Source: Thermoproteota archaeon
GTDB lineage: Archaea > Korarchaeota > Korarchaeia > Korarchaeales > Korarchaeaceae
Reading direction: 5' to 3'
Length of the DNA: 40,227 nucleotides
Assembly: GCA_027491735.1 (NCBI GenBank)
Contig: JAOZGP010000014.1
Coordinates: forward strand, 1-40,227
The translations under genes were made by a program, and so were the position numbers. Under the pieces are notes generated by a model. The model had not been told where the DNA came from and searched no databases. It was given only the letters and a program-made list of their open reading frames with translations. Positions within the stretch are counted from its first letter, which is position 1; each line of letters starts with the position of its first letter. Shown here in pieces: positions 1 to 40,227 of the stretch.

Positions 1-332
1 GTTGACCCTCCCGCCCACCCAGCATTAAACGTGTGCAGCGAGGCTTTATGAGTTTAACTCTCCACCAACCACCCCCCTGATTCATCTCCGCCCTTGCAGA
101 CGGAGCCTTCTTAGCGAGGGTGGTAAACATCTAAGACCTCTGCAGCTTCTAAAAGCATGTAGTGCTCTTTCCACGTTAATGAGTATAAGCTGGGGGACTA
201 AAGACAACTGCCGAGAGAACTACCGCAAATCTTCTTTTTGTCTTTAGTCTTTGGATGCTTTTTCATCCCTTTGTCTCCGTCGGTTTTCATTAAGCTATTT
301 AATTTCCCTGATCATGGATTTGGAATTATAAA
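1..332. other. Non-coding stretch with a 12-bp inverted repeat
   Basis: I see no intact gene here. Two structures stand out. A perfect 12-bp inverted repeat (GACTAAAGACAA at 196-207 and its complement at 238-249) encloses a 30-nt loop. A shorter imperfect hairpin starts with CTCCGCC near 88 and closes with the complementary GACGGAG near 107. The second resembles the subterminal hairpins at IS200/IS605 right ends, and the minus strand across it reads like a transposase tail, but the match is too short to name an element. Confidence 0.35.
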
Positions 333-829
333 TTATTTTAATAAAACTATATTTCCCATACCCCTTCTCCTCCTCTCAACCAAGCCTCTGCTTTCCAGTA
401 GATCCAAGGCCTACTAACACTTGCTTTTGACAAACCTGTCTTCTCAACTAATTCACTCTGATTTATAATGCCACCTGATTCGATTATTGCTTTGTATATT
501 TTTGCCTCATCATCCTTCAGAGTTTTTGCTATCTCTTCCCACATTCTCTTCCTTTCTTCCAGAATAGCCTCTCCTGCTGTTTTTCCAGTAATTTCAACAT
601 GATAGATTAATTGTGCAGTACTAAATCCGAGCAGGATTGAGAAGATCGTCATCACCACAACATCAGAGTAAGTGAAGAACTTCGGCAAGCTTTCTGACGA
701 AATAGCTGCCCCGTTTATCGAAATTACCAGATGGATGGGAGTGAGTAATTTATAGACTAACATAAACGTAGATATGATAAGAGTACACGCAAAGATCAAA
801 TCCTTTTTCGTTATGCTGGATCGCATCAT
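333..829 (-). pseudogene. Membrane-anchored winged-helix regulator, frameshifted
   Basis: The protein has two predicted membrane segments (about residues 10-32 and 53-75), a charged linker, then a C-terminal winged helix whose recognition helix reads QSELVEKTGLSKASVSR. The open frame then continues with an unrelated tail and stops at 347. One base over, the expected wing appears at once (ALDLLESRGLVERRRR, then GMGNIVLLK) and stops at 333-335. The frames join near 410-411, where GG would have to be GGG, so one G is missing. This layout is common in archaeal membrane-tethered HTH proteins with unknown signals. The lesion could be real decay or a consensus error in a short homopolymer. Without it the gene would be intact at about 165 residues. 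Confidence 0.75.
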
Positions 830-883
830 CCCACCATAGTTAAGATTTGAAAAATAATAAAAAGGAAAAAATCCAATAACGCG

Positions 884-1495
884 TTAGGTGGAGGGCTGCA
901 TACCCTTTGAAACTGATGATGGGCAGGACACCGGATATATGTTGGTTACGTTGTTGCTCCCGAAAGACACAACTATCGAGTAGCACTTATCCCCTGACAT
1001 TGCCCAGATAGTTGCTCCTGTTATTTTTACCTGGCCGTTTTCATCAACTGCAACATTTGGACCTATCGAAAGAATGGTAGAGGCCTGCACATTTACTCTC
1101 GGATCCTTAGATGCTATATCGATCGCCTTTTTCTTTTGTTCTTCTGTAAGATGTGGTGCTGCGCCTATGTTCTTTATGCGTCCGACAGGTGTTTTATTAA
1201 CATACAGTATTATCTCTCTGGCGCTCTCAACAATCTTGCCGATCTCCAGAGTTCTAACTGGAGATTCTGTATTCATTTTATTCACTTTTACTGTTCCAAT
1301 AATCTCTCCGCCGGAAGTTGCTACTGTAACGATGCCGTTTTCCTTATTCCAGCTTAACCACACCTCTTTTACCGGCTGTTGTGTAACTTTGGCTATTATG
1401 CCGCTGCTACCCACTGCCGCCGCTGCTACGCCACCTATCATCCCTGCCAGCACCAGCCCCAGCACCAAGAGGTATCTCACGCCTTTCGCTTTCAT
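884..1495 (-). CDS. Secreted hypothetical protein with signal peptide
   Basis: I do not recognise the family. The N-terminus is a clear Sec-type signal or single anchor: a short basic start (MKAKGVR), a hydrophobic run at about residues 8-26, then small residues rich in Ala and Gly. The mature part of about 175 residues is beta-rich, with a stretch near residue 115-135 (EEQKKKAIDIASKDPRV) that resembles PepSY-like or propeptide-like secreted archaeal proteins. Two cysteines (in GDKCYS and PVSCPS) could form a disulfide outside the cell. It is transcribed alone, leftward. A near-perfect 23-bp palindrome lies about 50 bp upstream of its ATG. Function is unknown. Confidence 0.7.
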   Translation of the reverse strand: MKAKGVRYLLVLGLVLAGMIGGVAAAAVGSSGIIAKVTQQPVKEVWLSWNKENGIVTVATSGGEIIGTVKVNKMNTESPVRTLEIGKIVESAREIILYVNKTPVGRIKNIGAAPHLTEEQKKKAIDIASKDPRVNVQASTILSIGPNVAVDENGQVKITGATIWAMSGDKCYSIVVSFGSNNVTNIYPVSCPSSVSKGMQPST

Positions 1496-1546
1496 TTTTG
1501 CTCACCAATCAAATTCAGTATGAAACACCATAAAACTCATGTATGT

Positions 1547-1569
1547 GAAACTGGTTTCAAACCGGTTTC
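1547..1569. promoter_or_regulatory. 23-bp near-palindrome, possible operator
   Basis: The sequence GAAACTGGTTT-C-AAACCGGTTTC is symmetric around 1558 with one mismatch. It lies about 50-75 bp upstream of the ATG of the secreted protein at 1495 (minus strand), inside a gene-free stretch of about 290 bp (1496-1783). A repressor site is the simplest reading. No regulator for it can be identified here. Confidence 0.35.
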
Positions 1570-1783
1570 AAGCATTTTTCATATGCAAGGTGGAGTTTTA
1601 GACAGCGTCAGACTGTGTGAAAGCTCCTTTTGTTGTGGTGGATTGGTCATGTGTTGTATATAAAGCAGTAACCGCTCAAACATTCTGAAGCGCTCAAAGA
1701 TCTGAAATTTCTGTGATTCCAGAGAGACGCTTTCAACGTACGCCGGCAAATCGAGATCTTCTCACTCATCTATGAATCTAGTG

Positions 1784-2109
1784 GGGGGTGAGGGGCCCCC
1801 GCCCGGTGGACCAACCCCTTTGGGAGAGGTGTCTTCCCGGATCCAGCCTCCACTCCAGCGCATGGACAGCACCAACTGTCCGCATTAGGGCTGCTCCCTT
1901 CCGGGCCTGACCCGGTTCTGCGGTAAAGGAGGTTCAGCCGCCCTTCCGAGCGGCCTACCCCCACCAGCGGCCCGTCCAGGCGGAGCACTCATCAGCCAGA
2001 CCAGAGAATCCTCTCCTAAGGAGTTCGGTCGCCCGAGTGGGTTGCTGGCCCTGGCGTTAGCCTTCCAGTCACAGGGACCGGCTAGATCCCCGGCCCTACC
2101 CCCTCACCC
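1784..2109 (-). ncRNA. Signal recognition particle RNA (archaeal 7S RNA)
   Basis: This is the RNA scaffold of SRP, which binds SRP54 and SRP19 and targets nascent membrane and secreted proteins. The diagnostic helix 8 is on the minus strand (1890-1911): GTCAGGCCCGGAAGGGAGCA, with the GGAA tetraloop and the asymmetric loop that contacts SRP54. The two ends pair as helix 1 (GGGTGAGG at 2109-2102 with CCTCACCC at 1793-1786), typical of archaeal SRP RNA, which closes its 5' and 3' ends. The length of about 325 nt fits the family, and the G+C content is far above the surroundings, as in hyperthermophile structural RNAs. A TATA-like CTAAATAT lies about 20-25 nt upstream. Exact ends are estimated from the pairing. 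Confidence 0.93.
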
Positions 2110-2179
2110 ATAAGAACTAAGATGTTTGCATATTTAGGTCTTTCTTGGAGAGATATTGGTAGTGACCAAACTAGAAAGT

Positions 2180-2188
2180 TTTTTAAAC
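2180..2188 (+). promoter_or_regulatory. TATA box of the tRNA-Met gene
   Basis: An A/T run reading TTTTTAAAC lies about 25-30 nt before the first base of the tRNA, the spacing expected for TBP/TFB-dependent transcription of archaeal tRNA genes. Confidence 0.5.
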
Positions 2189-2211
2189 TTCTCATCTCAG
2201 AAAGCCTTGGT

Positions 2212-2322
2212 GCCGGGGTAGCTCAGCTCGGTCAGAGCGCCGGACTCATAATCTCGGCGAAAAAGGAATTAAGGGCTCGATGGGATATCCGGAGGCCGCG
2301 GGTTCAAAGCCCGCCCCCGGCA
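2212..2322 (+). tRNA. tRNA-Met (CAT), elongator type, with 36-nt intron
   Basis: The cloverleaf has acceptor GCCGGGG (2212-2218) pairing with CCCCGGC (2315-2321), a D arm TAGCTCAGCTCGGTCAGAGC and a T arm with GGTTCAAAGCC. Removing 2251-2286 leaves CCGGA-CTCATAA-TCCGG, an anticodon arm with CAT, so the intron sits at the canonical 37/38 position. The splice sites agree with a bulge-helix-bulge: exon CTCA pairs with intron TGGG, flanked by three-base bulges TAA and ATA, cut after the second base of each. The inner helix is weak. A G1-C72 pair and no GGG/CCC anticodon stem argue for the elongator rather than the initiator. tRNA-Ile2 (CAT, agmatidine-modified) is the alternative. CCA is not encoded. 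Confidence 0.9.
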
Positions 2323-2726
2323 TGGATAACCCTTCCGATTTTGAGCACTTTTTGCAATTTTCCAGAAGCTTCCACGGTGTTTACCCTGTCAGGATCTTCT
2401 CGCAACTTGGTGACACAATTCGTGACAGCTTAATGTCTCTTTTTAAGAACAGAGACAGTGACGGGATTTCACCATCGCGCGTCTGTGGAAAGAATGCTCG
2501 GAAATTTCGAACCCCTAACGAATTTAAAATAAACACGTTAAATAAAAAATAAAACAAATTGAAACTTTCAACAAATCATCATAATAAACTTCTTCTGAGT
2601 GTTTATATAGGTTTAAGTTTTTTAAAAATTTAATCCCTCAGCCCCAATAAAATAGAAAAACGGTGCTCGTTTGCTGCTTCAGTTTGCACCCAGTGCAGAC
2701 ATTGGATGTTACATTAGTAGATTCCA
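2323..2726. other. A+T-rich intergenic stretch with a 7-bp hairpin
   Basis: There is no credible gene in these 400 bases. A hairpin with stem TGTCTCT/AGAGACA (2434-2440 and 2451-2457) and a 10-nt loop lies about 110 nt after the tRNA. From 2520 the sequence is very A+T-rich, with a 13-bp palindrome TTGAAACTTTCAA near 2559. Open frames crossing the tRNA are accidental. Confidence 0.5.
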
Positions 2727-3707
2727 TTAAACTGTTTCATATAAGCTCTTCAATCTGGATGAAAGCCTGAGAATTAGTAACATTATTGGTATTTGGATGA
2801 GAGGAGCTACTGCCGCTGGAAGAGCTACAAGAGCCCCAAACGCAGTTACCGCTATTCCTATTGTAATTGCATGATTTTTTGCAGTTACACTGTACACAAG
2901 AGCTATTGCATCTCCATAGTCAAAGCGAAGAATCTTAGAGAGCAGCACCACAAGCAAAGAGTTGAGAGGGTAAAGTATTGCAATACCAAATACTACGAGA
3001 AGCACATAGTGAAAGTTTGGGACGATAAGACTTGCCTGTGTTGAGATTATAATAAAAACCATGATAAGCATTCCACAGGTTGAAATTGCGGGAAATCTTT
3101 GGGCAATCTGCCTGTATCCTTCCATACCAACCTTGTGAATTAGGAGCTTTCTTGTAGCAATTCCGGCAATAAGTGGTAATATGACAATCAAAATAAGTTT
3201 CTGAAATATCATAAAGGGATCAATTTGTATGTAAATTCTTGCAAGAATCCACATCCAGAATGGAATAAAGAATATTGCAAGAATGAGACTTAAGGCAACG
3301 ATTATAAGAGCTGTTTCTACTCTTCCTCTAGCATAACCCGTCCATGCCGCGACCATTCCGCTGCATGGAACAACTATTTTGAGAATGAAACCTGCTGCGA
3401 GATAAGGAGTACTTTGAAAGAGTAAGTGTGTCCAAAGAAATGCGAGCAAAGGAGATATCAAAAAGTTCATAAAAATTGCAAGAAAAATAGGTTTTGGTTT
3501 TCTAGCAACCTTGATGATGTCCTCAATTCTCAAATTTATCATCATCGGGTAGAGCATAATAAAAAGATAAAGAGGGATAAAAGGCTTGAAGATACTTACT
3601 TTTTCTGGAAAATAGCAACCTACAATAAGGGCAAAACTTATTGAAACTGCAACCCAGATAGGCAAATACTTACTAATGATTTCGACCCAGCTCATTTTAT
3701 CTTTCAT
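2727..3707 (-). CDS. SBF/ACR3-like membrane transporter
   Basis: This is a very hydrophobic protein of about 326 residues with roughly ten membrane helices, the length and layout of the bile acid:sodium symporter superfamily that also holds the ACR3 arsenite exporters. The fourth or fifth helix carries PCSGMVAAWTGYARG, which corresponds to the conserved PC-x-x-M segment in ACR3 proteins where the cysteine is needed for arsenite transport. A second conserved helix reads AITIGIAVTAFGALVALP. Arsenite efflux is plausible, but there is no arsR or arsC next to it, so the substrate is not settled. The ATG at 3707 is preferred; a GTG 18 nt upstream (3725) would add MRWDLK. It is followed on the same strand by the TauE-like gene 96 nt upstream of it. 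Confidence 0.75.
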   Translation of the reverse strand: MKDKMSWVEIISKYLPIWVAVSISFALIVGCYFPEKVSIFKPFIPLYLFIMLYPMMINLRIEDIIKVARKPKPIFLAIFMNFLISPLLAFLWTHLLFQSTPYLAAGFILKIVVPCSGMVAAWTGYARGRVETALIIVALSLILAIFFIPFWMWILARIYIQIDPFMIFQKLILIVILPLIAGIATRKLLIHKVGMEGYRQIAQRFPAISTCGMLIMVFIIISTQASLIVPNFHYVLLVVFGIAILYPLNSLLVVLLSKILRFDYGDAIALVYSVTAKNHAITIGIAVTAFGALVALPAAVAPLIQIPIMLLILRLSSRLKSLYETV

Positions 3708-3802
3708 TTTCAAATCCCAACGCACCCTTCTCTACGATTATACGCGAGCATTTTTTTCTGACAAACTCTACAAATCTGTAGATCGACATAATCTCAAAAA
3801 AT

Positions 3803-4591
3803 TTAGGTAAGGCAGACATATCCCTGCCAGATGAACTTCAGCGAAACGTACAGAAACACAAAGCCGAATATAGCTTTGATAGCCCACGGTGGAACTACTT
3901 TGGTTAACCTCGCTCCAATCTGTGCTCCTATAATCGTTCCGATGCCGAGGCATATCGCAGCTATTACGTCAACAACTCCCTGATAGAGCTTGAATGCTCC
4001 ACTAACTACTGCCATGCTAATGAATGATGCTAAAGATGTGCCTACCGCTATCTTCACTGGAGAGCTCAGCAGATATATGAACGAGGGCACTAAAGCGTAG
4101 CCGCCACCAAGCCCAACGATGCCCGTAATAATCCCGATGAAGAACCCTATCGTAGCTTTTGCTGCTCCAGAACCCGGAACGACATTGCCGGGCTTTTCTG
4201 GCATTTTTCTTTTCACAGTCCCCTCGTATATCATTCTAATCGAGACGTAGAGAAAAGCGAAGCCAAGGATGAAGTTGAGCAGCCAGAGCTGGTTTGAAAT
4301 GTAAAAGAAGATCACGCTGCCAACAGCAGCGCCAACTGCACCGCTTACAGCAACAACCTTCGCTGTTGAATAGTCAACGTTCTTCAACCTTATGTGTCCT
4401 ATAGCTCCAGACGATGCCGTCAAAATCACTGCCGTAATCGTCGTTCCGATTGCTACTGGAAGCGGGTATTTGAAGAGAAAGGCTAAAGCTGGAAGCATTA
4501 TCACACAGCCACCTATGCCCAGCAAACCACCAAGGGTTCCGGCGATTAAGCCCGTTATTAAAAGAAGTGTAGCCGTGATTGCATCCGCCAT
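3803..4591 (-). CDS. TauE/SafE family anion exporter
   Basis: This 262-residue membrane protein has the duplicated half-structure of TauE/SafE (formerly DUF81) proteins. Each half carries a glycine-rich signature: GTLGGLLGIGGCVIMLP near residues 18-34 and GIVGLGGGYALVPS near 163-176, followed by PVAIGTT and PVKIAVGTSL. About eight membrane helices are expected. Relatives export sulfite, sulfoacetate or other sulfur-containing organic anions, some by unknown directionality. No sulfur gene lies beside it, so the substrate cannot be inferred. The ATG at 4591 follows a weak GGTG. It is divergent to the broken YaaA-like gene and may be co-transcribed with the SBF-like transporter downstream. Confidence 0.85.
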   Translation of the reverse strand: MADAITATLLLITGLIAGTLGGLLGIGGCVIMLPALAFLFKYPLPVAIGTTITAVILTASSGAIGHIRLKNVDYSTAKVVAVSGAVGAAVGSVIFFYISNQLWLLNFILGFAFLYVSIRMIYEGTVKRKMPEKPGNVVPGSGAAKATIGFFIGIITGIVGLGGGYALVPSFIYLLSSPVKIAVGTSLASFISMAVVSGAFKLYQGVVDVIAAICLGIGTIIGAQIGARLTKVVPPWAIKAIFGFVFLYVSLKFIWQGYVCLT

Positions 4592-4670
4592 TATAGCACC
4601 TTCTCTTCAACAAGCCATGTCAGCAGTTTTAAACCTTAAGCAAACATCAATCAACTTCGACAACACCACA

Positions 4671-5196
4671 ATGGAGCTTCTCAGGTCTTTCAGAAGCTGC
4701 ACAGAAAAAGAACACTCTGATACCGTTAAACCCTCTGAAGATTATCCTGCCTTTCTAAGATACAGTGGGCAGTTTTACAAAGCTGTGTGGGAGTGTGGAA
4801 AAACACAGATATGGGAAAAGGTTGTTCAGGATAACTGGAAAGTTCTCATACTCTCTGCGTATTACGGCTTTTTGAAAATCACAGATCCCGTAAAGGATTA
4901 CAACCTGCAGATGTCGAAACTCAAAGCGAAGTGTAAAAGGAAACTTCCGCAGGTGTTGCAAGCGATAAAAAAATGCCAATGTTATCGAGAACATTTACTT
5001 CCTTACCTCAGAGACTTACATCAATCCATTCAAAGGCGAACTCGAAAATATCCATCGAGTGGTTCCGTTTGATTGGAAAGAAAATGAGATTCGCGGATAC
5101 ATGCTAACGGATTACTACAAAGAAGCTGGCTACCTGTTTGCCTCGATAATTACGGGAGAAGTTCGAGGGTCTGCTGGCTTTGTAGGCTTGAGGTGA
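4671..5196 (+). pseudogene. YaaA-like (DUF328-type) protein, broken by a +1 frameshift
   Basis: The first part has the layout of YaaA-like proteins: RSFRSCTEKEHSDTVKPS at the start, then LRYSGQFYKAVWE and the family-type core VLILSAYYGFLKITDPVKDY. At the A7 run near 4967-4973 the frame is lost and would end at 5072. Removing one A gives QAIKNANVIENIYFLTSETY and a convincing C-terminus (NPFKGELENIHRVVPFDW, ending GSAGFVGLR) with stop at 5194-5196, six bases before the next ATG. YaaA proteins protect against peroxide by limiting free iron; archaeal members are less studied. The start could also be the in-frame ATG at 4614. The lesion sits in a homopolymer, so a sequencing error is possible. Confidence 0.75.
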
Positions 5197-5201
5197 TGTG
5201 A

Positions 5202-6014
5202 ATGGATCATGAGCTTGTTGAAATGCTGAAGAGCTTTATTAAGAAGAACTCCAGAGTGCCGGATCTGCAGTTTGATCCTGCTCTTGAGCCCAAGCTTCCT
5301 GTGGATCCTTACCCCAAGAACTACGAAGAAAGGAAAAGAACAGCTCACTACCTTCTGCTTGTTGCATCAATAGACGAGGGTAATATGATCGGAAGAGCAG
5401 ATAATGCAAGAAAACTCATTGCAAATTTATACGAGTGTTTCGATGAAAAGCTCTTCGAAATAACCGACGAAAGCATCCTTAAGAATGCTCTGGATAATGC
5501 TGGTGCTGGCTTACCGCTTGGCAGGCTTAAGGGAATGATTCCGAAAATTCTCGCAAGTGTTAACAGGTTTGTAAATGAAAAAGCAAATGGTGACCTTATT
5601 GAATACAGCAAAAAGTTTCACATACCTTACGATTTTGTTGAGCAACTTGGAAGAAGCATCGTTCGCATGGGCAAGGATAAAACCTTCGCAAGGAAGAAGG
5701 CTTGGATGTACATGTGCTGGATGGTCAGGGATTATCCCGATCTGAGAATATTCGATCACTTTTCTCCAAAGGATCTCTTCGTGCCGCTTGACAAAAACGT
5801 CGCAAGGGTTGCAGTGTGTTTAGGAGTTATTTCATCTCCTGAAAATCTGAGCTGGAATGAAGTGGTGAAAGTAACCGAATTCGCGAGAACTCTGTATCCT
5901 GACGATCCTGTGAAAGTTTATTATCCGTTCTTTCTTTTAGGAAGGGAGATAGCTAAAAGAAAACTTCCACTAACTGTACAAATTCTTAAGGAGCTTCTAA
6001 AGACCAAAACCTAA
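5202..6014 (+). CDS. DUF2400-like protein (HhH-GPD-related, uncharacterised)
   Basis: This is a 270-residue, mostly helical soluble protein. The C-terminal half matches the pattern of the DUF2400/TIGR02757 family: RKKAWMYMCWMVRD (about residues 165-178), then FVPLDKNVARVAVCLGVI (about 196-213) and the family-type ending YPDDPVKVYYPFFLLGRE. These families are distantly related to helix-hairpin-helix DNA glycosylases such as AGOG, and the tryptophan/arginine-rich segment lies where DNA contacts would be, but no catalytic lysine/aspartate pair is obvious to me. It follows the YaaA-like gene by 5 nt, so the two probably formed an operon. A role in oxidative-damage repair is a guess from that pairing. 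Confidence 0.6.
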   Translation: MDHELVEMLKSFIKKNSRVPDLQFDPALEPKLPVDPYPKNYEERKRTAHYLLLVASIDEGNMIGRADNARKLIANLYECFDEKLFEITDESILKNALDNAGAGLPLGRLKGMIPKILASVNRFVNEKANGDLIEYSKKFHIPYDFVEQLGRSIVRMGKDKTFARKKAWMYMCWMVRDYPDLRIFDHFSPKDLFVPLDKNVARVAVCLGVISSPENLSWNEVVKVTEFARTLYPDDPVKVYYPFFLLGREIAKRKLPLTVQILKELLKTKT

Positions 6015-6111
6015 GGCTTTAAATTAAATTTTTAGAATTAGATAAAAATCATTAGAGGATAGCTTTACTTTTATGATGTAAGCAAATAATGTTTTACTCG
6101 ATTGAATAATA

Positions 6112-6118
6112 TTTATAT
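6112..6118 (+). promoter_or_regulatory. TATA box for the DUF262 relic
   Basis: The sequence TTTATAT lies 24-30 nt before the ATG at 6142, which is the spacing of a leaderless archaeal promoter. It shows that the promoter survives although the gene is broken. Confidence 0.55.
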
Positions 6119-6141
6119 GCTCAATAAATCTCATTTATCCT

Positions 6142-6828
6142 ATGCCTCAAGAAACTTCTAGGATAGAAGCTAAGGAGATTAAGGTAAGAGATCTTTTAAG
6201 CAACCACCTTTTTGAAATACCTATTTATCAGAGACCATTCAGCTGGAATGAGGATAATTTTCAGGCATTAGTTGAGGATGTTTCAGATGCTATGGAAAGT
6301 GGTGAGGAAAGTTATTTTCTAGGTACAGTTCTTCTCAGAAGAAAGAAGAACGATTGATTTCAGTGATAGAGAACTTGTTAAAGATATCATCCTGTCAAAA
6401 CTCGATGACCAGCAGTTTTATTCTCTTAAAGGTGGGAAAATGGCAAGATATGTGCTTTTAAGGCTGGACATGGAGATGCAAGAAGAGAACTTTGCGGTTA
6501 TTCAAATTGGGAAACCATAACAGTTGAACACATATTACCGCGCAAACCACAGGGAGAGTGGCTGAATGTATTTTCTGAAGAGGAAGTCAAGGAGATCGTT
6601 AACAAACTTGGAAATCTAGCACTCCTTAACAAACGAAGAAATTCCAGAGCTTCCAACTATGAATATAGGAGAAAGCTTGAGAGTTATTTTGACATTACAC
6701 GCAATCCTTTTGCAATCACAACGATGCTCAGGAATTACAGCAGTTGGGATAGACGAGCTTTCGAAAAAAGACACAGGAAACTACTGAATCTAGCTTTCAA
6801 GATTTACATTCCTCAAAAGCTTGTGTAA
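6142..6828 (+). pseudogene. DUF262/DUF1524 (GmrSD-type) gene, deleted and frameshifted
   Basis: The N-terminus is a standard DUF262 start, with EIPIYQRPFSWNEDNFQALV (residues 24-43), the ParB/Srx-like nucleotide-binding motif of GmrS proteins. The frame stops at 6357. The other frame continues as RTIDFSDRELVKDIILSKLD and MARYVLLRL to about 6465, where it shifts again into a DUF1524 HNH-like end: ETITVEHILPRKPQGEW, NKLGNLALLNKRRNSRASNY, and stop at 6826-6828. GmrSD enzymes are type IV restriction systems against modified phage DNA and are usually 550-700 residues. Only about 230 codons remain, so a large central piece is gone. The relic cannot be functional. Its 3' end overlaps the next gene on the minus strand by 16 nt. 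Confidence 0.85.
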
Positions 6829-7598
6829 ACTGATAATATTTCCTCAAACTCAAATCTCCACTCTCCCTTTTTCAGCTTCTCCCTGAGCTCTTTCAGCGTA
6901 ATCTCCTCCTTATTCAGCATCTCCTCAACCCTCTTCCACTCGCTCTCGTGCCTGTATTTCCTTCCGATCATCTCGCTTATGAGTCTGTCAATGGCAGAGA
7001 AATACAGGGTCATGATTCCAAGCTTTTTGGCCATGTGCATCGCTTCGGTGCTCCAGCCCAAACCAATCATTATAGGCAAGACATTTCTAGCATTCCCGAA
7101 AGCTGCCTTAACTCTATCATCAAAGTTTGCGACATGCTCTGGCCTGACGAGAGTGTACTTGCTCTCTATTGGGATTATGATATCCAAAGAGGTTCTACCG
7201 TCAGCCATCACGTTAAAGGCATAGAAGGTACCCTTTATCAGAATGTCGAATTCAAGCTTTCTTCCCTTCTCCGTAACCACCCAGACGTTTGCAACTTTTT
7301 CATCCCTGAAAACGAGAGGTATTGAGAACTTGCTGAGCTCCGGGTTCTTTCTCAGCTCTTCGGAGCTGCAAAGAATCTGGAAAAGCCTCGCAACTAACTT
7401 TTCGTAGAAGATTCTTATCACCGTCTTGATGTTCATCCTTGCAAGAGATCTCGCTATCTCTTTCTTCAGCTTTTCTTCCCAGTCGGAATCGAGATTAACG
7501 AGAAATCCCTCGTAACCGTAGCCTGAGCCGGATTTTGGAATAACATAGCCGAGCCAGTCGATGAAGGAATCTCTCTTGAACTCGGGAATTTTTGACAT
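6813..7598 (-). CDS. Predicted PD-(D/E)XK-fold protein
   Basis: I do not know a named family for this 261-residue protein. The middle has the signs of a restriction-endonuclease-like fold: a strand with KLEFDILI (Asp118), a second strand with IIPIESKYTLVRPEHV (Glu145, Lys147 as the ExK pair) and a following helix, then LPIMIGLGWSTEAMHMAKKLGI, which looks like the usual late strand and helix in such nucleases. The N-terminal 100 residues and the charged C-terminal helix may bind DNA or a partner. It starts 6 nt after the stop of the upstream multi-wHTH gene, so the two likely worked together. Nuclease function is inferred from motif spacing only. Confidence 0.6.
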   Translation of the reverse strand: MSKIPEFKRDSFIDWLGYVIPKSGSGYGYEGFLVNLDSDWEEKLKKEIARSLARMNIKTVIRIFYEKLVARLFQILCSSEELRKNPELSKFSIPLVFRDEKVANVWVVTEKGRKLEFDILIKGTFYAFNVMADGRTSLDIIIPIESKYTLVRPEHVANFDDRVKAAFGNARNVLPIMIGLGWSTEAMHMAKKLGIMTLYFSAIDRLISEMIGRKYRHESEWKRVEEMLNKEEITLKELREKLKKGEWRFEFEEILSVYTSF

Positions 7599-7604
7599 CG
7601 ACCT

Positions 7605-8444
7605 TCACATATTCATGGAGCTCTCAATGTTTATCTCGACCTCTATGCACTTTGCAACCTTCTTCACGTGGTATCTCACCTCATCTGGCGTGAGATAGAG
7701 CTCTGAAGTAATCCTGCTCGTGGGCACAACCTTCTCGCTTTTTACGAGATCCCTGACAGTTCTCAAAACCTCATTCTCCCTTATGTAACGCTCCCTGTAA
7801 TTTTCAAGCTGCTCTTCCGTAAAATACCAGACCCACTTTCCATCAACCTTTATCCCTCTCAAACCGACCTTTCTTAAAGGCTTGAGAACAGCTCTTGTCA
7901 AGGAAGAAGTTGCGTTGTAGAAATCTCTCTTAGACTCTATTTTGTAAACCTTGTACTTCTCGTTGAGCCTTTCAAGGATTTAATCAATGGTTAGCGCTGT
8001 ATCAGAGCTTTTCAGAATTTCAAGAACGAGGTCTTTCTTTTTAACCCTCTCGCCTGCTTCATCCTTTATCATTTCATAGGAAACAAATTTCACGGAATAC
8101 TCCTTTCCATTGAAAGTAAAGTCGACTATTCTTCCAGCGTACTCTATCGGAGCGTAGAAGTATGCCTTCACGTTCTTCTTGCTCTTCACGCTTGCGTAAG
8201 GAGAAGTCGGATATTCTTCAATCTTGACCAGCTCCTCCGATCTTGAAATTCTTCCCTTTTTGAAAAGCCTTCTCAGTGCATGCTCTATTTTCTCTGCCTC
8301 TCTCCACTCACTACCTGATTTCACATCCCTCTTTTCTTTGACACCAAAGTACTCCTTGAAATCCGCAAGGCATAACGGTCTCTTCTTTTCCTCGAACATT
8401 TCGCTGAAGGCTTTAAATACCCTATCGATCCTGTAAACAACCAT
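7605..8444 (-). pseudogene. Tandem winged-helix protein interrupted by an in-frame TAA
   Basis: Two open stretches share one frame. The upstream piece ends DTALTID then TAA at 7982-7980; the frame then continues without a break as ILERLNEKYKVYKIESKRDF and on to the stop at 7605. A CAA (Gln) to TAA change would explain it. The joined protein of about 280 residues has three winged-helix-like segments (about residues 5-60, 130-205 and 225-275), with TRAVLKPLRKVGLRGIKV in the second and TSRITSELYLTPDEVRYHVK in the third. Start at ATG 8444 (MVVYRIDR) is preferred; an upstream ATG at 8528 adds a low-complexity Cys/His-rich leader. The downstream part may still be made from a TTG at 7901. It pairs with the predicted nuclease downstream. 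Confidence 0.65.
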
Positions 8445-8550
8445 GCTCTCATGTTTATCTTGCGAGGCTCCACGATTTTCGTGACATCTCCGGTGACATC
8501 TCTCCAAGCTTTCACAGTTCTTTTTCATGTGCTACACAAAACCTCGGCAC

Positions 8551-8895
8551 TCACCCTTCTCTGAACGAAGTCCACGTACCGTCCTCAGCTACGATCGAGA
8601 TCAGGCATCCCTTTCTGATGCTGATGTTTGTTTTCATGGAGAAAGAGATTACGTCTTTCACAGTCTTATAGAGAGGTATTGACATCACTGATCCATTGCA
8701 ATTCACGATCAATGCTTTAAGCCTGTAGGGGCCTCCTTCAACCCCCACAGTGATATGAATCTCCCCTGGATCATATGTGAAGTGAGTTATGGTTAAGCGG
8801 TGTGCTCTGTTCAGTTTGGGATACAGTATTAAGGCCACTGCTAAGCTCAAAGCGGTCAGGAGCACCAAGGCCACTACTGCTCTGGCCTGAACCAT
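8551..8895 (-). CDS. Small pilin-like or anchored extracellular protein
   Basis: This 114-residue protein has one hydrophobic helix at about residues 6-26 after a short start (MVQARAVVALVLL), then a beta-rich ectodomain with two cysteines (VNCNGS and KGCLIS) that could form a disulfide. The helix position is like a class III (type IV pilin) signal, but I cannot see a definite cleavage site, so a simple N-terminal anchor is equally possible. The start overlaps the upstream gene by 22 nt, so translation is probably coupled to it. It is the last gene of a minus-strand run headed by the TRAM protein and the TrmB regulator. Function unknown. Confidence 0.6.
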   Translation of the reverse strand: MVQARAVVALVLLTALSLAVALILYPKLNRAHRLTITHFTYDPGEIHITVGVEGGPYRLKALIVNCNGSVMSIPLYKTVKDVISFSMKTNISIRKGCLISIVAEDGTWTSFREG

Positions 8896-9230
8896 GATGG
8901 CTCAGCCCTCAGTCTGGCTATGGGAAATAGAGATTTTCCTAGAAAGGCCATATTGGGCGCAAATCTGCAGGACTCACCAGTCTCGTCGACGTTATATACC
9001 AGAAATCTGTAGTCTTCCGAGAAATCATTTAGTTCCACAAAAGCAAACACATCAGCCTGACTGACCTCTAAGGTCTTCACAAAAGTTCCCATTATATGCG
9101 CTTCTCGTTTCTTAGAGTGAAAGAGAAGGAGGGGTGTCGGATTCGTGCTGCTGCTGAGGAGTCTAGCTAAATCCAGCACAGAAGCCAATTCCAGAAATAT
9201 CACATCCAGATCTTCTCTCTTTTCTGTCAT
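8874..9230 (-). CDS. Hypothetical protein, TrmB-linked
   Basis: I do not recognise this 118-residue protein. It is soluble, without a signal peptide or membrane helix. It shows alternating strands and helices: LDVIFLELASVLDLARLLSS, TPLLLFHSKKREAHIMG, DVFAFVELNDFSEDYRFLVY. The LLFHSKKREAHIMG stretch and the ending FLGKSLFPIARLRAE could belong to a small sensor-like domain, but that is speculative. It begins 3 nt after the TrmB gene and overlaps the pilin-like gene, which suggests one transcript and a shared task. Confidence 0.6.
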   Translation of the reverse strand: MTEKREDLDVIFLELASVLDLARLLSSSTNPTPLLLFHSKKREAHIMGTFVKTLEVSQADVFAFVELNDFSEDYRFLVYNVDETGESCRFAPNMAFLGKSLFPIARLRAEPSWFRPEQ

Positions 9231-9233
9231 CTT

Positions 9234-9983
9234 CTAAACACCCTCCTTCGATCTTGAAAAAGGTTGGAGGGACACTGATCTCCTGAAAAATGACGAATAT
9301 ATCTGATCAAAAACTTTTGTGAGAAGGCCCATTAGGAGCACTCCTCGAACGTTGTTTTTTCTGGATATCCCAAGAAAGGCAACCTTTTGAGAGCCCACCC
9401 CCAGTATCTCCGGGTTTTTCGTAAGACGTACGGCGTTTGTGTCTTCTAAGTACTTTCTCATTGGGCTTTGAGGATCAAGCACCCCACTCACATCCCTTCT
9501 AGCGAGAATCTTCCCCAGCTCTCCAGCTAAGGTCACTGAGAGATCCCTTGGCATCAGCACCGTTAGGTGTTCCTGAGTTCTAGCTACGAGGAGCATCGCT
9601 TTCACACACGATTCATGGTTTGTTAGGGTAAAGCCGCCGTCTAAGTTATCTAATATCAAGAGAGAAAGCGGTTCGTTCTTTAAGAGCTCCTCCGCAAGCA
9701 CTTCATATACGAAGAGGAGTTTCCTGATTTTGATATCTATCAGTCGGGCTATAGCCTCTCCTAGCGAGATAGCTGCGTACTTCAGGGGTTTCACCCCTGA
9801 TAGCCTTATCAGATCCTTTTCTTGTAGATCTTCTAGGACGGAGTATAGTTTTGTGAGAGGAACACCTGACAGTCTGGAGATCTCCTTAACGGTAGCTGGT
9901 CTTCCAAGCTCTAGTAGAGATAGCAGCGCTCGGGCCTGATACCGACTCAGATCAAGTTTGCAGAGAAGAGTCTCCAGATCCAT
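9234..9983 (-). CDS. TrmB family transcriptional regulator
   Basis: Residues 1-75 form a TrmB-type winged helix: LDLSRYQARALLSLLELG, then PATVKEISRLSGVPLTKLY as helix-turn-helix, and LQEKDLIRLSG as the wing. The rest (about 90-240) is an effector-like domain with LTVLMPRDLSV and VAFLGISRKNNVRGVLLMG, similar to the phospholipase-D-like regulatory part of TrmB proteins, which often bind sugars in Thermococcales. At 249 residues it is shorter than the full sugar-binding TrmB (about 340). It lies 3 nt upstream of the 118-residue protein and 3 nt after the TRAM gene, so it may control its own operon. Confidence 0.8.
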   Translation of the reverse strand: MDLETLLCKLDLSRYQARALLSLLELGRPATVKEISRLSGVPLTKLYSVLEDLQEKDLIRLSGVKPLKYAAISLGEAIARLIDIKIRKLLFVYEVLAEELLKNEPLSLLILDNLDGGFTLTNHESCVKAMLLVARTQEHLTVLMPRDLSVTLAGELGKILARRDVSGVLDPQSPMRKYLEDTNAVRLTKNPEILGVGSQKVAFLGISRKNNVRGVLLMGLLTKVFDQIYSSFFRRSVSLQPFSRSKEGV

Positions 9984-9986
9984 CGC

Positions 9987-10283
9987 TCAGCGTTCCACTA
10001 CCTCAGCTATTATCTTATTGTCCTTCATCCTGACAACGCGTGCGCGCACGGTTTCACCAGGATCTGCTGCTCCATTTATTATCACAGTAACCCCCTTGTA
10101 CTTGCCAACTCCTCTACCCTTCCTTGTAACCGATGAAATCAGGATCTCAATCTCTGCTCCTAGCTCAATGAGTGGTTTGTTTTCTTGTTGGTAGTTCATA
10201 TATATGACGGCACTTGCCTTCCTGCCCAACCTTCCTTTCCAACTGGAGAGATCATTCATGGGTTTAGGATTCCTTCGAGGCAT
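9987..10283 (-). CDS. TRAM domain RNA-binding protein
   Basis: A TRAM domain fills residues 37-98: ELGAEIEILISSVTRKGRGV, then GKYKGVTVIINGAADPGETV and ARVVRMKDNKIIAEVV, the usual five-strand barrel with the G-x-G-V and P-G-E motifs. Small stand-alone TRAM proteins are abundant in archaea and act as RNA chaperones, including in cold adaptation of methanogens. The basic N-terminal tail (MPRRNPKPMNDLSSWKGRLG) is longer than usual and may be partly untranslated; an ATG at about residue 29 is an alternative start. It heads the run with TrmB. Confidence 0.85.
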   Translation of the reverse strand: MPRRNPKPMNDLSSWKGRLGRKASAVIYMNYQQENKPLIELGAEIEILISSVTRKGRGVGKYKGVTVIINGAADPGETVRARVVRMKDNKIIAEVVER

Positions 10284-10355
10284 CTTGATCCCTAAGACCT
10301 CACGAGGATAAAAATAGAAGGACAGATTTAAATTTTTAGGAAAGAGGCGTTTCGT

Positions 10356-11750
10356 TCATCCCAGAACAATCGAAGCAAATACGTCGGTCACATTTGTGAG
10401 TGTCGGGCCTGTTATGATGACATCTCCAAGCTTAGAGAAGAAGGTGTTGGAGTCATTTCTGTTCAGGTAGTCTGATGCCTTCATTCCGAGCCTAGATGAA
10501 TCCTCCTTGGACATGCTGTCTACCAGAGCTCCAGCAGCATCAGAAGCGCCATCTATACCGTCTGTGCCAAGAGATGCCGCAACAACCGCCTCTGTTTCGG
10601 ACAGTTCATCCACCATAGCCAGAGCGAGCTCCTGATTTCGGCCACCAACACCTTCACCTCTTAGAGTTACTGTGGTCTCACCTCCGAACACTAGAGCTGC
10701 TGGTGGTTCCAGCGGCAGAGAGTCAATTGACACCGACTTGAGGATCGACGCCATAACCCTACCTACTTCTCTGGCTTCCCCTTCAATCCTTGATCCCAGG
10801 TTGAGAACCCTCACCCCTTTACTCTTAAAGAACGACTCCATCGCGGAAACCGCCAGTCTGTTGTTGGCGATTATGTAGTTAGATGCTTTATCAAAGATCG
10901 TATCTCCGGGTTTAGGGGTCTCAGGTATCTCCCCTCTCACCCCTCTCCTTATGACCTCCAGGACGGAATCAGGAAGTTTGTCCTCCAAGGAGTACTTGTG
11001 AATCACCTCTAGAGCATCAGTGAACGTAGTCTCGTCAGGAGCCGTTGGCCCTGATGCTATGGAGTCTAGGGGATCTCCCACCACATCAGAGATTATCAGA
11101 GATATGACCCTGTCTGATCTTGTTGCCTGTAGCAATCTTCCTCCTTTTATCCTCGAGATATGTTTCCTGATAGTGTTTATCTCTCTTATATTTGCCCCGC
11201 AGGACACGAGAACTCTGTTTGTTTTTATTAAATCCCCTAAGGGTATGCCCTCCATGGGAAACTCCACCAACGCTGAGCCTCCACCAGATATCAGAACCAG
11301 CAATAGCTCACCCCGATCGGTCCTCGATACCATGTTCAGAATTTCCCTGCCTCCCTTGAGACTGCCCTCATCTGGAAGGGGATGTCCTGCAGGATTCAGC
11401 TTTATCTTAGCTGTTCGAACCACATTCTCAGTTCCTCTCAGCACATTCACAAATCCGTAAGAAATTTTATCGCCGAAGACCTGCTCCACAGCCAGGGCCA
11501 TCTTTGGGCAGGCTTTACCAGCGCCGACAACAAGCACCTCGCCTGGAACTTCCTCTGTAGCACCACATATGTCGTATCTGGATGGGGATCTTCTCTTGAT
11601 GTTCCGCTTAACGGTATGATATGAGTCTACGGCTGCTAAAGCTTTATCTAAAGCTGATAGAACGAGCTCTCTCGCTTGTGCAAGCTCCCCTTTCCTTCTA
11701 CGAATTAGAGGGTCTTTATTCTTTATGCAAGGAAGGAACAATCTCCTCAC
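10356..11750 (-). CDS. Glycerate 2-kinase (MOFRL family)
   Basis: The protein makes 2-phosphoglycerate from D-glycerate and ATP, feeding non-phosphorylative or branched Entner-Doudoroff sugar breakdown. The family motifs appear in order: VLVVGAGKACPKMALAVEQV near the start, AGHPLPDEGSLKGGREIL, LVLISGGGSALVEFP, then IREINTIRKHISRIKGGRL and, in the C-terminal MOFRL domain, VFGGETTVTLRGEGVGGRNQ and ASLGTDGIDGASDAAGALVD. The length (464) is normal. The start at 11750 (ATG, MRRLFLPC) overlaps the upstream Clp1/Grc3-like gene by 35 nt; no good alternative start is visible before the conserved region. Confidence 0.93.
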   Translation of the reverse strand: MRRLFLPCIKNKDPLIRRRKGELAQARELVLSALDKALAAVDSYHTVKRNIKRRSPSRYDICGATEEVPGEVLVVGAGKACPKMALAVEQVFGDKISYGFVNVLRGTENVVRTAKIKLNPAGHPLPDEGSLKGGREILNMVSRTDRGELLLVLISGGGSALVEFPMEGIPLGDLIKTNRVLVSCGANIREINTIRKHISRIKGGRLLQATRSDRVISLIISDVVGDPLDSIASGPTAPDETTFTDALEVIHKYSLEDKLPDSVLEVIRRGVRGEIPETPKPGDTIFDKASNYIIANNRLAVSAMESFFKSKGVRVLNLGSRIEGEAREVGRVMASILKSVSIDSLPLEPPAALVFGGETTVTLRGEGVGGRNQELALAMVDELSETEAVVAASLGTDGIDGASDAAGALVDSMSKEDSSRLGMKASDYLNRNDSNTFFSKLGDVIITGPTLTNVTDVFASIVLG

Positions 11751-12933
11751 CGTCCTCGGAGAACCTCAGCTTCCCTAACCTCAGACCCCTGGGTCTTTGG
11801 GATGCCGTGGTAAGAACGCTTATTCTTTCCTCCTTGATCGAGAGATCTTTTATAAGTCCAACTCCAACACACAGCCCCCTCTCATCCAATAATCCAGTAT
11901 ATAGGTTTCTGTAGGAAGCCAGGTCCAAAATCCTCACCCTCTTACCAGTCATCCTCTCCAAAGATAAGATCTTTTCTTTATCAGGCTGCTCGGAGGAAAC
12001 TATTTTTATGACATTCTTGCCCTCCTCGGGACTGTACACCTCAACACCGAGGTACTCAGATAGAACCCCATCCTTTTCCAGCTCCAGTCCTTGAACGAAA
12101 ACCTCCCTCATATGCAGGTCTAGCTCAGATGCTCCACACAGATACCTAGATATATTAGCCCTCCTCAACGAGGCCCTTAGATCCCTGGATTTTTGTCTGA
12201 CCTGAGGAGGACATTTCAGTACAATCCTCCTGTAGTAGGGAGGAACCTTATTTATGAGCTTTGAGAGGGCTCCTGACCCGCTCTCTATTCCTATTATGAG
12301 TTGTGGTTCGACCAACTCTATTTTTCTGAGCTTCAATTCCACAGCAGCCACATCCCGCAGGTAACCAGTGGTATTGATGAGAGTCGGGGCTCCAGCGCTT
12401 CTCTCCAATAGAGAAATCCCGGCCAGCATCAACGTGAAGTTCCCGCGGGGGGTCTTATCTCCGACGAAATATGAGGCTTCCGGTACCTCCAGCCAAGGTA
12501 GAGCAGGACCCCCACAGAATGAAGCTAACGATATCGTCCCCACGGGACCCAGATCTTTCTGACCTATATCCGAATCGAGAAGATAGACCTTCTCCCCTTC
12601 TCTGGAGATTATGTCGTTCATCATGTAGACTATCAGACTGCTCTTACCGACATCCATTTCCCCTAAAACCAAGGTTTTTTCCTCGATTCCCACCTCGATT
12701 AGATGAGACCACTCCTCTGGTACTGAGGTTCTTCTAACCTCGCTCGCCGATAGTTCGATATCGGCACCTTTTTTGGATTCCACGAGGACAGGTACACCTG
12801 CTTCATCCACTTTGAGGATAGACCCCTCATTTAAGGGATATCTCCAGACGAACGCTTCTCCTCTTTTTATTTTCAAGTATAAAGGCGATCTAATCATAGC
12901 AGCTCCTTCCAGGCGGATCTCCAAGCGACTCAC
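11716..12933 (-). CDS. Clp1/Grc3 family polynucleotide 5'-kinase
   Basis: This is an RNA/DNA 5'-hydroxyl kinase of the family that includes human CLP1 and yeast Grc3. Archaeal members phosphorylate RNA ends, possibly after tRNA splicing. A beta-rich N-terminal domain (about 1-75) precedes the kinase core. The Walker A loop is GEMDVGKSSL (residues 91-100), the family Walker B region is LLDSDIGQKDLGPVG (118-132), and the lid-like region includes TTGYLRD near 200. The C-terminal part (about 290-405) is a barrel-like domain typical of Clp1. Its 3' end overlaps the glycerate kinase start. The neighbouring RtcA gene is 4 kb away, so any pathway link is only thematic. Confidence 0.85.
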   Translation of the reverse strand: MSRLEIRLEGAAMIRSPLYLKIKRGEAFVWRYPLNEGSILKVDEAGVPVLVESKKGADIELSASEVRRTSVPEEWSHLIEVGIEEKTLVLGEMDVGKSSLIVYMMNDIISREGEKVYLLDSDIGQKDLGPVGTISLASFCGGPALPWLEVPEASYFVGDKTPRGNFTLMLAGISLLERSAGAPTLINTTGYLRDVAAVELKLRKIELVEPQLIIGIESGSGALSKLINKVPPYYRRIVLKCPPQVRQKSRDLRASLRRANISRYLCGASELDLHMREVFVQGLELEKDGVLSEYLGVEVYSPEEGKNVIKIVSSEQPDKEKILSLERMTGKRVRILDLASYRNLYTGLLDERGLCVGVGLIKDLSIKEERISVLTTASQRPRGLRLGKLRFSEDGEEIVPSLHKE

Positions 12934-12959
12934 CTAAGTTTATTTTATTGAGTGAACTG

Positions 12960-12979
12960 CCCTACCGTTAACGGTAGGG
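12960..12979. repeat. Perfect 20-bp palindrome, IS605-type right-end hairpin
   Basis: CCCTACCGTTAACGGTAGGG is fully self-complementary and lies inside the TnpB tail just before its stop, where right-end hairpins of IS200/IS605 elements are found. A similar hairpin at 13282-13300 (CCACCGTT-TT-AACGGATGG, one bulged A) lies in the opposite orientation, and both are flanked by GTGAACT and CTTCC motifs. Confidence 0.7.
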
Positions 12980-13458
12980 CTTCCTGCTTCATCGAGAAGA
13001 CTTGCTCCTCAATTACAGATTTAACGGTAACGAGGAGCAGAGGTTTTCTCTCCACAGGCCCTGAGAGTCGTCCCGACCCCGCCCTATTCTTTATTCTGTA
13101 AGCTGAAGCATAATCTCTATACGGGTTATCAGATGATAATCCTTCAGAAGTGCCTCTTGGGTTTGCTTTTACTACCCCTCCTGTCAAAAGACTCCCCTCG
13201 TCGAGGAAGGTGAGATGGGTGGCATCGGAGCTCGTGAACGACCCGACCCCAGCCGTAGTGACGTGTTTATCTGGAGGGAAGCCACCGTTTTAACGGATGG
13301 TAGTTCACACCTAACTTATCCTGTAAAGACCAGAAAATCTCTTTCAATCTTTCTCTTATTTGTTCCGCCTCTAAAACTGGTCTTCGATATTTTGTGACAA
13401 GAACAGGAGGATAGTATAATGAGAATGCAGCATGTGATGACTTGTCGAGCTTGTATTT

Positions 13459-13491
13459 CATTTGGTTCATCAAAGATCGTATAACCAAATG
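13459..13491. repeat. 9-bp inverted repeat, IS605-type left-end hairpin
   Basis: CATTTGGTT (13459-13467) and AACCAAATG (13483-13491) form a perfect stem around a 15-nt loop, overlapping the start codon region of the TnpA scrap. Y1 transposases recognise such left-end hairpins. Confidence 0.6.
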
Positions 13492-13494
13492 AAT

Positions 13495-14472
13495 TTAAAA
13501 TTTGAGAAACTCTGGAAGCCTCACAGCGGAGAACCAGCCGAACTCCTCCTTTAAGACCAGAATCGCTGCCCCAGGAGGAATGACTCCTTTCTCCGTGATT
13601 ATGATATCTATATAAGTTGGAGGAGTTACGTCAAACACAGGGTTCAGCACCCTTAGGTTGGGATTCTCCGTAAGGAATTTCTCGTCAACGACCTCTAGAG
13701 GAGAGCGCTCTTCTATTTTTATCAAAGATCCTAACATCGTCTCAGGAGAGAACTTGTATGTTTCGGCTGCCACGAAAAAGTTAACTCTCGCCTCATGTGC
13801 AGCCAAAGCGATTAACGATGTTCCTATCTTGTTCACCACTGCCCCGTTAGCTGCCACGGCATCCGCTCCAACGATCACCTTATCAACCTTCTCCATGAAG
13901 AAACGAGCCGCTGAGTCCACGATCAAGGTCACTGGAATTCCGGCCCTGGACAGAATTGATGCTGTTATGCGTCCCTGATATCTCGGTCTCGTCTCAGTTG
14001 AGATGACCTCAAACCGTTTCCCCTCTTCCCATGCCTTCAAGAGGATTGCGCAAGCCGCTGTGCTGTGGCAGTGGGTCATCACCAGGTCCCCATCTTCTAT
14101 CCTCTTAGACCCATATTCGGCTATTTTCTTAACGGCCATCTTTGAGGTCTCTATAAACTTCTCAGCAACTTTTATGACCTCAGATCGCAGATCCTCTAGA
14201 AGAAGGCCCTTTTCGTAAAGCTGATAAGCCCTAACCATTACATATCTTATGGCGTTAGGGAGTGATACTGCTGTAGGTCTTGTGTGAAGGAGGATTCGTG
14301 CAGCCTGCGTTAGGTCCATAATCAGCTCATCGCTGTTCTTGGCTTTAGACTGAGAAGCCTCCTTCATTAGAGCCTGAGCCGCTGACCTAGCTATGTAACT
14401 AGCTCCCCGTATTTTCATGTTCCTTATATCCTCTGCTATCCTGAGGACCTCTGGGGACACCATGAAAGACAT
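13495..14472 (-). CDS. Ribose-1,5-bisphosphate isomerase
   Basis: The enzyme converts ribose 1,5-bisphosphate into ribulose 1,5-bisphosphate in the archaeal AMP pathway, between AMP phosphorylase and type III RuBisCO. It belongs to the eIF2B alpha/beta/delta-like family. The helical N-terminal part has RGASYIARSAAQAL and TRPTAVSLPNAIRYVM; the Rossmann-like part has LVMTHCHSTAACAILLKAWE (with the His-Cys of R15P isomerases), VISTETRPRYQGRITASIL and KVIVGADAVAANGAVVNKIG. The length (325) fits. Start at ATG 14472 matches a leaderless transcript from the TATA at 14496-14503; ATG 14463 is the alternative. AMP phosphorylase and RuBisCO are not in this window. Confidence 0.93.
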   Translation of the reverse strand: MSFMVSPEVLRIAEDIRNMKIRGASYIARSAAQALMKEASQSKAKNSDELIMDLTQAARILLHTRPTAVSLPNAIRYVMVRAYQLYEKGLLLEDLRSEVIKVAEKFIETSKMAVKKIAEYGSKRIEDGDLVMTHCHSTAACAILLKAWEEGKRFEVISTETRPRYQGRITASILSRAGIPVTLIVDSAARFFMEKVDKVIVGADAVAANGAVVNKIGTSLIALAAHEARVNFFVAAETYKFSPETMLGSLIKIEERSPLEVVDEKFLTENPNLRVLNPVFDVTPPTYIDIIITEKGVIPPGAAILVLKEEFGWFSAVRLPEFLKF

Positions 14473-14495
14473 TTTAATGAGTAGGGCCTATCTCA

Positions 14496-14503
14496 TTTAT
14501 AAA
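14496..14503 (-). promoter_or_regulatory. TATA box for ribose-1,5-bisphosphate isomerase
   Basis: The palindromic TTTATAAA lies 24-31 nt upstream of the ATG at 14472, as expected for a leaderless archaeal mRNA. It is in the 43-nt gap between two divergent genes; on the plus side it is too close to the DUF72 start to serve a leaderless transcript there. Confidence 0.6.
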
Positions 14504-14515
14504 AGGTAAGGGAGA

Positions 14516-15262
14516 TTGGCATCCCTCATCAAGGTAGGTTGTTGTGGCTTCTGCACCCCCAGAAAAGACTATTTTCTCCTCTTCTCAGTTGTGGAAGTCC
14601 AAAAGACTTTTTATACAATTCCAAAGAAGGATCTCATGGAGAAGTGGAGGAAAGAAGCGCCCTCTAGTTTCGAATTCACCGTAAAAGCATGGATGGGCTT
14701 CACACATGATCCAAGGAGCTCCTTCTGGAGAAGAAAGGGGCTTCCGGATGATGAGGGAATGGGGCTCCTGAGGCCGTCTGATAAAAATCTAGACATGTGG
14801 AAGAAGTTCCTATCGTCCATATCTCCATTAGAACCGTCAGTAATAATTTTTCAGACACCCCCTTCGTTTAAAGCGACCCAGAACAATATTAAAAATGTGA
14901 TAGAGTTCTTTGAGTCAATTGAGAGAGGAGATATCGTTCTGGGTCTTGAGATCCGCGATCCAAGCTGGTTTTCTCAAGATAAACTTGGAAAGGTCTTATC
15001 CTCAGTTGGCGCAGTGCACGTCGTCGATCCGCTTTTCGATAGAATGCTTAACACCCAAGACATCCTCTACTTCAGGCTCCATGGAACAAGAAAGGGAGGA
15101 AAAATCGTTTATAAGCACAGGTACGGTGATGAGGAGCTCTTCCGGGTCGCGGAGTTATCTAAAACAGCTGAGGTTGCTTATGTGATGTTCAATAACATGT
15201 ACATGAAGGAGGATGCTCTTCGGTTCAGGAAACTCATTCGAGGTACAGCCAGCCCTCCATAG
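14516..15262 (+). CDS. DUF72 family protein
   Basis: The protein has the TIM-barrel-like pattern of DUF72 (YecE): LIKVGCCGFC at the start, VVEVQKTFYTIPKK, then SSFEFTVKAWMGFTHDP, SVIIFQTPPSFKAT, GLEIRDPSWFSQDK, LYFRLHGTRKGGKIVYKHRY and VAYVMFNNMYMKEDALRF at the end. These are the conserved blocks of the family (the E-x-T/Q-F-Y-x-x-P and F-N-N motifs). The biochemical role of DUF72 is not known. At 248 residues it is full length. The start is a TTG at 14516. Its 3' end overlaps the crenactin gene tail by 29 nt on the other strand. Confidence 0.88.
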   Translation: MASLIKVGCCGFCTPRKDYFLLFSVVEVQKTFYTIPKKDLMEKWRKEAPSSFEFTVKAWMGFTHDPRSSFWRRKGLPDDEGMGLLRPSDKNLDMWKKFLSSISPLEPSVIIFQTPPSFKATQNNIKNVIEFFESIERGDIVLGLEIRDPSWFSQDKLGKVLSSVGAVHVVDPLFDRMLNTQDILYFRLHGTRKGGKIVYKHRYGDEELFRVAELSKTAEVAYVMFNNMYMKEDALRFRKLIRGTASPP

Positions 15263-16514
15263 AGCTCCAGTCCCAGGACAGATCCTCGGGTATATAGGTT
15301 CCGTAAACTATGGCACCTCTCCAGACGCTGAACTGAGGATCTCGGATCATTGCAGGCGAGGAATCCATACCTCTTGCCTTAAGCAGAATTCTGAGTTTTT
15401 CTGGGGAATTAACGGCTATCCCCTCAAGACCAGTCGGAGCCTTCCAGTTGAAGGCCCCGCCGGATAATATTATTCTCTTCAGCAGAGCGGGTTGTATTTC
15501 TATGGGAGTCTTGGAGATCGCTATCCTGACGGCATCTCCAAGATCTACGCTACCGGGTATTACCTCCCCTCCCACCACAGTGTCCTTTGGTGGAGTGAAG
15601 CCCCTGATGTAATAGCTCTGAAAGACCTCGTGGGAGGGGTTGAAGAAGTACTCTCCTATCAGGAATCTCATCCATGCCTTGTCTCCGAGGTCTATCTTAA
15701 CAGTCGTTCCGGGTATGGAGAACTCGCTCTTGACAGCTCCGGGATGGGATTTAGTCCACTCTATTGAAGATTTCAGCTCTCTCGGAACAAGTCCAACCAT
15801 TTCCTTGAAGTTCTTGACGAACTTCTCCTCACGAGCCAGATCGGAGTATCCCAGATCCTTCAGTATCTGAGCCGTTATCCTATCCGAGTCTGATCCACCT
15901 CTGTTCAGAGGTATGAGGGCCGACCTGATGACGTCCCTGCTTATAGGTGTTATCTGTGTGTTTCCGTGACCTGACTCTATGACTGTACATGTGACAGCCT
16001 TCTCGGAGATCGCCACAGCTAGAGGTTGGGGTACTATGGTTACCGCCTTGACCAAGCCGCCACCAAAGGAGGAGTTCACTTCCTTTACTATGTCGAACAT
16101 CCTCTCGTACATGTAGACAGGGGACTGAGCTGCTAGGGCGACCACCAGGAAAAATCCACAAAAAGGTTCTCCCTCCGGTGTCCTTGGTCCAGGATAGTAC
16201 TTCCTGAGCGCGTATTCTATTATTTTAAGTATAACCTTCCAGCCTCTGACGTCGTCCCTCTCCACCACGCCGTTCCTCATCGGATAGTGAAGCCTCGACA
16301 GGTCAGCTTTGGATTCCAGATATTCGGAGACTTCGGGTCCTACCACAACTTCTTCAGCCTTTATTCCTCTTATCTCAGCAGATACCTTGGATATCTTTGG
16401 AAAATACCCTCTGTTATCTGTTATGTCTGGATATCTGCCCCTCCACACAGGACCGAACTTCACTAAGCTGGTGCCGAAGTCTATGGCGAACACCGGTCGT
16501 TGGATTACGTTCAA
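15234..16514 (-). CDS. Crenactin (archaeal actin)
   Basis: Crenactin forms actin-like double-helical filaments and is found in Thermoproteales, Korarchaeota and Caldiarchaeum-like archaea. The match to Pyrobaculum crenactin as I remember it is close along the whole length: phosphate-1 loop FAIDFGTSLVKFGP (residues 9-22), LHYPMRNGVVERDDVRGW, VTIVPQPLAVAISEKAV, phosphate-2 loop VIESGHGNTQITPI (178-191), LNRGGSDSDRITAQILKDLG, GLVPRELK, the adenosine motif IILSGGAFNWKAPTGLEG and FSVWRGAIVYG. At 426 residues it is full length. The start is TTG 16514. No arcadin gene is recognisable nearby, unlike the Pyrobaculum Arcade cluster; here it sits between ogt and a DUF72 gene. Confidence 0.95.
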   Translation of the reverse strand: MNVIQRPVFAIDFGTSLVKFGPVWRGRYPDITDNRGYFPKISKVSAEIRGIKAEEVVVGPEVSEYLESKADLSRLHYPMRNGVVERDDVRGWKVILKIIEYALRKYYPGPRTPEGEPFCGFFLVVALAAQSPVYMYERMFDIVKEVNSSFGGGLVKAVTIVPQPLAVAISEKAVTCTVIESGHGNTQITPISRDVIRSALIPLNRGGSDSDRITAQILKDLGYSDLAREEKFVKNFKEMVGLVPRELKSSIEWTKSHPGAVKSEFSIPGTTVKIDLGDKAWMRFLIGEYFFNPSHEVFQSYYIRGFTPPKDTVVGGEVIPGSVDLGDAVRIAISKTPIEIQPALLKRIILSGGAFNWKAPTGLEGIAVNSPEKLRILLKARGMDSSPAMIRDPQFSVWRGAIVYGTYIPEDLSWDWSSMEGWLYLE

Positions 16515-17103
16515 GTCTACACCCTCCTCTGAGAGACCAAAGAATATTTCTTGAGGAAACCTTTTTAGAGTTAATCACCTCGATGCCTTCTCTCCTCAGA
16601 AGGAGGGCTTTTTTGTCCAGGCCATAGCTGTACCCTCCTAGGTTGAGGTCGCTTCTGATAACCCGATGACATGGGTATACTATTGGAAGAGGGTTTTTGG
16701 AGAGCATAAGTCCTACTGCACGGGGATGTAAATTGGACACCTCTGATATAGCCCGATAGGTCGTAACTTTCCCTCGAGAGATTAGGAGCAGAGATCTAAT
16801 CACCCTCCTAAGCCTGTCTTGAGGTGGAAGTCGAACTCTCTGGAGATCTACTTTCAGAGGTTTACCAAGAAATCCCTCATATATCTTCTCCGCAATGTCC
16901 AGCCCACTAACCCCTTTATCAGGAAGAGGAACCGACCCCCATACCCTCTGAAAGGATCTCTGGAGAAGTCTTGCGGCGATCTCGCGGTTTTCCAGAGGTA
17001 TCGTGTTTCCAAGAAGGTAACCTCCCTCAAGAACCAGAGCCACGTAAAAACCACTTATTTCATGAACAACCAAGCGAGGGCGGATCAATGTTATCCCCTG
17101 CAA
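16414..17103 (-). CDS. ogt: Methylated-DNA-protein cysteine methyltransferase (Ogt)
   Basis: This is a suicide repair protein that removes O6-alkyl groups from guanine. The catalytic motif is VYPCHRVIRSD with Cys145, preceded by the arginine-finger-type helix HPRAVGLMLSKNPLPI and followed by LGGYSYGLDKKALLLRREG, all typical. The N-terminal 90 residues are the usual non-catalytic domain. The last 50 residues are odd: they overlap the crenactin reading frame by 101 nt and are Arg-rich without family likeness. One frame back, after a run of five A near 16566, the sequence reads GFLKKYSLVSQRRV and stops at TAG two bases before the crenactin TTG. A lost base (or slippage) at that run may therefore have replaced the true end. 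Confidence 0.88.
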   Translation of the reverse strand: MQGITLIRPRLVVHEISGFYVALVLEGGYLLGNTIPLENREIAARLLQRSFQRVWGSVPLPDKGVSGLDIAEKIYEGFLGKPLKVDLQRVRLPPQDRLRRVIRSLLLISRGKVTTYRAISEVSNLHPRAVGLMLSKNPLPIVYPCHRVIRSDLNLGGYSYGLDKKALLLRREGIEVINSKKVSSRNILWSLRGGCRLERNPTTGVRHRLRHQLSEVRSCVEGQISRHNR

Positions 17104-17137
17104 GTTTAAGAGGGCGGGCGCCTGATTTATAAGACTG

Positions 17138-18163
17138 ATGATAGAGATTGAGGGGAGCTATGGTGAGGGCGGTGGCTCGATCCTGCGCTACTCAGTAGCT
17201 CTATCGATAGTGTCGGGAGAACCGATACGTGTTTTCAATATAAGAGCTAGGAGAAGGCCTCCCGGTCTCAAGGCACAACATCTAACTGCTGTGAAAATGC
17301 TTTCAAGCATAAGCAATGCTGATTGTCAAGGGCTCTATGTGGGGTCCAAGGAGATAGTCTTTATCCCAGGAGAGGTGAGTGGTGGCGAGTTTTCCTTTGA
17401 TGTTGGTACTGCAGGTAGCTTATCTCTCCTAATTCAGGCAGCAACCCCCATTTCTGTGGTGCTCAGGTCCCCTCTGATCCTGAGGCTTAGAGGTGGTACC
17501 GACGTCAAGATGGCTCCACTCATGGACTATATGAGGTTTGTCTTCTCCGAGAACCTAAAGCTTTTAGGTGTGAGGTGCGAGATAGAGCTTCACAGGAGAG
17601 GACACTATCCCCGTGGAGGCGGTTTGGTCACCTTTAAGCTCTTTCCATCAAAGGTCCATGAGATAGACCATGTGGAGTTCAGAGGTCGGGCGAAGATGGT
17701 TCATGGAGTCGCTCACGCCGTTAAGCTTCCGCATCATGTGGTGGAGAGGATTGCACAATCGGCTGAGAAGACACTCCGGAGTGAGGGCATCGCTGCTGAG
17801 GTGAAGAGGATCTGGAGCCAAAACGGTCATCTAGGGCCTGGTGCTGGCATAGTTATCTGGATGAAGGATGAAACGGTTATTGGAGCTGATTCTCTTGGAG
17901 AGAAGGGGAAACCCAGTGAAGTTGTTGGGAAGGAGGCTGCCAGTAAGCTGCTTGCTGAGCTGAAATCTGGCATGGCGTTCGACAGACACATGGGAGACAT
18001 GATCCTTCCGTACCTAGCGATAGCTGGAGGTGGAAAAGTTGGCGTCTCTGAGTTGAGTATGCACGCTAAATCGAATATGTGGCTCTGTGAGAGGATATTG
18101 AAGACCGAGTTCAGGGTGGAAGGTGGTCTGGGAAAGCCCTCAGTAGTAGAGGTCGTGAGGTGA
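17138..18163 (+). CDS. rtcA: RNA 3'-terminal phosphate cyclase
   Basis: RtcA turns an RNA 3'-phosphate into a 2',3'-cyclic phosphate using ATP through an enzyme-His-AMP intermediate. The start IEIEGSYGEGGGSILRYSVA is the family signature, followed by RARRRPPGLKAQHLTAVKML, FDVGTAGSLSLLIQ, LRGGTDVKMAPLMDYM, GHYPRGGGLV and the active-site region FDRHMGDMILPYLAIAGG, where the His is adenylated. The length (341) is typical. It is followed one base later by the RPA gene, and that in turn overlaps the XPF gene, so the three are probably one transcript for nucleic-acid repair and processing. Confidence 0.96.
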   Translation: MIEIEGSYGEGGGSILRYSVALSIVSGEPIRVFNIRARRRPPGLKAQHLTAVKMLSSISNADCQGLYVGSKEIVFIPGEVSGGEFSFDVGTAGSLSLLIQAATPISVVLRSPLILRLRGGTDVKMAPLMDYMRFVFSENLKLLGVRCEIELHRRGHYPRGGGLVTFKLFPSKVHEIDHVEFRGRAKMVHGVAHAVKLPHHVVERIAQSAEKTLRSEGIAAEVKRIWSQNGHLGPGAGIVIWMKDETVIGADSLGEKGKPSEVVGKEAASKLLAELKSGMAFDRHMGDMILPYLAIAGGGKVGVSELSMHAKSNMWLCERILKTEFRVEGGLGKPSVVEVVR

Positions 18164-18164
18164 G

Positions 18165-19880
18165 GTGAGCAGGACGAGGCGATCATTCGAGGAACTGCTG
18201 AATTTGATAGCCGCTAAATCCGGGAAGACAAGAGATGAGATAATGGAGAGAGTGTCCAAATACGTCGATGAATATGACGGCATACTTAATGAGGAAGGAG
18301 CGCTCTACTTAGTAGCTCATGATCTTGGAGTTAGTTTCCTCGAGAACCGTTCTAGAGAGGAGCTGTCCGGTCCCGTTCCCATAGATAAGCTAGCTCCTGG
18401 CATGAGGAAGGCTGTGCTGGAGGGCAGAGTTATTAGAATGTATGGAGTTATTAGGTTTAGAAGCAAAGATGGATCGGAGGGGGAGAGAGGGGAATTCCTG
18501 CTGGCGGATGAGAGCGGTGTAGTCCGCGTTATTATATGGTCCAAGGGTTTGATTGAGAAGATCAGGGCTGGAGAGATGAGGGAAGGCGACGTCGTGAGGA
18601 TAAAGGGTGCGCGGGTAGGGAGGAGAGGTTCTGACGTTGTTGCGAATCTGGACTCAGGAGCCGAGCTGGAGGTACTTCGAGGAGAGTTCCCGGGCTATCC
18701 ACTGCCCGACCGTAAACCCCTAAGAGTTTCCGAGATATTTGAGACTGAGGCTCCTGAGATCGATGTTTTGGGAGTTGTGTCAGCCATATTTGATATTAGG
18801 GAGTTTGAGAGAAGGGACGGCTCGGCTGGCCGCCTCCTCTCTTTAATAATTAGGGATGAGGAAAGCGGCGATAGCGTGAGAGTGGTCCTATGGGACGAAA
18901 AGACCGAGCTCGCCAGGTCCATAAACACGGGAGATCGGGTAGTTCTCAGGAACTTCAAACTAAAGTTTAGAGATGACATGCCCGAGCTTCACAGCACTGT
19001 TAGGAGCTCAGTTAAGCCTTTGCCAGGTTCTAAGGAGGATATAGAAGGAGAGCTCATATTTGTTACTGGGGTAAGGACAACTAGAACCAGAAGAGGAGCT
19101 CTACTGAAGTTCTTAAGGTTCGTTCTGAGGAAAGGAGATGTTCTGCTTGTGGGAAAAGCGTGGGAGGACGTCGCTGATGTCCTCAGCAAAGCTTGTCCTG
19201 CTGTCGTGCGAATAAGAGGGGCTATCGTCTATGGAGAAGGGTCTGTACGAAGAATAGCTCTGGGAAGGGACTCAGAAATAGAGATCATAGGGCGTCTAGA
19301 GAGCCAGCTGGACGATCGAGAAAAGAAGGAATGTCTGAGTGCACTATACCCGAGAAACTGGATAGAGGAACTATCTAAAGGCTCTGCTGAGGTCAGAGGA
19401 GCTATAACTCAGATGAGTGATGTTTTCATAAGATGGTATTGCTCCAACTGCGGTAAGGAGGCCACTAAGGAGTACGGACGCTTTGCGTGTGAGGAGTGTG
19501 GTGAAGGCGTTGAGGCCTTTCCCAGAGCGAGCATGTTCATGAATGTTGAGGACGGGACCGGTGTCCTTAGAGTCATCCTGCTCGACTCCGTGCTCGAGAA
19601 GTTTCTGGGCAGGACCTTGGATGAGATGCTCAAGGAGATAGAAATGAACGGTCTGGAGGAAGACAGGTTTCCAACCGATGAGCTAAGAGAGAAGATCCTG
19701 GGAAGGGATTTCATTTTGAGAGGTACTGTGAGGGTGGACGGAGGATCTCTGAGAATGATAGCCGATGAGATTGTCTCGATGAATACCATGGAGGAAATAG
19801 CCCTTCTTGAGAAGAAGCTCCTCGAGGAGATGAGACGTTTCGCATCGAAGGAGGCTGTCCATGAGAAGAATAATCGTTGA
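18165..19880 (+). CDS. Replication protein A-like ssDNA-binding protein
   Basis: This is a large single-strand DNA-binding protein with several OB folds. OB-like repeats are visible at about residues 85-170 (GEFLLADESGVVRVIIWSKG), 185-285 (LSLIIRDEESGDSVRVVLWD) and 400-560, where the C-terminal fold carries a Cys4 zinc finger (CSNCG near 426 and CEECG near 443) and FMNVEDGTGVLRVILLD. This arrangement is that of euryarchaeal RPA1/RPA41 rather than the short crenarchaeal SSB. The segment at about 290-370 (VTGVRTTRTRRGALLKFLRF) has no clear match. A helical N-terminal region with EELLNLIAAKSGKTRDEI precedes the OB folds. The GTG start at 18165 lies one base after the rtcA stop; the end overlaps XPF by 20 nt. 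Confidence 0.9.
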   Translation: MSRTRRSFEELLNLIAAKSGKTRDEIMERVSKYVDEYDGILNEEGALYLVAHDLGVSFLENRSREELSGPVPIDKLAPGMRKAVLEGRVIRMYGVIRFRSKDGSEGERGEFLLADESGVVRVIIWSKGLIEKIRAGEMREGDVVRIKGARVGRRGSDVVANLDSGAELEVLRGEFPGYPLPDRKPLRVSEIFETEAPEIDVLGVVSAIFDIREFERRDGSAGRLLSLIIRDEESGDSVRVVLWDEKTELARSINTGDRVVLRNFKLKFRDDMPELHSTVRSSVKPLPGSKEDIEGELIFVTGVRTTRTRRGALLKFLRFVLRKGDVLLVGKAWEDVADVLSKACPAVVRIRGAIVYGEGSVRRIALGRDSEIEIIGRLESQLDDREKKECLSALYPRNWIEELSKGSAEVRGAITQMSDVFIRWYCSNCGKEATKEYGRFACEECGEGVEAFPRASMFMNVEDGTGVLRVILLDSVLEKFLGRTLDEMLKEIEMNGLEEDRFPTDELREKILGRDFILRGTVRVDGGSLRMIADEIVSMNTMEEIALLEKKLLEEMRRFASKEAVHEKNNR

Positions 19881-20520
19881 GAGTCGAGAGCCGGAGGAGA
19901 TTGCAGCTATGCTAAGGAAGAAGGGTTTGTGGGTCGAGAGAAAACAGTTTGAGCCGGGGGATTACCTGATAAGTGATAAAATCTGCTTGGAGAGGAAGTC
20001 GATAACGGATTTTATAAGATCGATATACGACGGAAGAATCTTCAACCAAGCGAGAAGGATGAGCGACCTGTTCGATAGAGTGATATTGGTTGTCGAGGGC
20101 GATCCCGAGGGCATCCTGGATCACAGAGAGAAGAAGATTTTGTATTCTGCCATAGCATCATTGATATTTAATAATGTCTCGGTCGTGCAGGTAAAAGATA
20201 GATCGTCCTTTGTGGAGTTCCTGGCATCCCTAGCATCTAAAACCGAGGGGAGATCGGAACCTATCTTGGTTAGGCATGTAGGCCGGTTGAAAAACGACTA
20301 CGAGACAGCCATACAGGTGCTCTGTGGTTTCCCGGGAGTAGGCATTAAACTCGCCGAAAGGCTTATTAAGAGGTTTGGTTCGCTGAGGAGAATTTTTTCG
20401 GCAACGTATGCCGAATTAAAACCTATTTTAGGAGAGAAGCGAGCGCAAGCGTTTCTGGAGATGCTGGATAAAAGGATCACGGAGAAGGAGGGAAGGAGGC
20501 CTGAAGAGCTAAGGTTTTAG
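19861..20520 (+). CDS. XPF/Mus81-family structure-specific endonuclease (short form)
   Basis: The nuclease cuts branched DNA near 3' flaps, acting with PCNA in TACK archaea. The ERCC4 domain fills residues 1-130, with IIVESREPEEI, the GDY at 33-35 and the catalytic ICLERKSITDFIRSI (E44-R45-K46, D50). Two helix-hairpin-helix motifs follow (VLCGFPGVGIKLAERLIKRF and LKPILGEKRAQAFLEML). There is no helicase domain, so this is the crenarchaeal short type, not Hef. It overlaps the RPA gene start-to-end by 20 nt, which supports joint translation, and its last 12 nt overlap the AsnRS gene tail on the other strand. No PCNA-binding PIP box is obvious at the C-terminus. Confidence 0.95.
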   Translation: MRRIIVESREPEEIAAMLRKKGLWVERKQFEPGDYLISDKICLERKSITDFIRSIYDGRIFNQARRMSDLFDRVILVVEGDPEGILDHREKKILYSAIASLIFNNVSVVQVKDRSSFVEFLASLASKTEGRSEPILVRHVGRLKNDYETAIQVLCGFPGVGIKLAERLIKRFGSLRRIFSATYAELKPILGEKRAQAFLEMLDKRITEKEGRRPEELRF

Positions 20521-21816
20521 CCTGGTGGGAGTCCTCGGGAAGGGAATCACATCCCTGACGGTTTCCGTCCCAGAGATCCACCAAACCGTCCGATCTACAC
20601 CCAGACCGAATCCGGAGTGTGGCACCGATCCATACCTTCTCAGGTCCAGATACCAGTAATAATCCCTTGGATTCAGATTCTCCTCCTGTATTCTCTTCAC
20701 CAACTCATCCAGGCTGTCTATCCTCTGACCTCCACCCACTATCTCCCCTATTCCCTCTGGAGCTAGGAGATCAGCACAAAGTACTTTTCTGTTGTCCTCA
20801 GGATCCACCTTGTGATAGAAAGCGCGAGTGGCTTTGGGATATCTTGTCACAAAAATGGGTTCGTCGAACTCCAGAGAAATCGCTCTCTCAGCTTCCGTGC
20901 TGAGGTCCTCCCCCCAGCGGATATCCACCCCTTTCTCCTTGGATATCTCCACCGCCTCATCGTAGGATATCCTGGGAAACCTCCCTGAGGGGGGTTCAAA
21001 CTTCCTGCCTATGAGGTCCAGCTCTCTTCCGCATTCATCATAGGTCCTCTCACACGCTTGTTTGAGGGAGTCCTCGACGACGTTCATCATGTCCTCGAGA
21101 GTAGCCCAGGCCATCTCTGCCTCGAAGTGCCAGAACTCGGTGAGATGCCTCCTCGTCCTCGACTTCTCAGCTCTGAAGCTGGGTTGCATGGTATATACGT
21201 TGTCGAATGCGAATATAAGAGCTTCCAAGTAGAACTGAGAGCTCTGAGTCAGATAGGCGTCCCTCCCGAAGTAGTCCAATTTGAAGAGTGTGGCCCCTCC
21301 CTCCACAGCCGCTTGGACGAAGGTAGGAGCTTCAACTCTCGTGAACCCGTGATCATCGTACCAATCGAGCAGTGACCTGATGAACGTTCCCCTTATCTTC
21401 AGTAGAGCCTGCACTTTTCTGCTTCTTAGATGAAGATGTCTGTAATCGAAGAGAACCTCCTTGCTTGTGTCCTTCTTCAAAGGAAAGTCCTCTGCCAGGT
21501 TGAAGACTTGTAGGTTGGTTGCATGGAGTTCCATTCCTCCAGGAGCTCTTTCATCTCGATGAACGATACCTTCGACGATCAAGGAGCTCTCTATTGTCAG
21601 CTTCCTTGCTAGACTCATCTGCTCCTCTCCTAAGAGATCCCTCTTGAAGACCACCTGAACAACACCCGTGGAGTCCCGCAGAATTATAAAGACCACTCCG
21701 CCGAGCTCCCTCCTACGATGTACCCATCCAGCTATCCTGACACGTTGACCCTCCCCAAGAAGGAAGAGCTCCTCGATAAACTTCTCCCTCATGAATCGCG
21801 GTCTATTGGAGGGCAC
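20509..21816 (-). CDS. asnS: Asparaginyl-tRNA synthetase
   Basis: This is a class IIb synthetase that charges tRNA-Asn. The N-terminal OB fold (about 20-105) has VRIAGWVHRRRELGGVVFII. The catalytic domain has motif 1 near FIRSLLDWYDDHGFTRVEAP, then YLTQSSQFYLEALIFAFDNV, motif 2 PSFRAEKSRTRRHLTEFWHF and motif 3 SGFGLGVDRTVWWISG followed by RDVIPFPRTP. The LTQSSQFYLEA sequence and the HLTEFWHFEAEMAW context fit AsnRS better than the non-discriminating AspRS. At 435 residues it is full length. ATG 21816 (MPSNRPRF) or 21792 (MREKFIEE) may start it. Presence of AsnRS suggests direct charging rather than Asp-tRNA amidation. Confidence 0.93.
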   Translation of the reverse strand: MPSNRPRFMREKFIEELFLLGEGQRVRIAGWVHRRRELGGVVFIILRDSTGVVQVVFKRDLLGEEQMSLARKLTIESSLIVEGIVHRDERAPGGMELHATNLQVFNLAEDFPLKKDTSKEVLFDYRHLHLRSRKVQALLKIRGTFIRSLLDWYDDHGFTRVEAPTFVQAAVEGGATLFKLDYFGRDAYLTQSSQFYLEALIFAFDNVYTMQPSFRAEKSRTRRHLTEFWHFEAEMAWATLEDMMNVVEDSLKQACERTYDECGRELDLIGRKFEPPSGRFPRISYDEAVEISKEKGVDIRWGEDLSTEAERAISLEFDEPIFVTRYPKATRAFYHKVDPEDNRKVLCADLLAPEGIGEIVGGGQRIDSLDELVKRIQEENLNPRDYYWYLDLRRYGSVPHSGFGLGVDRTVWWISGTETVRDVIPFPRTPTRLKP

Positions 21817-21881
21817 TGACTAGTCACCAACCAGGAAACCCTGAGGTAATAGATAAAATAAACCCTGAAGACTTTGTTAGG

Positions 21882-23219
21882 ATGAGCGACCTGAGAGAAC
21901 TCTTACATAGGAGCGAGCAGCTAGGATTCCTCTACAAGGAGAGCAAGCCCTTATCGGTCATGTACGAATTAGCTGAAGCGCTTAAATCTCGTGATGGAAA
22001 AGGAGCAGTAATCTTTGAGAAGCCGGTGCTTCCTAGCAGGGAGATCTCAAGTATCAGAGTCGCTGGAGGACTTATGAACAACAGGTCCTTGATAGCCGGC
22101 CTGTTAAACGCAAAGAGAGGAGAAGAGATAACGACAAGGATCCTGGAAGCTTTGAGAAGCAGAGATCGTATGACTAAGGAGCTCTCATGTGGTCTCCTTC
22201 CGTTGGATGAGGTGCCTCCCGAGGAGATAGACGTCAGGACCCTGCCGATACTGAAGCATTATAGAGGTGAGGGAGGGAGGTACGTGACCAGTGGCATCTT
22301 CATAGTGCACGACAGAGAGGAAGACCTCTTTTCGCTTTCCTACCATAGAATGATGCTTCTAGGACCGAGAAAGTTCGTCATAAGAGCTGTAGAGGGAAGA
22401 TTTCTTTATAAGAAGGTTTTAGAGGCTGACAGATCAGGCAAGGACTTGCCCATAACAGTGTCGATAGGATCGGAGCTTGGAGTCATGCTTTCCGCTGCAA
22501 CACCGGCCGAGGACATGGACAGACTCGACCTAGCGGGAAGAATTCAGCGGAAATCCGTTGAAATAGCCCGATTAGATGAGGATCTGGTGATTCCAGTTAG
22601 ATCAGAGATCGTGTTCGTTGGAAGGATAAAATCTGGGGTGCGAGCCAGGGAGGGTCCCTTCTACGAGATTTTAGGCAAAGATATTGTGAGAGATCAGCCC
22701 GTGTTCGTCATCGACAGGATCTTCGTGAGAGAGGATCCCATATACTACGCCATCCTTCCAGCAGGATGTGAACACGAGCTCCTGATGGGAATGCCAGTTG
22801 AAGCCAAGATCATGGAGGAGGTCTCGAGGTACTGTAAGGTGAGGGGTGTCGCCATGACATCGGGTGGTGCGCGATGGGTAGAGGCGGCCATAAGCATCCA
22901 GAAGGAGTTCGAGGGGCAGGCTGTTCTAGCTGCTCTGGCCGCGATAAACGCTCATAGGAGCCTGAAGAGGGTCATTGTCGTGGATTCGGACATCGACGTT
23001 CATGACTATGAGTCAGTCATGCGCGCCGTAAACCAGAGAGCTCACGTCCCCGATGATTACATATTTATCAGGAACGCCAGGGGCTCATCCCTGGACAGGA
23101 GCAACCTGAGATATTTGAATGTAGGGGAGAGAAGACTTTTGATTTCGCTGCCGCAGTCGAAACTCATAATAGATGCCACCATAAAGGGCCCTTCTGATCT
23201 CTTTAAGCCGCCCAACTGA
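21882..23219 (+). CDS. UbiD-family decarboxylase (candidate anhydromevalonate phosphate decarboxylase)
   Basis: A prenylated-FMN-dependent decarboxylase of the UbiD fold, 445 residues. Family blocks are clear: LPILKHYRGEGGRYVTSGIF, SYHRMMLLGPRKFVIRAVEG, AREGPFYEILG (the conserved acidic E in the active site), YYAILPAGCEHELLMGMPVE, and near the end RVIVVDSDIDVHDYESVMRA. UbiD homologues do many reactions. In TACK archaea a UbiD-type enzyme decarboxylates trans-anhydromevalonate 5-phosphate in the modified mevalonate pathway. The short length and the lack of a ubiX or aromatic operon next to it are compatible with that role, but this is an inference. The next gene, Rpo8, starts 55 nt after its stop. 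Confidence 0.85.
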   Translation: MSDLRELLHRSEQLGFLYKESKPLSVMYELAEALKSRDGKGAVIFEKPVLPSREISSIRVAGGLMNNRSLIAGLLNAKRGEEITTRILEALRSRDRMTKELSCGLLPLDEVPPEEIDVRTLPILKHYRGEGGRYVTSGIFIVHDREEDLFSLSYHRMMLLGPRKFVIRAVEGRFLYKKVLEADRSGKDLPITVSIGSELGVMLSAATPAEDMDRLDLAGRIQRKSVEIARLDEDLVIPVRSEIVFVGRIKSGVRAREGPFYEILGKDIVRDQPVFVIDRIFVREDPIYYAILPAGCEHELLMGMPVEAKIMEEVSRYCKVRGVAMTSGGARWVEAAISIQKEFEGQAVLAALAAINAHRSLKRVIVVDSDIDVHDYESVMRAVNQRAHVPDDYIFIRNARGSSLDRSNLRYLNVGERRLLISLPQSKLIIDATIKGPSDLFKPPN

Positions 23220-23273
23220 ATGTTTAAGAAGCCTTCAAGTCTCCCTTTGTGTGACTGGATGGAGGGAGTGTTC

Positions 23274-23615
23274 ATGGTCAAGGTGAGAGTTGAGTCCTTG
23301 GAGAAGGACCCAGACTTCAGGCTCATCAAGGTCTCCCTGAAAAGCGAGGGAGGAGGTAAGATATATCTCGAGGTACCTGAAGGAGTTATTAAGGTTAAGG
23401 AGGGATCTAGGGGCGACCTCGCGCTTACCAGAGAAGTTCCCAAGGATAGAGGGGAGAACATCTTGGTGATGAGGGGTGTTGTGTACGAGAATGAGAAGAA
23501 AGCTAAGTCAGCTAAGATCTCCTTCTACGGGCTTTGGATGACAATAAAAGGAGAAGAGAAGCTCCCGAGGGAGCTAAAACCTGGAGATCAGGTATACCTC
23601 CTGCTGAGGTTTTAG
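23274..23615 (+). CDS. RNA polymerase subunit Rpo8 (RpoG)
   Basis: A small beta-barrel protein, 113 residues, whose end KISFYGLWMTIKGEEKLPRE followed by LKPGDQVYLLLRF matches the C-terminus of eukaryotic RPB8 (SFGGLLM-x-L-x-G and YLL) and its archaeal orthologues. Rpo8 is reported only from Thermoproteota and Korarchaeota, so it is a useful taxonomic marker here. I chose ATG 23274 (MVKVRVES), which has GGAGG eight bases upstream; earlier in-frame ATGs at 23259 and 23220 add residues without family likeness. It lies 54 nt after the UbiD-type gene and probably shares its transcript. Confidence 0.85.
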   Translation: MVKVRVESLEKDPDFRLIKVSLKSEGGGKIYLEVPEGVIKVKEGSRGDLALTREVPKDRGENILVMRGVVYENEKKAKSAKISFYGLWMTIKGEEKLPRELKPGDQVYLLLRF

Positions 23616-23694
23616 GTAAGTTTTCGACATCTCTCTGAGGGATGAATCATTTGGTTTAAATTAAGTTTATTTTTAGAAATATTATTTAGCTGGC
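23616..23694 (+). promoter_or_regulatory. A+T-rich promoter region of the TFB-like gene
   Basis: The gap between rpo8 and the next gene holds TTTAAATTAAGTTTATTTTT (about 23654-23673), a strong TATA-like stretch ending about 20-30 nt before the proposed TTG start at 23695. It suggests that the TFB-like and HerA-like genes begin a new transcript. Confidence 0.5.
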
Positions 23695-24420
23695 TTGTCC
23701 CTCAAGCAGCTGATGTACGAGGAGTATGCTGAGGAGGGTCTGGAGGAGGTCTCTCCATATCCGGTCGAGAACTCATATCCTTATCCTGTCAGAAGAAGAT
23801 CTCCCTGTATATTGGACCGCATACATGAAGGACTTCACGTATCCAGACCTCTCCTAGAGGAATCGAGGATGTTGGCCGATATCGTAAGAAGATCCCTTAG
23901 AATGGAGAGAGTGCCTCCTGGATTGAGCCTCGCATCTCTAGTTTACACTTCCAGGGAGAGAGGAGTGACCCTGACTGTGGACTCGGTCCTACGGGCATCT
24001 AGGCAGGCGGGCAGCAGGATAAAGCCCTCTTCCATAATGAAGTATTTGTTTATCATAGAAAAGATTGCCGGCAAGCATGACCCCATGGAGAAGATCCTGG
24101 CTTACGTGGATCACATCAGGATGTCCCTCCTCTCCGATGAGAAAGTACTCGAAAAGCTGAGAAATGAGTTTTCAAGACGAACTCCCCAGATTGTGATAAA
24201 CAGAGCCTCGATATTGGCGAGGAGGATGATCGTGCGAACAAAGAGGGAAAACAAAAAAGCTCTCCTAGGAAAGAACCCGCTTGTTTTGGCGGCTGTGGCT
24301 TTTTACAACGGATTGAGGTTTTTGGGATGCAGGAGCGTGACCCAAAGAGACCTGGCCCTCTCTATAGGCATTCATCCGACCACGATAAGCAGAAACAGAA
24401 GGTTGGTGATATCCCGTTGA
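23695..24420 (+). CDS. Divergent TFB-like protein with two cyclin folds, no zinc ribbon
   Basis: The protein is built like the core of TFB (TFIIB). A first cyclin repeat (about 57-125) has LASLVYTSRERGVTLTVDSV and a second (about 133-240) ends in GKNPLVLAAVAFYNGLRF, SVTQRDLALSIGIHPTTISR and NRRLV, the helix-turn-helix that reads BRE DNA in TFB. The N-terminal 50 residues are acidic and Tyr/Pro-rich (EEYAEEGLEEVSPYPVENSY) and have only one Cys, so the zinc ribbon and B-finger that touch RNA polymerase are missing. It could bind TBP-DNA and compete with TFB, or act elsewhere. The start is TTG 23695, or ATG 23713. The membrane ATPase gene follows after 139 nt. Confidence 0.7.
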   Translation: MSLKQLMYEEYAEEGLEEVSPYPVENSYPYPVRRRSPCILDRIHEGLHVSRPLLEESRMLADIVRRSLRMERVPPGLSLASLVYTSRERGVTLTVDSVLRASRQAGSRIKPSSIMKYLFIIEKIAGKHDPMEKILAYVDHIRMSLLSDEKVLEKLRNEFSRRTPQIVINRASILARRMIVRTKRENKKALLGKNPLVLAAVAFYNGLRFLGCRSVTQRDLALSIGIHPTTISRNRRLVISR

Positions 24421-24559
24421 AGGAGGAGCAGTCCATCTTCAGCGTTAAAGCGTTGGAAGAAAACCGATGCCTTAAAGGGCCCTCTCAAGACGATAACTCA
24501 GGAGATGAGGTCCTCAAAGATGGAGATAGATCGTCTTAATAAGATGTCGAGGTCTCCGG

Positions 24560-26215
24560 ATGAGGATCAGTGAGCGAGAAGATCTGTTCATCTTTCCTTT
24601 AATAGTTATCTATATATTAATCAGAATATGGAAAGGAGGCTTTCCGCAGATCCGTATAACCGGTCCGCTGGTCCTGTTCACAATCCTGCTAATAGTCACC
24701 AGCTCTGTTTTCGTGATCGTGAGGAGAATTTCGAGGCTTAGAACTGGAATACTTGAGATGTCAGACGGTGTACTCGTTGTTCCAGGTAAAGGCGCGAGGT
24801 TGGCGGTCCTGCCAGTGAGCATAACCCCCCTCAGGGAGGAAGCCGTGATAGATCTGGGGGCGGCCATGAGATACCTTTCAGACCTCGGTGTGAGTCTCTC
24901 CCTGATAACGAGCGCCTCTCCCTGCAGCTTTGGGGGGATCAGATCCTCCTATAAAGGAGCGTTGTTCAGGAGAGTTAAGGATAGGGACTTACATCTAGCT
25001 AGGGAATCCTTAATGAGCTCGTTTAAGATCCTTAAGAGAGTTCTTGGGGATGGGCTCTCCGTTGAAATTGCCAAGATGAACTCATCTCTCCTTGAAGAGC
25101 TCGTCAACACGATCCCTTCATCGACGATCGCCGGAAGATCCTTCACAGCTAGGATGTCCGTACCACGTGGAGCTGAGATAGGAGAGTCCACTGTGTGCCT
25201 GAGCGAGGGGACATGCATACCTCTCAGCGACCTTGTCGGCCATGTTCTGGTGACTGGTGCCACGGGATCCGGAAAAACCACCACTGCGAAGAGGATTTTA
25301 TATGAACTTTGGACTCTATGTGGAGTTCCCTTTATCGTGTTGGACTTCCACAACGAGTATGGAGATCTCATCGCGAAGGTTAACGGAGACGTCCTCACCA
25401 GGAAAGAGAGTAGCTACGATTACTCAATAAACATACTTCGAGGCATGAGCGAACCGGACAGCGAGGAGCTTCACTACTTTGTGGATGCCTTTAAGACGAT
25501 CATGGATCTAACTCCGGCTCAGGAGTTCATGCTGCTAACGGCGCTTGGAAGACTGAGAACTAGGATGACTCAGCTAGGAGGAGTTCCTTCCATGGAGGAG
25601 CTCTATGAGGAGATCGCTGAGATAGAAATTAAAACTGCCTCAGAGAAAGAGGCTAAATCGGCCCTTCTAAGAAAGATTTTCTTGCTCAAAGAGGAGCCGG
25701 TGTCATCCCTTATATCGCGCGATGGGGTAGGCCTTGCCCATGAGATAAGCTCCCCGGTGTCCATAGAGCTAGATGACGTCTCCACCGAGACAGGCAGGCT
25801 CCTCTACGTTCACTTCTTCCTGCGAGGAGTATACAGGATGTATAAATCTAAGGGATTTTCCAAGACTCCTAGAGTAGTTTTGGTCATAGAGGAGGCGGAT
25901 AAATGTCTGCCAGCTTTTAGGGAGGGGAGTGGACTGACCATGGGCGAGAAGCTCTTCTCTGAAATGAGAAAGTATGGAATATCGCTGGTATGCATAGCTC
26001 AGTCACCTAGCAAGGTTTCCCGCTACATTATCCAGAACACATCCGTCAAGGTCCTTCACAGAGCCGGAGAGCCCAGAGATGTCGAGTTCCTAAAAAATCT
26101 GACAGGTAGCAAGGGAAAGACGAACCTATTGTGGAGGCTGAAACCAGGGGAGTTCGTGCTAGTGTACGGTGACCGGATTTTGAGGGGGAGGACTAAACCT
26201 GTTTCATTTTCTTAG
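24560..26215 (+). CDS. Membrane-anchored HerA/FtsK-type ATPase (DUF87)
   Basis: Two membrane helices at about residues 9-26 and 35-55 tether a soluble ATPase. The HerA-FtsK signature is clear: HVLVTGATGSGKTTTAKRIL (Walker A at 233-241), PFIVLDFHNEYGDLI, and Walker B VVLVIEEADKCLP with the downstream ISLVCIAQSPSKVSRYIIQN (sensor region) and RAGEPRDVEFLKNLTG. HerA proteins pump or process DNA, often with NurA, which is absent here. With membrane anchors the protein could move DNA across or along the membrane, as in conjugation-like or VirB4-like systems, but no partner is visible. A short helix-rich region (about 95-185) lies between the anchor and the ATPase. The last 12 nt overlap the convergent kinase gene. 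Confidence 0.83.
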   Translation: MRISEREDLFIFPLIVIYILIRIWKGGFPQIRITGPLVLFTILLIVTSSVFVIVRRISRLRTGILEMSDGVLVVPGKGARLAVLPVSITPLREEAVIDLGAAMRYLSDLGVSLSLITSASPCSFGGIRSSYKGALFRRVKDRDLHLARESLMSSFKILKRVLGDGLSVEIAKMNSSLLEELVNTIPSSTIAGRSFTARMSVPRGAEIGESTVCLSEGTCIPLSDLVGHVLVTGATGSGKTTTAKRILYELWTLCGVPFIVLDFHNEYGDLIAKVNGDVLTRKESSYDYSINILRGMSEPDSEELHYFVDAFKTIMDLTPAQEFMLLTALGRLRTRMTQLGGVPSMEELYEEIAEIEIKTASEKEAKSALLRKIFLLKEEPVSSLISRDGVGLAHEISSPVSIELDDVSTETGRLLYVHFFLRGVYRMYKSKGFSKTPRVVLVIEEADKCLPAFREGSGLTMGEKLFSEMRKYGISLVCIAQSPSKVSRYIIQNTSVKVLHRAGEPRDVEFLKNLTGSKGKTNLLWRLKPGEFVLVYGDRILRGRTKPVSFS

Positions 26216-26776
26216 AATTTTTAGGATCTCCTCGAATATGGAGAACTCGGCGTCCTTGTCTCTAGGAAGAAAAACAGGCGGCCTGACTTTTCCATCTAGG
26301 ACAGATCGCACTAGATTCAGGGATTTATCTACAACAGAGGTATCTACTTCGACCACGAGATCCTCTCCAAAGGAGTTCAAGGCCTCTATCAGAGGGACAT
26401 CGAGGAGCTCGGCTTCTAGATTCTCTAGGATCTTTTGAGGAGGATACCCTCTCCTCTCCAGCCTAAAGAAGAGGTCCCTTACTGGACACCTAGTTATCAC
26501 GACTACCTGAACAGGGAGCCCCTCCAGAAGCGATGGAGAGATTGACTCGACGACCAGACGGTCCAAGGGGAGCCTCCTTAGCTCGTTTAGAAGAGCTTCA
26601 TCGTTCACTATCAGGGAGCCCCTCCGCTCATCAAAGCCAGAGGAGAGGGTGCTTCTTTTTTCTTGAACGAGACTCGTGATGGAGAGATAGTCCATGTTTA
26701 ACTCTTTGGATAAGAGACGAGCAAAGCAGGTCTTTCCACTACCGGGGACGCCGGACACCACAATCATACTTCTCAT
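26204..26776 (-). CDS. Fap7/AK6-type adenylate kinase-like protein
   Basis: A small P-loop NMP kinase with MIVVSGVPGSGKTCFARLLS at the start (P-loop at residues 9-16), a core strand LDRLVVESISPSL and the lid-like RCPVRDLFFRLERRGYPPQK followed by ILENLEAEL, the characteristic Fap7/hCINAP signature. In archaea and eukaryotes it binds uS11 (Rps14) and works in late 40S/30S subunit assembly, with weak adenylate kinase activity. At 190 residues it is normal length. It lies alone, convergent to the HerA-like gene and divergent from tRNA-Glu. Confidence 0.88.
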   Translation of the reverse strand: MRSMIVVSGVPGSGKTCFARLLSKELNMDYLSITSLVQEKRSTLSSGFDERRGSLIVNDEALLNELRRLPLDRLVVESISPSLLEGLPVQVVVITRCPVRDLFFRLERRGYPPQKILENLEAELLDVPLIEALNSFGEDLVVEVDTSVVDKSLNLVRSVLDGKVRPPVFLPRDKDAEFSIFEEILKILRK

Positions 26777-26799
26777 CCCTCAGTGAAGTTGGAGGCATG

Positions 26800-26807
26800 T
26801 TTATATA
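26800..26807 (+). promoter_or_regulatory. TATA box of tRNA-Glu
   Basis: TTTATATA is centred about 28 nt before the first base of the tRNA, the standard archaeal distance. Confidence 0.7.
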
Positions 26808-26830
26808 CGCGTGGGATCACTTAGTGGTGA

Positions 26831-26905
26831 GCTCCGGTGGTGTAGCCCGGCCAAGCATAGGGGCCTCTCGAGCCCCAGACCCGGGTTCAAATCCCGGCCG
26901 GAGCA
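26831..26905 (+). tRNA. tRNA-Glu (CTC)
   Basis: Acceptor GCTCCGG pairs with CCGGAGC, the anticodon arm is GGGGC-CTCTCGA-GCCCC with anticodon CTC (reads GAG), and the T arm is CCGGG-TTCAAAT-CCCGG. There is no intron and no encoded CCA. A T run directly follows (GCATTTTTATC), a likely terminator. Confidence 0.96.
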
Positions 26906-27351
26906 TTTTTATCTTTAATTCTATGCCCTATCATGACTTTTAGAGCAGCATCCATGTCTATAAGTTTTTCTCTTTTCATTTAGTGCGTGCTAGGTCTAGT
27001 TGAGAAGTTTATTGGAGTTTTGCTAGGAGTGATGAGGAAGCTGAAGAAATCAAGGTAAATGAGGAGGATCAGTTACGAGAAATCCGTCAAGGTTTCATCT
27101 GCGTTTGAGTATATATAGTAGTTTAAACATTTACCATCAACTGTAATAATCTCCAGTTCTGAAAAAGATGGCAATGGCGATGCTCAGGGGCGGTTCATCG
27201 ATTCCGGGTCTTTTATCCACTTGTGTTTATGACTTGAACTAAGTGAGCTTGGTGTTGAGTCAATAAAACAGGAAGCCCTGAGCATCACCGATCTCTGAGG
27301 TCAGGATGACGGGGTGAGTAGGCTTTGGGATCTGAATTAAGACAAGTTCCG
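26906..27351 (+). mobile_element. Gene-free stretch with an IS605-like tail
   Basis: There is no intact gene in these 446 bases. A plus-strand frame at about 27237-27299 reads LSELGVESIKQEALSITDL then stop, close to the TnpB tail at 12945 (SMKQEALPLTVG); the DNA shares CAGGAAGCCCT with that element. An 11-bp inverted repeat (GATGCTCAGGG at 27179-27189, CCCTGAGCATC at 27276-27286) brackets it. It is probably the last trace of an IS200/IS605 element. The rest shows nothing further. Confidence 0.45.
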
Positions 27352-27717
27352 TTAATAGCCGAAAAACGCCAGGGGATTAAACTTGAACGTGTATAGAAGA
27401 ACGTAGGCTAGAGCAATTGCTAGGACAGCCGACGTTATGGTCCTCAGGAACTGCCTGTGATATACAGGGATTACGGTGAAGAGACCTTGCACGAGCGCCA
27501 AGAACATAAGGAAGTTCCGCATGGCTTCTGAGGCAGGCACCATCCACATATTGGAGACCCAGACGCTGAAAGTTGCTATCAAAAGAGATATTGGGAAGGT
27601 GAACGCTGTGAAGATAAGCCCAAATATTATCTCCACCACTACAGCCTTGAAGGAGAAGGGAATCCTCACTCTGCGCCTTTTTCGACCGTAGATCGTGGGG
27701 CTTTTCAGCATCCTCAA
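27352..27717 (-). CDS. Small membrane protein
   Basis: I do not recognise this 121-residue protein. It has three strongly hydrophobic helices (about 24-50, 65-86, 92-112) after a basic N-terminus with KSPTIYGRKRRRVRIPFSF, so the tail before helix 1 is likely cytoplasmic. A Trp-rich loop (SVWVSNMWMVPASEAMRN) joins helices 1 and 2. It overlaps the end of the UMP kinase gene by 4 nt and is probably co-transcribed. No signature motif is seen. Confidence 0.6.
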   Translation of the reverse strand: MRMLKSPTIYGRKRRRVRIPFSFKAVVVEIIFGLIFTAFTFPISLLIATFSVWVSNMWMVPASEAMRNFLMFLALVQGLFTVIPVYHRQFLRTITSAVLAIALAYVLLYTFKFNPLAFFGY

Positions 27718-28400
27718 CTCACCTTCACCAAGGTACCGACCTTCTCTGCCCTCAGGATCCTAAATATGTTTTCGGGTGAAAAGGCTGTGGTCACCACGAC
27801 AGGGATCTTAGATCTCCTCACAATCCTCAGAGCCACTAGGTCGAAGAGCTCGTACTTACCTGGCTCGAATTTCTGTGATGAAACCAGTTTCTCCAGTATA
27901 TCCACTGTTATCTCATCATATCTGATGGCGCTGGAGTTCTTATTTGGATCGTCGGAGTAGATCGCATCCGCTCCGGTCATCTTGATGAGGAGCTGAGCGC
28001 GAACGTACTCAGCAATGACTGCTGCCACGGCGTCAGTGGATTGACCAGCCACCATCCCTCCAGCTATCACTAGATTATGGGACGACAGGGCCGAAACCAC
28101 CTCCTGATAGGATCGAGGGATTCGAGGATACGCTACGTCAGTAAGCCCAGAGACTAAAAGCAAAGCGTTTATTCTGGTGGCAGCGATGCCTAAATCGTCC
28201 AATAAACTGTTTGGGGCTTTTAAGTTGGAGGCCAACTCTATATACCTTCTAGCGATCCTCCCTCCACCGGCTACGACAACCACTTTGTTAGAACGGGAGA
28301 CCTCCCTTAGTACGTTTATGTATCTGTCTATCAGAGAGGCATCTCCCTTCTCAACAGCCTCGTTGAAGACAATTCCTCCCAGGAGTATAACCAGCCTCAT
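27714..28400 (-). CDS. pyrH: Uridylate (UMP) kinase
   Basis: This amino-acid-kinase-fold enzyme phosphorylates UMP with ATP in pyrimidine synthesis. Motifs in order: the glycine-rich start VILLGGIVFNEAVEK, KVVVVAGGGRIARRYIELA, LLDDLGIAATRINALLL, VIAGGMVAGQSTDAVAAVIA, LLIKMTGADAIYSDDPNKN, and the C-terminal DLVALRIVRRSKIPVVV. It is the archaeal type without the bacterial GTP-control features. The usual Lys of the K-x-GGS start is replaced by LLGG here, which is noticeable but not rare in this family. Length 228. Confidence 0.93.
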   Translation of the reverse strand: MRLVILLGGIVFNEAVEKGDASLIDRYINVLREVSRSNKVVVVAGGGRIARRYIELASNLKAPNSLLDDLGIAATRINALLLVSGLTDVAYPRIPRSYQEVVSALSSHNLVIAGGMVAGQSTDAVAAVIAEYVRAQLLIKMTGADAIYSDDPNKNSSAIRYDEITVDILEKLVSSQKFEPGKYELFDLVALRIVRRSKIPVVVTTAFSPENIFRILRAEKVGTLVKVS

Positions 28401-28443
28401 CGAGAACAGTTCAGATAACTAAAATTTAACTGTTTGAATGTGC

Positions 28444-29391
28444 TTAATAGAACCTCATGGGGGACTCAAGCCTTGAGAGCAGAACCACCTTGCTCTCCGG
28501 CTGTTCATCCAATATTACATATCCAGTCATCTCAGCGAGCTCCCTGGCGAACCTTCTGACATCCGAGTGCATTGGTGAGTTCGCCCTCGAAAGCCTCCTC
28601 CTGGAGTAGCCCACATAACTGTACCCCTTCGGCTCCACGTAGGTGGGCTCGAACCTGCGGATTAGGGGAGCAAATTCCTGAGCTAGGTGTGAGTTCACTC
28701 CCTTTATCACAGTTATCCTCATGACCACCGGAATTGAAAGGGAGTTCGTTAGGGACAACGTCTCTAAAACCCTCTCCCAAGCTCTTCTTACCATAGGCCT
28801 GGCTATCCTATTGAAGACTGTCTTGTTTGGTGCATTTACTGTGATGTACAGCTGAGTTGGTTCACAGGATATGCTCTCCAGCCTCTCTGGCAGCGAGCCG
28901 TTTGTCACGATGAAGGTGGTCATGCCCCGGTTCTTGTATTCCCTCACGAGCTCCCCTATTTTGGGGTATAGCATCGGCTCCCCTGTCAGCGAGATGGCAG
29001 CATGCTTGGGGTCTTCTGCCTCCCTCAGCCAATCACCGCTGAACACCTCCACACCCTTGTATCCCTGAATTATAGTCTTCTGAATCCTTATGCTCTCGTC
29101 AACTATCTCCCGAGGTTCATCCCAGTCTAGGTCCTCGGGTGGTATCTCCTGCCACCCCATCTCCGGAGGAAGGTCACTCGCGTTTATCCTCCAGCAGTGG
29201 AGACATTGAAAGTTGCAGTAAGCTGCTGTAGGGGTCATCTGTATGCACCTCCAGCTGGGTATGCCGAAGAACTTATGTTTATAGCAGGTCTTACCATGCA
29301 TGATTGCCTTCCTGAACCAGTAGCAGGGCTTCAGGGCAGAGTGGTTCAATATGATCTTATAGCCCTGTTTCCTCATCAGGGCTTTGACCAC
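28444..29391 (-). CDS. taw1: 4-demethylwyosine synthase (Taw1/TYW1), radical SAM
   Basis: The enzyme builds the tricyclic base of wyosine at G37 of tRNA-Phe from pyruvate. The radical SAM cluster motif is AYCNFQCLHCWR (Cys59, Cys63, Cys66). Three further cysteines at 23, 36 and 49 have the same 13-residue spacing as the second [4Fe-4S] cluster ligands in Pyrococcus Taw1. Other family blocks: LTGEPMLYPKIGELVREY, TFIVTNGSLPERL, YITVNAPNKTVFNRIARP and EPKGYSYVGYSRRRL. At 315 residues the archaeal type lacks the flavodoxin domain. The start is GTG 29391; ATG 29376 (MRKQGYK) is possible. Confidence 0.96.
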   Translation of the reverse strand: MVKALMRKQGYKIILNHSALKPCYWFRKAIMHGKTCYKHKFFGIPSWRCIQMTPTAAYCNFQCLHCWRINASDLPPEMGWQEIPPEDLDWDEPREIVDESIRIQKTIIQGYKGVEVFSGDWLREAEDPKHAAISLTGEPMLYPKIGELVREYKNRGMTTFIVTNGSLPERLESISCEPTQLYITVNAPNKTVFNRIARPMVRRAWERVLETLSLTNSLSIPVVMRITVIKGVNSHLAQEFAPLIRRFEPTYVEPKGYSYVGYSRRRLSRANSPMHSDVRRFARELAEMTGYVILDEQPESKVVLLSRLESPMRFY

Positions 29392-29490
29392 CTCAGGTAT
29401 CGATGCCCTCCCTCCTATTCAGCTCACCTAATTCTTATTCATGTCGGCTTGGATTTATAAAAAATAGCTATTAGGACTCGTGGATCCTCA

Positions 29491-30228
29491 TTGAGGAAGG
29501 ATGAGCTGGACTCCAAAGTTCTCCTGCTGTTGATCACCATGGCCAGGCTTGGAGGTGGAAGAAGACTCATAGGATCGTCAGAGCTCGCTGAGTCCTTGGG
29601 TGTTTCGAGACCCACCGTATCACGATGGATAAACAAGGCGGTCACCCTAGGTTACGTGGAGAAATTGGGAGAGAAGAGAAGACAGTCGTATATGCTGACC
29701 AGTGAGGGAATAAAAGTCCTCCACACAATTTGTGAGAGAATGAGGGCCCCCCTATCTGTTAAAAGAGTTGCTGGCGAGGTGGTGAGCGGGCTTGGGGAGG
29801 GCTCCTATTACATGTCCCTTGATGGATATAAATCCGGTTTTATGAGGATCCTTGGATATGTGCCCTTTCCTGGAACGCTCAACCTAAGGATTAAGTCGGA
29901 GAGTCACGTCCTCAAGATCTTGGAGTGGATCTCGGAGGTCAAGCCTGCCATAATTCCTGGATTTTCAACAAAGGAGAGAACCTTCGGCGATGTAAAGATA
30001 TACCCCGTGATCCTTAATGGAAGACTGGAATGTCATGCTGTGTTTCCCGAGAGAGGACACTACAACTACAGAGTTCTCGAGGTGGTGTGGCGGGACAGCA
30101 TAAGGAAGGAGCTCTCTCTGAAGGATGGAGACATTGTTATAGTTGATTTGATAGATTGGGAGACAGTGGGCCGGGTGGGACTCGAACCCACGGCCTCCGC
30201 CTCGTCAAGGCGGCGTCATAGCCACTAG
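29491..30228 (+). CDS. ribK: CTP-dependent riboflavin kinase with N-terminal winged helix
   Basis: The C-terminal domain (about 95-225) makes FMN from riboflavin using CTP, with the RibK pattern VSGLGEGSYYMSLDGYKSGF, LGYVPFPGTLNLRI, and HAVFPERGHYNYRVLEVV. The N-terminal winged helix (SSELAESLGVSRPTVSRWIN) is the usual regulatory domain of larger archaeal RibK proteins, which act as enzyme plus regulator. ATG 29491 is used. The natural family end is near VIVDLIDW; the frame then runs into a tRNA-Val gene on the other strand for 62 nt, adding GRVGLEPTASASSRRRHSH, which is merely the antisense of the tRNA. Confidence 0.9.
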   Translation: MRKDELDSKVLLLLITMARLGGGRRLIGSSELAESLGVSRPTVSRWINKAVTLGYVEKLGEKRRQSYMLTSEGIKVLHTICERMRAPLSVKRVAGEVVSGLGEGSYYMSLDGYKSGFMRILGYVPFPGTLNLRIKSESHVLKILEWISEVKPAIIPGFSTKERTFGDVKIYPVILNGRLECHAVFPERGHYNYRVLEVVWRDSIRKELSLKDGDIVIVDLIDWETVGRVGLEPTASASSRRRHSH

Positions 30229-30239
30229 ACCACCGGCCC
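30167..30239 (-). tRNA. tRNA-Val (GAC)
   Basis: On the minus strand the acceptor GGGCCGG pairs with CCGGCCC, the anticodon arm is CCGCC-TTGACGA-GGCGG with anticodon GAC, and the T arm is GTGGG-TTCGAGT-CCCAC. No intron. It is transcribed toward ribK and overlaps the 3' end of that frame. Confidence 0.95.
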
Positions 30240-30265
30240 GCTCTCCAAGGAAGTCCAGGTTTATG

Positions 30266-30273
30266 CTTAAATA
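30266..30273 (-). promoter_or_regulatory. TATA box of tRNA-Val
   Basis: TATTTAAG on the minus strand lies about 27-34 nt before the first tRNA base at 30239, as expected. It lies just after the stop of pcc1, so the tRNA may be transcribed both alone and by read-through of the exosome operon. Confidence 0.5.
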
Positions 30274-30275
30274 CC

Positions 30276-30509
30276 TTACTGAAGCTCCTTCATCTCATCA
30301 TGTATATCTGAGAGAACCTGAACTGTCCTGAGAACGCTGTTTACCATTGCTCTCAACTTAGATACTCGATCGGCCCGTATCCTCACCACAAGGGTTCTGT
30401 TCTTCAGTTCCAAGGACATGTTATCGGAGAGATCTGGTTCCATGGATTTCTTAATCAACGGAGCTATTGGCCCCTCTATCTCCAGCAGGGCTCTACACCT
30501 CATGAACAT
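30276..30509 (-). CDS. KEOPS subunit Pcc1
   Basis: A 77-residue alpha/beta protein of the Pcc1 family: ALLEIEGPIAPLIKKSMEPD, then SLELKNRTLVVRIRADRVSK and LRAMVNSVLRTVQVLSDI. Pcc1 dimerises the KEOPS complex, which with Kae1 makes t6A37 in tRNAs reading ANN codons. It is the last gene of the exosome superoperon, overlapping the Brix gene by 17 nt, a position where Pcc1 is known in archaea. Confidence 0.85.
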   Translation of the reverse strand: MFMRCRALLEIEGPIAPLIKKSMEPDLSDNMSLELKNRTLVVRIRADRVSKLRAMVNSVLRTVQVLSDIHDEMKELQ

Positions 30510-31038
30510 CCCTCAGGTATAATCGAGGACCTACCTCCTCCTCGGTATCCGGGAGAAAGAAGGAGGCTGTCCTCTTCTTTCCTCTGACATTTAGAAATAG
30601 AACAGAGTCATGCGCTAGAAGTTCCTCGTCGTTGAGAGATTTTACCTCTCCGGCCATTGGAAGGGAAAACCCCTGAGATAGTATCTCCGCAAAGGAAGCC
30701 AAGCCTTCATCCGAAAAAGCCACAACAGATGAGTCCACTCTTGGGAATCTCCTTTTTGTTATCTCTCTGTGGAGAGCCACTCCCTCCAAGAGGACGCTCC
30801 TTTTCCATTGAGGAGGACGTAGGGAGGTGTTCAGAAATCTGAGTCTTGAGGGATTTCCCTTCATTTGATCAACTATGACCACACGAGATGCCCCTAACGA
30901 GTAAGCTTTCTCAGATAGATCTGAAATCGAACTTTTTCCACGATTCATTCTCTTAGCTTCTGGAAGAACTCCAGCGAGGTCCTTCATTAATGATCTGGTG
31001 CGCTGTGAGGGCCTTCGAGATGACGTTATTATTATCAA
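30493..31038 (-). CDS. Brix domain ribosome biogenesis protein
   Basis: A Brix/Imp4-like protein of about 181 residues. Archaea have a single short one, related to eukaryotic Imp4, Rpf1 and others that assemble rRNA. The start IIITSSRRPSQRTRSLMKDL is the family signature (T-S-R-x-P-S), followed by SEKAYSLGASRVVIVDQMKG and PSRLRFLN. The TTG at 31038 is chosen because GGTGAGG lies 6-8 nt upstream and the conserved region starts at once; the longer open frame back to 31215 would only run antisense-frame through eL43. It begins 11 nt after the eL43 stop. Confidence 0.85.
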   Translation of the reverse strand: MIIITSSRRPSQRTRSLMKDLAGVLPEAKRMNRGKSSISDLSEKAYSLGASRVVIVDQMKGNPSRLRFLNTSLRPPQWKRSVLLEGVALHREITKRRFPRVDSSVVAFSDEGLASFAEILSQGFSLPMAGEVKSLNDEELLAHDSVLFLNVRGKKRTASFFLPDTEEEVGPRLYLRDVHEV

Positions 31039-31048
31039 GTTTTGAACC

Positions 31049-31300
31049 TCACCTGAGCGATCTCCTTGTATGGGCAGCCAGTGGGGTGAGGGGCTCCCAT
31101 GCACCACCGGCGAACTCGTATCCACATTTTCTACACTTCCAGACGCCAAGAAACTTTCTCTTAACGGCGATTTTACCACAGTTCGGACATTTGTAGGTTG
31201 CCCTGCTCCTCGCAAGAACCTTCTCGGCCCTCCTCCTGAGTTTTATTCCATACTTAGGGGTGCTCAGTTTAGCTCTTGGGATTCCCCCCTTCGTCATCAA
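31049..31300 (-). CDS. rpl37ae: Ribosomal protein eL43 (L37Ae)
   Basis: This 83-residue large-subunit protein carries a Cys4 zinc ribbon: YKCPNCGKIAVKRKFLGVWK then CRKCGYEFAGGAWEPLTP. The start KYGIKLRRRAEKVLARSRAT is typical. It overlaps the end of rrp42 by 4 nt. In many archaea rpoP (Rpo12) follows here, but in this window Brix follows directly. Confidence 0.95.
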   Translation of the reverse strand: MMTKGGIPRAKLSTPKYGIKLRRRAEKVLARSRATYKCPNCGKIAVKRKFLGVWKCRKCGYEFAGGAWEPLTPLAAHTRRSLR

Positions 31301-32106
31301 ATCACCTCCTCAAGTTTTGACCTCACCTCTTCCATCCTCTCTCTCGCTATCTCGTAGGCCTTTTTAATCTCATCGTCTGTGAAGTACCCCTTCCTAAGCT
31401 GTATGGAACATATTCTTCCCTGATCGTCAACAGCTAGGGTTATAATGGAGTCCGCTATGGTCTCCTCCTCGAGACTGGGGTCCAGCAGTAGGTAATTTCC
31501 TATCTTGACAAAGGTAAAGCTTACTGGTTTGTTTATGACGGGCATAGGAAAGAACTCCTCCTTTACGACCACATTGCCCTCAGGACCGAGTTCTATCCTC
31601 GGCACTCTAGTTCGCATAAGAGCCACCAGTGAGGCCAAGGTCAGAGCATCCGCCAGGTTTCCCTTGTGGTCGAGGACGTACATGTCCAAGAATATAGTGT
31701 ACACGAGCTTCCCCGGCTCTATGACCAGCTTCTCGAAGTCTATAGCATTAGCGCTCCTGAAAGCTCTGTCCACAACCCTCGCTAGCTCTATGGAGTACTC
31801 TTCTGGGGGACCTGGTTCGAAGTTGGGGGATGCCAGCGGAAGAAGCTCCACGTTAGAGACGAAAACACATTTATTGGGAGTATCTGGAAATGGTTCTCCC
31901 ACATCCAAACTTATGCCCACAAGAACTTTAGTTCTCCCAAGAGATAGCCAGGCCTCGCCGTAGGATTTAGTAAAGGTACCCCTCTCAACGGATATCTCCC
32001 TCATCTCAAGCGGATCTCGCCCATCTATTCGTTTTCCAGATTGAAGTACCTCGAGGACGTACTCCTTGAGGAGAACAGAACCTATTTCATCTCTTTCCTC
32101 TGACAT
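31297..32106 (-). CDS. rrp42: Exosome subunit Rrp42
   Basis: An RNase PH-fold, catalytically inactive partner of Rrp41 in the archaeal exosome hexamer ring. Motifs: GKRIDGRDPLEMREISVERG, WLSLGRTKVLVGISLDVGEP, and NVELLPLASPNFEPGPPEEY, then ELARVVDRAFRSANAID. The length (269) is typical and longer than Rrp41. It starts 9 nt after the rrp41 stop. Confidence 0.96.
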   Translation of the reverse strand: MSEERDEIGSVLLKEYVLEVLQSGKRIDGRDPLEMREISVERGTFTKSYGEAWLSLGRTKVLVGISLDVGEPFPDTPNKCVFVSNVELLPLASPNFEPGPPEEYSIELARVVDRAFRSANAIDFEKLVIEPGKLVYTIFLDMYVLDHKGNLADALTLASLVALMRTRVPRIELGPEGNVVVKEEFFPMPVINKPVSFTFVKIGNYLLLDPSLEEETIADSIITLAVDDQGRICSIQLRKGYFTDDEIKKAYEIARERMEEVRSKLEEVI

Positions 32107-32115
32107 AGAATCCCC

Positions 32116-32871
32116 CTACGCCACACCCAGTGCTCTTCTCTCCACCATGACGTAAGGCCTCCGAAGGGCCTCCTTTTGAAGTTCGTAGACCATCTCGCAA
32201 CAAGCCATGCCAAGCCTTAAACATTCATTGAACTGTTCGACGGTGAGTGGACCATCCGCCTGTAGGAGAGTTATCTTCCTATCCTCGAAGAGGACGGCCA
32301 TGGGCATATCAACGTCGCCCCACATATCCTCGTCGTGATTAGGATCTACCACTATGAAGTCATCAACGCGACCCACAGAACACCCAGCGACTAGCCCTCT
32401 CATGGCTATCCCGGCATCCGCTAAGGCCAGAGATGCAGCGGTAACACCGGCGACCCTAGTACCAGCATCAGACCGTAAGATTTCAACGAAAACGTCTATA
32501 GCTGATCCAGGGTATTTTTCTATGAAAACCGCTGGAAGAAGAGCTGTTCTTATGACCTTTGACAGTTCCACACTTCTCCTGTCCGGTCCCGGTCTTTTCC
32601 TCTCAGGAGTTGAGAAGGGGGCCATGTTATACCTCAATCTTAGTAGAGCTCTATCTGGAAGAAGCATGTGCTTGGGATGGACCTCTCTAGGTCCAAAGAC
32701 TGCAGCCAGTACTCTATTACCGCCCCACTCCACCAAAGCCGAACCATCAGCTCTTTCCAGAATCCCGACCTCTATCTTTATTGGTCTCAGATCTAAAGGA
32801 CTCCTACCATCAGTCCTAGTTCCGTCCTCTCCTATCAGGACATCAGGCTTCTTCTCCACATATATCGGCAA
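32116..32871 (-). CDS. rrp41: Exosome subunit Rrp41 (catalytic)
   Basis: The phosphorolytic, RNA-degrading and tailing subunit. It has EDGTRTDGRSPLDLRPIKIE, ALVEWGGNRVLAAVFGPREV, the RNA-binding YNMAPFSTPERKRPGPDRRS and the catalytic region EILRSDAGTRVAGVTAASLA with VDDFIVVDPNHDEDMWGD, where the acidic residues act. Length 251 is normal. It sits between rrp4 (2-nt gap) and rrp42 (9-nt gap), the standard order. Confidence 0.97.
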   Translation of the reverse strand: MPIYVEKKPDVLIGEDGTRTDGRSPLDLRPIKIEVGILERADGSALVEWGGNRVLAAVFGPREVHPKHMLLPDRALLRLRYNMAPFSTPERKRPGPDRRSVELSKVIRTALLPAVFIEKYPGSAIDVFVEILRSDAGTRVAGVTAASLALADAGIAMRGLVAGCSVGRVDDFIVVDPNHDEDMWGDVDMPMAVLFEDRKITLLQADGPLTVEQFNECLRLGMACCEMVYELQKEALRRPYVMVERRALGVA

Positions 32872-32873
32872 GG

Positions 32874-33575
32874 TTAACTACCCCCAGACATCTCTTCGTC
32901 CAAGAGACGGGATATCCTGTTGCTCAATCCCGCCACGTGGGACTCCTCCTGTATCTTGCTAAGTGCCTTTTTGATGGCCAGAAGGCTCTTTAAATTCTGT
33001 GGGTTGACGAGAACATATCCGTTTTGTGCTACTATTATCTCACTATGACTCTTGGACGACAGGAGGTTTACCATGGATCCCTTCTTTCCTATTATCCGAG
33101 GGATTTTGGCTGAGTTCACCTTGATCAATATGCCTCTCGTTATCTTGCCCAGCCCCTCAGCGTCTATAGTCAAGAGCGGACTGGATAGATTGTCGAAGGA
33201 TTTTATTTTCGCTAGGACCACATCTCCAACCTTGAGATCATACTTGTCGTCGCCGTGATGTCGCCTGCTCCCTCTTGGAATTAAAATTATTCCTGACATT
33301 GGAGTATTTATGTCCACAAGAATTGTGGTTCCCGTTATCCTGGTCACCTTACCCAGAACTATGTCGTTAGGCCGAGGAATGTAGGAGGAGGAGAGAGGTA
33401 TCACATCTATTTTTTCGCTCTGAACTGAAACCAGCCCTACCACCGCTGACCTCACGATACCGCTCTCATCGATAAATGCATTCCCCCCAGGTTTCATTCC
33501 CCTAGCCAGCTTCTGTCCAGGAAGCACGAGCTCCCTCTCCTGGACGTAAATCTCAGCTGTTGTTCTCTTGCTCAT
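32874..33575 (-). CDS. rrp4: Exosome cap subunit Rrp4
   Basis: A cap protein with S1 and KH domains that recruits RNA to the exosome ring. The N-terminal domain has RELVLPGQKLARGMKPGGNA; the S1 domain (about 65-145) has PRPNDIVLGKVTRITGTTIL and VGDVVLAKIKSF; the KH domain includes IPRIIGKKGSMVNLLSSKS (the GxxG loop). Length 233. It overlaps the SBDS gene by 4 nt. Confidence 0.96.
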   Translation of the reverse strand: MSKRTTAEIYVQERELVLPGQKLARGMKPGGNAFIDESGIVRSAVVGLVSVQSEKIDVIPLSSSYIPRPNDIVLGKVTRITGTTILVDINTPMSGIILIPRGSRRHHGDDKYDLKVGDVVLAKIKSFDNLSSPLLTIDAEGLGKITRGILIKVNSAKIPRIIGKKGSMVNLLSSKSHSEIIVAQNGYVLVNPQNLKSLLAIKKALSKIQEESHVAGLSNRISRLLDEEMSGGS

Positions 33576-34249
33576 GGGTTCTCCACCCTACCTCCGACAG
33601 CGCCAACCTTCTCCAAGATGTAGGGTTGAGCACCAACGGGAATCTCGACCTCAAACCTGACCTCGGATCCATCATCCGACCACTTCTCCGATAGGATCTT
33701 TCCCTGCCCGTGTAGAAAGCTCCTCATCTGAGACCAGCGAACAGAAGGTATCACCACTCTGATCCTGACATGGGAGGATTTCAGTGGAAGAACTTTTCTT
33801 AACTCTCCTATAACTTCTTTTATCTGCCGTTCTGGTTCTTTATATGGATCTATTTTGACCTTGGCCTGTTTTATTGCTTTCTTTATCCTCTGAACGGGAT
33901 GAGGGGCGTTTGTCTGTGGATCCACGAAGTTTTTATGAATATAATTGACTATCCAGTTGAGCTTCTGCTCTTGGAGCTTCTTTCTCTGCTCGGCCGTTAT
34001 CTGAACCTCTCCCTCTCTGAGTATCACCTCTGCAACTTTGATTACATCATCTGTACCAAATGCGGTCTTCAGTTCATCTCTTGAGGCTATATTACCTCGT
34101 CTAGCGTCCATAAATACCTCATCCACCACTAGAAGTTCTGACACCGGGATTTTCTTTCCCTCTAGAAATTCATATGTCTTCTTCGGCCTAACCAAGATTT
34201 CGAACTTCTTACCGCTTTTCTCCAACCTAGCGATTATCGACTCAGACAT
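33572..34249 (-). CDS. Ribosome maturation protein SBDS
   Basis: The archaeal orthologue of Shwachman-Bodian-Diamond syndrome protein (yeast Sdo1), which with EF-2-like GTPases releases aIF6 from new large subunits. Motifs: IIARLEKSGKKFEILVRPKK, LLVVDEVFMDARRGNIASRD, and the middle domain INYIHKNF-like VNYIHKNFVDPQTNAPHPVQ. The C-terminal ferredoxin-like domain ends in RFEVEIPVGAQPYILEKV. Length 225. It overlaps psmA by one nucleotide and rrp4 by four, tight coupling typical of this operon. Confidence 0.96.
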   Translation of the reverse strand: MSESIIARLEKSGKKFEILVRPKKTYEFLEGKKIPVSELLVVDEVFMDARRGNIASRDELKTAFGTDDVIKVAEVILREGEVQITAEQRKKLQEQKLNWIVNYIHKNFVDPQTNAPHPVQRIKKAIKQAKVKIDPYKEPERQIKEVIGELRKVLPLKSSHVRIRVVIPSVRWSQMRSFLHGQGKILSEKWSDDGSEVRFEVEIPVGAQPYILEKVGAVGGRVENP

Positions 34250-35016
34250 CAGGAACTCCCTTCCTTCTCATCAGCGGATTTCTCCGACTCGGTCCCTTCC
34301 TCCTCAGAGGGGGTCTTCTCTAGAAGGGCTTTTATCTCATCTTTGGATAGAAACCTGAACTCCCTATCTTCAGCAGTTATTACTGCTATCTCGAGAAGAT
34401 CTGGGGTTAACTTCTCCTCCTGAGCTTTTGTAATTGCCTTAAGAGCGAGGATCATGGCCTTCTCGAGAGGGGAGTTTGGATCATATTCCTCGCGTAATAT
34501 ATCGTTCACCTTGTCCGAGTTCATGCCAGCAGCGTAGGCTTCGTAGCTGTAGAAAGCCCCCCCAGGATGGGTTATATAGAGTTCGGGCCTCTCGTCAACC
34601 CCCCCGAAGATCATCATCACTCCGAAAGGCCTAAGTCCTGCGTACTGAGTGTATTGCTGTTTAAAGAGAGCTATCTTCCTAGCTAAACTCTTGACAGTTA
34701 TCGGCTCGCCATATATCAGTTTGTTGTACTGAGATTCCACGCGGCTCCTATCTATGAGGACTAGACCATCTCCTACGAGACCAGCAGCTATAGCTCCTAT
34801 GTGCTTATCTATGCGATGGATTTTAGCGGGCGGCTCGGCTAGTGGCGACATGTGCTTTTTGACAGCTATTAAGGCAACCCCCTCCTTGGATTTTATTCCC
34901 ACCGCCAGAGTCGCTCTCTTTGTAGCGGCCAATGCATATTCAACTTGGAGAAGGCGACCATCAGGGCTGAACACGGTTATGGCCCGATCATAACCTCTAG
35001 ATAGTTGTGGAAACAT
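34249..35016 (-). CDS. psmA: Proteasome alpha subunit
   Basis: The outer ring subunit of the 20S proteasome. The start FPQLSRGYDRAITVFSPDGR leads into LQVEYALAATKRATLAVGIK, the alpha-subunit signature, and GLRPFGVMMIFGGVDERPEL. The C-terminal tail is acidic (KTPSEEEGTESEKSADEK). ATG 35016 is chosen; a TTG one codon upstream (35019) is possible. A GGAGG lies about 10 nt upstream. It heads the second half of the superoperon after a 316-nt gap with its own TATA. Confidence 0.97.
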   Translation of the reverse strand: MFPQLSRGYDRAITVFSPDGRLLQVEYALAATKRATLAVGIKSKEGVALIAVKKHMSPLAEPPAKIHRIDKHIGAIAAGLVGDGLVLIDRSRVESQYNKLIYGEPITVKSLARKIALFKQQYTQYAGLRPFGVMMIFGGVDERPELYITHPGGAFYSYEAYAAGMNSDKVNDILREEYDPNSPLEKAMILALKAITKAQEEKLTPDLLEIAVITAEDREFRFLSKDEIKALLEKTPSEEEGTESEKSADEKEGSS

Positions 35017-35051
35017 CAAGCATCATCCTCCTCATAAGCGACAGGACCAAC

Positions 35052-35059
35052 TATTTAAG
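35052..35059 (-). promoter_or_regulatory. TATA box before psmA
   Basis: On the minus strand CTTAAATA lies about 36-43 nt upstream of the psmA ATG, followed by GGAGG as ribosome binding site. It suggests that the psmA to pcc1 genes start from their own promoter rather than only by read-through from the RNase P genes. Confidence 0.55.
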
Positions 35060-35334
35060 TTAAGTTGGGAACTGTATAATAATCCAACTCACCAACAAGG
35101 AGCTTCGTTAGAGACCAAGGAGGTTCTAGACCGAAACGTATGATGTTGCTCGCGTCATGCGAGACCTTCGTGACGTCAGGATCTCTGCTGGATGAAGCAG
35201 TTGTGGACTACTTCACTCGGGGATGGTGAAAGTGAAGGCAAGTCTGAAGGAGCTTGACTGAGGATGTGAGAGTCTGTTCTCAGAAGGCCTCTCGATGATG
35301 GGGCGGAAAGCCGCCCGCTACAAATGTGCTAAGG
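35060..35334. other. Gene-free gap with several stable hairpins, possible structured RNA
   Basis: No gene is recognisable. Hairpins: CTCGC-gtcat-GCGAG (35149-35163), CTGAG...CTCAG (35258-35262 with 35279-35283), and GGGCGG-aaag-CCGCCC (35301-35316) followed by GCT-ACA (35320-35322), which is the position of an ACA box in H/ACA guide RNAs. An unassigned non-coding RNA on the plus strand, or an old mobile-element relic, would both fit. The strand and ends are uncertain. Confidence 0.35.
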
Positions 35335-35685
35335 TTACAAATGAAGCGGGGAGCCAGAATGGTCCAAACCGAGAGCCTTCAGCTCCTCTCTTATCTTTCT
35401 GAGAGTTCCTGATATCCTCAGCACCCGAAACGATCCGTTTTTTGACGATGAGGGTATGGCTAAGACCAACGACAGAATTGCATGGCTTAGAGCTCGGTTA
35501 GTGGTTTTCATGATGCCATGAGATCCATTGAAGGCCAACATCTTAGCTGAAACGTGAAGTTCCCCCATCAGACCAAAGAGTCTCAACATCGATGCTGATA
35601 GATTTATCCTCTCCACGGGAGGATCGATAGCGAAGAGGACATACCTCTCCCTCTCCCTGAGATCTATGGGTATCTTAGGCTTCAT
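35335..35685 (-). CDS. RNase P protein Rnp2 (Pop5)
   Basis: A small RRM-like protein that with Rpp30 activates the RNase P RNA for 5' tRNA maturation. The core reads RERYVLFAIDPPVERINLSA, LRLFGLMGELHVSAKMLAFN and GIMKTTNRALSHAILSLVLA, a good match to archaeal Pop5. I chose ATG 35685 (MKPKIPID), with GGGGAGG nine bases upstream; an earlier ATG at 35772 would add 29 poorly conserved residues. The gene follows Rpp30 after a gap of about 125 nt. Confidence 0.82.
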   Translation of the reverse strand: MKPKIPIDLRERERYVLFAIDPPVERINLSASMLRLFGLMGELHVSAKMLAFNGSHGIMKTTNRALSHAILSLVLAIPSSSKNGSFRVLRISGTLRKIREELKALGLDHSGSPLHL

Positions 35686-35812
35686 GAGATCTGACCTCCC
35701 CGCCCTAAGGGGTAATCCTGCTGGGGCAGGGAGTAAACTCATGTTCCCGCTCCCGTTGCCCCTGTCCTCCACGGACTCTGGACTATTAAGTGCACTAAAC
35801 GAAGTCGATATT

Positions 35813-36502
35813 TTAATGTTGCTTCGCCCCAGGGGTAGAGCTTGAAAAGTTCTTTGCCAATCCTCTATTTAAGATGATGAGAGGGTTTGTTGTGATGGAA
35901 TGGAGCCAGAAGTCTTCTGATCTTCCAAGAAGCGCTTTACCTAAGTGAACTACTGCGGTCTTATCCAGAAACATATTTCTAAGCTTGAGATCGAAGAGCA
36001 CCACAGGGATTCCCCTTCTGGAGGCCATATCTATCTCCTTCCTGATGTTGCTCATGATGGACCTCGCGAGACCGATGTCCAGCGTTTTAAATAACTCTCT
36101 GAGGGAAATTCCTATAGATCCGTTCCGTTCCCGTAAAAAAGAGGCACAAACATCATCGAAGATTATTTGTTTTGACGGAGGAATCTCCACTATCGATGCT
36201 AACCGAGATCTACAGGCTATCCTACACTGCTGAAGATCGTCAGGCCTTACAAGCGTTAGATCCACCTTGCTCCTGAGATTGAAGACCCTTTTTCGCCATC
36301 CGGGAGTAATACTACTCACCAAGACCTTGACCAGACGTACCTCCCCGTGAACGCTTTCCCTGAACCTGTAAAATCTCCCGATATCATCCTCTCCTTTGAC
36401 AACCACCCCGAGGATGGACAGCCCTACCTCTGAAGCTCTTTCGATTTGTTGACTGGTCAACGAGTCTATAGGAAGGAATCTTATGTCAATCATCCCGCTC
36501 AT
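35813..36502 (-). CDS. RNase P protein Rnp3 (Rpp30)
   Basis: A TIM-barrel-like RNase P protein and partner of Pop5. Matching blocks are KVDLTLVRPDDLQQCRIACR, IVEIPPSKQIIFDDVCASFL, and the late strand GIPVVLFDLKLRNMFLDKTA with LLGRSEDFWLHSITTNPLII at the end, which resembles the Rpp30 pattern of gly-hydrophobic repeats. The N-terminus MIDIRFLPIDSLTSQQIERA is divergent. Length 229 is in range. It overlaps the COG1325 gene by 4 nt. Confidence 0.8.
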   Translation of the reverse strand: MSGMIDIRFLPIDSLTSQQIERASEVGLSILGVVVKGEDDIGRFYRFRESVHGEVRLVKVLVSSITPGWRKRVFNLRSKVDLTLVRPDDLQQCRIACRSRLASIVEIPPSKQIIFDDVCASFLRERNGSIGISLRELFKTLDIGLARSIMSNIRKEIDMASRRGIPVVLFDLKLRNMFLDKTAVVHLGKALLGRSEDFWLHSITTNPLIILNRGLAKNFSSSTPGAKQH

Positions 36503-36951
36503 TCCGAGGATCTCCTTCTCCCTATCTCATCGATTATGTGGGTGATAACGCCTTTCCCCCCTCGAGACCTGAAGTATGTTGTTACCTTCACCTGGCCCCC
36601 GGGGTTATGCCTGTAGAGCCTGACAGATCCACGGACCAGATCCTGTTTATCCAAGCGAAGGAACAGCTTCGATCCCTCCATGAACTTCTCCGGCTCCCAG
36701 ATCACCTCATCCAAGTCCTCCCCCAAACGTCTTATGATCTTCGTCAGGACCTCATCAGCCAATTTACCCTTTAGGAGAAACCGATATATGTACACGGAGT
36801 ACCCGTGCTCGGATAGAAACTTCCCCAGTGATAAGAACTTCTCGAGAGTTTGAAAATCCAAAAATGTCAGCTCCTCGGCAATCCTCCTGGGGACATCTGG
36901 TCTTTCAGTTGGGTAAATGAAGAACTCAAAACTCAGTTTTGAGGCCCTCAA
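36499..36951 (-). CDS. RNA-binding protein of the exosome superoperon (COG1325-like)
   Basis: A 150-residue protein at the place where COG1325 RNA-binding proteins lie in archaeal superoperons, between L15e and Rpp30. It carries [20 protein letters not shown] at the start and [20 protein letters not shown] in the middle, the best conserved piece of the family. The N-terminal part is divergent compared with euryarchaeal members. These proteins are predicted to bind RNA, perhaps with the exosome, but they have not been well studied. Confidence 0.7.
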
Positions 36952-37550
36952 GACTTACTCCTTCTCCTCTTTCTCTTAAATCTCTTCGCAATTGGTGGTA
37001 TACCCCTGAACTTTCTAAGGCCTCTGGCTCTCTTTCCAGCGCTTGTCAACCCTCTGAAGACCCTTCTCCTGTTGGCGGGATTAAGTATCCAGTTATAATG
37101 GGGATCCTTCTTTATCACAGGGTGATGAGGGTCTATCATTATGACCTCGTACCAGTAGTACTTCCCGTCTTCCGCCACGTAGTACGAGTTGAGAACCTCC
37201 AGGTTTGGGAACTTTCTAGCTGCCCTCTCCTCAGCGATCCATCTCACGTTCTTTCCTGGTGTGAGCTTGAGAACACCCATTCCAGCAGGTTTCCTTCCGG
37301 AACGAGGTCGCTGTTTGCGCCTGCCCCCTTTTCTGACCCTCACCCTGGCTATGACGATGCCCTGCTTGGTCTTGTATCCAAGTGATCTAGCCCTGTCAGG
37401 TCTTGTGGGCCTCTCCACCCGGATGACTGCCGGCTGCCTTCTCCACTCAACCAGCCTCTCCCTCCAAAGCCTTAGAAGATCTTCATTTTTCTTTCTAGGT
37501 CTCCATAGGTAGATTTCATAGTATCTTGCAGTTGCTGGCACAGGCTTCAC
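36948..37550 (-). CDS. rpl15e: Ribosomal protein eL15 (L15e)
   Basis: A 200-residue, very basic 50S protein: [20 protein letters not shown], then [60 protein letters not shown], and [20 protein letters not shown] with a Lys/Arg-rich tail. The start is GTG 37550. It is the first gene of the minus-strand superoperon and is divergent from the GTPase gene. Confidence 0.97.
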
Positions 37551-37570
37551 CTACCGACCCAGATGCTAGG

Positions 37571-37580
37571 ATGCTTTTAA
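37571..37580. promoter_or_regulatory. Palindromic TATA between divergent L15e and GTPase genes
   Basis: CTTTTAAAAG is fully symmetric in the gap between the two divergent genes (about 20 nt from the L15e start). It may serve both directions. Its position suggests a plus-strand transcript starting near 37600, so the GTG at 37593 would be too early. Confidence 0.5.
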
Positions 37581-37631
37581 AAGGTTTCCACTGTGAAAAT
37601 ACCCGCCGATCTCCAAAGAAAGGTGGAGCAC

Positions 37632-38834
37632 TTGCTGATAGGTATTGTTGGGAAAACCAACGTCGGAAAAAGCACATTCTTCTCAGCCGCTACCATGGTC
37701 AAGGTTGGTATAGAGGACAGACCATTCGTCACCATAAAGGCAAATGAAGGCGTTGGTTATGTCAGAGTGAAGTCTGTATGCTCTGAGTTCGGACTGAGAT
37801 GTAATCCCAGACATGGGTGGTGTACTGGAACCCATAGGTTCGTTCCAGTAAGGCTTCTGGATGTTGCGGGCTTAGTTCCCGGAGCTCATGATGGAAGAGG
37901 TCTAGGAAACCGATTTTTAGACGATTTGAGAAGGAGTTCCGTTAACATAGTTGTCGTAGACGCCTCAGGAGCTACTGATAGTGAGGGAAGAAGGGTGCGA
38001 CCTGGAACTCATGACCCGCTGGAGGATGTATCCATAGTCAAGGAGGAGTTTGCCTTCTGGATGGTGGATGTCCTGAGAAGAAACCTGGATAAGTTCTACA
38101 GAAGGATATTCTCAGGAGAAAACCCAGAGAGAATACTGTCGGAGATCCTCTCTGGATTGGAAATAAGGGAAAGTGACATCAGATCTTGTCTCAGCGAGTT
38201 GGAGATGGATCCCAAGAGGTTAGTTGTGGAGAAAAGGGAGGAGGATATATTCGAATTTGTAAGACTTCTGATAAGAAAAGCTAAACCGTTCGTCATAGCT
38301 GCAAATAAGGTGGATGTTCCGGAAGCTGAGGACAACCTGAGAAGGATGAGGGAGTCCATCGAAGATCCGATCATACCGGTATCAGCGGAGGCCGAGCTTA
38401 TACTGAAAAAAGCAGCTAAGATGGGACTTATACATTACGAGCCTGGATCATCTGATTTCTATATAATAGATGAGAGGAGGCTTAAAGGAGATCAGAGGAA
38501 GGTGTTGGAGATAATAAGAGAGAGAGTTCTCAAGAAATATGGATCCACTGGAATTCAAAAAGCCCTAGAATGTGCTGTTTTCGATGTAGGAAGAAACATT
38601 GCAGTATTTCCTGTTGAGAATGAGACCAAGTTGTGTGATAAGGATGGAAAAGTCCTTCCAGATGTTTTTATACTTCCAGCTGGATCTACCGTTCTGGACC
38701 TCGCTAAGGAGATTCATTCAGAGATCGCCGAGAGAGCTGTATGTGGTATCGATGTCAGGACCAGAAACCGGGTGAGTATAAATCAAAGGCTGAGGCATAG
38801 GGACATCATCAAGATAGTAACGGGAAGAGGTTAG
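37632..38834 (+). CDS. Obg/YchF-type GTPase of the Ygr210 group
   Basis: A translation-related GTPase with a C-terminal TGS domain. G1 is LIGIVGKTNVGKSTFFSAAT, G3 is LLDVAGLVPGAHDGRGLGNR, G4 is FVIAANKVDVPEAED, and the TGS domain covers about the last 70 residues (VFILPAGSTVLDLAKEIHSE, ending HRDIIKIVTGRG). Archaeal and eukaryotic Ygr210-like proteins bind ribosomes. I prefer TTG 37632 as start, since GGTGG lies six bases before it and the family begins right at the P-loop strand; GTG 37593 is the longer option. About 400 residues, full length. Confidence 0.9.
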   Translation: MLIGIVGKTNVGKSTFFSAATMVKVGIEDRPFVTIKANEGVGYVRVKSVCSEFGLRCNPRHGWCTGTHRFVPVRLLDVAGLVPGAHDGRGLGNRFLDDLRRSSVNIVVVDASGATDSEGRRVRPGTHDPLEDVSIVKEEFAFWMVDVLRRNLDKFYRRIFSGENPERILSEILSGLEIRESDIRSCLSELEMDPKRLVVEKREEDIFEFVRLLIRKAKPFVIAANKVDVPEAEDNLRRMRESIEDPIIPVSAEAELILKKAAKMGLIHYEPGSSDFYIIDERRLKGDQRKVLEIIRERVLKKYGSTGIQKALECAVFDVGRNIAVFPVENETKLCDKDGKVLPDVFILPAGSTVLDLAKEIHSEIAERAVCGIDVRTRNRVSINQRLRHRDIIKIVTGRG

Positions 38835-38853
38835 GGTTCAACCCTACGTAGGT

Positions 38854-39004
38854 ATGGTTGTGAGAATGATTATTAAAATCGATGAAGAGCTCGGTGGGAA
38901 GTTCAGAACTGAAGTGGTCGAAGTTAAGATCAACAAGAAAGGTTAGTGCTCCTATCAAATCTATCTAGGAGGCTATTAAACTCTGGCTCGAAAGATATGA
39001 CTGA
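38854..39004 (+). pseudogene. Ribbon-helix-helix (VapB/CopG-like) protein, broken
   Basis: A short frame starts at ATG 38854 with MVVRMIIKIDEELGGKFRTE and VVEVKINKKG, the typical strand-helix start of a ribbon-helix-helix antitoxin, and stops at 38944. In the next frame the expected second half follows: VSAPIKSI, a TAG, then EAIKLWLERYD and a stop at 39002-39004. So one frameshift near 38943 and one nonsense codon (38969-38971) destroy a gene of about 50 residues. No toxin (PIN) gene remains nearby. It ends 14 nt before the convergent eS1 gene. Confidence 0.6.
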
Positions 39005-39018
39005 AAAGCTACGTTTGC

Positions 39019-39705
39019 CTACTGATGTTCGCTGGATTCGTTATAGTTATGCGAGATCTCCTCAACTAGAACTTCCTCTGTTTCTGTTTCAGCTTCAGCT
39101 TCTTTCCTCTCCAGCGAGGGTGTTGCCTCACCAAACCTTAGAACAACCGTTTTCCTAGGTTCTATATTCTTAATCGGAGCTATTTTCGTCGAGATCTGCC
39201 TTATCGATTCAGAGAAATTGACTGGTTCGTTAAATATTGAGGACCTGACAAGCTCCTCCAGTGTGAGCCGAGGTATCTGCTCACTTAAATACTCGACGAC
39301 CTTGGATCTCACGGCCTTCTCCTGACCGCATCTGATTCTCACGCTGGTTATTATTATATAGAATATCCTCACAAGATGACCGTCTTTTGTCTCCCCTTCG
39401 GCCATAACGTCAACTCTACTAGTTCTTCTCTGAACAATTGATCTCAGATAGTCTCTATTGAGCATTTCCTTTACGAAGCGAGCATAGGCTTTGGATCCGT
39501 CTACTCTGAATATCTTGAACCAAAGCTTGTACTTCTCGTGCATGAAGTCTCCGGTTATGTCCCTGGCAACGACCTCCACGTTCCTACCTATGACGAGCTC
39601 TGGATCAGCAGCTGGAGTCTCACCTATCCACTTGCCGGGAAACACATCGACGGCATATACCTGATACCAGGTCTTGGACTTTCTTGCTGCTCTTCTTCGA
39701 GGCAA
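39019..39705 (-). CDS. rps3ae: Ribosomal protein eS1 (S3Ae)
   Basis: A 228-residue small-subunit protein: KTWYQVYAVDVFPGKWIGET, VEVVARDITGDFMHEKYKLW, FVKEMLNRDYLRSIVQRRTS and VEYLSEQIPRLTLEELVRSS are all characteristic. The acidic tail (KEAEAETETEEVLVEEISHN) is longer than usual. The start is a TTG at 39705 with GTGAGG just before it. A TATA-like TTTTAATTA lies about 55 nt upstream (39760-39768). Confidence 0.95.
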   Translation of the reverse strand: MPRRRAARKSKTWYQVYAVDVFPGKWIGETPAADPELVIGRNVEVVARDITGDFMHEKYKLWFKIFRVDGSKAYARFVKEMLNRDYLRSIVQRRTSRVDVMAEGETKDGHLVRIFYIIITSVRIRCGQEKAVRSKVVEYLSEQIPRLTLEELVRSSIFNEPVNFSESIRQISTKIAPIKNIEPRKTVVLRFGEATPSLERKEAEAETETEEVLVEEISHNYNESSEHQ

Positions 39706-39954
39706 GCCTCACATCCTCCTCTTTTTTGATAAGCTGGTAAGAAGAGCTCGGTCCATGTAATTAAAATTTTTCCTTAGGCTGGTCAAAGGCCTAGCTACGC
39801 ATTTAATACCGATGTATGGGCTTTCCCCTTCCCTTAAGCCGGATGAAGATGTTCCGAATCCTGAGTGAAGAGGTCTGGACGGTGGTTAATTACCTAAATT
39901 ATTTCTGAAGAAATTCATAAGCAATGAGGCGCTAAAGGTTAAAAAATACTCAGC
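39706..39954. other. Intergenic region between eS1 and the ABC ATPase
   Basis: These 249 bases hold the minus-strand eS1 promoter (A/T run near 39757-39771) and, before the next gene, TTAAAAAATAC (about 39939-39949) close to the ATG. I see no further gene. A motif string GATGAAG ... CTGAG ... GTGAAGA (39842-39872) looks a little like a C/D box RNA but lacks a closing D box. Confidence 0.5.
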
Positions 39955-40227
39955 ATGAACACGTCTCGAGCTGAGGAAATGAGCATTGAGCTTCTCGACG
40001 TCTCCTTTCAGTATTCAAAGAGACGGAAGTTTGCCTTGGTTGATATCAACTTGAAAATAAGGAGAGGGGAGTTTATTCTCATCTTAGGAAGGAGTGGGAG
40101 TGGTAAATCGACTTTCTTAAGGCTCCTGAACGGATTGATACCTCATTTTTACGAGGGAGAGCTGAAAGGAAGGGTGCTGGTGGATGGGATGGATACCAGA
40201 GAGCATAGTGTCGCTGAGCTCTCCAGG
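39955..40227 (+). CDS. ECF/CbiO-type ABC transporter ATPase, partial
   Basis: The frame runs off the window after 91 codons. It begins with [40 protein letters not shown] and [20 protein letters not shown]. The Walker A is GRSGSGKST. The pattern F-Y-x-G with LNGLIPH is typical of energy-coupling-factor ATPases (EcfA/CbiO), which power uptake of vitamins or metal ions together with a T component and S subunit that would lie outside. The ATG may be 39955 or 39979; only the N-terminal third is visible. Confidence 0.88.

Follow-up and report, generated by a model that had tools for sequence, protein, structure and literature searches.

A TFB paralogue beside a CedD-like membrane ATPase in Korarchaeia: a candidate DNA-exchange locus

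What might hold a relative of the archaeal transcription factor TFB that has no zinc ribbon next to a DNA-translocating ATPase that appears to be anchored in the membrane? The question is raised by two neighboring genes in a stretch of 40,227 nucleotides from a Thermoproteota archaeon of the Korarchaeia (this whole stretch is called the window here). We refer to the TFB paralogue as TFBx, and consider below how widely the two genes occur together, what each might encode and where else in the TACK archaea the same neighborhood can be recognized.

The gene pair and its conservation in Korarchaeia

The two genes lie behind rpoG, which encodes the RNA polymerase subunit G (Rpb8/Rpo8 homologue; 23220..23615, + strand; PF16992, E 5e-9, and PF03870, E 6e-6) and is the first gene of a conserved trio, rpoG-TFBx-ATPase. 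Both reading frames of the pair were confirmed in the ORF list, at 23695-24420 for TFBx, a TFB paralogue with two cyclin repeats (+; TTG start, 241 aa, with an alternative start at 23713), and at 24560-26215 for a CedD-like, membrane-anchored DNA-translocating ATPase of the HerA/VirB4 family (+; ATG start, 551 aa). The convergent gene that follows encodes an adenylate-kinase-like NTPase (26204..26776, -; AAA_18, E 1e-17); it is a conserved flank, present too at the pilus/CedD loci of other TACK archaea, and probably belongs to the synteny of the locus and not to its mechanism. Part of the gap between TFBx and the ATPase gene is filled by a TTG-started frame of ~40 codons (24418-24540, +), which is probably due to chance. 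On the opposite strand, a block at 27352-29391 with genes for a small multi-helix membrane protein, an amino-acid-kinase-family protein and a radical-SAM TYW1-like protein has been conserved next to the pair in almost all Korarchaeia. A second, canonical TFB is encoded elsewhere in the same genome.

The initial annotation had proposed that the two genes belong together, possibly in a DNA-transfer system, with the reservation that the pair might not be conserved. A search for the adjacent pair in 26 Korarchaeia genomes removes the reservation and lends support to the proposal: in each of the 24 genomes that allow the comparison the two genes lie side by side and point the same way (in the other two a contig ends inside the pair), which is far beyond chance, and rpoG lies directly upstream of TFBx in 23 of the 24 that can be read at this place. 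In most genomes 28 to 295 bp separate the two genes. In L070, L072, L074, L075 and L086 they overlap by 4-11 bp, and in L083 by a longer distance, probably from the choice of start codon. Such gaps and overlaps fit one transcriptional unit. No T2SSE or TadC marker was found near the pair in any korarchaeal neighborhood examined; the genome encodes T2SSE-family ATPases at other places, and two of these have TadC- or pilin-like neighbors as judged by eye.

TFBx: fold, zinc ribbon and start

Scanned as a single sequence against Pfam (TFIIB model) and NCBIfam, TFBx gave no TFIIB match, and a family alignment was needed to recognize it: 19 of the 20 family members match PF00382, and a search of the PDB with the family profile brings up human TFIIB (E 6e-22). 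The AlphaFold2 model (mean pLDDT 86) is wholly helical from residue 39 onward, and a PDB fold search with this model returned TFIIB cores as the top matches (E 2e-4), at low TM-scores (0.3-0.4) that probably reflect a different orientation of the two lobes. Like canonical TFB and TFIIB, TFBx has two cyclin repeats with a C-terminal helix-turn-helix (HTH), which the model and the alignment place at residues 217-233 (24343..24393, +).

Nothing before residue 37 resembles a zinc ribbon, and residues 1-34 are mostly at pLDDT <50 in the AlphaFold2 model. CxxC was sought in the three forward frames of 23561-23900 and did not occur, and the B-reader and linker of canonical TFB/TFIIB are absent from the window protein. 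A frameshifted or mis-started ribbon was considered and rejected, as the upstream forward frames lack CxxC and rpoG is complete. The original description of a TFB-like double cyclin fold that carries the TFIIB HTH and neither ribbon nor B-finger is thus borne out by the profiles, the AlphaFold2 model and the CxxC scan.

The ribbon (CxxC...CxxC) is kept in 12 of 20 aligned korarchaeal TFBx proteins, the two most distant families included, and both relatives from the same genus as the window genome retain it. On the TFB tree its presence implies at least four changes within the Korarchaeia, a count that alone gives no direction. The missing ribbon is a lineage-specific loss and not a founding feature of TFBx. 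The ribbon-bearing korarchaeal proteins likewise have no reader and no linker: ~23 residues lie between their ribbon and core, where canonical TFB has 89 and the pilus-locus relatives described below have 68. TFB-family proteins with no recognizable Cys ribbon were also noticed outside the Korarchaeia, at L134:1314-2126 (Nitrososphaerota) and L331:579-1289 (G044, Desulfurococcaceae), and ribbon loss may therefore extend beyond this class.

The HTH differs among these proteins at two positions, which we take to be BRE contacts by way of V283 and R286 of human TFIIB. V and R occupy them in 31 of 31 canonical TFBs; in 21 TFBx proteins from pilus loci they are Y or F (C in one protein) and R, whereas korarchaeal TFBx mostly has S or T and in general lacks the R. 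The window TFBx has T and S at these positions, not V and R.

The TFB tree groups the canonical TFBs, korarchaeal ones included, in a clade (98/86) that leaves the korarchaeal and pilus-locus TFBx proteins outside. A single clade of all TFBx is not rejected (p-AU 0.445), although the tree contains long branches and sets two korarchaeal members apart. The profile of korarchaeal TFBx matches that of the pilus-locus proteins at 8e-37, versus 1.6e-26 for canonical TFB, and the pilus-locus profile is likewise closer to korarchaeal TFBx than to canonical TFB. The profile of TFB3, the paralogue known from Sulfolobales, matches canonical TFB best and not TFBx; the link between TFB3 and TFBx is for this reason one of position alone. 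Orthology of TFBx and TFB3 by sequence found no support in the profile comparison and was rejected.

A putative TFBx promoter, the BRE/TATA-like AGAAATATTATTT (23674..23712, +), can be read in the sequence. An in-frame ATG lies at 23713, ~30 nt past it, and TFBx may therefore truly start there, as a protein of 235 aa whose message would likely be leaderless. The rpoG-TFBx gap of the aligned relatives contains a conserved GAAA...TTAATATT element. Within the korarchaeal genus g4 (L063, L066-L081), ATGAAA(A/C)TTTT occurs ~20 nt upstream of this BRE/TATA-like stretch, a conserved promoter-like element that is a possible operator for TFBx. The Sulfolobus UV motif AnTTTC, counted together with its reverse complement, appears 46 times upstream of TFBx genes against 16 expected; it is also raised upstream of rpoG (15 versus 7.4 expected) and not upstream of the ATPase genes. 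We have set this excess aside as evidence because the species are related, the BRE itself may contain GAAAnT and the rpoG upstreams are raised too.

The ATPase and the same block in other TACK archaea

The second protein matches DUF87 (Pfam, E 1.8e-15) and begins with two hydrophobic helices, which are followed by a mixed domain and then by an ATPase core of the HerA/VirB4 kind. The membrane helices, predicted from the AlphaFold2 model and the hydrophobic sequence, comprise residues 5-25 (24572..24634, +) and 35-60 (24662..24739, +). Alignment places the Walker A motif GATGSGKTTT at residues 233-242 (25256..25285, +), where G233, T235, G236, G238, K239 and T241 are invariant among 18 relatives; the Walker B region lies at residues 436-446 (25865..25897, +), its EE at 444-445 (E444, E445) being invariant, as are an RK pair and a Q in the family. 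The DUF87 match, the invariant motifs and the model agree with the early assignment of the protein to the HerA superfamily, with two membrane helices.

For the window ATPase and four relatives the best NCBIfam match is CedD (E 6e-42 to 1e-53), above HerA and CedB. The score of the window protein against the CedD model NF053655 is 144 bits (E 6e-42), which does not reach the equivalog cut-off of 600 bits, a value passed by the Sulfolobales alone. In a tree of 108 ATPase domains, made by a quick method, the CedD-like proteins of Korarchaeia, pilus clusters, Desulfurococcales and Sulfolobales form one group with moderate support (SH-aLRT 85), to which neither CedB nor canonical HerA, korarchaeal HerA included, belongs. 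By group placement and synteny the ATPase is most likely of the CedD type.

Other identities were considered and rejected: CedB because it has its own branch of the tree, and canonical HerA because the HAS barrel (PF09378) is not matched and no NurA gene adjoins. No CedB above the cut-off was found in the 26 Korarchaeia genomes. The HerA of Korarchaeia is a distinct protein that has the HAS barrel and, in L058, adjoins NurA and a metallophosphatase. The initial annotation had remarked on the missing NurA, and indeed none lies beside the ATPase, but this means little: its absence is to be expected, since the ATPase is not HerA and a HAS-barrel HerA with NurA exists elsewhere in a relative. In some Desulfurococcales (L217:8934-10333, L218:9812-11238) the CedD ATPase is ~350 aa long and is preceded by an ORF of 114-116 aa after rpoG, which looks like a split-off N-terminal domain, that is, a split CedD.

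Beyond the Korarchaeia, the nearest relatives of the ATPase come from Brockarchaeota, Methanomethylicota, Nitrososphaeria and others, and lie in one recurring cluster. Its first part consists of an Lsm-like gene, a TFB paralogue, pilin-like genes, a T2SSE secretion ATPase and TadC-like genes; then follow a small pilin-like gene, the CedD-like ATPase, a convergent kinase and often a thermosome gene (the pilin and TadC names come from sequence reading and local profiles, not from Pfam). The TFB paralogue is present in 21 of 26 such pilus/CedD loci, and in the other five the sequence stops short of its expected place; rpoG lies within the cluster in L234 and L235. In all six Sulfolobales genomes compared, the same block consists of TGT, Lsm, rpoG, proteasome subunit, HisS, TFB3, thermosome and CedD, with local rearrangement, in which TFB3 and CedD are two genes apart each time; this agrees with the published numbering of cedD as SiRe_1715, tfb3 as SiRe_1717 and HisS as SiRe_1719 (PMC11868833, PMC10470591). 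In one Desulfurococcaceae genome, 10 bp separate a TFB3-like gene from the CedD gene that follows it, with rpoG not nearby; at most other Desulfurococcales-type loci CedD is close to rpoG and a TFB gene is missing. With this TACK block the Korarchaeia have in common the kinase and, in L082 and L086, the Lsm gene, and the pair is therefore read as the same locus without its pilus genes. An undescribed device for DNA positioning or segregation, as first suggested for the pair, finds no support, since the ATPase falls in the CedD group and the locus matches tfb3/cedD of Sulfolobales in position.

Competing readings and known systems

The reading on which about half of our confidence rests is that the pair represents the Korarchaeia version of an ancient DNA-exchange (Ced-type) locus of the TACK archaea, with a TFB-family regulator of its own and with the pilus genes absent. 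The ATPase would assemble as a ring beneath the membrane and use ATP to drive DNA through a VirB6-like channel whose gene would lie at another place, in line with the proposal for CedB and CedD of Sulfolobales. TFBx might bind TBP-promoter complexes at its own promoters through the altered BRE helix and, in the way that TFB3 acts on ced and ups, control in trans how strongly the ATPase and the pilus or channel genes are expressed. Lacking ribbon, reader and linker, the window TFBx would not recruit the polymerase in the usual way and should act together with canonical TFB, which is the simplest reading of its action. Several observations weigh against the Ced-type reading: the ATPase scores 144 bits where the CedD cut-off is 600, and the support for its group is moderate in a tree of the quick kind; CedB exceeds its cut-off in none of the 26 Korarchaeia, and no pilus genes adjoin the pair; TFB3 is closer to canonical TFB than to TFBx and keeps the ribbon that the window TFBx has lost; and in most Desulfurococcales CedD lies near rpoG with no TFB gene at the locus.

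This last observation would be accommodated if synteny were all that is conserved, a reading that we consider rather unlikely. The rpoG block (TGT, Lsm, rpoG, thermosome, kinase) would then merely have stayed together, TFBx and RpoG would together take part in general transcription or in the processing of RNA, and the CedD-like ATPase, with a DNA-transfer role of its own, would be a bystander. The block is indeed conserved along with housekeeping genes, and the rpoG-TFB neighborhood of a korarchaeote was noted in 2007 and interpreted as cooperation with RpoG (PMC2234397). Yet the Korarchaeia have lost most of the block and retained the trio, TFBx and ATPase genes overlap in several genera, and the Desulfurococcaceae gene placed 10 bp before CedD has no rpoG nearby. 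The DNA-exchange module might also be held by TFBx as a repressor or place-holder, which would occupy TBP-promoter DNA and block canonical TFB until displaced by a signal. A protein with both cyclin repeats and the HTH and with no ribbon, reader or linker might suit such a role, which we nevertheless regard as unlikely: the known relative TFB3 is an activator in trans (PMC7289017), most relatives keep a ribbon that a pure repressor would not need, and the BRE contacts are altered.

More improbable is a membrane-tethered FtsK/HerA-like pump for segregation or division, with TFBx unrelated or a DNA-binding partner for positioning; the membrane anchor and the DNA-pump fold would fit it, but the ATPase groups with CedD and with pilus-linked ATPases, not with FtsK or HerA. 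An anti-phage or mobile-element HerA system has very little probability. PADLOC models for HerA and mad8 do match the ATPase (E 1e-20 to 6e-4), yet these matches fall in the common ATPase core, for which reason a defense-island reading was rejected; no nuclease or SIR2 partner lies beside the ATPase, and the chromosomal place is fixed throughout the class, unlike that of islands.

Returning to the Ced-type reading, a fuller history can be offered tentatively, as a possibility that we hold to be well short of probable. An ancestral TACK locus would have joined a TFB paralogue to a pilus-plus-CedD machine; the Korarchaeia would have reduced it to a regulator-pump pair and repeatedly discarded the ribbon, and TFBx would have become a TBP-directed promoter marker, active only by way of canonical TFB and in control of DNA exchange. 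To our knowledge, no characterized TFB has this ribbon-less promoter-marker design. If these proposals are true, Ced-type DNA exchange extends to the Korarchaeia, the TFB-paralogue control known from Sulfolobales goes back to a common ancestral gene order, and the origin of stress-induced DNA exchange in archaea becomes testable. The repeated ribbon losses are a natural experiment on TFIIB-family factors that do not recruit the polymerase themselves. In the open-access literature that we searched, we found no report of a TFB-CedD linkage, of a block in common with tfb3/cedD or of repeated ribbon loss.

Comparison with known systems brings out what the pair shares with each of them. With canonical HerA (HerA-NurA) the window ATPase has the DUF87/HerA core in common; it differs by its membrane anchor, its separate branch and the lack of a HAS barrel and of a NurA neighbor. 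TFIIB homologues have been described in archaeal type IV pilus loci (arCOG01981, arCOG05559), some with Rpb8 (Makarova 2016, PMC4858521), and these resemble TFBx as TFB paralogues tied to a secretion or DNA-pump locus, with a close profile match (E 8e-37), whereas the korarchaeal pair has no adjoining pilus genes and korarchaeal TFBx no reader or linker. TFB3 of Sulfolobales (SiRe_1717) is induced by DNA damage, is a reported co-regulator of the ced, ups and herA operons (PMC9905601, PMC10470591) and reportedly works as an activator in trans with canonical TFB (PMC7289017). Like TFBx it is a paralogue and not the general TFB, and its gene is a neighbor of CedD within the rpoG block; it keeps the ribbon and has no recognizable second cyclin repeat, the reverse of the window TFBx. 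DNA import in Saccharolobus requires CedD (SiRe_1715; NF053655), which is UV-induced (PMC11868833); the window ATPase differs in that it adjoins a full double-cyclin TFB paralogue, stays at 144 bits against the cut-off of 600 and belongs to a class with no CedB over the cut-off. Common to both are the membrane anchor, the N-terminal domain and the C-terminal HerA/VirB4-type ATPase (architecture as in PMC11868833), together with the same group in the tree, the best family match and the same chromosomal block.
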